A DNA stretch of 64,000 nucleotides. Source: Eublepharis macularius (lineage: Eukaryota; Chordata; Lepidosauria; Squamata; Eublepharidae). The stretch spans positions 159,768,397-159,832,396 of the forward strand of contig NC_072790.1 of assembly GCF_028583425.1 (NCBI RefSeq), read 5' to 3'. How positions within the stretch are numbered: the first letter of the stretch is position 1; every line of letters starts with the position of its first letter. Shown piece after piece: positions 1 through 64,000 of this stretch. The position numbers and the translations under genes are program-made. The notes under the pieces are model-generated. The model made no database searches and was not told the origin of the DNA. It saw only the letters and a list, made by a program, of their open reading frames with translations.

Positions 1-175
1 TCCAGCGAGTTAGGCTGAGACGCTTTATGCGTCGGACTGCAAGGCGAAGGGTTAAGATGGAAGGCTAACGTTCATGATACAAACTCTGTGGCTGGCTGCG
101 CAGGAGTAGAAGGCATCGGATGTAATTTTATATGAAGAACGGCAATTGCACGTAGGGAGTTTGCATGAGATATAT

Positions 176-361
176 GGATTGCCAACTCACACTTGAGAAA
201 TATCTGGAGATTTGGGGAGTGGAGGGGCTTCAGCAGGGTGTAATGCCTTAGAGTCCACCCTCCAAAGCAGCCATTTTCTGCAGGGCAACTGATCCCTGTG
301 GCCTTGTGATCAGTTGTAATTCTGGGAGCTCTCCAGCCACCACCTGGAAACTGGCAACCCT
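176..361. mobile_element. hAT-like short non-autonomous element, copy A
   Basis: Shares its whole body with the copy at 28139-28361: the CTGGAGATTTGGGG block, the AGTCCACCCTCCAAAG block and the terminal CTGGCAACCCT. The left end is degraded. It has no coding capacity. The hAT assignment rests on the 8-bp target duplication around the other copy. Confidence 0.6.
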
Positions 362-504
362 GTTCACCACCGTGGACTGTCAAGAGTTTCTTTCCTCGTT
401 CCATATTAATTGTAGAATATTAATTTCACCCCAGCCAACCTGACCACTGTTTAAGGACAGTCACTTTTAGGTCAGCAGTGGAATGTTCTGAAGGATTAAA
501 ATGT

Positions 505-660
505 CCCAGCTCTGGTTCGTGAATGTGATTTTTAATGTCAGATTTTTGTCCATTTATTTTTTTGCACAGGGACTGACTTGTTTGTCCAAAGAAGAGAGTG
601 AAAGAGCATTGCTAACACTTCATAGCATATATATTATTGGAAGAACTTGGTATAACATGT
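505..660 (-). mobile_element. Penelope-like element fragment (GIY-YIG region)
   Basis: The plus-strand text TGTCAGATTTTTGTCCATTTAT and the following TGACTTGTTTGTCCA line up, with scattered changes, to the GIY-YIG nuclease region of the PLE at 62779-63201 (TGTCAGATTTGTGTCC, GGCTGGTTTGTCCA). This is a short antisense relic, joined directly to the CR1 3' end. No usable reading frame remains. Confidence 0.6.
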
Positions 661-710
661 TTATTTGTTTTTTTTTTAATGTATAGTCTACTTTTCTCAT
701 TGAGATCCAA

Positions 711-3176
711 GGCATGTAAGAAGGCCAGGAGAACTATATGCTGATGTAACCCATTCTGCCCCCCTTCATGATCTGCCCAGGTTCACAGAATCAGCATTGC
801 TGTCAGATGGCCATCTAGCCTCTGCTTAAAAACCTCCAAAGAAGGAGAGCCCATGACCTCCCGAGGAAGCCTGTTCCACTGAGGGGCCACTCTAACTGTC
901 AGGAAGTTCTTCCTTATGTTTAGCCAAAAATTCTTTTGATTTAATTGCAAACCGTTGGCTCTGGTCCGACCTTTGGGGGCAGCAGAAAACAACTTCGCGC
1001 CATCCTCTATATGACAGCCCTTCAAGTACTTGAAGATGGTTATCATCTCAGTCGTCTCCTCTTCAGGCTCGCCTCTCCATTCTGAGTTCCTTCAACCTTT
1101 CCTCATAGGACTTGGTCTCAGACGCCTCAACATCTGCGTAGCTCTCCTCTGGACATGTTCCAGCTTGTCTGTATCCTTAAATTGTGGTGCCCCAAACTGA
1201 ACACAATACTCTAGGTGAAGTCTGAGCAGAGTAGAGCAATACCATCACTTCTCGTGATCTAGACACTATGCTTCTGTTTATACAGCCAAAACCCACATTT
1301 GCCTTTTGAGCTACCACATCACACTGCTGACTCATGTTCAGTGTATGGTCTACTAGGATCCCTAGATCCTTTTTGCTCATATTACTACAAAGACAAGTCT
1401 CCCCCATCCTATAATTATGCTTTTGATTTTTCCTTCCTAAATGCAGAACTTTGCATTCATCTCTGTTGAAATTCATTTTTTAGCCCTGTTTTCAAGCCTG
1501 TCAAGATCATCCTGTATCCTTACTCTGTCTTTGACCATATTTGCTACCCCTCCCAATTGAGTATCATCTGAAATTTAATAAGTATTCCCTCTATTACTTC
1601 ATCCAAATCATTTATAAAAATGTTGAACAGAACAGTTCCTAAGACTGATCCCTGAGGAACTCCACTTGTCACTCTTCTCCAAGAGGATGAGAAACCATTA
1701 ACTTGCACTCTTTGGGTGCGATCTGTCAACTAGTTACAGATGCACCTAATAGTAATAGGATCCAAACCACATTTTACCAACTCGTCAACAAGGATATTAT
1801 GTGGAACCTTATTGAAATTGAGATAAACTATGTCTACAGCAGTCCCCTGATCCAGCAAGGCAGTAACTTTCTCAAAGAGATCAGGTTAGTCTGACATGAC
1901 TTGTTCTTGAGAAACACGTGCTGACCCTTAGTAATCACAGCCATCCTTTCTAAATGCTCTAGGACTGACTATTTGATGATTTGTTCTAAGACTTTTCCAG
2001 GTATAGATGTCAAGCTGACGGGTTGGTAGTTACCTGGATCCTCCTTTATCCCCTTCTTGAAGATGGGGACAACATTTGCCTGCCTCCAATCTTCTGGCAC
2101 CTCGCCTGCTCTCCAAGAATTCTCAATAATGGACAGAGGCTCAGAAATTACATCTGTGAGTTCTTTTAGTACCCTTGGGTGCAATTCATCAGGCCCTGAG
2201 GACTTAGTTCCATTTAAAGAAACTAGGTGTTTACATACTAACTCTATGCTGATCCTAGGCTGTAACTCCCCCATCATGTGTTCTGTTATTGCCATATTGA
2301 GCACCATTTCCCTCTCAGGAGAAGACTGAGGAAAAGTAGGAATGGAGCAGTTCTGCCCTCTCCATCGCCTGTTAAAATTTCACTTCCCTGTCCCTGCAAT
2401 GGGCCTGCCGTGTCCTTGCTCTTTTTCTTATTTTGAACATAAGCAAAGAACCCTTTTTGTTGTTTTTAGCATCTTTTGCTAGCCTAAGCTCATACTGAGC
2501 TTTAGCTTATCTAACACTCCTTACAAGCATTGGTTATTTGTTTATATTCATCCTTGCTTATAAGGCCCTCCTGCCATTTCCTAAATGAGTTTTTTTAAAT
2601 TTCTCAGTTCTTTAGAAAGCTGTTTATGAAGTCACCGTGGCTTCTTTAAGCGCTTCCCATTTTTCCTCCTCATAGGAATCATTTGTGATTGTGCTTTCAA
2701 TATTTCGCTTTTAAGAAACTCCCACCCCTCTTGAACTCCATTCTCTGTAAGTATTTCTGACCATGCGATTCTACCCAGCATAACTTTCAGTTTGTTAAAA
2801 TTTGCTTTTCTGAAGTCCAGCCTATATGTCTGACTACCTACAGCTTTTTCCTGACCAAAGACTAAATTCCAAAATTACATGCTACCCAGGGCGCCCGCTA
2901 CTTTCACCTCGTCAACCAGTTCTTCCCTTGTAGGTATCAAGTCCAAGATAGCAAAACCCCTTGTTTCCCTCTGTACTTTCTGAAAAATGAAGTTGTCAGC
3001 AAGACAAGTCAGGAATTTATTTGACCTTTCATCTTTAGCTATCTGGGTAATTGAAATCTCCCATGACCACTGTGTCCCATCTCTTTGTGAACTTTGTAGG
3101 AGTTTCTCATCCAAGTCTTCTGCTTGGCTTAGTGGTCTATAGCAGATCACCCCCATAGTATCACTATTATTTCTTA
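711..3176 (-). mobile_element. CR1 LINE, 3' part (endonuclease end, reverse transcriptase, 3' end)
   Basis: Read on the minus strand this is a decayed CR1 ORF2. The endonuclease end is near 3150-2880 ([14 protein letters not shown]). RT motifs follow: SSGPDELHPRVLKEL, WRQANVVPIFKKG, GNYQPVSLTSIPGK (2300-1970) and [19 protein letters not shown] (1690-1600). The typical CR1 tail is KDLGILVDHTLNMS, then RVAPQWNRLPREV (1380-790), ending at the CR1 3' UTR near 711. Several frame breaks separate the blocks, so it is inactive. It continues at 9937 after the Helitron insertion, making one element of about 3.8 kb. Confidence 0.9.
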
Positions 3177-3215
3177 CTAGTAACAAAGCCCATTGTGGGG
3201 AAAAATACAATGGGC
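3177..3215 (-). other. Helitron 3' terminal hairpin and CTAG
   Basis: The plus strand reads CTAG, TAACAA, then AGCCCATTGT and ACAATGGGCT ten bases apart. On the minus strand this is a 10-bp stem followed by the CTAG terminus. Confidence 0.8.
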
Positions 3216-3261
3216 TCTGGAAAGGGGAGGGCAGGCGGGCGGGCAGGCGGGCATTGCCACC

Positions 3262-3612
3262 TCCTCCATGACTGATCCTGGCTGGGTGAAGGGGGGACCA
3301 GACATTACAACCTCCTCCACTCCTGATCCCGGCTGGATGAAGGGGGGGGCAAGCATTGCTGCCTGCTCTGTACCTGATCCTGGCCAGGTGAAGGGGGAGC
3401 ACGTATTGCAACCTACTCCTTGCCTGATTCAGGCAGGATGGGGTAGGGTGAGCATTGCCACCTCCTCTGCTCCTGATACCTGCCAGGTGAAGGGGGGGTG
3501 GGCATTGCCTCCTGCTCCATGCCTGATCCCATCTGGGTGATGGCGGGGGCAGGTATTGCCACATGCTCTGCTCCTGATCCTTCTGCTGTAGGGTTTAGCC
3601 TAATGGGCATTG
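3262..3612. repeat. ~51-bp minisatellite, left block
   Basis: About six and a half diverged units, each starting near CCTGATCC and containing GGGTGAAGGGGGG and GCATTGCCACCTCCTC. Open frames across it (PPLHPARI-type peptides) come from the repetition and are not a gene. The same array resumes at 9611; the PLE sits between. Confidence 0.85.
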
Positions 3613-3741
3613 CCAGCTTAACCACTGTCCCATTTCATAATCCAAACTTTTTCGAAAGCTTGTCATTCCTTATGTAAACTGTAATAAAATATAGTATGTA
3701 CATAATAAAATATAACTGCTCAATAAATAAGTATTTGTATT

Positions 3742-4750
3742 TGTCCGGGGTCTGGGTCCCAGCCCCCAGACTTGCCAGGAGGGAGCAGTGGGAGGCAACC
3801 GGGAGGCAGTGGCCCTACCACCCCAGCCAGCAACCAGGTCCAGAACCTGCCCACTCCAGGGGGAAGAGGCGAAAGGCCCAAGCCTCAGAGGGCTGGGGGG
3901 AGCAGGGGGAGACCAGCCAGTCCCACCCTCCAGGGGGAAGAGAGGGGGCTAAGCAGGACTGAGGCAAAGGGCCAAGGCAGGGGGAACAGGGACCCAGCAA
4001 CAGCCCAAACAGAGCCCTTACCTTCCAAGGACGAGAAGCAGCCACTACAGCCCAGAGCCACACCCTGGCTAGAGGACAGCAGCCTGGCTCAGGAGGTGCT
4101 AGGAGCCAAGCCCCTCCAGGTGGAGCTGCCACAGGCATTCTGGGGGAGGAGATGGGTAGCCCCGCCCAGCATCAACAAGCAGGCAGCCCAGAAGCTGGCC
4201 AGGGCAGCTCCTCGCAAGCAAGGCCAGGCATGCTCAGCAGTACAGAAGCCGGCTGGGGAAGCTCCTCATGAGCAAGGCCAAGGAGACCTCAGCTGGGGAT
4301 GGCTCGCATTCAACCCCACCCTGCCAGCAAGGCAAGGAAGCCAAGAAGGGATTAGTGGTAGGAGGGAAACACCTGAGGGAAGGCACAGCTGGGCAAAGTC
4401 AGGAGAGGGAACAAGCCTAGAAGGAAGGCGGGGCGGGGAAAGGAAACTCTATATAAGGTGGTTAGGAAGAGCTCTGAGGTGGTGGGTGTGAGTAAGGAGT
4501 GATGGTGTGGAATGAGAGCAGAGCAGTGCAAGAGTGGAGGCTTGGAGGAGAGTTCTGGGAGAAGGAGATGATGGAGGACGCATCATCTCCAGGTTGAGCA
4601 GGCCAGCGAGTGGACTGAGAGGGAATCTGGGTGATGTATACCGCCCCTCCTTCCACAGAGCAGGGTCCTGCAGTATCCCTGGCACCCCTCTGATGTCAGG
4701 GCCGGCCCAGCTGGGGCCCCACCCAGCGGAGGCAGCGACAAGCCCTGACA
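3742..4750. mobile_element. Solo LTR 1 (fossil)
   Basis: A 1009-bp sequence beginning TGTCCGGGGT and ending CCCTGACA, flanked on both sides by the same 5 bp, GTATT (3737-3741 and 4751-4755). TG...CA ends and a 5-bp duplication identify an LTR left after recombination. A TATA-like CTATATAAGG lies near 4449. The interior is proline- and glycine-rich when translated but not coding. Family undetermined; the exact duplication suggests a fairly recent insertion. Confidence 0.75.
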
Positions 4751-4884
4751 GTATTTTCTTACAATATATACAATTTATTCACATACAGGACTTCAAGCAT
4801 ACAGTCTCATGTCACCAAATTGGCAAAGCTTCAGACGGATCATATCTGTGAGGGGGGGTGCGCTATGTTGAACTCATTATAAAC

Positions 4885-5427
4885 TTACAAGGAAATGAAG
4901 TGCATACTGAATTTAAAGAGATGAGGCTTCTTTTCTAAGATGTTGCAACCAGTTATAAGAAACAGGAACATGAAATGCCTGCTGAATCTAAAGAGACAAG
5001 GCTTCTTTTCTAGGTTGCTACAAACAGTTATAAGAAACGAATATTCAGTCTCATTGTTCAGACAGTTTGGTATTAGTAAATTTAATCTAAAAATCCATTC
5101 TGCTTCTCTTTGCAATAATTTACGTTGTATATCTGTTTCATGGGTGGATTTAATCACATCTACCACAGTAAATTGAAAATCACCGGTGTAAGGATGGCAT
5201 GCTATGAAATGGGAAGTTAATGGGGCATCCAAGACCTTATTTTTAATTCTTGATCTGTGTTCTTGGATTCTAACCTTTAGAGGTCTAGATGTACTGCCCA
5301 CATACAATAATCCACAAATATATATTACATATACAACATGGGTAGTAGTACATGTAGAAAAGGAAGAATCATAAATAAGTCTATGGGTTTTAGGATTCCA
5401 AATAAATGATAGAAAATTTGCACACAT
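4885..5427 (-). pseudogene. PLE1 GIY-YIG endonuclease domain
   Basis: Encodes VVYVIYICGLLYVGSTSRPL, then RIQEHRSRIKNK, LTSHFIACHP and LLQREAEWIFRLN. The VYVIYI...LYVGST pair is the GIY-YIG motif; the arginine and the EH following it and the E of REAEWIF fit the family's catalytic positions. In PLEs this nuclease nicks the target for primed reverse transcription. It is separated from its RT by the hAT-like insertion, so it is no longer a working gene. Confidence 0.8.
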
Positions 5428-5451
5428 TACAATTTCTGCAAGGGTGGTAAC

Positions 5452-8161
5452 TAGGGATGTGCAACCCCAAAAGATTCGGGTTTCCTGCTTCTGGTTTACC
5501 CAGAGCAGGAAAAAAAATTCAGGTAAACCAAAATGGCAAGCCGCTTTGGGTTCAGGTATTTAAGCCAATTCGGGATTATTAGGGAAGATGAGGCCATTGT
5601 TTCCAAAGGGAAATGCTGCTCCCGGCTATCTGCGGGCCTGGGGGGGGTGTCATTTTCTTCCCTAATAACACCAGATTTGCAGGGAACCCTCTCTCAACCT
5701 TCTGCTCACTGCCATCCACGTTTCAGGAAGATTGGACTTTGGAGGGCCATGTTATGGCCACCCAAAGAAGGTCCCCCCAGCCATCTATCTTCATTGTTTC
5801 CTATGGGAAAATTGGGGGGAAGTTTTCCATGAGGCTGGGGGTGGCATTTTGCAAGCAAAATGCACCAAACCTGCAGGGGACCCTCTCCCAACTCTCCTCC
5901 CATGGCCACCCAAATTTCAGGGAGATTGGACTTCAGGGGGCCATGTTATGGCCCCCCAAAGAAGGTCCCTCCAGTCGCATTATTTCCTATGAGGACTAAC
6001 TTCACACCAGAGAATCACAATAAGAAAACTCTGATTCAAAATACACAACAAAACCATATGAAGCAAGTGAGTGAGCAACTAGAAGTGAACTAATGAACAA
6101 CCTGGTGCCTATGAAAGGTGAGAACACAAGAGCTGTGGGTTTCTGGCCTGTGGCTCAAAGCAGGAAGTTTGATGAATGGGCTATTTCACTGGACATGGTG
6201 GGGGGGGGTGAGATTTTTCAAAGATGCCCAGTATCTGGCAAGAATTCTCTCTGCCTATCTAATTTCTGTAGCACCTGGAGAGGTGACAATGCGAGGCCCC
6301 CTTTCCCCTCACCTTTTCTCTGTACCAGATCAGTGAGGCACAAAACTGCATGACTCTCCAGGATGTTACAGAAAGAGGAAATTTATTTGGCTTGCATAAC
6401 AGAGAGACAGAAAAAAATAACATATTGTGTCTGTCCCAACTAACTCTGCCTGGTTATGCAGTCCTCCACCAACCCCACACAGGTGGCTGGGCAGGAAGGG
6501 CTGTCATTATCCTCCTTGAGTCCTTCAACTTCTGCAGACTCCTGGTACAAACTGTAGGTGGCATTGACTGTATGCTTCTTTTGTTGGGGGCTAAGGATAG
6601 ATTATGCCTTCTGCTTGTTTATTGGCCATCTAGTTCCTCATTGGGCACCCTCTTGTGACGGAGGTGCTCTCGGATCCAGTGCTGGAGACACGTAGACAGA
6701 GATTCTGCAGGGGCAACATTCATGCCTAGGATTTTATAGTCTCTGGGCCTCTCTCAAATAATGATGGGCCCAGCACATTAAAGAGGCTATACTTTAGAAT
6801 TAATCTTTTCCACCAAGTCTTTGAAGGGGGAGCTTGTTTCAGGGTTGGAGATTCAAACTGACCCATTATCTACTGAAGGCAAGGGTGAATTTGGCACTGA
6901 CACTCCACAAAGGAGTGGGGCAGTTAAAATGATCTGCCCATTGAAAAGCATAGATCCTTGTGGATTCCAACACCAGAGAATCACAATATGAAAAATTTGA
7001 TTAAAAATACACAACAAAACCATATGAAGCAAGTGAGTGAGCAACTAGAAGTGAACTAATGAACAACCTCCCTCAGTGCAGCCAATCTGATGAAAGGGGA
7101 TCAACTTCACTCCAGAGAATTATCCGTTGAATTCAACCCAAACCAAACTGAACCATGTGTTGAAAACTAGTGGGCTGTTCTAGGAGGCTGGAGGTGGCAT
7201 TTTGCAAGTAAAATGCACCAAACTTGCAGGGGACCTACTCCTACCTGCTCTCTGGAGATCACTCAAGCATCAGGGAGATGGGACTTCAAGGGGCCATGTA
7301 ATAGTTCCCCAAAGAAGGTTGACTGCCACCCCACTTTCTATTGTGGGAAAATCCAGACTTCCACAATAGAAACACATGGAATGTGGCATCCATGGCCACA
7401 GGCAGAAACCCCTCAATAAAACTCCCAACAGCCCAACAAAACCAAAGACAAACTCCTCAAAATTCCCTAGTATCCCCAGAGCTGGCTGGCCAGCCACTCT
7501 CCACGCTTCCCTATGGGGCCAACCATCGCAACAGAGATTCACACACACACACAAAATCAATTTTAAAAAAATTATTTCTTGTTAACAGCAATAAATAAAA
7601 AACATCCCATCTCTGTTAAATCACAATGTACAGTCCTAGATTAAATCAACCCCCGCCATCACACCAGAGAATAAAACACACTCCAAAGACAGAACCAATT
7701 TTTTTTTTAATTTCATTTATTGGATTTCTAGGAACAGCATTAATAGCACATTCAAATCACAGACCCACCTTGAAACATTTTTTTAAAAAAAATACTGTCC
7801 TCCCAGAGAATCCCCCAATCGGGAAGAGCTGCTTGCTGCTGCAGCGACTGGCTCTTTCTCTCAGCCAGTCTCCCTTCAGTGATCACCCCCTCTCCTGCCT
7901 CTCTCACTCCCCTCTTCCCCCTCCCATCAATTGAAAGCGGCTGGAAGAGAGCTCTTTGAAGCTTTTTTCCTCTTGCTGCAGCAAGGGAAAAAGGCTTCAC
8001 AGAGCAACCCGTATCAGCCCAAATCATTTCGGGTTGCTCTGCTTCAGGTTTCCCGAATCGGGCTAGCTCTGCTGGGGCCGATTCTGGAATCACAGATCAA
8101 CCCGAATTGGGGTTGATTCGAGTTTGCTTTGGGTTTCTGAAACCCAAAGCGCACATCCCTA
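5452..8161. mobile_element. hAT-like non-autonomous element, 2.7 kb
   Basis: Terminal inverted repeats TAGGGATGTGC / GCACATCCCTA with an 8-bp target duplication, GTGGTAAC (5444-5451) and GTGGTGAC (8162-8169), one mismatch. An 8-bp duplication with ends of this kind is typical of hAT. No transposase is recognisable. The interior has a ~130-bp block present three times (about 5655-5790, 5850-5975, 7195-7325; shared TGCACCAAACTTGCAGGGGA and GGCCATGT..AAAGAAGGT) and a ~97-bp direct repeat (6008-6104, 6968-7068). Confidence 0.78.
6008..7068. repeat. ~97-bp direct repeat pair inside the hAT-like element
   Basis: The block CACCAGAGAATCACAATA ... CAACTAGAAGTGAACTAATG occurs at 6008-6104 and again at 6968-7068, nearly unchanged. 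The 863 bp between them have no counterpart elsewhere in the window; I recognise nothing in them. Confidence 0.75.
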
Positions 8162-8293
8162 GTGGTGACCAGTAGGTTGTGTAGTTGCCTCCCTAAGTTC
8201 TTGAAAGGAGGAGTGCACTAACATATCCTTCTGATTTTTTGTCTTTCTATAGCCTATTATTGGAGTCTTTTCACATCCCACTAAATTACTAAC

Positions 8294-9194
8294 TGTAATG
8301 ATTTTAAGTAAATGTGTGTAGGTGTCTTTAAATGCTTGGTGTGGTATAGATGAAGAGTGGGGATGAAAGAGGGATGACTGAATGATATGACTGATTGATG
8401 ACTGAGAGTATAGGTGGCGTGAATGCAGTTTTAAACTGGAAGTGGAGAAAAAAAGATTCAGTCAGGGCAAGAGAGGCAAGCTGTTTGCAGCCTGAGTATT
8501 TTTAAGCAGTTCTGAGAGAAATATGACCTATATTGAAACCTGAACTGTGTGTTTGTGAAAGAACATTCAGTTAGGGAAAAGCAGGCAAACTGTGTGTGCG
8601 CCTGACAAAAGGTCTTACTTGTAACTGAGAGAGAAATTAATATCAAAAGCAGGCAAGCTGTGTGCAGCCTGAGCTTGTGTATGTTGTCTGAGAGAAATAT
8701 AACCTGTGTGGTAAACTGAACTGTGTGTTTGTGAAAGAACATTCAGTCAGGGAAAAGCAGGCAAACTGTGTGCGCCTGAGAAAAGGTCTTATAATTAAGA
8801 GAGAAATTAATATCAAAAACAGGCAAACGGTGTGTGAAGCCTGAGAGAAGATGTGTGTGACTGGGTTTAAGTAAAGTAACTTTAAGAACTGAGAACTACT
8901 CTTTTGAAACCATTAAGTTTTAGAAGTAATATGAAACCGATAAGCTTCTTATAAAAATAAAAGTTGACTTTTTTTTTATATATCCCAGAGTATCTGTCAT
9001 TCCTATATCCTATTCCTATCCTCAGGGCCACATAGTATCACAAAAAGCCTGACCCTTGGGCATGTTACTAAAGGGGAAATTTAAATAAAATATATTGGGA
9101 TATAATATTCCTAGTGGCAGCAATCTACCAAGAAGGGGTGAGAATAAAAGGCTTAAAGGCAAAATCTACCTAAGAGAAAGAAAGGGTCGTAACA
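8294..9194. mobile_element. Solo LTR 2 (fossil)
   Basis: A 901-bp sequence from TGTAATGATT to GTCGTAACA with a 5-bp duplication CTAAC (8289-8293, 9195-9199). Between about 8455 and 8860 it carries a short tandem array around GCAGGCAAACTGTGTG, and an AATAAAA signal at about 8957. The LTR at 42330-42935 has the same GGCAAACTGTGTG..GCCT motif, so the two may be distantly related. Confidence 0.72.
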
Positions 9195-9610
9195 CTAACT
9201 ATATGCCAATATTTCCCAATGATATTACTGATTTTGTTTGACAATGGGTTGTAGTCTATTGCCCACATTAAGGACCTACTGGATTCTTTAGATTTAGGTA
9301 TAAGTAACGTGCTTCAGGGAGTTAAAGCTGCTTTGTTTATAGCTGATTCAACTACATTTTCTGGGTAACGTCATGTCAAAAAGGTTCTACTGAAATGTCT
9401 ACTACCTTTTTCAAAGTCTCTGTTGTTTGTAGAATTTCTCTTCACTCTTAGATATTGGCCTATGGGGATGTTTCTATGCAGAAATGCTGGATGGAATGAG
9501 GAATAATGTAAATAGGATCCTCTATCTGTGGGTTTCCTAAACAAATGTACACCAAGTATACCTTCAAAATCCTTATACACTTTCATGTCCTGAAAATTGG
9601 TATGTTTCAA

Positions 9611-9830
9611 GCTACCTTCCCACCTGCTCCGCTCCTGATCCCAGCTGGGTGAAGATGGAGGATGGGTGTTGCTACCTGCTCCGTTCCTGATCCCAACTGG
9701 GTGTAGATGGGGGGCGGGCATTGCCACCTGTTCCGCTCCTGATCCCAGCGGGGTGAAGGCAGGGGACAGGTATTGCTGCCTGCTCCATGCCTGATCCCAG
9801 CCTGGGCTTCCCACTGCAGCACGTTCTATG
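9611..9830. repeat. ~51-bp minisatellite, right block
   Basis: About four units with the same CCTGATCCCAGC..GGGTG and CATTGCCACCTG blocks as 3262-3612. It is the other half of the Helitron's internal array, cut by PLE1. Confidence 0.85.
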
Positions 9831-9936
9831 GAGGTACAAGCTGCCTCGTCTGGGCTTCCGTCCACAGTAGCACCCACTGGAGGCACAGCAGGGTAGGAAG
9901 TGAGATGTCAGGAACACAGCCTTTAATATAGTAGGA

Positions 9937-11270
9937 TTCCTTTTATTTTCACCCAGAGACACTGAACTGAATTTCCATGCTCAGATACATGTGTTTCCTC
10001 ACAAGTATATACATCCTTTACATATAATGCTACTTCTCACCCTTCTTTACTTGTCTATTTCTTTTGAACAAGTTGTATCCCTAAGTCATAGTATTCCAAT
10101 TGTGAGTGTCATTCCACCAAGTTTCAATAATGCCTGTTATGTCATAGTCTCCTTCCTGTATTAGGACTTCAAGTTTCTCCTGCTTGTTTCCCATACTCTG
10201 CGCATTAGTGTAGAGACACCGGAAGCCATGAGTTGTATGCCCTGAGGTTTTTGTTTCTGTGCTTACCTGCTAGCATATGTTTCCTAGCATATGTTTCACT
10301 CCCTGCAGCTCTTCAGTGTTCCCTTCTACAGTTATAGGCTTTGAATTTTTGTCTCTCTTCCCCCATAGGATTTAGTTTAAAGCCCTCCTTATCAGGTTTG
10401 CAAGGCTTTTACCAAACACATTTTTCCTACCCTCTGAGGTGCAAACCATCTCTCGATAGAAGAGCTTCATCTCAAAATTGTAAGCCATGGTCCAAAAAAC
10501 CAAACCGCTCCTGATGACATCATCTACCTAGCCAGTCATTTATTTGCAGCATTCTTCATTCCCTTCCTAAACCATGGCGTATGACAGGAAGAACTGATGA
10601 AAACACAACATGTGCTCCCAGGTCCTTAATCTTTTTATCCAGAACCACATAGTCACTTTTAATGTGTTCTGGACTGTGTCGGGCATTATCACATGTATCA
10701 GGAAGGGGATAATAATCTGTGGGTTTGATAAGTCTTCCTACCCTTTCTGTCATACCCTGAATGCGCGCACCTGGTAGACAGCATACCTCTTGAGACAACA
10801 AGTCTGGTCAGTACACTTTACTTTTCTACCCCTCTCCATAGGGAGTCCCCAGTTACCAGCACACGCCTTTTCCTGTATTGAGGAATGGAAGCTCGAGTCT
10901 TCTCATCTGTAGAGGCCTGAGAAATTTCTTTTAAGGTTCAAGGAGTCTGGGGGAAGTAGCTCTTGATCCAGTAGTCCAGAATCAATATCTGTGGAGAGAT
11001 CCTGGAACTGATTGCTTAGCATCAGAGGCGCAGAATGTCTCCTGATTATCCTGCTCCTGGGGGTTGCTTTCTTCCATGTGCCTGCCTCTTGTATTAGGTG
11101 CTCATCTAAATCCTGAGATACCTTCCCTTCCTCCTCATGTTGCCCTCTGAAAAGTGCTTCATGCATTCTGTCCATGCACTCTTCATCTTCCCTTATTAAA
11201 TTGAGTGTGGACAAGCATGCCTCAAGTCCCTGTATCTTCTCCTCCAATAGAGCTACCCGCTTATACACTA
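9937..11270 (-). mobile_element. CR1 LINE, 5' part (ORF1 and start of ORF2)
   Basis: Minus-strand continuation of the CR1 at 711-3176. From the 5' side: a coiled-coil-like segment (MYKRVALLEEKIQGLEACLS, 11268-10905), then the ORF1 esterase-like domain (10860-10556: GDS-type start, VCCLPGARIQGMTERVGRL, IKPTDYYPL, IKSDYVVLDKKIKDLGAHVV), then the start of ORF2 down to the Helitron junction. Frames are broken. The ORF1 esterase domain is characteristic of CR1 in birds and reptiles. The 5' end abuts a BovB fragment. Confidence 0.82.
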
Positions 11271-12385
11271 GAAGCTCTATTCTGTCTGCTAAAACAAGAC
11301 CAGGAGCTGATTACAATACAAATCATGAGTTGCTAATATCAAAAATTAGAATAAAGCTGAAGAGAAACACTAACAGAATCATTGTGCCAAAATACAATCT
11401 AAATAACATTCCTGAAGAATTTAAAGACCAGGTAAGGAACAGATTTGCAATACTAAGTTTAATTGATCATGAGCCAGAAGAACTATGAGCTGAAACCAGA
11501 GATATTATCAAGGAAGAATGTGCAAAGACTATTCCTGAAGACAAAAGAAAGGAGAAGCCTAAATGGATGACTGAGGAAACTTTTAAAATTGCTAAAGTTA
11601 AACGAGAAACAAAAGCAGAAGTTGACAGAAATAGGGTCAAAATTCTAAATGCAGCTTTTCAGTGACTTGCACATAGAGACAAAGGAATCTATTATAATAA
11701 CCAGTGCAAAGAAATAAAAGACAACAACAAAAAAGGAAGAACAAGAGATCTGTTCCAAAAGATCCAAGAAATCAAAGGGAAATTCAAGCCACGGCTTGGG
11801 ATGCTGAAAGATCAACATGAAAATACAATATCTGATCAGGACAAAATAAAGGAAAGATGGAAACAATACACCGAAGAACTATACAAAAGAGATGACAGAT
11901 GACAAAAGAGATGACAGATACTTTCAACAAAGAATCCTTTGATGAAGAACCAGAAATCCTAGTAAGTGAAGTAAAAGCTGCACTCAAAGCAACTGGGAGA
12001 AACAAAACACCTGGAGTAGATGGAATACCAATAGAGCTACTTCAAGCTACAGAAATGGAATCCATCAGAATCTTAACAAGAATCTGTCAACAAATATGGA
12101 AAACAACACAGTGGCCCATGGACTGGAAATGCTCAGTCTACATTCCAATTTTTTAAAAAAAGGGATGCCAAAGAGTGCAGCAACTATCAGACTATCGCAC
12201 TAGTGGAAGGCAGTAGGAAAAGAGGAAGACCTAAAAAGAGATGGCTTGACTCAATAAAGGAAGCCATGTCCTCCAGTTTGCAGGATCTGAGCAAGTATGT
12301 TAATGATAGGACATTTTGGAAGTCTTTCCTTCATAGGGTCACCATAGGTCAGAAGCAACTTGATAGCACATAACACACACAATTT
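11270..12385 (+). mobile_element. BovB (RTE-clade) LINE, with internal deletion
   Basis: A 5'-truncated BovB. The RT-proximal part reads LLISKIRIKLKRNT, YNLNNIPEEFKDQVRNRF, CKEIKDNNKKGRTRDLFQKI and KTPGVDGIPIELLQ, with the RT0-2 region ending in ICQQIWKTTQWPMDWK (11330-12150). At about 12160-12190 it jumps to the last 180 bp of the element (GRKRGRPKKRWLDSIKEA..). It ends with GGGTCACCATAGGTCAGAAG and an ACACAC tail, the BovB 3' terminus. It has stop codons and lacks the RT core, so it is dead. BovB of this kind points to a squamate host. Confidence 0.88.
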
Positions 12386-13730
12386 AACTTTTAAAATCTT
12401 TGGCAGGATTCTAGTTTATTCCCTCCATTCATGATATGAACCAAAAAGCATATATGTATGGGATTTTTTATAACAGAAAAGTATACATGAGAGTTTGCAC
12501 CACTAGTTTTAATAGAGGGATGCAGCTCAACTCTTATAAAAGAATTCCTTACAACAGCAGTGTTGTGTTGGGAAAAGGGTTAAAAATAGTTTAAATTCAG
12601 AGTTGTAATGGATCTTGAATCAATAGTGTGTCAGATGCTTAATTTGCTTTGAAGAAAAGGTTGCTTCTAAAGGAAAAGGGTGCACGAGGTTGCTACAAAT
12701 CAAAGAAACCTATCACCTACATCTTGACACTACAAAGTACAAACTTAGACTGAGATACCACGCTTGTTCTTCTTGACCCAAGAAATCACCTGATCAATTG
12801 ACCAATAGCAGTTTCTAAACACATCTTAGTTTCCCAGGCCTTGAGTTAGATTAGGCTATTAGCTCTCTGCCAGGTTTCCCTTTCAGGTCAATACACACAA
12901 TATCACCCTATATAACCCTATAATGACTGAATGTCAGACTTTGCAACCTATATTCCAACAAATTGCACTATCACATGATATTTCTTGGTATAAATTCTCC
13001 TTACTAGGTAGCAACTATTCAAGCTTCTCGATCAATAATCCTTTGCTATGTGCAATCAATGTACATATGCTTTGTTTAAAAGGTTTATTCGTCTGCTTAT
13101 TAAATGTTTAATCCTTGATTAATGACTACTGATATTAAAACCACAGTAATTACATACCTCATGAGCTCAGTACAGGATAATAGGAATTCTGATGTTCCTT
13201 AGTACTGTCAGATAATTTCATAGAAAGGAGTATTGCTAAATCTCCTGGAAATGACGACTAAATGGTGGCAAAAGCTGTTCTGGGGAAGTGGAGCCATTGG
13301 AAAGAGGGACTAGGAATTCTAGCCTATCCTGCATTTTATTTTTTGACGCAACTGCATTATGTAATTTATCACCACATCACAATGGTGATGATGATGACCA
13401 TTTAGGTAGTTTGAGAAAAGGATGTAGTTCTGTTATCAGTTGATATTTGCATGATTAAAGACATGGATATTTGCATGATGGGGAAGGAATAACAAAACAT
13501 TTATGTTGTATAATGCTCTGCCTGATGGCATGCCAGAAGCAGAAGGCCAATGTTGGAGACAGAAGATTGGACTTGATTAAGCTGGACTCATAGAGCAAGG
13601 CAATTCTTATGTTCTCATTGACTTCTGAGTTTTTCAGTCAGTCTATCCTGGCTTTATTTGCCACTTGCTAATATCACTGTAACATCCAGCTGCTTATGTG
13701 AATAGATGCAAAAGGGAAGTCCAGAGTTGT
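12386..13730. other. Unassigned flank
   Basis: AT-rich sequence with no frame, terminal repeats or repeat family that I recognise. A short ATGATGATGATG run lies near 13386. Confidence 0.5.
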
Positions 13731-13734
13731 GCAA

Positions 13735-14525
13735 CACACAATAGGAACATGGAATGTGAGACGTATGAATCCAGATAAGCACAAAATCGTAAAAAGAGAA
13801 ATGAAACATTTAAACATTGTAATCCTGGATGTGAATTAACTAAAGTAAACTGGATCAGGACATCTTCAGTCAGAAAATTAGTGTTCTACTGTGGAAATGA
13901 CAAACTCAGAAGACATAGTGTTGCTCAAATAGTGAGGCGAGATGTAGCCCAAGCAATCAGGAGGATTATAATGCAAAGTTTGACAGAATAATAATATCAG
14001 TCAATCTTCAGGGAAGGTTTATCAACATAACCATCATTCAAATTTACACTCCAACTACAGATGCTAAAGAGAAAGAAATTTTATGCAAGTTCCCAGGAAC
14101 AAATTGATCATACACCTAAACAAGATGCACTGATAATCATAGGTACCTAGAATGCAAAAATAGGAGATAAAGCAGAATCAAACATCAGAAAATTTGTACT
14201 AAGATTATGAAATGGAACAGGACAGCAACTCATAGAATTTTGTGAAGCTAACAACGTGTTCATTGCTAACACATGCTTCAGGCAACTGAACAGACGATTG
14301 TATATGTGGAAATCACTAGATGGCCGATACAAGGATCAAATCGTAATTGTGAGGAAAAGATAGAGCAGCTGTATTCTTTCTGCTAAAATAAAACCAGGAG
14401 CTGATTGTGGTACAGATCATGAATTGTTAATATCAAAAATTAGAATGGAGCTGAAGAGAAATACTAAAAGAATCATAATGCCAAAATATAATTTAAACAT
14501 TCCTGAAGAATGTAAAGATTGTGTA
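13735..14525 (+). mobile_element. BovB LINE, 5' endonuclease part
   Basis: The AP-like endonuclease of BovB: a TWNVRRMNPDKHKIVKRE-like start, the VIQIYTPTTDA region, DALIIIGT.NAKIGDK, LIEFCEANNVFIANTCF and RRLYMWKSLDGRYKDQI. It then runs into GADCGTDHELLISKIRMELK, where the sequence at 11270 also begins. The overlap shows two separate insertions rather than one split element. Stops are frequent. The plus-strand text ends near 14525, just inside the RT-proximal region. Confidence 0.82.
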
Positions 14526-14619
14526 AACACTTTCTTGCATCATACTTTGCTTTGTCTTCCTTCTCCATTTTATCATCATAGGTGCAGGACATGCTGTCCT
14601 GTATCTTTCTCAGCACCCT

Positions 14620-16640
14620 AGACTAGAGAGATACACAACACCATGCTTTTTCTACTCTTTCCTATCCTCAGTGTTGTTCCTGAAAAGAAAAAGGATTCAT
14701 ATTCCTTTTCTGAAGCTTCAACCAGGCTCTGTATGAGAGTTTGTTCCATTCCACACATGCACTCTGCAGTGCAGGCACATGTACACACACTAGCTGCACA
14801 TAGTATGCTACTCTGCTAATGGCTCCAGAATCTAACAGAGTATAAAAAGTGCGCAGAGTGACTAATAAACTGCCCCACTAACTACCAAATTAAATTACCC
14901 TCAGCAGATTCACTACAGAAAAGCTCTGAGTGATGCAGTTTAACTCATGAGCGGAGGGAGAGAACAGTAGGAAGCTTTCTGAACAAGAGAGAAAAAGAGG
15001 AAAGGATGGACTCTTCAAATGCTGCTGCTGCAAACAGTGCTTGCTCCCAGCTCTCTCATCACAACCGGGGACAGTGTATCCCCCCACCAGAAGGAGGCTG
15101 GCACCAGCTGACCACACTGAAACCAGGCAACTACAGCATCTGGAAGGCAAGACTGGACATTGTTCTTAAATTTGAAGACCTATACAAGGTAATTATTGAT
15201 GATGAACACTCCCCCAACTGATCCCCCCATCGGAAACTTGCATGGGATCTAATTTCCTGTATAATGTCTTCAATGTTGGATGATTATTTATCATTAATCA
15301 GTGACATCAAATGGCCAAAGAGAAATGCCAAATTATAGAAACATCCCACAAAATGAGTGAGTTATAGCAATGTAACTGCAGAGAAAGCTAGCCACAACTC
15401 TGTACGTAGATGGATCCAGGGCCGGCGCCAGAGGTTTTGGCGCCTGCGGCAGCATGCCTTGCGCCTCTGCGCGGCGTGATGATGTCATCGCAGACGTCAT
15501 CACGCGCCGCAGGGGGGCTGGGCGGCACGCCGATCGCCGAAGCTGCGGGCTGCTGCTGGAGCGGCGCGCGGAGGCTGCTCCACGCGCCGCCCCAGCAGCA
15601 GCTCATGGCTTCTGCGCTCGGCCGGGGCGGAGGAGTGCGCAGCGGAGCTGAGGTGGCTGGCTGCAGCAGTAGCTGCAGCCAGCCAGGCAGCCCCGTGCCG
15701 CCGCCGCCACATGCCCCAGCCGAGCGCAGAAGCTGCGAGCCGGGGCTGGGGAGGCGCGCGGAGGCTGCTCCGTGCGTCACCCCAGCAGCAGCTCACGGTT
15801 TCTGCGCCCAGCTGGGGTGGAGGAGCGTGCAGCGGAGCTGGCGTGGGCTGGCTACAGCTGCTGCTGCAGCCATCCAGCCAGCTCCGTGCCGCCGCCGCCG
15901 CACGCCCCAGCTGGGCGCAGAAGCCGCGAGCCGCTGCTTGAGCGGCGCACAGAGGCTGTGCCCAGCTGGCGTGTGTGGCGGCGGCGGCGGCAGCAAGGGG
16001 CTGGCTGGCTGGCTGCAGCAGTAGCTGAAGGCAGCCCAGTCACTCCAGCTTCGCTGCGCGCACCTCCACCCCCAACACCCCCTCCAGCGCCCCTCCCGTG
16101 CACACGCGCCCGAGGCCACCGCCTACCTGGCCTCCATGGGCGCGCCGGCCCTGGATGGATCCAACTTTGATATAAACTTACAGACTTGTTTGTGTTGATG
16201 AGATACTGCAAATCACCTATGGATGAAAAGCAGAAGATCACTACTCTCCTGAGCTCTTACACTTTCTGTGATAGCCATGAACACTTTCTGTGTTTATGGC
16301 TATCAAGACTTTGATGGTGAGGAAGATCCACATCCGCTGTGATGGGCAGGAAATTCACATGGAGAGAGGAAGCTTTCCTCCAATGAGTGGGAGAACAGAT
16401 GTACAAAGCTTCCCAAGTCCTTCAAATCAGATACTAAGAAAATGTTTAAGAAAATGCAGTAACTCTTAATGTCCTGCCAAAGTACTACAAAGATGATGCA
16501 GGTTGCAGGAAATAGATTTTTCACATTTAAATGTGATTACATTCAACAGCGTGATTGCTGCCCTTATTTAGCAAAGCCATATAAATATTGAAGACACAGG
16601 AATGAAATGAATCACGTGAAAGACTGTAAGCAAGGGTGAA
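14620..16640 (+). mobile_element. Ty1/copia-like retroelement fossil (5' LTR and gag)
   Basis: An LTR-like segment, about 14672-14895, has a TATA box (AGTATAAAAAG, near 14838). A leader follows, then a gag start at 15006 whose WHQLTTLKPGNYSIWKARLD and VLKFEDLYKVI match the conserved copia-type gag N-terminus. Gag-like text resumes after the hAT-like insertion, up to about 16640. No pol was found. Broken, with several breaks. Edges are approximate. Old, judging by decay. Confidence 0.6.
15417..16153. mobile_element. GC-rich hAT-like element (737 bp)
   Basis: Ends CAGGGCCGGCGC and GCGCCGGCCCTG flanked by a perfect 8-bp duplication GATGGATC (15409-15416, 16154-16161). The interior is GC- and CpG-rich with a repeated GCCGCCGCC..GCAGAAGC..GAGC unit that gives long but meaningless frames in all directions. 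It has no transposase. It sits inside the Copia gag. It resembles a CpG island by composition, but it is a repeat. Confidence 0.82.
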
Positions 16641-16867
16641 ACCTTTGGGCACATGCTTAGATTATCACCATAATCCATCTATGAGCCTGGGCCATATGCA
16701 TACAGCAGATACAGGTTTCAATGAAAAAAAAATCTCTATTGAATGATGCAGAATCATGTGTGCTGCTGCAAATGCACTTCCCAAGCACAGTTCATGAGTA
16801 AGGGCTACACACTGAAGAATGCTAACTAGATATTTGCTATGGACATGGTGCTGCATTTAGTGCCATC

Positions 16868-16935
16868 CTAGGGCAGAGTTACAGCCTTCTAAGCCCATTG
16901 GCTTCAGTGGATTTAGATTGTGTGGCTTAGATTGA
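16868..16935. repeat. Small palindromic repeat, copy 1
   Basis: GCAGAGTTACAGCCTTCTAAG followed by a short loop and an inverted, decayed copy. Related copies are at 33073-33133 and 54690-54735. Confidence 0.45.
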
Positions 16936-17227
16936 GGCCTGTAAATTTAAACAACTTACTATCACGGCTTTTCCCAAAGGACTGGCAGTTGTGCGCAATG
17001 TAGCCCTGCAGAACTTTCCTCCCTCCTTTTGTAATACAGGAAAGTATTTATGGTTTGACTGAGTAGGTGCTTTGGCTTGTAATAAATGTTAATGAACACA
17101 TCGGTTTTAATACAAGAAATACACACTGTCCCCCACAGGCAGAAGTATCTTTAAACAGATTATAAATAACTCAGTACATCATATAATATGCTTTAACAGT
17201 GCTCTGTTAGAAATGACTGCCTGCAAC

Positions 17228-17465
17228 AGTCTTTTAGTTGGTGTGGTGTAACGTTAGAACATCAGTCTATAATCTGGGAGAACCAGGTTTGAATCCTCAC
17301 TCGGCCACGGAAGCTTGTTGAGTGGCCTTGGGACAGTCATACACTATCAGCATAAACAACTTCACAAGGTTGTTGTGAGGATAAAGTGAAGGAGAGGAGA
17401 ACGATGTAAGTTGCTTTGGATCCCCATTGGGAAGAAAGGTGGAATATACATTCAATAAATAAAGA
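17228..17465 (+). mobile_element. tRNA-derived SINE
   Basis: A B-box-like GGTTTGAATCC at about 17286 followed by GCCTTGGGACAGTCA and GTTGTTGTGAGGATAAA. The 3' end GGAAGAAAGGTGGAATATA runs into AATAAATAAAG. This is a common squamate SINE layout. No target duplication was resolved. Confidence 0.7.
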
Positions 17466-17681
17466 TTAGCAGAAGTAAAATCTAATTCCAATGAGAGTTA
17501 CTGCAGCTCAGTTCAATCATGGAATCTTTAATTGCTTTCTTACTCAGTTTATTAACAATGTTTCACAAGAAAATGACATGTCCAATTAAATTATTTCTGG
17601 GTTGTCAGAACATTTCTTAGCCATCTTCAATTTCAGCAAGAGTTCAGTTGAAAAGAAAAGAACCAGGATTAGATCATCAAG

Positions 17682-17683
<2 letters not shown>

Positions 17684-17774
<91 letters not shown>

Positions 17775-17776
17775 TC
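17684..17776. repeat. (CTTT)n microsatellite
   Basis: Over twenty uninterrupted CTTT units. It lies downstream of the SRD5A2 stop codon. The 'FLSFFLS' peptides it produces are not real. Confidence 0.98.
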
Positions 17777-18548
17777 GTCTCTTGGCCTTGCAAGGGGGAA
17801 GGGGGACTAAGGAGCAGCAGATTATGCTTTCATCTACAAAGACAGCTGTTTCCTAAGGCAGTATTTTTAAATATGATAACTCTTATAATGACAAGTTAGT
17901 GACTAGCAATGCTAAAAATTCAGTCATTCCTCCTAACAAAAAGTAGCACCAGGGACTGGAAGCAATGCAGATGTGAACAGGAAGGAACCTTAGGCAAAGC
18001 AACTTTTAGATAAACAGCTATTCCTCACCCTTTCAAGAGCTACGCCACACATGATAGGCAGTTCTGTGATTCTTCCTCCTGCTATTTCTTTTTAAAGCAA
18101 AACACATCTATGGGAGGCTGAAATCTATAGAGAGGGACCAGCACAGGGGAGAGACAGTTCTCCTTTCCTACCAGTTGTCTACTTACATCACTTCTGTTCC
18201 CTAAGAGGCTTTACTACCATCACGGGAAAAAATGTAGAGATTTTATCTTTCTGCCTGCAAGAAAGTTGTTGACATATTTCAGCCTCTCTTGGCTGCTTTT
18301 CATTTAAGCAATGTGGGGGAGGGGGGAATGCAGGTGCCCATATCTGAAGTTTTACCATTTATAGTAAGTGAACAATTACTCCAACACTGTAACAATGATC
18401 AATTCATGAAAACACTACATTATACCAAAATCTTTCTCTTTGAAACTCACAGCAGCATTCATAATAAAACTCATCTTTAAAGTTAGACAGCACAAAGACA
18501 TACAACACCAACAATGTCCCCCATTCCTGAAGTCTAGGCAATTGTCAT

Positions 18549-18615
18549 TTAGAATATAAAAGGAATCAAGGCTTTTCTTGATCTTGGATAGCCTGTGAAT
18601 TTTCTTAGATAGTAC
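18549..18615 (-). CDS. SRD5A2: SRD5A2 exon 5, coding part (steroid 5-alpha-reductase 2)
   Basis: Last coding exon. Read on the minus strand it begins after a TTTCTTTCAG acceptor. Its first base completes the arginine codon begun in exon 4, and it then encodes YYLRKFTGYPRSRKALIPFIF and a TAA stop. The end RKALIPFIF is the conserved C-terminus of steroid 5-alpha-reductases, and the arginine equivalent to human Arg246 is kept. The enzyme is an ER multi-pass membrane protein that uses NADPH to reduce the 4,5 double bond of testosterone, giving dihydrotestosterone. Exons 2-5 together encode 161 residues, exactly the length of human residues 94-254. The 3' UTR must run to lower coordinates; I could not place its poly(A) site. 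Confidence 0.93.
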
Positions 18616-18700
18616 CTGAAAGAAAGGAAATACAAAATGAAAGTAGTTGCTTGTTGATTTTTAGATCTAAGTTAACGATGGTAGCCATGAAAACTTTTAT

Positions 18701-19178
18701 GGCTTGGTTCAGATATAATGCAAAACCATTTTAACTATGTTTAATTAGTGATAGTGCTTTTTGTTTTTAAAAAAGGAGCTGGTACTCATTCATATGGCTG
18801 CACTGATTTCTACCAATTTCCCCCTCAGGACTTGGGAGAGCTCTCAAAAGGTGCCAGTACTCAGTGGGTACTGTCAAAAAAAGTCCTGGTTTCTGAAACC
18901 AAGATTCAGCTTGCAGATGATCACTCAAATCCTAGTTTGCTTTACTAAATGTTTTTGTTGTCTTTATTGGGAGGCAGATTGAGTTCGGGAACATGACAGG
19001 ATTAAACGAGGATTAAACTGTGGTTAATAAATCAACTTCAAACCATAGTTTCATATCCTGGTTTGAGGAACCCCCATCCCCAACTAATCATAGTTACTGG
19101 AGTGGCCTGCATTCAGACTAACTGTAGTTAGTTTAATTAAATCATTGTTTTGTGTGATAGTAATATCTGAATCAAGCC
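18701..19178. mobile_element. MITE-like element with ~25-bp inverted ends
   Basis: It starts GGCTTGGTTCAGATATAAT and ends with the inverse (ATATCTGAATCAAGCC); AAACCAT lies next in from both sides. TAT flanks both ends, which would suit a 3-bp duplication as in PIF/Harbinger, but that is weak. A related copy follows at 19180-19610. Confidence 0.55.
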
Positions 19179-19179
19179 T

Positions 19180-19610
19180 ATGGCTCAATTCAGACATCAC
19201 ACCAAATCATGTTAAGGAGAGCCAATTTGGTGTAGTGGTTAGGAGAGGCAGGACTCTAATCTGGAGAACCAGATTTGATTCCCCACTCCTCCGCTTGAAG
19301 CCAGCTGGGTGATCTTGGGTTAGTCACACCTCTTCCAGAGCTCTCTCAGGCCCACCCACCTCACAGATTGATTGTTGTGGGGATAATAATAAGATATTTT
19401 GTAAACCCCTCTGAGTGGGTATTAAGTTGTTCTGAAGGGCAGTATATAAATTGAATGTTGTTGTTGTTGTTGTTGTTGTTGTTCTTATGTCTGAATCAAC
19501 AAACCATGATACAACAGAAGTGGAAAACATTGTTTGAAGTGACATTTCAAACTATGTTTTGCACTAACTCCGGTTTGGTGTGGTGTCTGAATTTACAAAC
19601 TGTCATTATA
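19180..19610. mobile_element. Second MITE-like copy, split by a SINE
   Basis: The left end GGCTCAATTCAGACATCACACC and right end GGTGTGGTGTCTGAATTT are inverse forms of one another. The SINE at 19213-19483 is inserted in it. Confidence 0.5.
19213..19483 (+). mobile_element. tRNA-derived SINE
   Basis: GGTGTAGTGGTTAGGAG (A-box region), CAGATTTGATTCCCC (B-box region), then TGGGTGATCTTGGG, CCCACCCACCTCACAG and a LINE-like tail TGGGTATTAAGTTGTTCTGA ending in (TTG)n. The same family is at 21857-22110 (+) and 24367-24650 (-). Confidence 0.75.
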
Positions 19611-20097
19611 CCCACGAGTCCACTGTCAGCCCATGCTGCCCCATAGAGACAGGAATTAATTTAGGGAGTCCTGAGATATAGTGGACATTAAAGCAGAGCT
19701 CTAATCCATGTTTTGCCTTTTATAGATTTAGAACAAACTGCAGTTCTGGATACAAAAATCAGGTCAAACTATTGAACAACTATTATTCAGACTTCAATAG
19801 GGTTAAATGGTTTAGCGTTATTTATATATTACATATATAGCCTTCTGGCTTCTGTGGATAATTTTTTATGAGCTAACAGGGAAGTCGAAGGGTCAGAACT
19901 TGGTGGTACAGTATATGTTCTGTCCCAAGCATCTAAGTAGTGCAAGACCTATGCTCAGACTTAGAAGGACCAACACCAGCCCAAGTACTTCAGGCCTATC
20001 CACACAATACTTTAGACCTCTCCTCCTTTCCCCCTTCAGTCCATGCTTACTTGCTGCCTTACAGGTGAATCTCCAAATACAGAGGGGGCAAATCTCT

Positions 20098-20262
20098 GAA
20101 TACTAGTGCTAGGAGGCAGCGTCAGGAGAAGGTTTAAGCCTCTTTGCCCTGTTTGGTGGCCCACTAGGGTATGTGGTTGGCCACTGTATGAAACAGGCTG
20201 GTGGACTAGATGGACCACTGGTCCGATACAGAAGGGCTCTTCTTATGTTTATATGTTCTGAT
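20098..20262 (+). mobile_element. LINE 3' end (CR1/L2-like)
   Basis: Contains GGTTGGCCACTGTATGAAACAG and GGTGGACTAGATGGACCACTGG, ending AGGGCTCTTCTTATGTTT. These are typical 3' ends of a reptile LINE. It is a short truncated piece. Confidence 0.6.
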
Positions 20263-20399
20263 ACATACTGAACTCAGAAAAAGGGACTTGTAATTTTAAG
20301 ATTGGTTAAGTTTTCCTTCAGTACGGTTCCAACAAACAACTTCAGGTGCATATTTATGCAACCAGATCACACATGTCTGTATATCACTTGAGGACTCAT

Positions 20400-20764
20400 G
20401 GTGACTTGTGGGATAGCTGAACTTGCTACACAACCTGAGAGTTTCCATGAAGCACCTGCCTGCCACCAGAGGGGGTGTGCCAAATCAACGGCCTAACCAC
20501 TCTTCCCCACACCTCACCTGAGGGTCACTGAGCAGAAGCCCTGGTGGCACTGGACACCTGTCCATGCTTGCCTGGGAGAGGTCCCTGCTGTATCATGTGG
20601 AGCTTATTCTCCCCTCCCTAGAGAAGCCTGGCTGCAGTCCTGAAGGCAGGGTCCTCAGAATAAGCTCAACTGATTGTTTTGTTTCATGAAAAATAAAAAA
20701 AAATGACCAACAACAGTTTTCTAGAGCCCATCGTATTTTTTCATACAATGGGCTTTATTGCTAG
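20400..20764 (+). mobile_element. Helitron 3' end (partial)
   Basis: It ends with the hairpin AGCCCATCGT...ATACAATGGGCT, a six-base spacer TTATTG and CTAG before a host T. This is the same terminus as the minus-strand Helitron at 3177. The 5' TC end could not be found, so the left edge is a guess. Confidence 0.6.
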
Positions 20765-21049
20765 TTAATCTATAGTCCTGCAAGAGGAAAAAAAACACTT
20801 AAGGAAGATCTTTGGAGTGGAGGAAAGCTGAGAGGAACAGAGTTAAACATATGCTCCCTAGTGGTCCTTTTTCAACTCTAAATGCCTTTGCCCAAAACTA
20901 CTTTTTGTTTTTAAGAGGATTGAGCTCTGAGCAATGCTTTTGTGTGTAGCTGCAATCATCAAGAAATTAACATGATGTGAGACCAAGCCCTAAGTAATTC
21001 TCATGCCCTAGGATATTGGTAGCTACTATACAGATAATACATTTCCTAC

Positions 21050-21200
21050 CTGTGATGGTGATAAGCACGTGGCCCAACGAAGCACACTGTAAAAAGGGCA
21101 AAGGCAAAAGCTGGTAGGCACCAGGTTGCTATTGCATAGCCAAACCATTCCAGTATCTCACCAAAGAAGTTTGCTCCTGACACATATACAAATAGTCCTC
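21050..21200 (-). CDS. SRD5A2: SRD5A2 exon 4
   Basis: A 151-bp exon with acceptor ATGCAG and donor GTAGGA. It encodes the stretch from GGLFVYVSGANFFGE through EWFGYAIATW to FVGPRAYHHHR. By alignment from memory with human SRD5A2 this is residues 183-233. The NADPH-pocket and active-site residues Asn193, Glu197 and His231 are all present. VSGAN and HHHR favour paralogue 2 over SRD5A1, which has TAAN and KEHH at these places. Two hydrophobic membrane segments are visible. The phase (two bases of the last codon, one base in exon 5) fits the next exon exactly. Confidence 0.95.
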
Positions 21201-21856
21201 CTGCATAAAACAAAGAGAAGCACGTTCAAACGATGAAAACCAAGGCTCCTATCTTCATGTCAGTTTTTCAGACCAATATTGATTTGATTCACTATACACC
21301 TGATTCCTCTCCCCTGAACTTAAAGATACATCAAGACTAAGGCTGCAGGTATGCAGAGTCGGGGTGCTGAAATCTTACTGAAATCAACAGTGCTGAAGTC
21401 AACAGGACTGAAACAACCTAACTTTGTGGAGAATTATAGCTCAACTGAAAAATGGCATGCAACATATGTTTATTATCAGTAAATGAGGCAGAGTAAAACC
21501 TAAGAGAGAGTACAGAGCCTCTCTATTACTAAGCCCTTGGGTTCACCACAAGGACTTGGCATCAGAAGTGCAACAGAAATTTTGTGCATCCCAGATGCAT
21601 GCAGGAGAAAAAATGTCCCTTTTTTTAGATTAATGAGATGTTATATGCTGTTAGGTAATGTTATTGACCTCTATGCTGAGAAAAATCTCAGGCACCCACT
21701 TCCACATATTAAGCATCTATTAAAAAGGCAGGATATCTTTCTTCAGGCATGTTGGCAACCCTAGTTGCAAGTCTGGCCATTTCTGCACCTTCCAACTGCC
21801 CCATGGAGCTACTATTGGCTCTAGCACAAAAATTACATGTAGCCACTGACAGAGAC

Positions 21857-22110
21857 AGTTTGGTATAGTCGTTAAGAGCACAGGACTCTAATCTGGAGAG
21901 CTGGGTTTGATTCCCAACTCCTCCCCTTGAAGCCAGCTGGGTGACCTTGTGCTAGTCACAGTTCTCTGGAGCTCCCTCAGCCCCACCCACCTCACAGGGT
22001 GTTTTGTTGTGGGGATAATAATGACATACTTTGTAAACCACTCTGAGTGGGCATTAAGTTGTCCTGAAGGGCAGTATATAAATCTAATGTTATTATTATT
22101 ATAAATAATA
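21857..22110 (+). mobile_element. tRNA-derived SINE
   Basis: GTTTGGTATAGTCGTTAAGAG, GGGTTTGATTCCC, TGGGTGACCTTG, CCCACCCACCTCACAG, then the LINE-like tail and a (TTA)n end. Same family as 19213-19483. Confidence 0.75.
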
Positions 22111-22727
22111 AAAATTGTGGAAAACACAAGGACTTTGTAATATGTAGCATCACTGTAACACTTTCCAAAAGGATTGGGCCCAAAACAGCCTGGAATGGGC
22201 TGCTGCCACATGGGAGAGCACCCCCCCCACCTGGCAACGGCTGGATCCTAGCTGTTTTGGACCTGATCCTGGCCATTTCAGGCCCAAACTGGGCCAAAAC
22301 AGGCCTGAAAAGACCAGGATCGGGCCCGGTTTGGCCTGGATTGGGCCAGAATTGGCCTGGAACGGGCTGCTGCCACACAGGAGAGCGCTCCCCCGCCTGG
22401 CAGCAGCCCAATCCTGGCCGTTTTGGGCCCAATCCTGGCCATTTCAGGCCCAAATTGGGCCAAAACGGGCCTGAAAAGACCAGGATCTGGCCTGATTTGG
22501 CCTGGATTGGGCCACTGCCGAGCAGGGGAATGCGCCCCTGATTGGCAGTGGCCTGTTCCAGGCTATTCCACCACCCTACCACCATGTGTGCTTCCCCGCC
22601 CCCTCAGGAGCAGGCTTACCTTTGCTCCAGGGGAACTGATCTCCATCTGGAGATCAAGGGGCATGGCCACCACATAGAGAGAGGTGCCAGAACAGTGTTC
22701 CTGAGTGTTCTGGCAGAAAAAAAGCCC
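22111..22727. mobile_element. Short element with GGGCC-rich internal repeats, hAT-like end
   Basis: A repeated block built of CAATCCTGGCC, TTTCAGGCCCAAA and TGGGCCAAAAC (22225-22545) ends at CTGGCAGAAAAAAAGCCCTG. The same internal text appears in the hAT-like element at 56968-57400, which has a clean 8-bp duplication. The left end is not resolved. Confidence 0.5.
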
Positions 22728-23448
22728 TGTCTACAAAGCTACATTGAAATGATAAGAGCTTCAAAACATAAGGCAACTCAGCAAAAAATAGGGAGAGAGA
22801 AAAATGAAAAAGAAAGGTTTAAAAGCCTCTAGAAGTTAAAATTGGAAGCCTCCAAGCAGAGCACAGCCATGAGCTTCCTTCGCTATCAGACTGGAACTGG
22901 AAAAACCACACTGCTTTTCAGTGCCTTTGAAAACAAGCCTTTGGAATACCCTCTTCCATAATATGCCCCTCCTGACACCTCTTTACTGAAATTTAAGAAT
23001 CCAAATAAAGACCTTTTAAAAAGTTTCTCAGGCGATTGGCTGAATTGGTTGTCTTTTTTTGTATTTTAGCTGGCTCAAATGTGATTTTAAATCTTTAATG
23101 GTGGTTGGTTTTCTTAATACGTTTGGTTCAAAGTGCTTTTTAAATGCAGTTATTGTAATCATGTCGTGTTTTAATGTTCAAGTATTATTTGAAAAATGCT
23201 ATAAAACAATTTGAATAAACAAATGAAGCTGTATTTATCATAATCTAATTTTTAAATATTTCTTTTAATCATGAAAGTCAGGCTAAAGGAGGCAGAAATA
23301 GGCATCCAATTAACAGGAAAGAGGGGGGGGCAAGGTGAGATCAAAAGCCAAATTATGTTTCAGCTTTCCTAAGTGACGTATAATTTCACATGAACCCTCA
23401 AGAACTAGTTTCTGGTTCTCCTGCAAGGCTTGCATAGCAGGTTGTTAT
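22728..23448. other. Unassigned intron sequence
   Basis: Within SRD5A2 intron 3. I see no conserved frame; AT-rich with scattered decayed repeat text. Confidence 0.5.
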
Positions 23449-23508
23449 GACCCACCCTGAGCCTGCTTGCGGGGAGAGCAGGATATACAGCTAATAAATA
23501 AATAAATT
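23449..23508 (+). mobile_element. LINE 3' tail
   Basis: ACCCACCCTGAGCCTGCTTG then GGGGAGAGCAGGATATA and an AATAAATAAATAAATT run, the usual 3' tail of a reptile CR1/L2-type element. Confidence 0.55.
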
Positions 23509-23867
23509 TGGTCTTGGTGTTCAGTGCTGTGGTTGTAGTCTGTCAGTATGTTCTCCATGTTCTCTCCCAGTTGGAAATAATAATGAGACCTGTTGTTACA
23601 GTTAGTCTCCTGTGTGCTGTCTACAGAACAGGACTGGAACCATGCTTCAGAGAATACTACATCCTTGTTCTGTATCAACCATCAATTTCTCACCATGATT
23701 TAATTACTTCTGAAGAAAAGGAGGCTCCATACATTCTATGGGCACGTATTACCAACTGGTGACTTCTTCACCTACTGCAGTGTTTCTCAAACTGGGAAAC
23801 AGACTCCTAGTTCCACTAAGACATTAAAAACCATGTATTTCTACAAAACTAGGGGGAAATGGCGTAC

Positions 23868-23969
23868 CTTGTGGAATCTTGTAATTGAGTTCCCCAGGTT
23901 TTCTTAGCTTTCGTAGAAGGAAATCACTGTGGATATTGATCCCCATGCCGAACAAAAACAACAAGATGC
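23868..23969 (-). CDS. SRD5A2: SRD5A2 exon 3
   Basis: A 102-bp exon with acceptor TCTTAG and donor GTACGC. It encodes GILLFLFGMGINIHSD followed by FLLRKLRKPGELNYKIPQ. GMGINIHSD and LRKPGE are signature motifs of the 5-alpha-reductase family, and the cofactor-contact residues Asn160, Asp164 and Arg171 (human numbering) are present. Position 179, arginine in human SRD5A2, is lysine here, as in SRD5A1-type KIP. The exon length equals that of the human gene. It lies 2.7 kb from exon 4, with SINEs and hAT-like elements in the intron between. Confidence 0.95.
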
Positions 23970-24366
23970 CTAAGACAAGAAAACATGACATTTACAGAGA
24001 AGATAGCCAAAATATTTCAGATTTATATTCAAACAAACAGTTCTTTTGTTTTAGAAACACAAATCATGTCCTCTTGAACTATCCATACTGAAGATGACTT
24101 CATATATTACAACAAAATGGAATGGAGATCTCCCTGAGAAATGTATGAAAGAACTTTTAGGGATGAGAAGTTACATTGGATGCTCACAAACAACTATCTT
24201 GCAAGTCTCTCATCTATGGGGCCAATGTACAAAGAATCTAAATCATCAAATAATCAAAAACACAAAAGGAAGTGTAACTTGCTTTTTTTCTTTTCCAGGT
24301 AATTTCTAATCTAATACAATTAATACCAATAGACATAATATATATTGAGGCCCAGGTGGTGTGTCT

Positions 24367-24650
24367 TTGAATGACAACAACAACAACAACAACAACAGTA
24401 ATAGTAATAATAATATGATATATACCGCCCTTCAGGATGACTTAACACCCACTCAGAGCAGTTTACAAAGTATGTTGTTATCCCCACATCAATCACCCTG
24501 TGAGGTGGGTGGGGCTGAGAGAGCTCCTAGAAGCTGTGATTGACCCAAGATCACCCAGCTGGCTTCAAGTGGAGGAGTGGGGAATCAAAACTCGGTTCTC
24601 CAGATTAGAGTTCCGCACTCTTAATCACTACACCAGACTACAACAACAAC
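24367..24650 (-). mobile_element. tRNA-derived SINE
   Basis: Minus-strand copy of the 19213 family: (CAA)n, CCGCCCTTCAGGATGACTTA, CACTCAGAGCAGTTTACAAAG, CCTGTGAGGTGGGTGGGG, then the inverted tRNA-like head at the right end (CTCTTAATCACTACACCAG). Confidence 0.75.
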
Positions 24651-24850
24651 AACGACTGTGCTTATATACTGCTGTTCTAGACAGATTAGTGCCTCACCCA
24701 GAGTGGTGAACAAGTTAGTATTATTATTATCCCCACAATACAGCTGGGGTCCTGGGGCTGAGAGGAGTGGCTTACCCAAAGCCACTTACTGAGCTCATGG
24801 CAATAGCGGGATTCGAACCAGTAGAGTGCTGATTTGCAGCCGGAACAGTT
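24640..24850 (-). mobile_element. tRNA-derived SINE, second family
   Basis: The minus-strand B box GGTTCGAATCCCGC is near 24818. The body is TAAGTGGCTTTGGGTAAGCC with a TTATTATTAT region and a (TTG)n end. It joins the previous SINE head to tail. Confidence 0.65.
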
Positions 24851-25049
24851 AACAACTGAATACAACTAGTAATCATTATTTTTAATATTCTTCCTTATGA
24901 TAAAAAGTAGCAGAAATGAACTAACACAGCATTTATATATTTGAAGAAGACAAATTATTTCATGTGCTTTAAATAATAATTGCTGCTTGATATGCATTTA
25001 AACGGTGTTGCTTCATTTCTAAAGTAAGAGAGCTGGCACCAGCATTTTG

Positions 25050-25690
25050 ATGGAGTAGGAGACGGGTCCATTTGATTGTTTTTGAACTGGGGGCTCCTAT
25101 TATTGAATTATTTGTAGAATTCTTGGTAAGTGTGTATGATTTTAAGGAACCCTCATGTTATTGCATTTAAAGTTTAAACTGCTGTTTGTTTGAAAGGATT
25201 GTTGCCAATTATTTTAATTGGCTTTGGTTGTGAGTAGATGACAATGAATCTGTTGTAAAATATCTTGAATTGTGGAATTTAGCAAAATAATCAATGTAAG
25301 ACTTGTTTTGATATACACAAATATGTATTATGCTTGTGCAAAGGCAAATGTTTATGTTACGGTTTCATTGTTTAATTTCATCCTTATTATAGTTCCTTTT
25401 GTGGCACATAATGAGAAATTTTATCTGATGAAGAAATACGGAATGAGAAAAAAACATCCGGAAAACTTGTTATGTTTATGCTTTCGGACTCTGTGCATTA
25501 CTTTTGGAAAATTGTAGTTTATATGAATGGAACTCATTAATCAAATGTACTGTTGTTTTCTGTTTTATTGACTTTGGCTGTAAATAGATTACAATTGTTG
25601 TTGTAACATAACTTATGCAGTGACTATTTGGTAAAACGTTATTATAAGATTTATTGATACACACATGACAATTGAACTTTTATTGAATTC
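25050..25690 (+). repeat. Diverged tandem pair (~345-bp unit)
   Basis: The block TTGGCTTTGGTTGTGAGTAG ... ATACACAAATATG (25215-25325) is repeated in diverged form at 25565-25680 (TTGACTTTGGCTGTAAATAG ... ATACACACATGAC). Between them, CTGATGA (25425-25431), a possible stem CGGAATG/CATCCG and GAAA (25461-25464) look like a hammerhead core. It could be a pair of PLE terminal repeats. No nearby coding sequence supports that. Confidence 0.4.
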
Positions 25691-25699
25691 ACAGACAAT

Positions 25700-26270
25700 G
25701 GCACTTCAGTGCCTTCATTATCACTTGGTTTTCAACCATGTTCCTATTTATAGTAAATTTATTGTTGAGTTATCAAACATATGCAGAGGCAGACTGGGAA
25801 GTCAAAATGGACCAGGAGGAAGCCACACTGAGTAGCCCCTGTGGGTCAAGAAGCCAGTACTGCACCATCACCCCAAATCAGATGTGGCCAGCAGCACCAA
25901 CAATGCGTATTGACTTATCTGCTCCTCTTTCAAGACATGTTTGTAAACCTGGATAATGATTCAATGGAGGACAAGTAAAGTTAACAGTGTGAACTACAGA
26001 TAAGTACAAATGCATTACACAGTCCAAACATTTACTAAAACACGAAAACATTAATATAATTATTTTTGCTGCAGCAGACTAAAATTATGAGTCTTCTTGA
26101 CTGTTGCACATAAATATTAGAATGAACTGGTTATTCCAAAATCCCCAGGGCTTCATTAAAATATACCCAAAATGTGGTAATAGCTCCCTCTAATGCCTGT
26201 TTTTGAGTACATGATCTATTCAACTGATTTTCAACAAACCGAAAGATATCCCTTAGTACCGTGCAAAGTG
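25700..26270. other. Unassigned intron sequence
   Basis: SRD5A2 intron 2. No conserved coding or repeat structure was recognised. Confidence 0.5.
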
Positions 26271-26274
26271 TTTC

Positions 26275-26382
<108 letters not shown>

Positions 26383-26528
26383 GTTATTGATCAAGTCATT
26401 GTTTTCCAACTTGGCATGTAAACTAGTATCATCTGCTCCAGGATCTGACACAAAGGCTTAGAGACAATTTTGGTGGAGCTCAGTTCAGCAGGACAATCAG
26501 GTGCTTGACATCCAGAAACTATAATTAC

Positions 26529-26692
26529 CTGATGTAAATCTTATGTCGTTGCACCAGTCATCTGGGTATTCAGCACAGTAAACCATGTAGTAACCTTGAA
26601 GGAATCCATTATAGACACAGAACAGCATACCGAAAAGCACTGTGTGCAACGGGAAAGGTCTGCCTCTTGTGAGGAATGAGTAAATGAATGTC
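26529..26692 (-). CDS. SRD5A2: SRD5A2 exon 2
   Basis: A 164-bp exon with acceptor CTACTTCAG and donor GTAATT. It encodes RTFIYSFLTRGRPFPLHTVL, then a hydrophobic stretch, then GYYMVYCAEYPDDW and NDIRFTS. RTF.YS...RGRP, QGYY..YCAEYP and DIRF are conserved in SRD5A1/2; NDIRF carries the Arg145 equivalent. The first base completes an arginine codon started in exon 1. Exon 1, which should encode an N-terminus with the YGKHTES-like motif and catalytic Glu57, was not found anywhere upstream in this window. The acceptor is preceded immediately by a T12 run and a (TG)9 run. Confidence 0.95.
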
Positions 26693-26703
26693 CTGAAGTA
26701 GAC

Positions 26704-26733
26704 AAAAAAAAAAAACACACACACACACACACA
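26704..26733 (-). promoter_or_regulatory. (TG)9 T12 tract at the exon 2 acceptor
   Basis: On the minus strand (TG)9 is followed by T12, then GTCTACTTCAG and exon 2. It serves as the polypyrimidine tract. TG/T runs in this position can modulate exon inclusion (known from human CFTR); an effect here is inferred only. Confidence 0.6.
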
Positions 26734-26814
26734 ATGTAATACCAGGTGAAATAGATTTTAAGTTTCCTAGTAGTCTCCCTATGTGACCAAGTGTCAGAAA
26801 ACTATCATTCTGAG

Positions 26815-27010
26815 AGCTAGTGCCTGTTGTTGTGATTAGGAGATCAGAACAGGGCTGAGGAAATCTGGGTTCAAATCCCCACTCTGCCATGAAGCTCAAT
26901 GCATGACCTTTGGCTAGTAACTCTTTCCTCTCAGCCTCTTGTACCTCATAGAGTCACTCTGAGGATAATCTAGAGGAGGGAGAATCATAGATGTGCCTTG
27001 AACTCCTTGG
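26815..27010 (+). mobile_element. tRNA-derived SINE
   Basis: B-box-like GGGTTCAAATCCCCAC at about 26867, then CTCTGCCATGAAGCT and a degraded body. Older than the 19213 copy. Confidence 0.55.
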
Positions 27011-27389
27011 CTAGATAGATTTTGCCTTGAGTGACTTTTTATGCTACAACGCTTAAGCATAATCTCTCGGCTTGGTAAAAACTTGTAACATGGGTCCCCA
27101 TTTTTGTGATCCCATACATGACAGATAGTTTTTTATTTTACTTCTTAAGTGACATAAATAATCTATGGAAATGGGCTTGCAAACAGCTGGGCACATCTGG
27201 ACAGGTTCTTGTAAAGTATGCCCCTCTCAATGCTTGGGGTCTCTCTTCAAAATGTTGTACTCACTTTATAGCTGCTTCTTACTTTAATGATACTGCTCAT
27301 GCAACCTATTCGGCTCTGAGCAGTGCCACACTAGAATTAGAATTAAAAGGAAAAGTTTTTAATATATAATCTGTATAGTATTAAACATT

Positions 27390-27990
27390 TAAAAATTAAT
27401 AAGTTTTTTCCTTAACCAATTGCGAGAGAAACTTGGCTACTGCTAAAGTAGAACTAAAATCCACCCCTGCTAAAAGAAGCCTTAAATTATCCTCTATACT
27501 TCCTAGGTCCTGGATATAGGGCTTGATCCAGCTGTCTTTTGCCACATTTAGAATACTGCATTCAAATAGACAATGTTGAAGAATGTCTATTTGGCCAGAG
27601 CCGCATTGGCAGTCGCTCAGAGTAGGGAACCTTATTTAAGTGTCCCAGCAACTCTCCTGATGGAATGGCATTCAGTCTGGCTAACATAAATAATTGTCGA
27701 TAATGTGGAATTGTCAGGAAATCAAAATAAGCTGGAAGAGATTGCGGCAATGTTAGACCCAAGTATATTGGTGAGCATACTTTATGTGCTCTTATCATAG
27801 TTCTTCTGTAGTCCAGATTACTACAGGCCCTTGTTCTTTCAGATTATGAGGGTTAATACCCAAGGCCTGGATGTGGTTTTCGATCAGCTTACTCCAAGGG
27901 CTTTGATAAGAATCGGTTTGTAGCAGATGCAAATAGCCATTTGATTCCGTAGAGATTATAGCTGCTTCACATTACATGAATATGAACTGC
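27390..27990 (-). mobile_element. LINE ORF2 C-terminal fragment
   Basis: On the minus strand: NGYLHLLQTDSYQSPW-like text, then YFDFLTIPHYRQLFMLARLNAIPSG and VPYSERL, followed in another frame by a cysteine-bearing HCLFECSI stretch. This is the usual C-terminal 'RLN.IP...R.C.C' region after the RT in some LINE clades. The clade is not determined. It is frame-broken. Confidence 0.55.
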
Positions 27991-28138
27991 TCAGCAGGTT
28001 CCAGATCCCAGTTCACATAAATTTCACTTCTGCTCACATGCACGGAGTATGAGTAGAGGTAAATGGACCTCTTGTCAGCATACATCATTTATCAAAAGGA
28101 ACACTTCATCCCATATTTAATTGATGTCTCACACAAGT

Positions 28139-28361
28139 AGGGTTGCCAGCTCTGGGTTGGGAAGTTCCTGGAGATTTGGGGGGGAGTGGAGCCTAGAGAG
28201 GGTAGGGTTCAGGGAAGGGAGGAGCCTCAGTGGTGTCTAATGCCATAGAGTTCACCCTCCAAAGTAGCCATTTTCTCTAGGGGAATTAATTTCTGTTGTC
28301 TGGAGATCAGTCATAATTCCGGGAGATCTCCAGCCACCACCTGGAGGCTGGAAACCCTACA
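28139..28361. mobile_element. hAT-like short non-autonomous element, copy B
   Basis: It begins AGGGTTGCCAGC and ends GCTGGAAACCCT plus ACA, with 8-bp ACACAAGT on both sides (28131-28138, 28362-28369). Same family as 176-361. Confidence 0.72.
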
Positions 28362-28369
28362 ACACAAGT

Positions 28370-29116
28370 GAAGTGCTGATCAACAAATTCTAAGTGACAC
28401 AGTTAAATTTCCTTGAGCTGCCAAACATGCCCCAATACTGGAGAGTTATCTGGAGTCTGCTACCTTAAGTATTTCTGGGTTCATCCCTGATGCTCATCCT
28501 GCCAATCAGCAGGAAGGGAGAGACACAAAAACCCTGGCATTGCTGGAGGGGTCATGTACTGGGTCATGGACAAGGGAGTAATACACCTGGAGGCCTACAC
28601 CAATCTCCTGTTTCATGACCTCACATTATGGGAAGAGGCAGAACAGTCCAACTCATTTGGATGGTTGCCAGGGCAACAGGCTGAATGAGGAAAGAGCCTA
28701 ATGAGTGTGGCTTTAGGAAGCAGTAGCTGACTATATGAGCCTTGGTTCAGAGCCAAGGAGAAATGCCTGTTCAGCTTTGTGAGTACCTAGAAAATAGAAG
28801 AAGGGCAACCTGGATGGAAGTGAACGCCTGAGGTGCTGACTTCCAATCCCCTCCCTTCTCAAACTAGGTCCTGAAGGAGTCTTAAGAAAGTGGGCTGCAG
28901 GTAAGCCCTCCCATAAGAGCTCAATTTTTGGTTAATGGAGGACAGGATAAATGGAACTAAGCACTTGGGAGACTTTGTAAAACAGAATCCACTACTCCCC
29001 TTGTCATTTCTGTTGTAATAAGGAGTTCCAGACTGGGTGTAAACAGCCAGGCCCACCAACTGGTGAAATTAATCAGCCATGAATAAAAATAGCCAACAGA
29101 AACATAGTCAATGGCA
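28370..29116. other. Unassigned sequence
   Basis: No frame, terminal repeat or known repeat was recognised. Confidence 0.5.
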
Positions 29117-29120
29117 TAAG

Positions 29121-29944
29121 TGTTAGCATTCAGACCCCTACCATGCTAAATGGGCAGTTTATGAATGTAATATTATAAATCCATTCCTCTTATGCCATAA
29201 GCACATGGCACTTCCTAACCCAGGGTGGTTGCCAGCCCAGCTGGAGAATGGAAAACTACCAGAAGTTGAGTCAGGCAGTCTACCTAACAGTGAAGTCTCC
29301 CAAGAACTCCTGGATAATCCTGTCAACACCCTGCTTCTCTTCCTCATCCCACCTACCCTAACCACAGCTATTCAATGAACCGGATAGCTCTCTCCATCCA
29401 GCAATTGCTGGGTCATCAAGCCCCATTTACACCATTTGTCTACCTCAGGTAGAGCCATTAAGCCTCTCCTAATTGATTGTCTAAACCTCTGGACCAGCCA
29501 TCAAGCCATTGTCTTTGAGGCAAGGTGTCAGTCTCAGGCATGTTTTGCCCTGTAATTAGACTCACCAGCCATGTGCTGTGTGTGTGTTCTAGACCCATAC
29601 ATGCACTCTGAGTCCTCTCTTCTCTCCATTGTGAAACACTGGTTATTTTTGCTGCTGTTCCCATGGACCTTCCCCCTCACCAGAACTGGTAAATATCACC
29701 TAGCCTGAATTGCTCTCCCACTTTCCTTCCTGTGTGTGTGCTATGTGTCTTGTGCTTGCTTGCTTGCTTTTTATGTCTCTTTAATAAAGAAGCCTTTCCT
29801 ATTGAACATCCACCTGTTTATTTGAGAGTTCTCTAAGGAAATAATCCTGGTATACATAGATAGAGAATCCCAAGTTACCGCTCTCACTGCCTCCTTAATG
29901 CTAATCCCCCCAATTAATTAAGGAGACCTCATATTTGAGTAACA
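29121..29944. mobile_element. Solo LTR 3 (fossil)
   Basis: It begins TGTTAGCATT and ends GAGTAACA, so the ends TGTTA/TAACA are mutually inverted. Both sides carry TAAG (29117-29120, 29945-29948); the longer CATAAG also matches. AATAAAG lies at about 29781. A 4-bp duplication suits a gammaretrovirus-like or similar ERV. No internal part is present. Confidence 0.55.
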
Positions 29945-29948
29945 TAAG

Positions 29949-30890
29949 TCCTGGAAAAAGCAAAGAAAGCACAGTTGTGTGAAAAAGAGGACCAGTGGCA
30001 CAAGGAGAAGAGAGCACAGAAGGGCAACACCATATGAACACTATCAGTGCATGGCCCATGATGATACAAGTCCCCTAGAACTTTTAACATGATAGCACAT
30101 CTGGATTGTAGCCCTAAAACATTAAGAGAAGCCTCAGGGCTGGGTATAGTTACTCTGAAGCTACTACAAAGGAGGAAAGAATCCTCTCAGAGAGAGGAAA
30201 CCCTCACAAAGAGCTAGAAATCTATTGAATTAACTGTCTAGAAGTGGTGGCAGGATATTCGCAAAATAACTAGAGCAATCAGTGCTTTTCAGTCATGAAT
30301 GTAATCACAAAATTCATTTTGCTGTGAAAGACTAAAAACTAGGTCAGCATCATGTTAAGGCACAGCAAAATAGAATTCTTGCATGTGGCTCTAATAACTG
30401 TTTTGAATATGTTATTATCTTACAGAAAGATGGCACCAAACCAGTATCAGAATCTCAAAAGCTTCCAAATTAGCAATTTAAGCTGTAGAGGAGGTAACTG
30501 TAGATTCAACATGGGAAACTACTTGGCAGCCCTTCAAAGGGAAAAAATAAATCAGTTTCCAGACCAAAGAGAGCAGAGTCCCTGCCAGAACAACAGTGGC
30601 TTGGTAGGCTGCCAAGAAAAGAACAAATTGGTTCACACCGTAATGCATGGAAATTGAACAGAAACATTACCATGTGCTCCATATAAACCTCACCAGATCA
30701 CACTTGGTGAAAACCAGAAAAAACTGCTATGTAAGGGCAATAGAGTAGGGGTATATTCTATTAGAATTAGATCATTGTGGGTTAAATTCCTTTCTTTAGA
30801 AGTCTTAGGGGCAGCCCTAACTTTTTGACATTTCCTCCATGGGGAAACTGGTACCAGTAGTAGACTGTCACATGACTACTACTGCATGTA
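29949..30890. other. Unassigned sequence
   Basis: A 101-codon frame at 30352-30657 shows no family motif and is probably chance. Nothing else was recognised. Confidence 0.5.
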
Positions 30891-30893
30891 GTT

Positions 30894-31333
30894 AGGGACC
30901 AAACTAGATGTTATATCTGCAAAGAGTTGGATCAGGATTCCCTGATCTGGTTTCCAAACAGATGTGACACAAAGGAACAAACATCCCCAAGTGTTCTGTA
31001 GCCCATTTCAGCTTAGGAGTGTAGAACGGGGGTGGGTGGGGCTTCAGCCTTCCCCCCAAACCAAAATGGCCATGGGGGGGGGCTCTGTTTGCCCTGCTGT
31101 GAGCTCCAAGTGCATTAACTGCAGCACATGCAACAACACAATGGAGCAAACAGCCTCCTCTGCATCCATTTTAACTCTAGAAAATGGCATGGGGGAAGGC
31201 TGAAGCTCCTCCTCCTCCTGTGCTGCACTCCTGAGCAGAATAGGGCACTAGATCACTTGAGAACATTAGGTCCCTGTTGTTACATTTATCTGTAAAACTG
31301 ACTTGTGGCAGATGTAACAGCTTGTTTGGCCCT
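30894..31333. mobile_element. MITE-like element with ~27-bp inverted ends
   Basis: The left end AGGGACCAAACTAGATGTTA and the inverse of the right end, AGGGCCAAACAAGCTGTTAC, match, both continuing into ATCTGC. No clear target duplication. No coding content. Confidence 0.55.
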
Positions 31334-31384
31334 GGGATATTGAGTTGGTTCTAATTATATGTCAGAGCTTATTATGTCTATTTT

Positions 31385-31590
31385 ATTTTTATTTATATCC
31401 CACTCTTCTCCTTCATGGGGACCCCAAACAGCTTATCACTTTGTTCTCCCCTCCATCCCCACAACAGCATTGTGAGGTAGATTAAGCTGAGAGATTGTGA
31501 AGGTCAACAGGATTCAAACCTGTTGTCCAAGGTCCTTGTTTGACACTCTAACCACTACATCATGCCAACTCTCAGAGTGATTTGCATTAA
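31385..31590 (-). mobile_element. tRNA-derived SINE
   Basis: Minus-strand copy of the 17228 family: TATCCCACTCTTCTCC, GGGGACCCCAAACAGCTTA, the inverse B box GGATTCAAACC (about 31510), and the head CACTCTAACCACTACAT. Confidence 0.65.
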
Positions 31591-32139
31591 AACACTACTC
31601 TCATGAGGGTCTACTAGGACCTATAAACTTATGTAAGATCATGGATCCCATTAACAAAAAAAAAACTTGGCAAATTGCACTGGGCAGTTTTTACTTAAGT
31701 CAACTACTGACATATATTTGGTCGTCTGTATATGCTATAGCATTGAATTTCTGACATGCATTGTTACATCTATTCCAGCATCCTTACTGGCTTGACATAT
31801 GGAAGCATTCAGTCACCAACCATCCCTAGCTGTCTTGTCATATTTATACCTAACAAAGGAGATGTCTGTGACAACCACCTCCAATGAAGTTTTATCCTTC
31901 TTGCTTTCTAACTAGTACCACTTGTATCTACTTCTTTGTTCTTTGATTATGTAAGTATGACTGCTTCTTAAACGCCTCTTGCCACCCAAGGCCTCCTTTC
32001 CTTTCCTTAGAACCAAACTAGATGGTACTTTTCCAGTGAGTTGTGTCTGGGTTTTCCCACAGGAAATTTCATTTTTTAAAGAGCAGAGGCATCTCTTTTA
32101 CTTGGGACTGTGGTGTGGGGAGGAGGGGCTCCTGCCTCC

Positions 32140-32292
32140 ATACCATTTTAAGAAGCTGAAATGACCCTCTGGCAGGAAATTATTTACGTAACTTTGGGGC
32201 AGTGTGTACTTAGAATACTCTCCATGCTGCTCCAAAGTTATGTAAATAACTGCCTGCCTGGGGGCTATTTCATTTTCTCAAAAAAAAATGGA
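32140..32292. repeat. Long imperfect palindrome
   Basis: GGCAGGAAATTATTTACGTA (32171) pairs with the inverse at 32231-32258, and the pairing continues outward to CCATTTT on both sides. It may be the core of a fold-back element starting near 32009 (AACCAAACTAGATGG, as at 30898). Confidence 0.6.
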
Positions 32293-32299
32293 CCCAGAG

Positions 32300-33065
32300 G
32301 TCAAATAATAAACATCATTCTGATTATTGCATGCAGCCAGAGACCATCACAATTGAGCAAATAAAACACATAAATAAAACATGAACAATAAATGATCAAA
32401 CTATAATGATAAAACACATAAAAGCACATTAAAACATATTAGCATGTTTGTTATACACAGGTGAAGGAGTTTCAACCATTAAGCACAGCTCGAACCTGGA
32501 TTTTCTTAGCTGCCAGGGCAAAGTGTGCTACTCTATAAGAGACATGCTGATCCAAATAAAAAAAGGAGGGTTAATTTTTGCACCACAGGAGAGGAACCAA
32601 TGCCTTTAAGATTTCCCCAAGAACTTTATTCCTGTATACAAAGAGTAGAACAAAAGATAATGTGGAAGGTCTTTGGGAGCTGAAGCTCCACAAATACAAA
32701 AACAGGCAACAATTGCTATTTGTATGTAACAAACATCTAGAATGGCTGAGAACATGGTTTGAAAACTCAGAGAAGTTAAAGCCATTCTAAGACTAGAAAA
32801 GGTGATTTTGGTCAAATAAGAGGCTCTGCCATGGTCCTTCTTGAACAACTTGAACCAGGAGAAAATTTGGAACATCAGTCTTAAAGATCCAGTTTCGTAC
32901 ATTGAGACCGGGTAAGGGGTTTTAAACTCAAACATTCAGATCCCTGAGTGTAAATCGCTTGTGGCTGACAGATTTTTAAAAAATGTAACTACATTTAACA
33001 AATAATGTTTCCTTAAGCAGGTATTTATAGCTTTAAACACATTGTGATATGGAGAACTTTCTACA
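32300..33065. other. Unassigned sequence
   Basis: No recognisable gene or repeat. Confidence 0.5.
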
Positions 33066-33072
33066 GTGCCAT

Positions 33073-33133
33073 TGTAAGCAGAGTTACACCCTTCTAAATC
33101 CATTGAAATCTGTGGGCTTAGAAGGATGAAACT
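33073..33133. repeat. Small palindromic repeat, copy 2
   Basis: AGAGTTACACCCTTCTAA, a 20-base loop, then TTAGAAGGATGAAACT: a near-perfect inverted pair. Related to 16868 and 54690. Confidence 0.6.
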
Positions 33134-33139
33134 TAGCAT

Positions 33140-34377
33140 TTATTTTCTGCTAGAAGTGTCCAAGGCTGGATCAAACCATCTTCCTCTTGCCGTTGTTGCC
33201 TTCCTCTGCACTGTGGGATGCAGCACTGTGATGGCCATGCATCCAGGGTGTGGGTGTGCATTCACCCAAAGCATGGGGAGGGGAGGAAGGCAGCAGCATG
33301 GAGAAAACGCTTAATCCAGCACAAAAGGTTCTAGCAGACCTTGGAAAGTGGCAGCCAGTGGGACTTGAGTGCACCAAGTTGGGCTGACCCATGAGAAAGC
33401 AGCCAGCAGGTTTACTTTCCACCCAGATGCCACAACCCAGAGCAGCCCAGAGCCTGGGCTGGGCCCCTCTGGACCCCAGTAAAGTGTAGCATTTTCCTCC
33501 TTCCCAATGTGAGGTCCCTGTTTGTGTGGTGTAGTTCCACAGAAGAGCAGAAAACACACAGAATGTTCTTTATATGTCTGTTTCCCACAAGTTTCCTTGG
33601 GAAGAGTAGTCAGAAAGAATGGCCACTTGATGTGATTCTCCACCGGGGAGAAGAACGATGCGCGATATTCTCTTTGTCTCTCAAAAAAATTCTCTCTGCT
33701 CAGGTTTTCCTCTGTGAGTTCAGGGGCAGGGGGGATGTAACAGCATGGGGATGTGGGAGAAAATTGTGACTGGAAAAAAGTGAGCAACTAATGGGGCAAT
33801 GTAGGGGCATGATGATGGGAAAGGAAGATGGCAAAAGGGAGAAAGGGAAAAAACTCTGGCAGTTGAGATAGGACATGGAAAGCAGAATGGCAAGATGAGA
33901 ATAAGTGATGGAGGAATTACAGTGACATGAAGAGGAAGGGGTGAGTGATTGAGAAGGCCAGTAAGGTAACTGAGCTGGGTGTGGGCAAGGGCATATTGAG
34001 ACATTAAAACAGCACTGGAGCAAATCAAGCCAACTGGCCCCTACAGTACTGGCAGGGCTCAGAGACCATGTGGCTTGGATCCAAGCACAGTGATAACAAG
34101 AGCTGTGGGCTCATAAAATAGTTGACCCTACACTCATTGTCATCATTGCCATGGCACGGGTCTGAGCTGAATGACCCATGTGGCACAGCCAGCACCAAAG
34201 AGACCACTTGGCTTAGCTTGCTCTTGGCCACCAGTAGTCGTCCAAGGCAGCAGTCCACTAGGACTGGTGTGTAGGAGATGCAGCACAATAAATAACAGTT
34301 ATTTGCATAGGGTGGGGGATCTTCTGAACCTGCATACAGTCTCTGTCAAGTCACCTCACAGCAGACACACACCCATC
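33140..34377. other. Unassigned sequence
   Basis: Overlapping frames on both strands (33171-34290) have no family signature and are frame shadows of purine-rich text. I see no host exon. Confidence 0.5.
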
Positions 34378-34425
34378 AAAAAATGAGGGGAGGGGGGGGC
34401 GTGGCGTCGACTCTGAGGAGAATGG

Positions 34426-35481
34426 ATGCGTGAGGCTGAGGCTCTATTTCAATCCCACCCTAAAGCCCTGATAAAACGCTTCACAACTTGTTCTACCCAG
34501 TCTGACATGAAGGGTAAGCAAGAGCTAAGTACCAAGAAGAAGAACGCCAAAGCTGTTAAGAATTTACAAAGCTATTTTCCGACCTCACAGCTTGAAAACA
34601 CTGAAGGAGAGGTGGAGGGAGTGCGGGAAAAAATGGCGGCTGCCGAAAATGCTGCCGAGGCGCAAAAGTCACAAACCCTAGCCTATGACCCTGCGTTAAA
34701 AGATCTTGAAATGAGCTTCTCTGATCGAATGTCTCATTTAATGGAGCCATTATCTAAGCAAATTAGCGATCTTAAAATTGTAATGGACTCTGTTGCTCAG
34801 AAGACAGATCGGGCTTTAACCCAAAACGCAGCCCTGCAAGAAGATGTGCGCCTTCTCCAAACTGAGAACAGCCGAGTTCAAAACAAGATATTAGACATCG
34901 AAATTCATTTGCGGAGCTCTAATTTAAAATTTAGGGGGGTGGATGAGGCCCTCACAGCAGGCACGGACCTCTCTGATTTTTTGGCTGATTGGCTGACAAA
35001 AGAGCTTCAGATAGCAGACGAACCAGCCATCATGATATCAAAGGCATACAGGGTGGGGCCCAAAAACCCAGAAAAAAGAAGGGGACCTCGAGACATCGTA
35101 GCAGCCTTCTCTGACTGGAGAGCCAGGAAGAAGATCCTCGAGGCAGCTAGAATGCGGAGATTTTTAATGTGCCATGGAACGAGGATCAGTGTCTTCACAG
35201 ATCTCCCATCCGAAATCTTAGAGAGGAGAAGGCAGCTCAAGCAAATAACCGAGGGGCTGAGATCTGCTCAAATTGAATATGGCTGGTCTCGATATTCCAC
35301 GCTTCGGGTCAAGCTTAATGGCAAAATGCACTTCATCTCGACTCCCGACGAGGGACTCCGTCTCCTGCAAGACTTGGGCATAGAAGTAGCCATGGAGACG
35401 GAAGCAAGCTCCCACAAGAGAAAGCGAAGTTTACCGTTGTCACCTCAAAAAAACAGTAAAATCGCTGTCCGTGATACCTGA
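34426..35481 (+). CDS. L1 ORF1 protein (RNA-binding chaperone)
   Basis: One uninterrupted frame of 351 codons. The real start may be the second Met at 34507 (MKGKQELSTKKKNAK), giving 324 residues, near the usual L1 ORF1p size. Order of parts: basic N-terminus; a coiled coil (about residues 95-165, MSFSDRMSHLMEPLSKQISD onward); an RRM-like domain (SSNLKFRGVDEA, PRDIVAAFSDWRARKKILEA); and a C-terminal domain (TDLPSEILERRRQLKQI, then WSRYSTLRVKLNGK). This is the transposase_22 family layout. ORF1p trimerises, binds L1 RNA and aids target-primed reverse transcription. It appears intact. Confidence 0.88.
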   Translation: MREAEALFQSHPKALIKRFTTCSTQSDMKGKQELSTKKKNAKAVKNLQSYFPTSQLENTEGEVEGVREKMAAAENAAEAQKSQTLAYDPALKDLEMSFSDRMSHLMEPLSKQISDLKIVMDSVAQKTDRALTQNAALQEDVRLLQTENSRVQNKILDIEIHLRSSNLKFRGVDEALTAGTDLSDFLADWLTKELQIADEPAIMISKAYRVGPKNPEKRRGPRDIVAAFSDWRARKKILEAARMRRFLMCHGTRISVFTDLPSEILERRRQLKQITEGLRSAQIEYGWSRYSTLRVKLNGKMHFISTPDEGLRLLQDLGIEVAMETEASSHKRKRSLPLSPQKNSKIAVRDT

Positions 35482-36145
35482 TCTAATGGCTTGTAAAATC
35501 CATGTCCGGTACTGGTGTTTTAGAACGTTCAAAACTCATAGTAACTTTCTACCATTAAGGGGGCTTGGGGTGGGATTGAAAGGTTTGTCTTTTCTGTCAG
35601 CCCTTTTTACAGACAGTCCTTCTTAGTGTTTAGTTGCAGTAGCTTCAGTGGAGATTTTCCTCCCTGAGCTACTAAGGACTGTTTGGCACTGAGGATTCCT
35701 GTTAGACCTTTTAAGGGAAATTAAAATTTTGATTCTACTTAAAAATCTACTTTATATATACCCTTTCCAGGATCCAAAGGAATAGTTAATAATATAAGGT
35801 ATAGTGCTTGTTGTGCATAGTTAGGCTTAGGCACTTAGGGAGAAGTTAATAGCATAGGTGTATAAAGGGAAATCTCATTTAACTACTTCATATCTACTCT
35901 TTCTACAATAGGTGGTAGTTATTGTTCAGACGGTTCTGCTCCAAGGGTTATATAGTGCATTGTTTAGATTGTAAGAGTATATAGACTTGATCTGATTGCT
36001 TACAGTAATTCAGGAATAAATAAACTTGACTAGGAATAAATTTACTTAATCAATTCTTCATAAGCTAATAGTGAATTACAAAAAGAAAAAAACCTGCATA
36101 ATTGATATAAATAACAAATATATTAAATATATTAGAAAAAGCATT

Positions 36146-36181
<36 letters not shown>

Positions 36182-36743
36182 GTATATATATTCATTGATT
36201 CTAAGGTATTTTTAAATTCTGAAAAATAATTGATTATACAGCAATTAATTACTTAACTAATAAGAGTATATATACATTTATTACAATTTGAATAGGGGGA
36301 ATCTCACATTGATACAGCTAATTAATTGATTTAATTAAATTAATTTAAATTAATTTAGGCAACAGGGAGGTGGGGGGAGGGGGAACATATTCTGCTGAAG
36401 GAACATATTCTTTAATTTACCTATTCACAGTTTATCCTGTTATTTTTATCTTTCAAGTGGTAAGAGTGGATCCCCCTAGAGATTATTTCTTGCCACTGCA
36501 CTGTATTGGTTGACAGCCAGGGTGATCTTTTGCCAAACATTCGAGGTATAGCACAATATTTTAAAATTCATAGTGAATTCCGTTTGTTACTTATTGTGGT
36601 TGTGCTGCTTTATTGGAACTGATTAATTGCGGGCTGGTACCTATTTGTTGTAACCGTTTTAATAGTCTGATAGTACCTTCTCTCATATCAGGACGCTTAG
36701 ATTTTGTTTTAAAGGGCACCTCTAAATCTTTGAATAGTTTGAG
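35482..36743 (+). other. L1 inter-ORF spacer
   Basis: 1.26 kb, AT-rich, with an (AC)n(AT)n microsatellite at about 36146-36192 and no frame of note. Long for an L1 spacer; it could hide another insertion, but I see no boundaries. Confidence 0.55.
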
Positions 36744-38520
36744 ATGGCATCACAAGCGAGACTTCATATTGTCTCTCAAAACATGCAAGGGCTAAATAAT
36801 GTAGTGAAACGGAAGAGGGTCTTATCCAGGCTTGCAAAGCTCAATGTTGATGTTGCTTTGATCCAAGAAACTCATTTACATGCATCATACGAATCAGAAC
36901 TTAAGGCTCCATGGATACAAATGCAATTCCATGCGAAGGGTTCTTCAAAATCCCGTGGTGTAGCGATTCTGTTATCAAAAAGTATTCAGTTTACACATAA
37001 AGCCAGCTTAAAGGATCCTAGGGGGAGGTTTCTGTTTGTAAAGGGCCAGTTAAATGGTCTGTTAGTTACATTGGCTTCAATCTATGCACCTAATGCAAAA
37101 CAATTAGACTTTACGGAAGAAGTACTACAGAAATTGAAGGACATTCAGGAAGGCCCGGTGATAGCGGGCGGGGACTTGAATTGTATAGTAAATTGTAATA
37201 TGGACAGATCCTCTTTTAATCACAAGGATGCTAAATTCCAAAAGAAACCTAAACCCACCTCCCTTGACACGAAACTACTCACACTCTTTAACCAATTTCA
37301 CCTGGTAGACATTTGGAGGGAAAAGAACCCATTGGTCAGGGATATACCCCACGTGCCTCGCCAAGGGGTATATACCAGAATTGATTACATTCTTGTGTCC
37401 ACTGACCTTTTTGACAGGGTGTACCAGTCTAGGATAGGGAACATAGAATACTCTGACCATGCATGGGTTAACTGTATGTTATCGTTAACCTCAGAGCATA
37501 GTAAGGAAAGGCACTGGACGTTTAACAAAAATTTGTTACTTAATGAAAATACTGTGGTAGCAATTGAACAGTATATCAAACAATATCTTGAGGAAAACCA
37601 AGCAGGTCAGACTTCACCCCAAAAAATGTGGGATGCCCTTAAGGCTGTACTAAGGGGGCGATTGATTTCACTGTCAGCTTCATTAAATAGGACAAAAAGG
37701 CAACACAAGCAAGCCCTGCTTGATAAAATTAGTAACTTAGAACAATTGCACAAAAAAGACAGCAGCAAGAGAATTTATAAGCAACTGCTGCATGAACGTA
37801 AAGCACTGGAGTCTCTGGAGACTCATCAAATCCAGAAAAACCTCTTATATTTGAAACAAAAGTATTGGAGTCATTCCCCTAAGACTTTACGCTACCTTTC
37901 CTGGAAAGTAAAGGAGAAAAAGATTAATAGGCACGTTTGACTTATAAAAGACTCTACTGGCCAAACTTTTACTAGATCTAGTGACATATTGAAGGTGTTT
38001 AAAACATTCTATTCAAACTTATACTCCTCGACTAAACCAGAGGAAAAGAAAATCAGGGACTATTTGTCAAACCACAAAAATATTAAGAAATTGACGGAAA
38101 CACACAGGCGGTTAATGGACAACCTGGTTTCTAGTACGGAACTCTTTGACTCCATTAAACAGTTGAAAAGCAACAAGGCGTCGGGACCCGACGGGTACCC
38201 AGCTGAATTCTATAAGAAATTTGCTCCTGTGTTAATTCCACCTCTGTTATCGGCTTGTAATGGCATATTTGGTTCAGGTGCCCTTCCTAGAACCTAGTCA
38301 GAAGCGACAATAACACTGATTCCCAAAGAAGGAAAAGATCACTCTAATCCCGGCTCCTACAGACCGATATTGTTGCTGAATGTTGACTACAAAATTTTAA
38401 CTTCAATTTTAGCACTGAGAATGAATTCTTTTATTGGACACTATATATGTAAGGATCAGATTGGCTTCATTCCCAATAGGGATATATCAGAAAATATGTT
38501 CAAAGCTTTGAATATCCTGA
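36744..38520 (+). pseudogene. L1 ORF2, endonuclease and N-terminal RT
   Basis: The endonuclease is complete: LHIVSQNMQGLNN, LIQETHL, SIYAPN, VIAGGDLNCIVN, RIDYILVS and SDHAWV carry the Asn, Glu, Asp/Asn, Asp and His residues of the APE-type site. The RT begins with SNKASGPDGYPAEFYK, ITLIPKEGKDHSNPGSYRPI and QIGFIPNRDISENMFKALN. All stays in one frame but with two stop codons: TGA at 37938 after NRHV, which would fit CGA changed at a CpG, and TAG at 38295 after LPRT, where family members usually have Trp. At 38520 the text passes into the GC-rich block. Confidence 0.85.
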
Positions 38521-39316
38521 TGTCACGCCCCCTGGCGTCCCTGGGCCGCCACGGCGGGTCCTGACCCCCTGGTGGGGGCAGCGGCGGGTCCGTCACGGGG
38601 GCCCGTCGTGACTATCCGGCAGGTGTGCGGCTGTGGCGTGCCGGAGCCCCCCCCTTGTGGGCTCCCCCAGTGCCTCAGACTGGAGGCCCGGGCCTGGGCA
38701 AGCAAACTCTTAGGCCCGCGGCCTCCCCTCGCTGGTTGCCTCCTTCGCAGTAGGGACAGCCTCAGCGTACTTCCTCCTCGGCCAGGGTGTGGAGCCCACC
38801 TAAATACCTTCCCCTCTAGGGCCAGCTCCACCCTCTCTCCCCTGACCCCGCCCCCATGGCTAAACTTGCCACCTGGGCCAGGTGAGGCCACACCCTCCTA
38901 GCCCAGCTAATCCCTGGTGACTGGCTCCCTGGAGCTTGTTCCCACCCCCGGTGTCGCCCTGCTCCCGCCTTCCCCTTAACAGGCAGGCTAACCTGCCTCT
39001 CCGAATCTGTCTCAGCCCTTTCCAGCCTCCCTTGCCTGCTCCATCTCCCCGGTGGGCTCCGCCCCAGGGCCGGCTGTCTGCCTGGATGGGGGCGACCCTG
39101 CCGGGCCTGCACGGGCGTTTGCCCGGGCCGCAGCTTGCCTGGCCCCGCCAGTCCCACCCCTTCGCTCCCTGGGGGGGCCACGGGCTCTCCCCGCATGCCC
39201 TCCCCTTGCTTGTGCTGCCGCCGCCGCCGCGCCGCCTCTCCCGGCGCCAGGTACCGGCCACAAGGCCGCTGCGCCACCGCCTCCCCCAGCCTCCGGCTCC
39301 GTATCAGTGGGCTCAG
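38520..39316. other. GC-rich block replacing the L1 RT palm
   Basis: About 800 bp, CpG-rich, starting TGTCACGCCCCCTGG and ending near CCGGCTCCG. It has no target duplication and no coding motif. Against L1 consensus order roughly 180 residues are missing, including the FADD-type active site, so insertion came with deletion. The TGTCACGCC start resembles an LTR, but the far end is not diagnostic. Its frame fuses to ORF2 downstream (38936-40873). Confidence 0.6.
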
Positions 39317-40873
39317 TCCCACTTGCACTACTTAGGTATAAATATTCCGCAAAATCCTGTTCGGTTGCTTCAAATTAACCATCTGCAGAAAATGAAAGAC
39401 ATTAAAAGCACACTCCTTAAATGGAACAAACAGAACTTAACTTGGTACGAAAGGTACCACCTAGTAAAGTCATTAATCTTGCCAAAACTAGTCTTTCTCT
39501 TTAGAACTATTCCAATAGACATTCCTCAGAGCACCTTAAGTCAACGGCAAACAACTCTAAACCGGTTTTTATGGCAATATAAACGTCCTAGGATAGGCTT
39601 TAAAACCTTGCGCACTCGGCGCTCTAGTGGAGGCTTTAACTATCCAGATGTGGGGCTTTACTACGCAACAGCCAGGTTATCAGATGTGATTCAAATCCTA
39701 TATCATAAAGTACACTCTGATTGGATCGACATTCTGCATATATTTCATCAACCTAACACAATTCGTGAAACGTTTTGGTCCAATCACACTCATCGCCCCT
39801 CCTCAACAAGCCATAACATCTTTCTTACGGCACTCTTGAAGCACTGGGACAGACATAAAAATAAATTGCTTCCAGCGATATCTAGATTCTCAGTAATAAC
39901 ATCTCACGAAGGTCTACCTCTCCATCACAACATAACAGCCCTAAAAGCTTGGGATAGCTTCAGGGATGTCAGACTAATAGACATAGCATCTAAAGATGGC
40001 ATAATAGATAGAACAGAAATGAACCATAAAATGTGTAGGGAAGTACCATGGTTCTTCTATTTTCAGCTGAGCTACCTCCTGGGCGAACTAGAGATACGTA
40101 ATGTAATGACTAAACCGATGACTGAATTTGAAAGACTCCTGGACTCCCACTCATTCATTCGTAAGGGATTGCTATCCAAAATTTACAACATATTGTTGAG
40201 TTCCCAAACTAGGCAAAATGTGGCACTACAAGATAAATGGCAACATGATTGCGGGGTTACCATCTCACAATCAGAATGGGAACAGGTTTGGTCTTCTAAA
40301 CTGGTAAACTCCCCTGTTATCAATGTGAAATTGCAGACCTACAAGCTCATCCACAGATGGTACCTCACCCCCCAGAAATTGGCGAAAGTGTACCCAAAAA
40401 GATCCCCTCTTTGTTGGAAGAAATGTGGGAGTCCAGGGACATTCCTGCATTCCTGGTGGGAGTGTCAGTTCATTGCAGACTTTTGGCAGGCGGTCTTTCA
40501 TGAAATCTCTAAAATGACGGCCCATGTTATACCCTTGCGCCCTGAGCTGGTCTTTTTAGACCTCTGGAAAGACTCACTTGTACCCCAACAGCAGAAGGAT
40601 TTAATTCGAACATTACTGGCTGCTGCCAAAAATGCAATTGCAGTTAGATGGAAATCACACCTTCCTCCCAATCTTGACATTTGGTATAGAATGGTATGGG
40701 ATCAGCTTATAATGGAAAAGATATCTGAAAGAACTCAACTTCTTTTAAACCCTTCGAAACCCTCCAATTTCTTTGCGAAATGGTACCCTTTCCTAGACTT
40801 TCTAGCCAAGAATGACTGGTTGGTATCGAAATTGCCCTTTTATACAATCATAAATTCACAATCTGAGTTATAA
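39317..40873 (+). pseudogene. L1 ORF2, thumb and C-terminal part
   Basis: It resumes at YQWAQSHLHYLGINIPQNP and continues with WYERYHLVKSLILPKLVFLF, LNRFLWQYKRPRI and SGGFNYPDVGLYY. The C-terminal zinc-knuckle-like C-C-H-C is CWKKCGSPGTFLHSWWEC (near 40415-40465). The end is at 40873. Uninterrupted from the junction to the stop. It cannot work without the missing RT palm. Confidence 0.85.
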
Positions 40874-41117
40874 TTGTGCCTTATGTTATAATAGATTCAT
40901 TAGCTTGTCTCTCTCTTGCTTTGTGGGTGTTCAGTTTTCTTTATCATATAATCTCATATGCACTGTATGTTCATCTACAAGCGGTTGAATACTGAAAGTT
41001 GTTCCTGTGTTGCCTGAGAACCGTCATGTTTAATGTTGTATTGCTTTTATACTACCGATGTTGTTATTGTTGATTGTTATTAATAAAAATGTTATTTAAA
41101 AAAAATGAGGGGAGGGG

Positions 41118-41302
41118 AACCACAGTGTTCTCCTTCCACATTCTTCAGCTCCTTCCACTGTGAGAATACTTCCTAGTTCAGGGTCAAAGGGAAGCCTGGA
41201 CAGGAAGCCACTCTGTTTAATAAAGTCATGTTTTACTTTCTGTTGCTGGCAAGTGTTGGAGTCTCTCAATCCTAAGTATCTAAATGGCCAGCCAACAGCA
41301 CA
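41118..41302 (+). mobile_element. 3' part of an LTR, with primer-binding site (fossil)
   Basis: TGTTTAATAAAGTCATG and TGTTGGAGTCTCTCAATCC, ending in CAGCACA at 41302, are closely matched by the text ending near 45314. Immediately after comes GGTGCAGTAGTGGGATTTGA (41304), complementary to a tRNA 3' end, as expected of a primer-binding site. The left part was separated when the L1 inserted, or is missing. Ty3/gypsy or related. Confidence 0.6.
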
Positions 41303-41479
41303 CGGTGCAGTAGTGGGATTTGAACCCATGCCCCTGAAGAAACTGGAGCTACACAATAAAATGTTTTTCAAAACTTTCCATCACTTTGTCGTATTTCATT
41401 TAAATCCTCCTCACTCAGCCTGAATGACACAACCAAAACACTGGATGACCTCATATTTCAGCTGCAGATTTTTCAAATG

Positions 41480-42330
41480 AGGGTGATGTGTTATTCAATT
41501 GACATCACTCAAGCATGAGGGAAAGATCTAACTCTTGCTGATACTTTCTAGACAGCCGTGGGCAAAATGTGAGAATGGCATACTAGTACAAGAAGTTACA
41601 GATTATATTCAATCAATTGCTGCTTGCATTCTAGCATCTGACAGAAAGTTGCAAGAAATTTGGAGGAACCAAAAGGAAAATAGTACACTGCATAATGTTG
41701 CACAGTATAGTGAAGAGGGATGGCCTGAGAAACACAAATTGGATTGCACGTGCCATAAGATTTTGCAGATGAATCATCAGCTAACCAATTTAAGAAGAAT
41801 TATAGATGAGAGGAAAATGGCTGTTCATTCCAACTAATACGGACAAGAAGATTCCGTACCAAATCCACAGTGGACACTAGAGAATCACAAAATGTCAGGC
41901 ACAAGCAAGGGAATCAGTTTGGTGGCCAGGGATTTTAGCTAAAATAGTGAAAATGCAGTTAAAGAAGAATGCAGATCCATAGAAAGGGCTGACTGAATAC
42001 ACAGCTACCTGTCTCTCAAATGGATACAGCCCTGGAGAGTTGCTCATGGGCAGTCGTATTTGGAAAATTCTGCCAATGATCTTGCATCAGCTCCTCCCCC
42101 AGAAAGTAAACACCAAAGAACTGATTAAATGGGAAAGGCATACAGGAGACAAAAGAGGAATTATGACACATATTGTGGGGCTCCAGTGTGAGAAGACTTA
42201 AAGGCTGGTGAGGTTGTATGGGTTCATGATAAATGAATGTGGGGAACCTTCTCTGAGAAGGCACACATGGCACACTATTACTGGGTAGTATAATGTTTTG
42301 CACATAAACAAGTTTGTGTTTTATTTCTGT
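41480..42330 (+). mobile_element. Ty3/gypsy pol fossil (RNase H end to integrase)
   Basis: Matches the gypsy order: GKDLTLADTFSRQP (end of RNase H), then the RLQEI..NQ and GWPEKHKL linker, and later the integrase end with LLMG, KVNTKELI and YDT. Broken, several breaks, large internal loss upstream. Moderately old. Confidence 0.6.
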
Positions 42331-42935
42331 ATATAATGTATGGTTTTGAATATTGGTTACCTTGGGTTTAAATGCAGTCCTCAAGTAAAAAGGAAGGGGG
42401 GCTGGATGGGTGGAGTGTATTGTGGTTGGATGGGAGCTGTACCCTAGAGGCCGGAGTGAGCTGTAGTTTTTAATTAGAGCGATGGGAAAAAGTGTTCATT
42501 CTGTCAAGTTCAGTTACTCTGTGTGGAATTCTGAGAAATTCTGTTTAAGTTAGGCAAACTGTGTGCAGGCCTAGGTTCAGTCTGTGTGTATCTCAGGGTC
42601 AAGCTACAAGTGACGAATGACACTTGAACAGCAAGTGGATTGAGTGGAGCGCAAGTGAACAGGGAGAAATACACTTGCTGTTCAAGAGTCATTCTTCACT
42701 TGTAGCTTCGCCCTTAGAGAAAGGTTATTCTATCTAGGTCAGGCAAGCTGTGTGGAAAAGCCTGAGTGAATCTATGTCTTTGTGGATGAGATGAGAGTTT
42801 AGTCTGTTACTACTTAATAAAGTAGTTGAAAAAGAAGTCTTTGTGACTGGGTCTGTGAATATACCTTGTTACCAGAACTATTCTATTTGATTGGGGAATT
42901 AGCTTGCAGTCTGGATTTACTGCGGGTCTTAACCA
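42330..42935 (+). mobile_element. LTR-like segment following the gypsy pol (fossil)
   Basis: Contains GGCAAACTGTGTGCAGGCCT and GGCAAGCTGTGTGGAAAAGCCT motifs, as in solo LTR 2, then ACTTAATAAAGTAG and an end near GGGTCTTAACCA. The start is uncertain. A palindromic MITE is inserted in it. Confidence 0.45.
42595..42716. mobile_element. Palindromic MITE (~122 bp)
   Basis: AGGGTCAAGCTACAAGTGACG ... and the inverse of the right end, AGGGCGAAGCTACAAGTGAAG, match over about 43 bp through CTTGAACAGCAAGTG. The whole element can fold into one hairpin. No target duplication was resolved. Confidence 0.7.
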
Positions 42936-44330
42936 ATATATACCAGGGTCCCTCTCCAGACGCTCATGCAATAAAGAGGCAGACTAAATAACAATAAAAT
43001 GTGTATTTACGAATAATGTGGCGTATGCCTGAACTAGCACACGCATACAAGATTACACACAAGAGCTAGGAAAACAGAGTAGGAAAATAGAGACAGTTGC
43101 ATTAGTGGGGTAGCCCACTTGAGAGCGATGAAGCTGGGTATACTCACAATCCCGACGTGGAGCAAAGACATAGCAGCGAGATGAGATGGTCTAATGCCTG
43201 CACTAGATCCAATATAGAGTGACAGCAAGGAGTCTGGATAGGAATGGCACGTGCACCATGTGGCCTGGGAGGCCAGCTTAAATACCCCAGAACGTACCCT
43301 GGGGCTGGTGCATTTCCCAGTGGTTCTCATGGGTGAAACAAAGGTTTTAATGGCTCTACAACTACCCTAGATGGGCCACTTTAGAATCTGATTGTATTAT
43401 TGTGACACCTTGGGAAGAGGGGACAAAGGAGGAAGGGGGAGATCCGGGCGTGTTGAACGGATGTTCCAGAGAACTGGGCTTGTCCTGATGTCATCATCTC
43501 TGGAATGCGGAGGTTGCTTTGGGATGCATTCACTAAGTGCTTGGGATGGTCGGCACTTAGCTTCCACTCCGGGGCAGCTATTAAGATATGCAGAGCAAGG
43601 CGAGGTTTGCTTCTGCAGACGTGGTCTGCTCGCTTCTCCGAAATGGCTTCTCTCAGCAGGCTGCTCAGGCTGGTCTTCAGGCTGCCTGGGAACATGGCTG
43701 CCGGCTGGGCATGACTGGAGCTTGCTAGCAGGCTGCCCGGTAGCGAGGGCAAGCTTGGTGACCGGCCCACGGGAGGCTCCCGGCAGGAACTGACCAGGGG
43801 GGTGCCTGGCCTGGCTCGCTGAGGGCTTTCCCTGGCTGGCACCTTGCTGCTAACAGCGCGGCTTGGGCCCAGGCGAGGCAGGCTTCCATGGAGGCAGGAA
43901 ACAGCCGGTACAACACAGTCCATAGCAGAGATAGGAGACAGGCATAATCCGTGGTAGACCATGAACAGGCAGGAAACAGACACGTGTATTAAAGTGCACA
44001 CGTGCAATGCAGTCTCTGGTGTAGTTATGAAACAGCAACGCAGGAAACTGCTACAGTCCATTGCAGGCCTTAGAGCAGGAGAGGGGGGGGCTCCTTGGCA
44101 ACAACCTTTATGAGCATATATAACTATTTTGAAATCACCAAGCTTATAAACTATTCTGAAACCAATACATTTATTAATACTCTGCTACCATCAGGCATAT
44201 ATACTGATAAATAAATTCTATTTCCGGTTAAGCAAAATGCCTGATGCATCTGAAATATAGATCTCTTTTTACTTTACAGCCACCCCCATGTGCTGACCAT
44301 TCTATCATACTACCATTTATAAATAAACCT
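42936..44330. other. Unassigned repeat-like region
   Basis: AATAAA-type signals near both ends and a GC-richer middle (43400-43900) suggest an LTR element in minus orientation, but no terminal repeats or target duplication could be fixed. The long minus frame at 43381-44061 shows no family motif. Confidence 0.35.
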
Positions 44331-44339
44331 TTTTGTATG

Positions 44340-44520
44340 GGAGCACACAGTGCTGTCAAGTCAGAGCTGACTTAAGGTGAGCCCTGTTGGGGCTTTCAAG
44401 GCAAGAGACTAATAGAGGTGATTTGTTATCATCTGCCTCTGCATAGTGACTCTGGTCTTCCTTGGTGTTAACCCATCCAATTACTGAGGCCGACCCTGCT
44501 TAGTTCCCAAGATCTGATGA
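44340..44520 (-). mobile_element. 5S-rRNA-derived SINE
   Basis: On the minus strand the 5S internal promoter region reads GATTTCATCAGATCTTGGGA, ACTAAGCAGGGTCGGCCT and CAGTAATTGGATGGG. It is followed by TCTGCCTCTATTAGTCTCTTGCC and a BovB-like CAGCTCTGACTTGACAGCA 3' end. Copy two is at 56452-56640. Confidence 0.8.
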
Positions 44521-45110
44521 AATCCAGCTAGCCTGGGCTGCCTTTGGTGGCAGTGAAACCTTTTGGGAAACAGGAAGCCAGAGGGATAGCAGTATACAGG
44601 TCACACAAATAGGGCAAAATGCCACGGGTAGTATTAGCAGTAAGATCCAACCCCCAAACTGAAGGTGTTCTCAAAGTATAAGCATGGGTGAAGTACAGAA
44701 CACCTGAAGCTCTGTTTGTGTGGAGAAAAAAAAGTATTGGTTGTGACCAGGGCCTTCCTAACATAAAAGTTTAAGGAAACATTAGAAGGAGCTGTCATAA
44801 AGGTCCAAGGCAAGGTTAAAACAAAAAAAAAGTTACATGTAGTTATTCCAAAGGGGAAACTTAGGAGAAAATGTTTCTATCTGAAAACAGCTTACTGGAA
44901 AGAAGTATTCCAAGACATCTATAAGGAGATGGAAACAGTAGCAAGTAGATCATTGAGAACAAATGAAGTAGGAGGAAAAACTTCATCTATCCAGAGAGAC
45001 GAATCTTCGCCTTCATATTATAGAACAAAGAGTGGTCAGAAGGTTTGGCCACCACTGAGAATGGGTTTGTAAGACTAGAATAAAACTATTATTAGAATTT
45101 CATTACCAGT
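44521..45110. other. Unassigned sequence
   Basis: Possibly interior of the gypsy-type fossil, given the LTR-like text on both sides; no motif was recognised. Confidence 0.4.
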
Positions 45111-45119
45111 ACAAAAATA

Positions 45120-45314
45120 TTTTGAGGGGAGATGAGAGAACAGTTCCTGGGTCAGGGGTTAAAGAGAAGCCTAGACAGAAAGTACTTCTTGGGGTAACAA
45201 GAGGAAAAACCTAGCATGTAAGCCTGTCTGTTTAATAAAGTAGTATTCTTTCTGTTACTGGCAAATGTTGGAGTCTCTTGATCCCAAATGTCTAAAAGCC
45301 CAGTTAGCAACACA
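45120..45314 (+). mobile_element. LTR 3' part, partner of 41118-41302 (fossil)
   Basis: GTCTGTTTAATAAAGTAG, CTTTCTGTTACTGGCAA, TGTTGGAGTCTCTTGATCCC and GCAACACA match the LTR end at 41118-41302. With the pol piece between them this may be the other LTR of one element. Its own start was not found. Confidence 0.5.
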
Positions 45315-45847
45315 CCCACATTTGTTCAATAAACCCTCCTTGTCACTCTTTTCTTATCCATTGCATAGGATGGCCCACATCCTATGAAATGCCTCACATG
45401 CCTAACGATGACTGTGTCATGGTGAATATTTATGTCATTTACCAACACTCGCCACCTTTCTTCCTTGTTTCTGGAGAGGAGCAAACCCACTGTACTGTCT
45501 GGAATGTTGTTATAGGAAATAAAAAAATGAAAAATGGCATTTCCATCTGGCAATAAGTGGTAGATTTGTTTAGTATTACTTTAGTTATACAATGGCATCA
45601 ATGTTCATTTTCCTTTCCTGAAGTTTGTAAGCAAAAAAGGGGTGGGGGCTCAACTCTAAAAACACAATGTAAACCCTATATATCCAGTTATCCCTCAGTT
45701 CCTTCAACTACAGAACATCCAAGGCACATTCTTTTGGCAAATCTATAACCCCCTATCAGACAATGCTTAGGGCAGTCCTATTCATAGTAATCGAGACATC
45801 CTAAACCCAAAACACCAACCTGTAGTGAAGAAAGCTGATTAGAAAAA
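45315..45847. other. Unassigned sequence
   Basis: A 75-codon minus frame (45326-45553) has no recognisable family. Nothing else. Confidence 0.45.
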
Positions 45848-45935
45848 CAGCCAGATAAAATTGTCGAAGGCTTTCATGGCCGGAGAACGATGGTTGTTGT
45901 AGGTTTTCCGGGCTGTATTGCCATGGTCCTGGCAA

Positions 45936-45990
45936 TGTAGTTCCTGACGTTTCGCCAGCAGCTGTGGCTGGCATCTTCAGAGGTGTAGCA
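45936..45990 (-). ncRNA. Hammerhead-ribozyme-like motif, left arm of PLE3
   Basis: On the minus strand: CTGAAGA (45980-45974, fits CUGANGA), stem II GCCAGC/GCTGGC, GAAA (45953-45950) and a GTC at the cleavage position, with CCT/AGG available for stem I. PLEs are known to carry hammerheads in their terminal repeats. Activity is not shown. Confidence 0.7.
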
Positions 45991-46055
45991 CCAAAAGACA
46001 GAGATCTCTCAGTGTCACAGTGTGGAAAAGGTGTTGGCAGGTCATTTATATCTAC

Positions 46056-46592
46056 TCAGGAGGGGTGGGGTTGAGCTGAGTCATCCTGTAAGAGTTTCCC
46101 AGGGTGTGGAATGCTAATGGCGGGAGGCTTCACTGTATCCTGAGGAGGTTCTTTTGCATATGGATTGGTGCTTGATGTGCTAATCTTCTCCGCAGGGCTA
46201 TTGTCGGGTGTAGAGTGTTTTGTTAGCCTGGTGTTTTTCAGAACTGGAAACCATGCTCTGTTCATTCTTAAGGTTTCTTCTTTCCTGTTGAAGTTTTGGT
46301 TATGCTTGTGAATTTCAATGGCTTCCCTGTGCAGTCTGACAAAGTAGTTGGAAGTGTTGTCCAGTATTTTGGTGTCCTGGAATAAGATACTGTGCCCTGT
46401 TTGTGTTAGGCTATGTTCAGCCACTGCTGATTTTTCAGGTTGTCCAAGTCTGCAGTGTCTTTCATGTTCTTTTATTCTTGTCTGGATGCTACGCTTTGTG
46501 GTCCCGATGTACACTTGTCCACAGCTGCAGGGTATACGGTATACTCCTGCAGAGGTGAGGGGGTCTCTACTGTCTTTTGCTGATCGTAGCAT
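46056..46592 (-). pseudogene. PLE3 GIY-YIG endonuclease (left arm)
   Basis: 178 codons: AGVYRIPCSCGQVYIGTTKR is the GIY-YIG motif with a CxC, then IQTRIKEHERHCRL, AVAEHSLTQTGHSI and HREAIEIHKHNQNFNR. The domain is complete, and the frame continues to the usual PLE C-terminus. The RT half in this orientation is absent, so it can only be a passenger. Confidence 0.82.
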
Positions 46593-46683
46593 CTGTTGTA
46601 TTTTTTGGGTGGGTCTGAATACTGCTTGAAGGTTATGCTTTTCATAAGCTTTCCCATCTGATCAGTAATTCCTTTGATATATG

Positions 46684-47185
46684 TCCACCTGAACATACAA
46701 TTCACAATGGAGAAAGAAATCGAGGGAAAACTCCCATTCCTGGATACCTTGGTCATCCGCAAAGCAAACTTTCAGTTAGGTCACAAGGTCTACAAGGTCA
46801 CACTGATCGGTACTTACAAAAAAACTCCAATCACCACCCCCGACAGAAAAGAGGCATAATGAAAACATTAGTGGATCGTGCAAGACGGATATGTGAGCCG
46901 CACTTTCTCAATGAGGAAATTAATCATCTAAACCACGCACTTCAGGCAAATGGCTACTCCAGAAATGAAATCCGAAGAGCAATCAAACCCAGGATGAATG
47001 AAACAACCAAGGAAAAACAGTCTCCTACAGGAAAAGTGTTTTTGCCATATATCAAAGGAATTATTGATCAGATGGGAAAGCTTATGAAAAAGCATAACCT
47101 TCAAGCAGTATTTAGACCCACCCGAAAAATACAACAGATGTTACGATCAGCAAAAGACAGTAGAACAGGAAAGAAGAAACCTTAA
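46684..47185 (+). pseudogene. PLE3 RT C-terminus and linker (right arm)
   Basis: IQFTMEKEIEGKLPFLDTLV (end of RT) and the linker VDRARRICEPHFLNEEINHL, NGYSRNEIRRAIKP, then YIKGIIDQMGKLM. Two frames are used. At 47163 it skips directly to the segment after GIY-YIG. Confidence 0.78.
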
Positions 47186-47463
47186 GAATGAACAGAGCAT
47201 GGTTTCCAGTTCTGAAAAACACCAGGCTAACAAAACACTCTACACCCGACAATAGCCCTGCGGAGAAGATTAGCACATCAAGCACCAATCCATATGCAAA
47301 AGAACCTCCTCAGGATACAGTGAAGCCTCCCGCCATTAGCATTCCACACCCTGGGAAACTCTTACAGGATGACTCAGCTCAACCCCACCCCTCCTGAGTA
47401 GATATAAATGACCTGCCAACACCTTTTCCACACTGTGACACTGAGAGATCTCTGTCTTTTGGT

Positions 47464-47517
47464 GCTACACCTCTGAAGATGCCAGCCACAGCTGCTGGCG
47501 AAACGTCAGGAACTACA
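47464..47517 (+). ncRNA. Hammerhead-ribozyme-like motif, right arm of PLE3
   Basis: CTGAAGA (47473-47479), stem II GCCAGC/GCTGGC, GAAA (47500-47503) and GTC ending at 47507, the expected cleavage point. It mirrors the motif in the left arm. Confidence 0.72.
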
Positions 47518-47573
47518 ATGCCAAGACCATGGCAATACAGCCCGGAAAACCCACAACAACCAGCCAGATAAAA

Positions 47574-48353
47574 ATTTTGCATATTATTTTATGCTATAAA
47601 AACTTTTATCTTATTGTGCATTCTAACAATGAAATCAACCAAGTGCATGTTGTTTTCATCCGTTCGTGAACTGAGAAGCTAATTTCAGACCATTAGAAGA
47701 GAACAGAAGTACCTAATGCTTTCAATATAAGCACCAATCACTTTTTTCTTCTCCTTCATAGAACACTTAGAAGAAATATATATAAGGCCATTGAATAATG
47801 ATTTTCATGCATCTCCTTCTGAGGCTATAAGAAAATGCTACTGTCATTTCTGTCCTAAAGTATGCACTGAATATTTATGAGAAGATGGCAATAAACATAC
47901 CACTTACACTAACTAATAAAAATGTCACTTTGGGGTAATTATGTCTAACCTCCACGCTTCAGGAATAAGTTTTGTACATGTGGACAAAGTACATTCACCT
48001 TGGAAAGTCAACTGTTAAGGATATTTTCACAAAATTAAAAGATTTTACTGATGAATTGGTGGATGGCAGAACACTTAGTACAAATATAATAGACAGATGG
48101 CTTGACTAATTAATTAAAATTGGATGAATAAAGGCAAAGAATGTTATTCTTCCCAAATAAAAACACGTGTAAGATTGTAAAAGCTTATTTACTCAAGTAA
48201 TTTGTAGGCTTGCTTTCCCCCATTAGATGTTGTACCTTCAGAAGTTCTCAAGATTTTAATGCAGACACCATTTCACTATGGAATCCAGATGCTGAGGTGG
48301 AATGGTTCTTTCATAGAAATACTCAAAGGAAATTTTTAAAAGGGAGAAATAGC
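47574..48353. other. Unassigned sequence
   Basis: AT-rich; no frame or repeat recognised. Confidence 0.5.
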
Positions 48354-48399
48354 TATACTGGAATCCTGACAACAAAAAGGGCTAATCACGGGTAATCAG

Positions 48400-48735
48400 C
48401 ACAACAATACAGACAAAAGGCCCCACAATACACCAGTCGGTCTACAATATACAGTAACAAATTCCAATGTAATTTTTATACTTTTTATGATTTTATATTG
48501 AAGTGCTCAGAGCACTTAAACATAATCAATGTTATGTCAATGAACATATAACTCAAATAACTGGAATTATATAAATTACAGCCACCAGCATCAACCAATA
48601 ATCCTATGCGCCAGAGATTAGTCAAGTAACAATGAATGAACCATACAATAAATCACATTCTCAAAACTCACTGACTGTCAATATCAAGACACCATTTACA
48701 ATAAACAGTACAATAAATACAATTCCAATATCCTA
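48400..48735 (+). repeat. Inverted repeat arm, left (PLE2)
   Basis: CAACAATACAGACAAAAGG, CACCAGTCG, AATTCCAATGTAATTTTTAT, ACAGCCACCAGCATCAACC and ATGAATGAACCATACAATA occur in inverse order at 50745-51044. Differences are few and scattered. Confidence 0.88.
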
Positions 48736-49295
48736 AAACAGTGTTACAAAAATAGATATCTATGGCACAAGGCTACACTCTGTATATTAAAGTTCAACCG
48801 GGGCAGAATGGTAGTGGTGAGTAGTGGAAATATCTCTTCAGATAGAGTTCTTCAATATATCAAGAGAAGGATGTCCAATCTCACCAATGTGGACTTCACT
48901 GCTATTACAACATATCTCTCCTACTCCACAGGTAGCACCAATTGCGACTCCAAGGTACTGTAGAAGAGCTGTGCCTCCGGACCTTAAGTGCTATGAGGTG
49001 ATCCAAATCAACCCGATTCGTCCCGACAGGATGCTAGCTACTTGCCTGTTTTGTGTATACAAAACCCCGTTCAAAACTAGCCTTGTTATATTATGAATAA
49101 AGTGTTAAAAAAGATTACTCACAGTTTTTGTCCAGCATATAATCACAACCGAGTTCTTTCCTCAGTCAATGAGCTGGTGATTCACTAATCCCTGATTGGG
49201 TTCTTTAAAAAAATCCTAATTTAACCTCTGACTGTCTGAATTCCATTTAAAAGTATATCTCGATAGCTTTTCATGTAGTACAGTCCTGCTGAACT

Positions 49296-49616
49296 CTACA
49301 GATAACAAGAGTAGTCAATAAATAAATTCAAACCATGAGGTTTAATGCAGTTCAGTTCATATATCCAAAAAGCTTCTCTCCTTAATAGTTCCCTTTGAAA
49401 GTCCCTAGATCTTCCTGCCTTAATGACCTGTAATACTGCAAAATGGAACTGTTTGGCATCACTATGGCAATCCAGAAAATGTTGTGTAAGAGGAGCCTCC
49501 AAATTCTTATTCCTAATTCTGGAAATGTATTCCTGGATGTGTGTCTTCGCTGATCTTTGTGTACTGCCTACATAAACTAAAGGACAGCTACATTCAATAA
49601 TATAGACCACCCCCAT
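49296..49616 (-). pseudogene. PLE2 GIY-YIG endonuclease
   Basis: MGVVYIIECSCPLVYVGSTQ is the GIY-YIG motif with CxC. IQEYISRIRNKN, LTQHFLDCHSD and LLRREAFWIYELN follow. Near-complete domain, separated from the RT frame by at least one break. Confidence 0.82.
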
Positions 49617-49962
49617 GGCACTACACGTAGAGAAACCTTTTAAATGGATGACCTGGCCAGTGTTAGTGATTTTAAATTAAGGTCCTGAAGAGGCTAACTC
49701 ACACACGTTGCATCTGCCACACTGACAGTGTCCTTTAAGGGTCCTGTTCTGTCGGAGGATTACGGAATTCAGAGTGCACTAATAGGTCTCTGAAATTACA
49801 GGTGCGTCGAAAACTGACAGATGGCGGTTGCTCACAGCCCAGTATGTGTGCAACCAGATGCCAGTGGGATTTAATTATTTTGCTTATGCTACTGGCCAAA
49901 TGAGTGTAGTCTACTGCCCATTTAAGAGTCCCGCCGTCCATCTTAACATGCTCCTGAAAGAG

Positions 49963-50829
49963 CTATGTTCTATTTCTATTGGCTGCCCTATTCACAGCCC
50001 TATTAATGATCCTCTTAGGATATCCCCATTGGCGAAAGTCCCGGCTAAGGAGATCTCTTTTCCTGCTGTAATCTACATCCCTAGTAGAGTTTCTACGTAA
50101 TCTAAGATATTGTCCATAAGGTAAATTGTAACAGAGATGATGGGGGTGATGTGATTGGAAATGTAAATATGAATTTTGATCAGACCCTTTCTTAAAGGGC
50201 CGGATACCAATAGTATTCAAATGAGTCCTGAAGGTGACAACATCCAGGAAGCTAATGCATTTGGAACTATGCTGCCAGGTAAAACAAATATTGGAATCAA
50301 GTGTATTCATCCAGTTAACAAATTGTTCTACAGTATGTTTCTCTTTATAAATAAAATACAGGTCATTGATGTAGCGGCGGAACAGCTGTATATTGGAATA
50401 AAAGGGATTGGCATTTGGATCTTGTATAGTGCACGCCTCCAATCTGGCCATATACAAGTTGGCAATAGAGGGGGCGGCCGCACACCCCATGGCCACCCCC
50501 TTTGTCTCATAATAGAAATATCCTCTGAACTGGAAGTAGTTCTTCTCAATGAAAATGTCTAACAGTAAGAATGGAATGAGAGGGTCCTTATGTCCACTCT
50601 GATGCAGGGCTTGCTCAACCACTATTCTAATGTCCTCATGGGGTATAGAGGTATAGAGTACTGAGACATCCATGGTCAGCATGACTGAATCAGGAGTAAA
50701 AGACTGCCCCTCCACAAGGCTGATAAATTCTCTAGTGTCTTTCATATAAGTGGAGGTAAATGGTGTCTTGATATTGATATTGGCAGTCAATAAGTTTTGA
50801 GAATGTGATTTATTGTATGGTTCATTCAT
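49963..50829 (-). pseudogene. PLE2 reverse transcriptase
   Basis: 288 codons, one frame. VMLTMDVSVLYTSIPHEDI is RT motif A, GVAMGCAAAPSIANLYMARL motif B and FRRYINDLYFIYK motif C. Further along are SFLDVVTFRTHLN and YLRLRRNSTRD. PLEs have YIDD at motif C; here it is YIND, so a catalytic aspartate is changed to asparagine and the enzyme is probably dead. The frame starts at motif A, lacking the N-terminal DKG region and RT1-2. PLE RTs are related to telomerase. Confidence 0.88.
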
Positions 50830-51171
50830 TGTTACTTGACTAATCTTCTCCGGCGCATAGGATTATTGGTTGATGCTGGTGGCTGTAATTTATATAATGC
50901 TAGTTATTTAAGTTATATATTCATTGATATTCATGTACTGAGCACTTTAACATAAAATTATAAAAAATATAAAAATTACATTGGAATTTATTACTGTGTA
51001 TTGTAGAACGACTGGTATATTGCGGGGACTTTTGTCTGTATTGTTATACTGGAATCCTGGGCAACCGTGACTGTATGTCAGTCAGTGGAGAAGACATATC
51101 AACCAAGAGGTGAAGGAAAAATAACTTATTGGACCTAACATTTGCAATGCAACTCACATAAGGTAAGATCT

Positions 51172-51302
51172 TTACCTCCAGAGGGGTAGTCATAGTCTGT
51201 TGAAGCACATTTGAACAGGATTACAGTGGTGCCTTAAATACTAACAAAATTTATTCCAGCAGACCCTTTTGTGAGTTAGAACTTATTTTATCAGATCCAT
51301 GG
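51172..51302 (-). mobile_element. Short PLE-terminal (hammerhead-like) repeat, decayed
   Basis: On the minus strand GATCTGATAAAATAAG..AACTCAC, then AATAAATTTTGTTAGTATTT, AAGGCACCACTGT and GACTACCCCTCTGG. Same family as 51975, 58365, 59735 and 62337. The core is decayed. Confidence 0.6.
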
Positions 51303-51970
51303 TTACTAAGGAACTACATATTGCAGGAAGAAACATTGGGAAAAGGAGGCTGTAACCAATACAACTGGAAGCAACTGTGGCAGGTAACAATAAATGGGCC
51401 AGTGCAAACACATTTCAGGAGATGTAGAGTGTAAATCTCTGCACAGGCAGTTTCTAGTCTCTGAAATTCTGTACCCATCATGTTTAAAAGCTTTCATTTT
51501 CATTTTCAAAGTATTTTAAAAAATCTCAGGGTTCTGTAGAGGACACCACAATCTGTGCTCTTGAAAGGAGGTTTGAATTTCTTATTAGAATTCAGTGCGT
51601 TTTCATATGTGAGGCTTAAATCCATCTGTAATGCCAACTAGCTACAATGTAATTTGACTTCAATGCATAGGACAAAAAGATGTGGCACAGAACAAATCCA
51701 TGGCCATTTTGAAATCAAATTCACAGATGGTACAAATAGTACAAGAAACCGTCGTGCAAAGGAATGTAAAGGCTTATAGTGCCACCTAGTGTACCCTATT
51801 TCTAGTTTTTCACTGTATGACAAAAAAGATCTGTTTTATTGGCCTTTTCAGTGTCATGATTATGTAAACTCTTCTGTTACCAAATTCTAAATCAAGAGAT
51901 CACAAAGACTTAATATCTCTCCAGCTCCAGAAGTACAAGTATGTATATTAAACACTTTAGTTAAATCAAA
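51303..51970. other. Unassigned sequence
   Basis: No gene or repeat recognised. Confidence 0.5.
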
Positions 51971-51974
51971 CAGA

Positions 51975-52075
51975 TAAACCAAACAGGAGTCCAGCAACAC
52001 CTTAGAGATTAACAAAATTTATTGCAGTCTAAATTGTCAGAGCTCACTCCATCAGATGAATGGAGTGTACATTCA
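51975..52075 (-). mobile_element. Short PLE-terminal (hammerhead-like) repeat
   Basis: Minus strand: CATTCATCTGATGGAGTGAG, GCAATAAATTTTGTTAATCT, CTAAGGTGTTGCTGGACTCC. The CTGATGG replaces CTGANGA and no GAAA is left. Confidence 0.65.
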
Positions 52076-52079
52076 TTAG

Positions 52080-52665
52080 GCCAGGGGTTGCCATTCTTTT
52101 TAAGCACCTTTAGAATTTCTGATACAGGTTGGTGGGCACAATCATAAAATGTCTGCCACAGGAGGTACAGCCAATGACAAAATGTCTACCATGGGGACAG
52201 GGCCAACCACAAAATATCAGGGAGTAAGGTTATGCATAACTCTAATAGTAACTCTTCAGCATATCAAGTAGAGGCTCTGCATAACAGGATGCCTTTTAAA
52301 ATGAATGTATTATTTTTAAAAAATATTTTCTTGTATAAACATAGCTTACCATCAGTCATACAATCAAGATCCATGTGCTGTGGTGGCAGCTGCTGCCAAA
52401 GCAAGTTTTTAAAAAATCTGCATGACCAATCAGTTCTTCAACAGCCAATCAGAAGCTTTGCTAGGCAAAAGCTCTACTTGCTCCAAAAATATTTGGTGGG
52501 CACCAGGAAAGGTGTTAATGGACACCATGAAGCACAGTGGTACCACATTGGGGACCCCTGCATTAGGCCAAAGCATTTACATTAAAGGCTGCAAGCAACT
52601 GAAAGGCAGGGAATCGGGGGAGTGATAATGAGGTGCCTGTTTAAAAACAAGATCTAATCAAAATA
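52080..52665. other. Unassigned sequence
   Basis: Nothing recognised beyond short frames. Confidence 0.45.
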
Positions 52666-52667
52666 GA

Positions 52668-54085
52668 AATCAAGCCATAAAGAGCAGGCATGGACTGCCC
52701 TCAACTACTGATAGGGCACACCTGTTTAAGTCCAGTTTCAGGACTTGTCCCGTACATATCGAAGTGATTGAGTCCATGGATGCTTCCAGCTTCATAAATG
52801 CCCTCAGAAGATTCCTTGCCATACGGGGACCTGTCAAGCTACTGAGGTCTGACCGTGGCACGAACTTCGTTGGTGCCTGCAAGGAGCTAGGAATCAGTGG
52901 AAGCACAGATCTGGACCCAACCCTCAGCAGCTACCTGAGCAAGCAGAATTGTAAATGGATCTTCAACCCTCCCCATGCCTCTCATATGGGAGGAGTGTGG
53001 GAACGCATGATTGGCATTACACGCAGAATATTAGACTCTATGCTAGCAGGAAAACCTTCTCTCACTCATGAGACCTTGGCTACCCTCCTGGCAGAGGTGT
53101 CTGCTATCATCAATGCCAGACCTTTAGTTCCAGTATCATCTGATCCTGAGAACCCTACCATCTTAACACCAGCCACCTTGCTGACACAGAAGACGGGCGC
53201 CTGGCCTGCACCTCAGGGAGACTTCATCTCTAAGGATATGTTCAAGCAGCAATGGAGGCAAGTTCAACTCCTCGCTAACACCTTTTGGAAGCGATGGAAG
53301 CAAGAGTACCTCCCAACTCTGCAATGCCGACGCAAGTGGGAGAAGTCTGAGCCCAACCTACGAGAAGGTGATGTCATCCTCCTGAAAGACAAGGATACTC
53401 CTAGGAACTCGTGGCCCATGGGACTTATAGATCGAGTTCTACCCAGCGCGGACGGGTTGGTCCGCAAGATTGACATTCGTGTAGCCAGACACGACGGCCC
53501 GAAGATTTTCACCAGACCAGTCACCAAAGTGATCCTGCTTGTTCGGAAGACTGATCTTGAAGACTGAAGCTCAAGCTTTGCATGCCATTTGTTGCTTATA
53601 TGCTATATTTAGCCTTTATAGCCTAGTTATGAGAATAGTGTAGCATGACATATATGCTTAGACTTGTTAGGTTACTCCACTATCTTGCATGTTGGGGTGG
53701 AATCCATAGGATCCCAGGCGGGGAGTGTACTGTAACCACAGCTTAGAAAGCCTCAGTATCTGTGTAGTCAGAACTATGTACTGTCCCTTTAACAATTGGT
53801 ACTCATGGGAATTGTAGTCCCCCCTTCAATATAGAAGTTTATTGTAGGCTTCCTGTGAAGGTGTTAAAAACTTGATTGTCCTCTTCCTCCCTTTGTTTGG
53901 GACGCTGCTCCTCAAGCAAGGATGCGACAGTTATAACGAATTTACCGCTTGTCTACAACAAATCTGGACCAATAAAGATGTATCTTGCTTATGTTTGAAC
54001 CATGCTGCGTTCACTGGCTAAAACTGTGAGTAAGGATCCCTTTTACGATCTGGGTTGAGAAAGGCAGCGCGTTAGGCAGCGTCCT
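52668..54085 (+). mobile_element. BEL/Pao retroelement fossil, 3' end
   Basis: The C-terminal part of the integrase lies at 52764-53567: a catalytic-core end with LLRSDRGTNFVGACKEL, NPPHASHMGGVWERMIG and INARPL, followed by the tail domain with LREGDVILLKDKD and IDIRVARHDG. That order is typical of BEL/Pao. A purine run GGCGGGGAG precedes an LTR starting TGTACTGTAACC at 53726, with AATAAAG at about 53972 and an end near 54085. Everything upstream of integrase is gone. The coding part looks well preserved, so it is fairly young. Confidence 0.83.
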
Positions 54086-54689
54086 GTTTTTTAAATGTTT
54101 TATTTTGAACCCCCTCCCTGCAAATAGTATTCTAATTCTTCCTGTATCACAAGCATTTGGAAAGGAAATGCTAAAGATGTGCAGGTAGCTTAAATCATGT
54201 AATAGATTTTGTGCAGCTATAAAGTAATTATCTTTACCGAACTAAGAAGTCAATAGGATTTAATCAGGCCAACTGCAAGTCAATCTGCAGCCAGTAATGA
54301 CCTCATCCTGCAAAGCCCCTTTATAAATGATTCACTGTGAACTTCAGCAATAGCTGCAAAATGTGTGTAAGAGCATAAAATGGAGGAGAAGACTGGGACA
54401 AGAAGATAAGAGTGTTACCTTATATTAGGCTGTTTATATCCATAATAGTTTTAAATCACAGAACAGCTTTTCAGCAAATTCTGTAAAGACTGGCTATCTT
54501 TCTTAGAGCATGATCCTAGAGCATTGATTTACACAGAAGACAGTCTCACTGTATTTAATACAACCTACTTCCAGGTAAATGTGCACAGGATTGCATTGAG
54601 ACAGTGCAATACTACACATCATACTGACTTACACTGTATAATCTGCTTTGAGTGCCAGTGAGAAAGGAGAACTATATATAATGTAAAGA
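54086..54689. other. Unassigned sequence
   Basis: No gene recognised. Confidence 0.5.
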
Positions 54690-54735
54690 AAGAAAGTTAT
54701 ACCCTTCTAAGCCCAATCGTCTTAGAATAGTATAA
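54690..54735. repeat. Small palindromic repeat, copy 3
   Basis: AGTTATACCCTTCTAAGCCC, then CTTAGAATAGTATAA: inverse halves of about 15 bp, decayed. Confidence 0.4.
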
Positions 54736-55495
54736 TTGTTTCAGTTACACTGTTAGTGCAGTAACTGCAGTTACTTTGCCACACAGAATCAAGGCATCAT
54801 ACACTGTATATCTTTGGGAATGCAATTATTTCCCATAGATAAAATATCCGTTATTATTGTGACTAAGAGATGCAAAAAAAAAAGTGTACTCAGATGGGTC
54901 ATTTGTTATTTTAAAAACTTGAGTGTGATTCTTTATAGTATTGAAATTAAAGCTCTTTGTATCAGGAAACCCATCTATTAGACATTTCTGTAAGTTTCTA
55001 CAGGAAATACAGTTCTAGATGCAGGCATGGACTGGGAAGCCAAAAAGGTCCTGGCAAACCAGGCACCTGCCAAGCTAACCAGACTTACTGAGTCTTGGCT
55101 CTGTTTGCTCCTGGCTTCTGTCAGCTTCTGACGCACTGGAAACTTTCCCTGTAAATTAGATGGCCAATCTGCCCCTCTCTAGTAATCTCCCCCTTAAAAA
55201 CTAATGAAATTATCAGGAATTGCATCCCTGAGCCAAGGGACACCCAAACTTCAGGCTGCTAGGAAAAAACATCACTCTTTTGCAAACAATTAAAATTGCA
55301 TTCCAAAGCCTCTTTCCTTAGAGTAAGGTTCATTGAATAACATGGGAGTTACATCTGAGTAGATCAGCTTAAAATGCTCCTTAACATTGTTACTTGCAGA
55401 GTGGGCTTAGGGAAGCAGGAACTGATGTGATTTTTTCCCTTTCCCATGATCAAGTAAGCACATGTTGTTTAGCGCATGTTGTTTTAAAAATTTAT
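54736..55495. other. Unassigned sequence
   Basis: No coding or repeat structure recognised, except CAGGCATGGACTGGGAAGCC (55022), which also occurs in changed form near 25787. Confidence 0.45.
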
Positions 55496-55496
55496 T

Positions 55497-56215
55497 TGCA
55501 TTACTTATAGCCAGCCTTTCTCACTGAGACTCAAGGTGGATTACACAATCTAATTCAATAAGAAGAACGGCTGGGACATCCAATAAACAATACAACAGGG
55601 TATATATTGCAGAAATTTGAAAACAGGCAGACATCTAATACAGAGGTGAAATAATGTTGAAACAAAACATATGCAATTTGACATATAATTAACAGTAACA
55701 GATGATGCACAGTAGTATAATCTACAATCCCTATCCCTTTATCAAAGTATATCATTCAATATCTCCAGCTTCCCAACAAGCATTACTTCAGTCTTGTCTG
55801 GGTTCAGTTTCAATTTGTTCACTTTCAACTAATTGACCTCTGCTCTCAGGAAGAGATTTAAAATCTCTACTGCACCACCAGGAGACTTGGACGGACAGAA
55901 ATAGAGCTGGGTGTCATCCACATATTGATGACATCCAATTCCATAACTACAAATTATTTCTCCTAAAGACTTTACATAAAAGTCAAATAACATGGGGGAT
56001 AAGATTGTGCCTTATGGAACTCCACAAAACTAACTCCCATCCTGAAGACAGCTGGTCTCCAACAGCAACCTTTTGAGTCAGTTCCGAAAGGAATGATTTA
56101 AACCAGTCTAAGGCACATCCCCTGATACTCAATTCTGCCTCCAAATGCCTCAACAGGATGTTATGATCTACTGTGTCAAAGGCTGCAGATAGATCCAGGA
56201 GTAACAATAAAGAAG
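55497..56215 (-). mobile_element. L2-like LINE fragment
   Basis: Minus strand: LLLDLSAAFDTVDHNILLRHL, LDWFKSFLSELTQKVAVGD, then in shifted frames YVDDTQLYFCPSKSPGG (RT active site YVDD) and LNPDKTEVMLVG. It ends in the 3' text GCCAGCCTTTCTCACTGAGAC. 5' truncated and frame-broken. Confidence 0.75.
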
Positions 56216-56451
56216 CATGAACTTTGTTTTACAAAAATTTTACAAAAATGGTAAGTACTTTACCTCTTCATGTTCCATTTCTGTCTGTATTTTCCTCCCG
56301 ACCCAGCTGACTTCCCTTATTGGAAGCTAGCTGGAAGAAAATATGCTTTAAAGAGTGGAATAGAGCAAGGGAAAGTGTGTTTATGTACGGATAGCAGGGT
56401 TCTTTCCTCTTACCTGTCCACTCCAGATTTGTTTAAAAATAGATCTTACTC

Positions 56452-56640
56452 TCACTAGCCCTATCTCGTTGTCAGATCTCAGAAGCTAAGCAGGAACAGC
56501 CCTGGTTAATAATTGGTTGGGAGACTATGATGGAAGTCCAGAGTCACTATGCAGAGGTAGGCAATGGTAAAAGGCCTCTGAATGTCTCTTGCCTTGAAAA
56601 CCCTATGGGTTGCTATAAATAGACTGCAAGTTGACAGCAT
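56452..56640 (+). mobile_element. 5S-rRNA-derived SINE
   Basis: GCCCTATCTCGTTGTCAGATC, CAGAAGCTAAGCAGGAACAG, TGGTTAATAATTGGTTGGGAG (5S A box, intermediate element and C box, slightly changed). TCTTGCCTTGAAAACCC and the BovB-like ACTGCAAGTTGACAGCA follow. Confidence 0.82.
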
Positions 56641-56967
56641 TTTTCACTACCTCTCAGTTTACCTGTGAATGGCCTTGTGATCTTGGCTCTCACCACAGTC
56701 TCAGTGCTTTTAAATACCAAAAAGCAGTTCAAGAGATCTCAGATAAGCAGTTATCTGCCACATAGAGAGATGGTCTTACTTGTCATCACTGATCTTTCTT
56801 CCATTCGTACGTATTTGCTCTTTACTATCATTTTATTATTATCATTTTAAATACTTACCACTGCACCCCCCCACCCAGTGCAGAACATATGTTCTGCCTA
56901 TTGCTGTGGAGAGAAAGCCTACGACTTTGCTTCTATTGTCTTTGGTCACTGCAATCCTGCCTGCCAG

Positions 56968-57400
56968 CAGGGGTCATTTCGTAGAAAAAGAGCTGGAGGA
57001 ACTCATTAGCACAACTAATTAGCATACACCACGCCCCTTGCCATCACCAGAAGTGTCATTGGCATAACTGATTTGCATATGCCACACCCCCTGACATCAC
57101 CTATCCTGGCTGTTTTGGACCCAATCCTGGCCACTCAGGGCTGAAATTGGGCCCAAAATGGCAAAAAGGGGCTGAAAATGGCCGAAAAGAGGCCCAAAAT
57201 GGTCAGGATCAGGCCACTGCTGAATGGGAGAGCGATCCACCACCTGTCAGAGGCCCAATCCGGGCCGTTTTGGCCCCAATCCAGGCTGAAATGGGCCCAA
57301 AATGGCCGAGAGTCAGATGGGCAGGGCCCCCTGAAATGTGACCTCTTTAGGGAACTGCCAGAACTGCGTTCCTGTGTGTTCCCCCTCGAAATGAGCCCTG
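56968..57400. mobile_element. hAT-like short element (433 bp)
   Basis: Ends CAGGGGTCATTTCG and CGAAATGAGCCCTG with an exact 8-bp duplication CCTGCCAG (56960-56967, 57401-57408). The inside has the CAATCCTGGCC / GGGCCCAAAATGG repeats also present at 22225-22545. Confidence 0.85.
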
Positions 57401-57409
57401 CCTGCCAGT

Positions 57410-58360
57410 ATGTCCAAGCAAAAACTATGCCTATTTTTTTTTACCAGAAATAGATGTCCTACCATTGATGTGGAAGCAAATGTAGCCTGAAGCTGAGGAT
57501 TTGCCTCTATCTTCCAGCTATGCCATACTGTGCATGAAAGCAAATTCTTTGTTTTAGCCTAGCAGACAAGTGTGCAGCCTCAGAGAATAAATTAGTTCAC
57601 ACAAGATCCCTGTTTACACAGAATCAGAAAAACATCTCAAGTCAGTAAGTCAGTGCAATGACTGGCAGAAAGGAGAAATACTGTGCAAAGAAATGTCAAT
57701 CAGGTAAATCTCATATAGTGAGAAAGTGGGCTAAGTGTGATGGTTGGACAGCATCCCTGTCTGGCACATTTGCTGAGACGCTCTTTCACCTCACTGCCCT
57801 TCCTGCATTCCTCTGCCCTGGAAAATAAAGACACCAAAGTAAATATATTAGAATGCTTCTATCATTTCTAAATACTGGAAATAACTTTTTGGATTTAGAA
57901 CCTTACCAAATGAGTATTGTTCTGGTCAAACGGAATGAACAATTGTCACGAGAACCTATTGGGTACTGTCTGTAATTTAACTCGTGATGGTGTCACAATA
58001 CCTCCCTATTCTCTGCCAAGGCCATTTTGTCCATTTTAAATTGCTGGTTTTTCTTAATTACCTCAGTGGCTATACTTTCTTCACTCCCACCATGTGTACT
58101 AGTGCTGTATACCCCAGAACACTTATCCAAGTACTCATTTGTTAAAAATTGTTTGTTTGTTTTTAAAAAAACAGCCATATTAGTCATCTCCTGCACTGTC
58201 CCATCATTATAGTTGCCTTGTCTCCATATTTTTAGAAAAATCCTTGCTCTCTTCATCTTCCTTTTCTCCACAATGCTGCTCACTTGACACAGCTTTTAAA
58301 AAAGATTTTGCTGATTGTTGTGTGACTGTCCCCTCCTTTAAGGGTTTCCTCCACTATGTA
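57410..58360. other. Unassigned sequence
   Basis: The 96-codon minus frame at 57993-58283 has no family motif that I recognise. Confidence 0.45.
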
Positions 58361-58364
58361 ATTT

Positions 58365-58515
58365 TAGGTGGATAGCCATGTTGGTCTGCAGTAGAACAGC
58401 AGGATTTCAGTCCAGTAACACCAAGATATTCAAGGCATAAGCTTTTGAGAGTCAAAGCACACTTCTTCAGATACCTGAAGGTGCCACTGGTCTAATTCTG
58501 CTGCTCCACTATGTA
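58365..58515 (-). mobile_element. Short PLE-terminal (hammerhead-like) repeat
   Basis: Minus strand: GTATCTGAAGAAGTGTGCTT, TGACTCTCAAAAGCTTATGC, then TGTTACTGGACTGAAATCCT and TTCTACTGCAGACCAACATG. CTGAAGA fits CUGANGA; the GAAA is CAAAA here. Confidence 0.7.
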
Positions 58516-59734
58516 AATATGAGATGAGTGGTCATGGATTGGGCATATTGCTATGACTACTGTACTAACAATAAAACCAAGGTGTTCCTTTTCAAAGTAG
58601 CTGCAAAGGTCCCAGGAATACACATGCTTATATAATATGTACAGAAATGTATGAACTAAGCTCCTATCTATATTACAAATTTACCTAAATTTTAAACTTC
58701 ATTGTTTCTTTCAAGGAATTGTAGAATGCACTGAGAATTTCCCTTTTGAGGCCCCTATCTCCCACATGATGGAACTACAATGTCCAGGGTGCCTTGGGAA
58801 CAGGGGATTATTGCGTGTAGTACATGTATGTTCTTTGAAGATTCACACTTGGGAAATATTAAAGAAATGTTCTTTTCACTAGCCTTTAGTTTCCAAGTTT
58901 TCAGTTGTACTGCAGCTTGGCTAGAAAATATTTAAGGAGGTTTATAACAGAAGTTTATAATAAAGCAGAGTTGAAAGTGTGGTATAGATGGAAAAGGTAA
59001 TCCATCCATGTTTCAAACAAAACATTCCCTGCTATTTTTCTGCAAAATAGTCATTTGTTATTTATGTTTATGTTCCTGGGTTTATAATGTGTGTTGTATA
59101 TCTGTGTTGTATATCTGCCTAAAATAATAAAAAAATGTCAGTACAACTACAAAACTTTAAAATCAGTTACTTTAATGGAGCAGAAAGTTCCAGGATTTAT
59201 AGAGCTCTTAACTGTGGGGGGAACAAAGGGACTTTTTTGTTGTGTTAAAATTGAATATATAGGTCATAGCTGTGTAGAAGTAAAAAAAAATGTGTGGAAA
59301 AGCATGATTATAGTTTGTGGCAGGCCATGTACAATGCACAAAATAAACCAAAAGGAAAACAAGGTGGTTGATGAATATTTGGGATTGCCATCTGTAGTTG
59401 TAAAAAAAATGAATCCAGAACTAAAAATAATAGGGGATTTTGTGCTTAAATTACTCTTTGTTTTTGTACCTTAATCCAATCTGATACTGTAGTCACATTG
59501 CCATACTTTTACTTTGCAAATAGGTCCCTGGTAAAACTTTAAATAATGATTTAACAGTTGATAAAATTTTAAAATTGTGAGATATGGAACAGTTACTGCA
59601 ATATTAAGTGACTGTCCCGTTCTATCTTACTTGATAACTGTTTACAAGTATTCAAAATACTAGCAAATGTTTACCGTCTGCTGTAAAGGAAAGCTGATGA
59701 AACTTAACTTATATTTCTAATGAAAGGAGCTCTG
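58516..59734. other. Unassigned sequence
   Basis: The 127-codon frame at 59091-59474 is AT-rich, low in composition complexity and without family motifs; probably chance. Confidence 0.4.
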
Positions 59735-59835
59735 ACTCTCGAATGCTCATACCCTGAAAAACTAGTTGGTCTTGAAGGTGCTACTGGACCTGAATCTTGC
59801 TTTTCTACTAAAGACCAACAGTGCTACCTACCTGA
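59735..59835 (+). mobile_element. Short PLE-terminal repeat, 3' part
   Basis: CTCTGACTCTCGAATGCTCA, GTTGGTCTTGAAGGTGCTAC and CTACCTACCTGAAACTA: the 3' portion of the 58365 family; the CTGANGA part is lost. Confidence 0.65.
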
Positions 59836-62330
59836 AACTATTCTAATTGGTGTGCCATAGGAGGCTCTGTATTGCAAAAGTTAGACATGCACAAGAAGTA
59901 TAACAGAGCTCCACTATGATTCCCACTGCCAGTTTCTCAAGGCTTGAGATTTTACTGCTATGCACATGTAAGGAGCAAATTTTATAAAACTCAAGTCTTA
60001 TTTCTGGGTATGTATGTGAAGGATTGGGCTGTTAGTACTGTGATCCTGACAAGTCATTCCCATATAATGTTTAGCTATGAGTAAGCCACCCCTCTCAGCC
60101 CCAGCTCCCCAGCTGATGATCAGGATCATGATGTTAGAAGTGGTTATGCTCTCACTCATCTGCACCTCTTGGTAGAGGTGATTGCAGGCCTATTTACATT
60201 TTCAGGGAAAAGAACTAGCCTAGCACGGAGGTTCTGAACTGGGGATGTGAAAGGCTCCCATGCAGATGTGCCATGATGAATTTCCGAATCTTTGTACAGT
60301 CTGTCTGGCATTTCAGGACATCTACCAATCACAATATGGTAATAATAAAGTACAGCTATAAGCATCAGCCCCAGCATTCTGACTTTCTAATCCATATATT
60401 TGAGTCAAAGCACTTTTATTACAACCTTGTCTCTTCCCAATTAATAGTTTTTCATCAATCCAAACTTTCTTGCAGATATCTGAAGCCAAAGGCACAAGTA
60501 GGGAATGGAACTGAGAAAATCCAAGCCATCTGAGATAGACCTGAGCTGAAAATCTGCTCCTCCCCTTTTTGCAGGTGTGTGGCAGGACCCTTTTAGGTGA
60601 GAATACTAGAAACAGACAAAAAGCTGTTTGCCCTTGGTTCTTAGCCTAGGGATTAAGAACCAAGAGAACTACTGCCAAGAGAACTACTGCTAGCTGGGAT
60701 TACTCATCAATGGCTTTCAGGGTGTACGAAGGGCCTGCAAACTTGTACATCTTTGTTAACTTTGCATTTTTGTGCATATTATGTAAGCCACGTTAAGTCC
60801 CCAATGTGAGGAAAAAAGCAAGATAATTATATTTAAATAAAAACAAATAAAAACTCAAAATTGCAACAGCCATAAACTCCCATAATCAAGATTACCTCTA
60901 AGCACAAGAAATGGAAATTTACAAAAGGTACATTGTTAAAAGTTGGTTACGCCAACTCATAGGTGCTTCGGGAAAGATGTGCCAACAGTTACACTATGAT
61001 GCTTCAAAATGTGCATGCAGGAAGTTATGTTGACAATATATTCTTTGACTTGGGTGCAGATCTACTAAATAACAGCTACTACACCAGTCTAGAGTATGTT
61101 CACATTCACTGGGAAGTGCTTGTACACTATATTATTGCTGTTTCAGAGAAAAATTAGGCTTTGTAACAGCAGCTCCAAAAACTCTATTTTTTTTAATGAA
61201 GACAAACAGTCTCATATCAATCTGTATCTGCCATAATTTTATAAGTAGCAAATGCTTTCTGTAAAGGCTTTCATTCATAATTCATGGTAGATGTGTTAAT
61301 ACTATTACAGCAGGACTGAGTCTGCTCTGAAAGGTCTAGTAGAAAGGATACAGTATCCCTCCCCTGTGATAAAAAAATTGGAGTCATGACTGTCTATTCC
61401 AACTGACAGTGGTTATCCAGAATCCCAGACACACAGAGAAAGGTTTTTCTCCACACCTGCTACCTGAAATCTTTGAAGCAGGAATGGATCTTGGGGCTTT
61501 CTCTAAGCAAACCATGTACTCTACCACTGAATTACACTGCTCTCATGCAGCAACCAGCATGCCATTTGACCGCTTTGGGCAGGCAATCTCCTAGTGGTCT
61601 GGCCCTCCCACCAGGCCAGCAGGAGAAACAGTAAGGGGCAGAAATGATGTCGCTTAACGTTTTGATGTCACATCCAGGTCTAAACCTGTGTCAAAAATTA
61701 TAGTTTCCAGAGCGTCGGCTGAAGTCACATTCACGTTTTATATGACGCTGACACTTCTGTGGCAGGGTGGAGATCTGAATTTGTGTCTTTCAGATCGTAG
61801 CCTGACACTAACCACTAGCTCTCTACTGAAAATAAATCTCCAGCTGCTTGTCCACTTGTACAAAAAGGTTGCAAAAGAAATTAATGCACTTTTTTGTACA
61901 AGTGGAAATGTTACAACAGTAACAGAACCTACCTATTATATAGCATAAACTCTTAAGCAAGTGTTTGCAGAACAGAGGTAGTGGTTCTTTCCCTTCCTAT
62001 CATTTGATCCAACCAAACATTTTAATAAACTAAATAAGCCATATATACAACCAAAAAAGTATAGTCTGCGGATTATATCCGAAACCCCATTTCAGTTACA
62101 GAAGAACAGAATACTCAGTTATGAGGTAGCCAAGCACTGGGAGAAGTGATGCAAAGCACTTTTCAAACCTATAAGTCTAGAAGCAAATTTTATGGGGTTG
62201 GACCCAGTGATTCCCTTCTGCTAATTTAAAACCTTGCTCCATTGCAGGATGCTTTTAGAAAAAGTGGATTTCTGAGGGTTCAACAAAGCTTTTGCAAATA
62301 TATATAATAGGAGCTTTTAAAGAAAACATA
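59836..62330. other. Unassigned sequence with minor repeat fragments
   Basis: A decayed SINE or LINE tail at about 60760-60845 (AAGCCACGTTAAGTCCCCAA) and a short inverse SINE head at about 61755-61830. No gene recognised. Confidence 0.4.
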
Positions 62331-62336
62331 GATGCA

Positions 62337-62460
62337 GAGGAGTTAGCCGTGTTAGTCTGTGGTAGCAAAATCAAAAAGAGTCCAGTAGCACCTTTAAGAC
62401 TAACCAATTTTATTGTAGCATAAGCTTTCGAGAATCAAGTTCTCTTCGTCAGATGCATGG
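62337..62460 (-). mobile_element. Short PLE-terminal repeat with hammerhead-like core
   Basis: Minus strand: GATGCATCTGACGAAGAGAA, CTTGATTCTCGAAAGCTTAT, GGTTAGTCTTAAAGGTGCTA and GACTAACACGGCTAACTCCT. CTGACGA fits CUGANGA, GAGAA/TTCTC forms stem II and GAAA follows. Best preserved of the short copies. Confidence 0.72.
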
Positions 62461-62589
62461 TACAGAAACTGGTCAAATATAGAAGAGGAGAGGGGAGGAG
62501 AGCGAAGATGCAATTGGGGGGGAGAGGGAGGATGCAACCAAAACATTCCTTTGTTAGTGAATGTAAACATCTCCTTTTGGTGTGAGGTT

Positions 62590-62740
62590 TCAAAGGAGTT
62601 TGCCGTGTTAGTTTGTAGCAGTAAAACAGCTAGACCATTCAATTCCAATGCAGTATAAGCCTTCGATAACCACAGCTCTCCCCGTCAGATGCATCTGACA
62701 AAGAGAACTGTGGTCCCCGAAAGCCCATGCCAGGTGCCAC
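62590..62740. repeat. Head-to-head pair of hammerhead-like repeats
   Basis: A minus copy (TAACACGGCAAACTCC inverse, CTTCGATAACCACAG) and a plus copy (GACAAAGAGAACTGTGGTC, CCCGAAAGCCCATGCC) meet at the perfect palindrome GTCAGATGCATCTGAC (62684-62699). The cores are decayed. Confidence 0.65.
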
Positions 62741-62775
62741 TGGGCTCCCCCAGACCCCGCCTCTGTAAAGGAGAT

Positions 62776-63201
62776 CTGTTACCTTTGATAATGTGATAAC
62801 CATTCATAGTCCCTATTCAGTCCCAGCTTGACAGAGTCAAATTTGCATATGAATTCCAATTCAGCAGCTTCCCGTTGGATTTTGTTTTTGAAAGGTTTCT
62901 GTTGAACTACAGTGACCTTTAAGTCTTTGATGGAATGTCCTGGTAGATTGAAGTGTTCTCCCACTGGTTTCTGGATGTTTCCATTTCTAATGTCAGATTT
63001 GTGTCCATTTATTCTTTTGCGTAGAGGTTGGCTGGTTTGTCCAATGTACAGAGCAGAAGGACATTGTTGGCACATGAGGGCATATATCAGATTGGAGGAT
63101 GAGCAGCTGTAAGAGCCAGAGACAGTGTAGTTGATGCCATTGGGTCCTGTAATTGTATTCCCTGGGTAGATATAGGGGCAGAGCTGGCATCTGGGATCCA
63201 C
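62776..63201 (-). pseudogene. PLE4 GIY-YIG endonuclease (left arm)
   Basis: 140 codons: MDPRCQLCPYI, NLIYALMCQQCPSALYIGQT (GIY-YIG with the upstream CxxC), RKRINGHKSDIRNGN, VGEHFNLPGHS and REAAELEFICKFDS. The domain looks complete. The start region faces the plus-strand PLE that begins a few bases to the right. Confidence 0.8.
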
Positions 63202-63210
63202 CCAGCAACA

Positions 63211-64000
63211 TCATCAACATCTCCAGTCACAAACTGAGCCCAGCAGAGGAATCTTTTTGCCCAGCCAGACCCACACAAACCATACAACTTTGTGGAGACC
63301 TGGAGGCCTATTTCAGACGCCTAAGACTGAAAGAATTCCTCAACTACTCTGCTGAACAAAATGAGGAACAAAGCACTGAACAGACACCATCACAGCAGCC
63401 ATCACCCTCCCAACCCAGCAATACACAATCATCGTTACAAAACTCCAGAAAAAAGAATTCCACATGGACACCCCCTGAGGGCCGGAACTCTTCATTGGAC
63501 TTTTACATTGAATGCTTCCGTCGACGTACCCGGGCTGAAATAATTGGCAAACAACAACACCTAAAGCAGAACCTCAACCATGCAGAAAGAGATGCCATAA
63601 ACAGCCTCCAAAACAATTCTGGCATCGTAATCAAGGAAGCCGACAAAGGCAGAGCAGTGGTCATCATGGACAAACAGAACGACCTACAAGAAGCAGAAAG
63701 ACAACTCTCCAATACAACATTCTATAAAATACTACCTGCGGATCCTACGGAGCAATACAAAAGAGAACTCAATAAAATATTAAAGACTCTCCCCGTGGAC
63801 ATACAAGAATGCATCCATACGGACACACCCCAGGAACCACGACCAGGAAAATTCTACCTACTACCCCAAATCCATAAACCGGGTAACCCAGGATGCCCCA
63901 CCAGCACACCCAGCTATTTACGGGACACCACTGACTTCCTCAGGAAAATACAGTCCATTGACAACCTACCAGATGACACCATCCTAGCAACCATGGATGT
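63211..64000 (+). pseudogene. PLE4 N-terminal ORF and RT start (right arm, runs off window)
   Basis: An uninterrupted plus-strand frame from INISSHKLSPAEE through LEAYFRRLRLKEF, IVIKEADKGRAVVIMDKQ (the conserved PLE DKG block), KFYLLPQIHKPGNPG, to LATMDV, the start of RT motif A, at the window end. No stop in 263 codons. Between PGNPG and TSTPSYLRDTTDF the usual RPIVSGNGTPTE-type segment is missing, an internal in-frame deletion. There is no clear start codon, since the frame joins the inverted arm. Confidence 0.78.

Follow-up and report, generated by a model that had tools for sequence, protein, structure and literature searches.

The window analysed here is a stretch of 64,000 nucleotides from Eublepharis macularius (contig NC_072790.1). 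At positions 45848–47573 it contains a head-to-head pair of 5'-truncated copies of a Penelope-like element (PLE), in the following called the left and the right arm. The features of this locus are listed below.

45848..45860, plus strand: left copy of the target-site duplication, CAGCCAGATAAAA, 13 bp
45861..45890, minus strand: tail of the left arm, 30 nt (31 counting the shared A at 45891), outside the inverted repeat and without an equivalent on the right side
45861..46683, minus strand: left arm, 823 nt with the tail, 5'-truncated PLE copy (inverted-repeat, frame and motif evidence)
45946..45980, minus strand: minimal type I hammerhead-like core of the left arm, from CTGAAGA to H17, found by descriptor
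46056..46661, minus strand: open frame of 201 aa, GVYRIPCSCGQVYIGTTKRS...RIKEH, GIY-YIG-type EN, holding GVYRIPCSCGQVYIGTTKRSIQTRIKEH
46683..46684, no strand: inner head-to-head junction, at which the arms meet directly
46684..47562, plus strand: right arm, 879 nt, 5'-truncated PLE copy with a hammerhead motif and without a tail
47163..47164, plus strand: deletion junction of the right arm, from which 277 nt with the EN core are missing, 1-nt microhomology
47164..47517, plus strand: identical stretch of 354 nt, equal to left-arm positions 46289–45936
47473..47507, plus strand: minimal type I hammerhead-like core of the right arm, from CTGAAGA to H17, found by descriptor
47561..47573, plus strand: right copy of the target-site duplication, CAGCCAGATAAAA, of which the first two bases may be arm sequence

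The arms are connected by the inverted repeats 45891–46289/47164–47562 (399 nt), 46566–46642/47088–47164 and 46639–46683/47046–47090. Alignment of both arms in sense orientation gave 516 paired columns, of which 509 were identical and 7 mismatched, and one 1-nt indel (A4/A5), which confirms the original prediction that they are inverse copies. The left arm comprises the end of an ORF with the GIY-YIG region, the 3' UTR, the hammerhead motif and the beginning of the ORF of the next unit. Its 277-nt segment 46290–46566, which contains the GVY...VYIG stretch, is absent from the right arm; thus, the GIY-YIG part is indeed lacking there, as had been noted. In turn, 362 additional nucleotides at the inner end of the right arm (46684–47045) have no counterpart in the left arm. 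Since each arm carries segments that the other lacks, neither of them is a complete copy of its partner. The tail, previously given as 31 nt on one side only, was found in the left arm alone with a length of 30–31 nt. The 1-nt microhomology at the right-arm deletion is uninformative. Inspection by eye showed breakpoints that are not GT-AG, and splicing was therefore rejected as the origin of this loss of 277 nt.

At the point where the arms meet no recognisable intervening sequence was observed. There was also no palindrome at this inner junction, the longest perfect hairpin measuring 6 bp (searched in 46600–46770 with a loop under 60), and snap-back complementarity was absent, 3 of the 12 bases beyond the junction fitting priming. 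Near-identical inverted arms may be misassembled, and the pair might for this reason be a false inverted duplication of the assembly. Such an artefact would yield matching arms, but neither a target duplication nor a one-sided tail nor a difference of 277 nt, and it is extremely improbable here.

The 7 differences and the indel flank the identical stretch (45936–46289/47164–47517) on either side. When the 22 nt inside the deletion junction are added, the identical run amounts to 376 columns, for which a post hoc test gave P = 0.00073 under random placement of the 7 differences. Because the run includes 354 nt beyond the deletion junction, deletion and tract may share one origin. A template switch during cDNA synthesis, a later conversion between the arms, or chance may account for them.

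The word CAGCCAGATAAAA occurs in the window at 45848 and 47561 and nowhere else on either strand, in agreement with the exact 13-bp duplication described before. The right arm may end in ...ACC or in ...ACCA and the assignment of CA is therefore ambiguous, so that the duplication has to be given as 11–13 bp. At 150 other spacings, exact matches of at least 11 nt occurred with a frequency of 3.2e-7 per position and matches of at least 13 nt at 0 of 9,293,952 positions. The target is A/T-rich at both edges, with AAAAA before and ATTTT after the duplication. No duplication belonging to either arm by itself was detected in zones by the inner and outer ends, where the best exact repeat had 4 nt. 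The comparison of 13 nt for the pair with at most 4 nt per arm points to a single insertion. Consequently, the arrival of both arms in one insertion is supported, and the earlier proposal that they were inserted as one unit holds. Alternatively, a second PLE copy could have inserted into or beside the first in the opposite orientation, and the 7 differing columns (of 516) together with the indel would allow different source copies. However, the arms abut each other and share one duplication, and two separate insertions are improbable.

The open frame of the left arm, which lacks one base (A4 instead of A5) and is thereby shifted upstream compared with the right arm, gave a match to the Pfam family T5orf172 (PF10544) with an E-value of 0.024 and a score of 15.6 bits (cut-off 20). 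Its EN was aligned to three other EN fragments of the window, with identities of 25–31%. Ten columns were invariant among the four sequences (Y41, C47, Y51, G53, T55, I63, H83, R112, E113 and A114). Two of the three other fragments scored above the Pfam GIY-YIG cut-off; the fragment at 49296–49676 remained below it (21.1 versus 22.6). For the right-arm ORFs 46619–47185, 46662–46859 and 47164–47397 no Pfam RT match was obtained, the RT core being truncated away. The inner plus-strand ORFs of this arm presumably represent the end of a PLE RT and a linker. In both arms a frame MPATAAGETSGTT(L/M)P(G/R)PWQYSPEN(L/P)QQP (MPATAAGETSG...) begins at stem II of the hammerhead motif and continues to the arm ends, which lie at nt 114 (left) and nt 82–84 (right) of this frame. 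In sense orientation the left-arm tail ends with ...CCTTCGACAA at this nt 114.

The locus therefore displays several features of EN-containing PLEs. The pLTR overlaps the ORF start in both arms, and of the direct tandem or inverted pLTR copies known for this group it has the inverted form as a head-to-head pair; a direct tandem copy was not present at 45848–47573. The short target-site duplication of 11–13 bp and the optional tail of 30–40 bp at one end, here of the left arm, complete the picture. Thus, assignment to the PLEs, already made in the original prediction, is supported by the architecture, while the Pfam domain scores are weak. Taken singly, the locus is an ordinary dead PLE copy. 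The element presumably resembles reptile PLEs. Pattern scans and tblastn searches of viral, bacterial or archaeal contig, plasmid and phage collections confirmed no relatives; three stretches in one scan of viral contigs and one in another fitted the pattern, none of which was confirmed. As these collections are viral, bacterial or archaeal, absence of relatives there says nothing. A search of PDB sequences returned one irrelevant match (E 0.91), and an NCBIfam search with three proteins returned two irrelevant weak matches, both for one protein.

The core letters of the hammerhead ribozyme are CTGANGA and GAAA. CTGAAGA is found at 47473 on the plus strand and at 45980 on the minus strand. In each arm it is followed by a 6-bp stem II, GAAAC and GTC, with 3 bp of stem I at the core. 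Inspection by eye suggested a further outer helix, TTTTGG/CCA(A/G)GA, in both versions of the motif. The motif was searched with a descriptor consisting of CTGANGA, stem II, GAAA, NUH, stem I pairing and a reduced helix III. A first version found 0 matches in the window and one match in 2 of 200 shuffles; it was then relaxed by one unpaired base before stem II. The relaxed descriptor gave 3 matches in the window, one in each arm and a third at 62452, which is separated from another GIY-YIG fragment by about 0.4 kb. Dinucleotide shuffles (500) contained 0.044 matches on average, with one match in 22 of them and two or more in 0. With the Rfam hammerhead models, the covariance-model check proposed for the motifs, no match was obtained in the window at the gathering score, nor did the stretches 45840–47600 and 47420–47570 contain a hammerhead at E-values up to 10. 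At this threshold two matches per stretch were found, all to unrelated families and far below their gathering scores.

The hammerheads of PLE pLTRs have been described as minimal type I ribozymes which lack helix III (PMC6155905, PMC7761336), and this reduction would account for the failure of the Rfam models. With these pLTR hammerheads both motifs of the locus share the position in the pLTR and a core without a real helix III; judged by their letters, they fit the minimal PLE type. Unlike them, the gecko motifs lie on opposite strands, and a single read-through transcript would not contain the tandem sense pair needed for dimeric cleavage. The claim of one hammerhead per arm therefore stands as far as the relaxed minimal descriptor is concerned and found no backing from the Rfam models. 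RNA folding of four stretches yielded z-scores of −1.91, −1.31, −1.08 and −0.84 and thus no strong support. In the best fold of the right-arm monomer the cleavage-site strand appeared, by eye, to pair with part of the core. As this predicted fold occupies part of the core, self-cleavage by the motif alone is doubtful.

The placement of a motif at the very end of each arm had to be corrected, since the arms continue beyond the predicted cleavage site, by 55 nt in the right arm and by 85 nt, including the tail, in the left one. Neither template was thus cut there. With the motifs on opposite strands, a read-through transcript would have only one of them in sense. Both arms end inside the start of the ORF of a following unit, which points to a read-through RNA as the template.

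The overall layout has precedents. Inverted pLTRs and short 3' extensions are described as peculiarities of PLEs (PMC8969392), and a typical Penelope is depicted with an inverted pLTR, in one example with a 9-bp duplication, and with a 31-bp tail that is optional on one inverted pLTR (PMC3846280). Closest to the present locus are Pen2a_Av and Pen2_Av from Adineta vaga as described in PMC3846280. Shared features are inverted terminal copies of which one is truncated, a short target duplication (9–10 bp in the rotifer), the optional one-sided tail of 31 bp and an internal deletion, which in one rotifer derivative was microhomology-mediated. Unlike these elements, the gecko locus lacks the RT core in both copies, has arms of hundreds of bases and contains neither a direct tandem pLTR nor a palindrome at the inverted junction. 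Consequently, the architecture of the locus is not new in kind. The statement that inverted repeats and hammerheads are known from PLEs agrees with the literature (PMC3846280, PMC8969392, PMC6155905, PMC7761336). The further statement that the arrangement is informative about integration stands in part: the layout itself has been printed as typical (PMC3846280), and the informative part is that the arms are not whole copies of each other and that the same asymmetry occurs in two PLE families of one window.

For the completion of PLE integration two models have been offered in print, self-priming (PMC3846280, 2013) and, more recently, a reaction in which the two target strands are both cut and extended (PMC11167929, 2024). 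The latter work deals with Poseidon from Anolis carolinensis (PAc), whose protein was found in vitro to cut the two strands of the target and to extend each of them. Reverse transcription by PAc has two internal start sites, and what lies between them makes up the genomic tail. Synthesis starts most often 111–118 nt into the ORF, at an AC-rich stem loop. This ORF starts at stem II of the hammerhead, mutants of the hammerhead still insert, and the motif of the anole PLE is not cleaved without protein (PMC11167929). Common to PAc and the gecko locus are the hammerhead overlapping the ORF start and a tail, which in PAc lies between two start sites; in contrast, the in vitro work on PAc concerned a complete element, and 45848–47573 is a genomic insertion that is truncated. 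In the main text of PMC11167929 "inverted" is used a single time, with reference to the blocked end of an oligonucleotide.

The best explanation for the locus, and probably the correct one, is target-primed reverse transcription that began at both ends of a single staggered cut and used two alternative start sites on the RNA. In such a reaction the PLE protein would cut both target strands at positions 11–13 nt apart and leave protruding 3' ends; as the duplicated word adjoins the 3' terminus of each arm, direct priming would need 3' overhangs of 11–13 nt. Each 3' end would then prime reverse transcription on a tandem read-through PLE RNA, so that two RNA templates would be used. The RNA would offer two internal start sites separated by about 30 nt; synthesis on the left strand would have begun at the distal one, which includes the tail, and synthesis on the right strand at the proximal one without it. 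Both cDNAs would have stopped early, giving the 5' truncation, and the joining of their ends would have left the copies head to head, with the target duplicated on either side. Template switching or later gene conversion would explain why the right arm lost 277 nt and why a tract of 376 nt is identical.

Several observations argue for this two-ended priming. There is one duplication for the pair and none per arm. The tail is one-sided, the 5' ends are unlike and each arm has segments of its own, and the inner junction contains neither a palindrome nor a snap-back fit. The arm ends at nt 82–84 and nt 114, one per target strand, have the form expected from the PAc reaction. Furthermore, a second PLE of another family in the same window has the same layout (see below). 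Other observations speak against it. Here it is the proximal site that carries the AC-rich stretch, whereas the distal end (nt 114) is not rich in AC, and the PAc sites thus find no one-to-one match; this mismatch with the anole PLE makes priming from both ends slightly less and self-priming slightly more credible. The AC-rich hairpin folded no better than shuffled sequences (z-scores of −0.84 and −1.31 for two versions), the cut sites of the second PLE do not show the published preference for AT-rich sequence to any notable degree, and the EN and RT families are weak or absent in Pfam for the element at 45848–47573.

A further objection comes from rotifer PLEs, which show abundant palindromes at inverted junctions. 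Their authors explained head-to-head Penelope copies with such junctions by self-priming on an antisense template (PMC3846280). Applied to the gecko locus, the PLE template would fold back on itself, its copying would yield a mirror-image repeat, and the resulting hairpin would be inserted. Self-priming and two-ended priming make opposite predictions for tail usage, arm content and junction palindromes, and the locus and its neighbour are genomic footprints by which they could be told apart. The left arm has the tail and the EN and the right arm has the inner sequence, each of which is missing in the other, and neither element of the window has a palindrome or priming complementarity at its inner junction. 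The EN segment could have been lost later, but a loss of the tail that spares the duplication would be unlikely. Self-priming is therefore an unlikely origin of this pair.

A different use of both 3' ends of a target cut is known from L1 elements, in which twin priming on a single RNA leads to 5' inversion. The product of L1-type twin priming contains the RNA 3' end once and an inverted, non-overlapping 5' part. At the gecko locus the same 3' region is present in both arms, which contradicts such a product unless one RNA was used twice, and we regard this origin as highly improbable. Finally, one copy of a direct tandem PLE insertion could have been inverted later by recombination. Partial copies in direct tandem are frequent among PLEs (PMC8969392, PMC3846280), but the inversion would need pre-existing inverted repeats and would have to spare both edges of the duplication exactly, which makes this course of events very unlikely.

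The second fold-back PLE is located at 48354–51059 and has inverted arms of about 300 nt (48397–48699/50756–51051). Its duplication, TATACTGGAATCCTG, has 15 bp and occurs at its two edges only. The arms differ by 19 mismatches in 274 columns, a count from which indels, a block of 6 nt and the 7 nt shared with the duplication were excluded. At the inner junction no palindrome above 7 bp was detected, and 3 of 12 bases fitted a snap-back. The tail is again present on the left only and measures 28 nt, or 35 nt if the right arm stops before the duplication. The edges are not clearly A/T-rich. An RT fragment at 49963–50862 (minus strand) matched RVT_1 with an E-value of 4e-6, just below the cut-off, and a GIY-YIG fragment at 49296–49676 (minus strand) also stayed below the cut-off with an E-value of 4e-4. 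At the DNA level the two PLEs gave three short weak matches only (E 0.17 to 0.58). By eye, a decayed CCTGTCGGGACGAATCGGG at 49000–49040 (minus strand), which the descriptor did not find, may be a hammerhead remnant of the second PLE.

GIY-YIG sequences were found at 4 places in the window. At 2 of them inverted arms of at least 40 nt lie within 6 kb, both with a one-sided tail; at the other two, 5038–5388 and 62863–63090, no inverted arms of this length were found within the same distance. Head-to-head inverted PLE copies might in general derive from both ends of one staggered break, with either start site available to each strand, and at the present locus the right-arm cDNA might in addition have switched templates, so that a single event would account for the loss of 277 nt as well as for the identical tract of 376 nt. 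We put this wider reading forward tentatively and consider it possible rather than probable. In titles and abstract openings of the matches listed, mostly from open-access literature, inverted PLE copies were not attributed to two-ended priming.

Some further elements of the window deserve mention. A third PLE-like locus at 62422–63090 (minus strand) consists of the GIY-YIG fragment 62863–63090 followed by the hammerhead-like motif 62452–62422. Near 62690 a second, more decayed hammerhead-like motif was seen by eye, suggesting tandem pLTRs. The GIY-YIG fragment at 5038–5388 (minus strand) scores above the Pfam cut-off and shares 50% identity with the fragment 49299–49676 over 118 aligned positions. 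At 15535–16054 inverted repeats overlap in a cluster that looks G+C-rich. Repeats in both orientations at 19271–19486, 21857–22080 and 24379–24639 are presumably copies of a tRNA-derived SINE.
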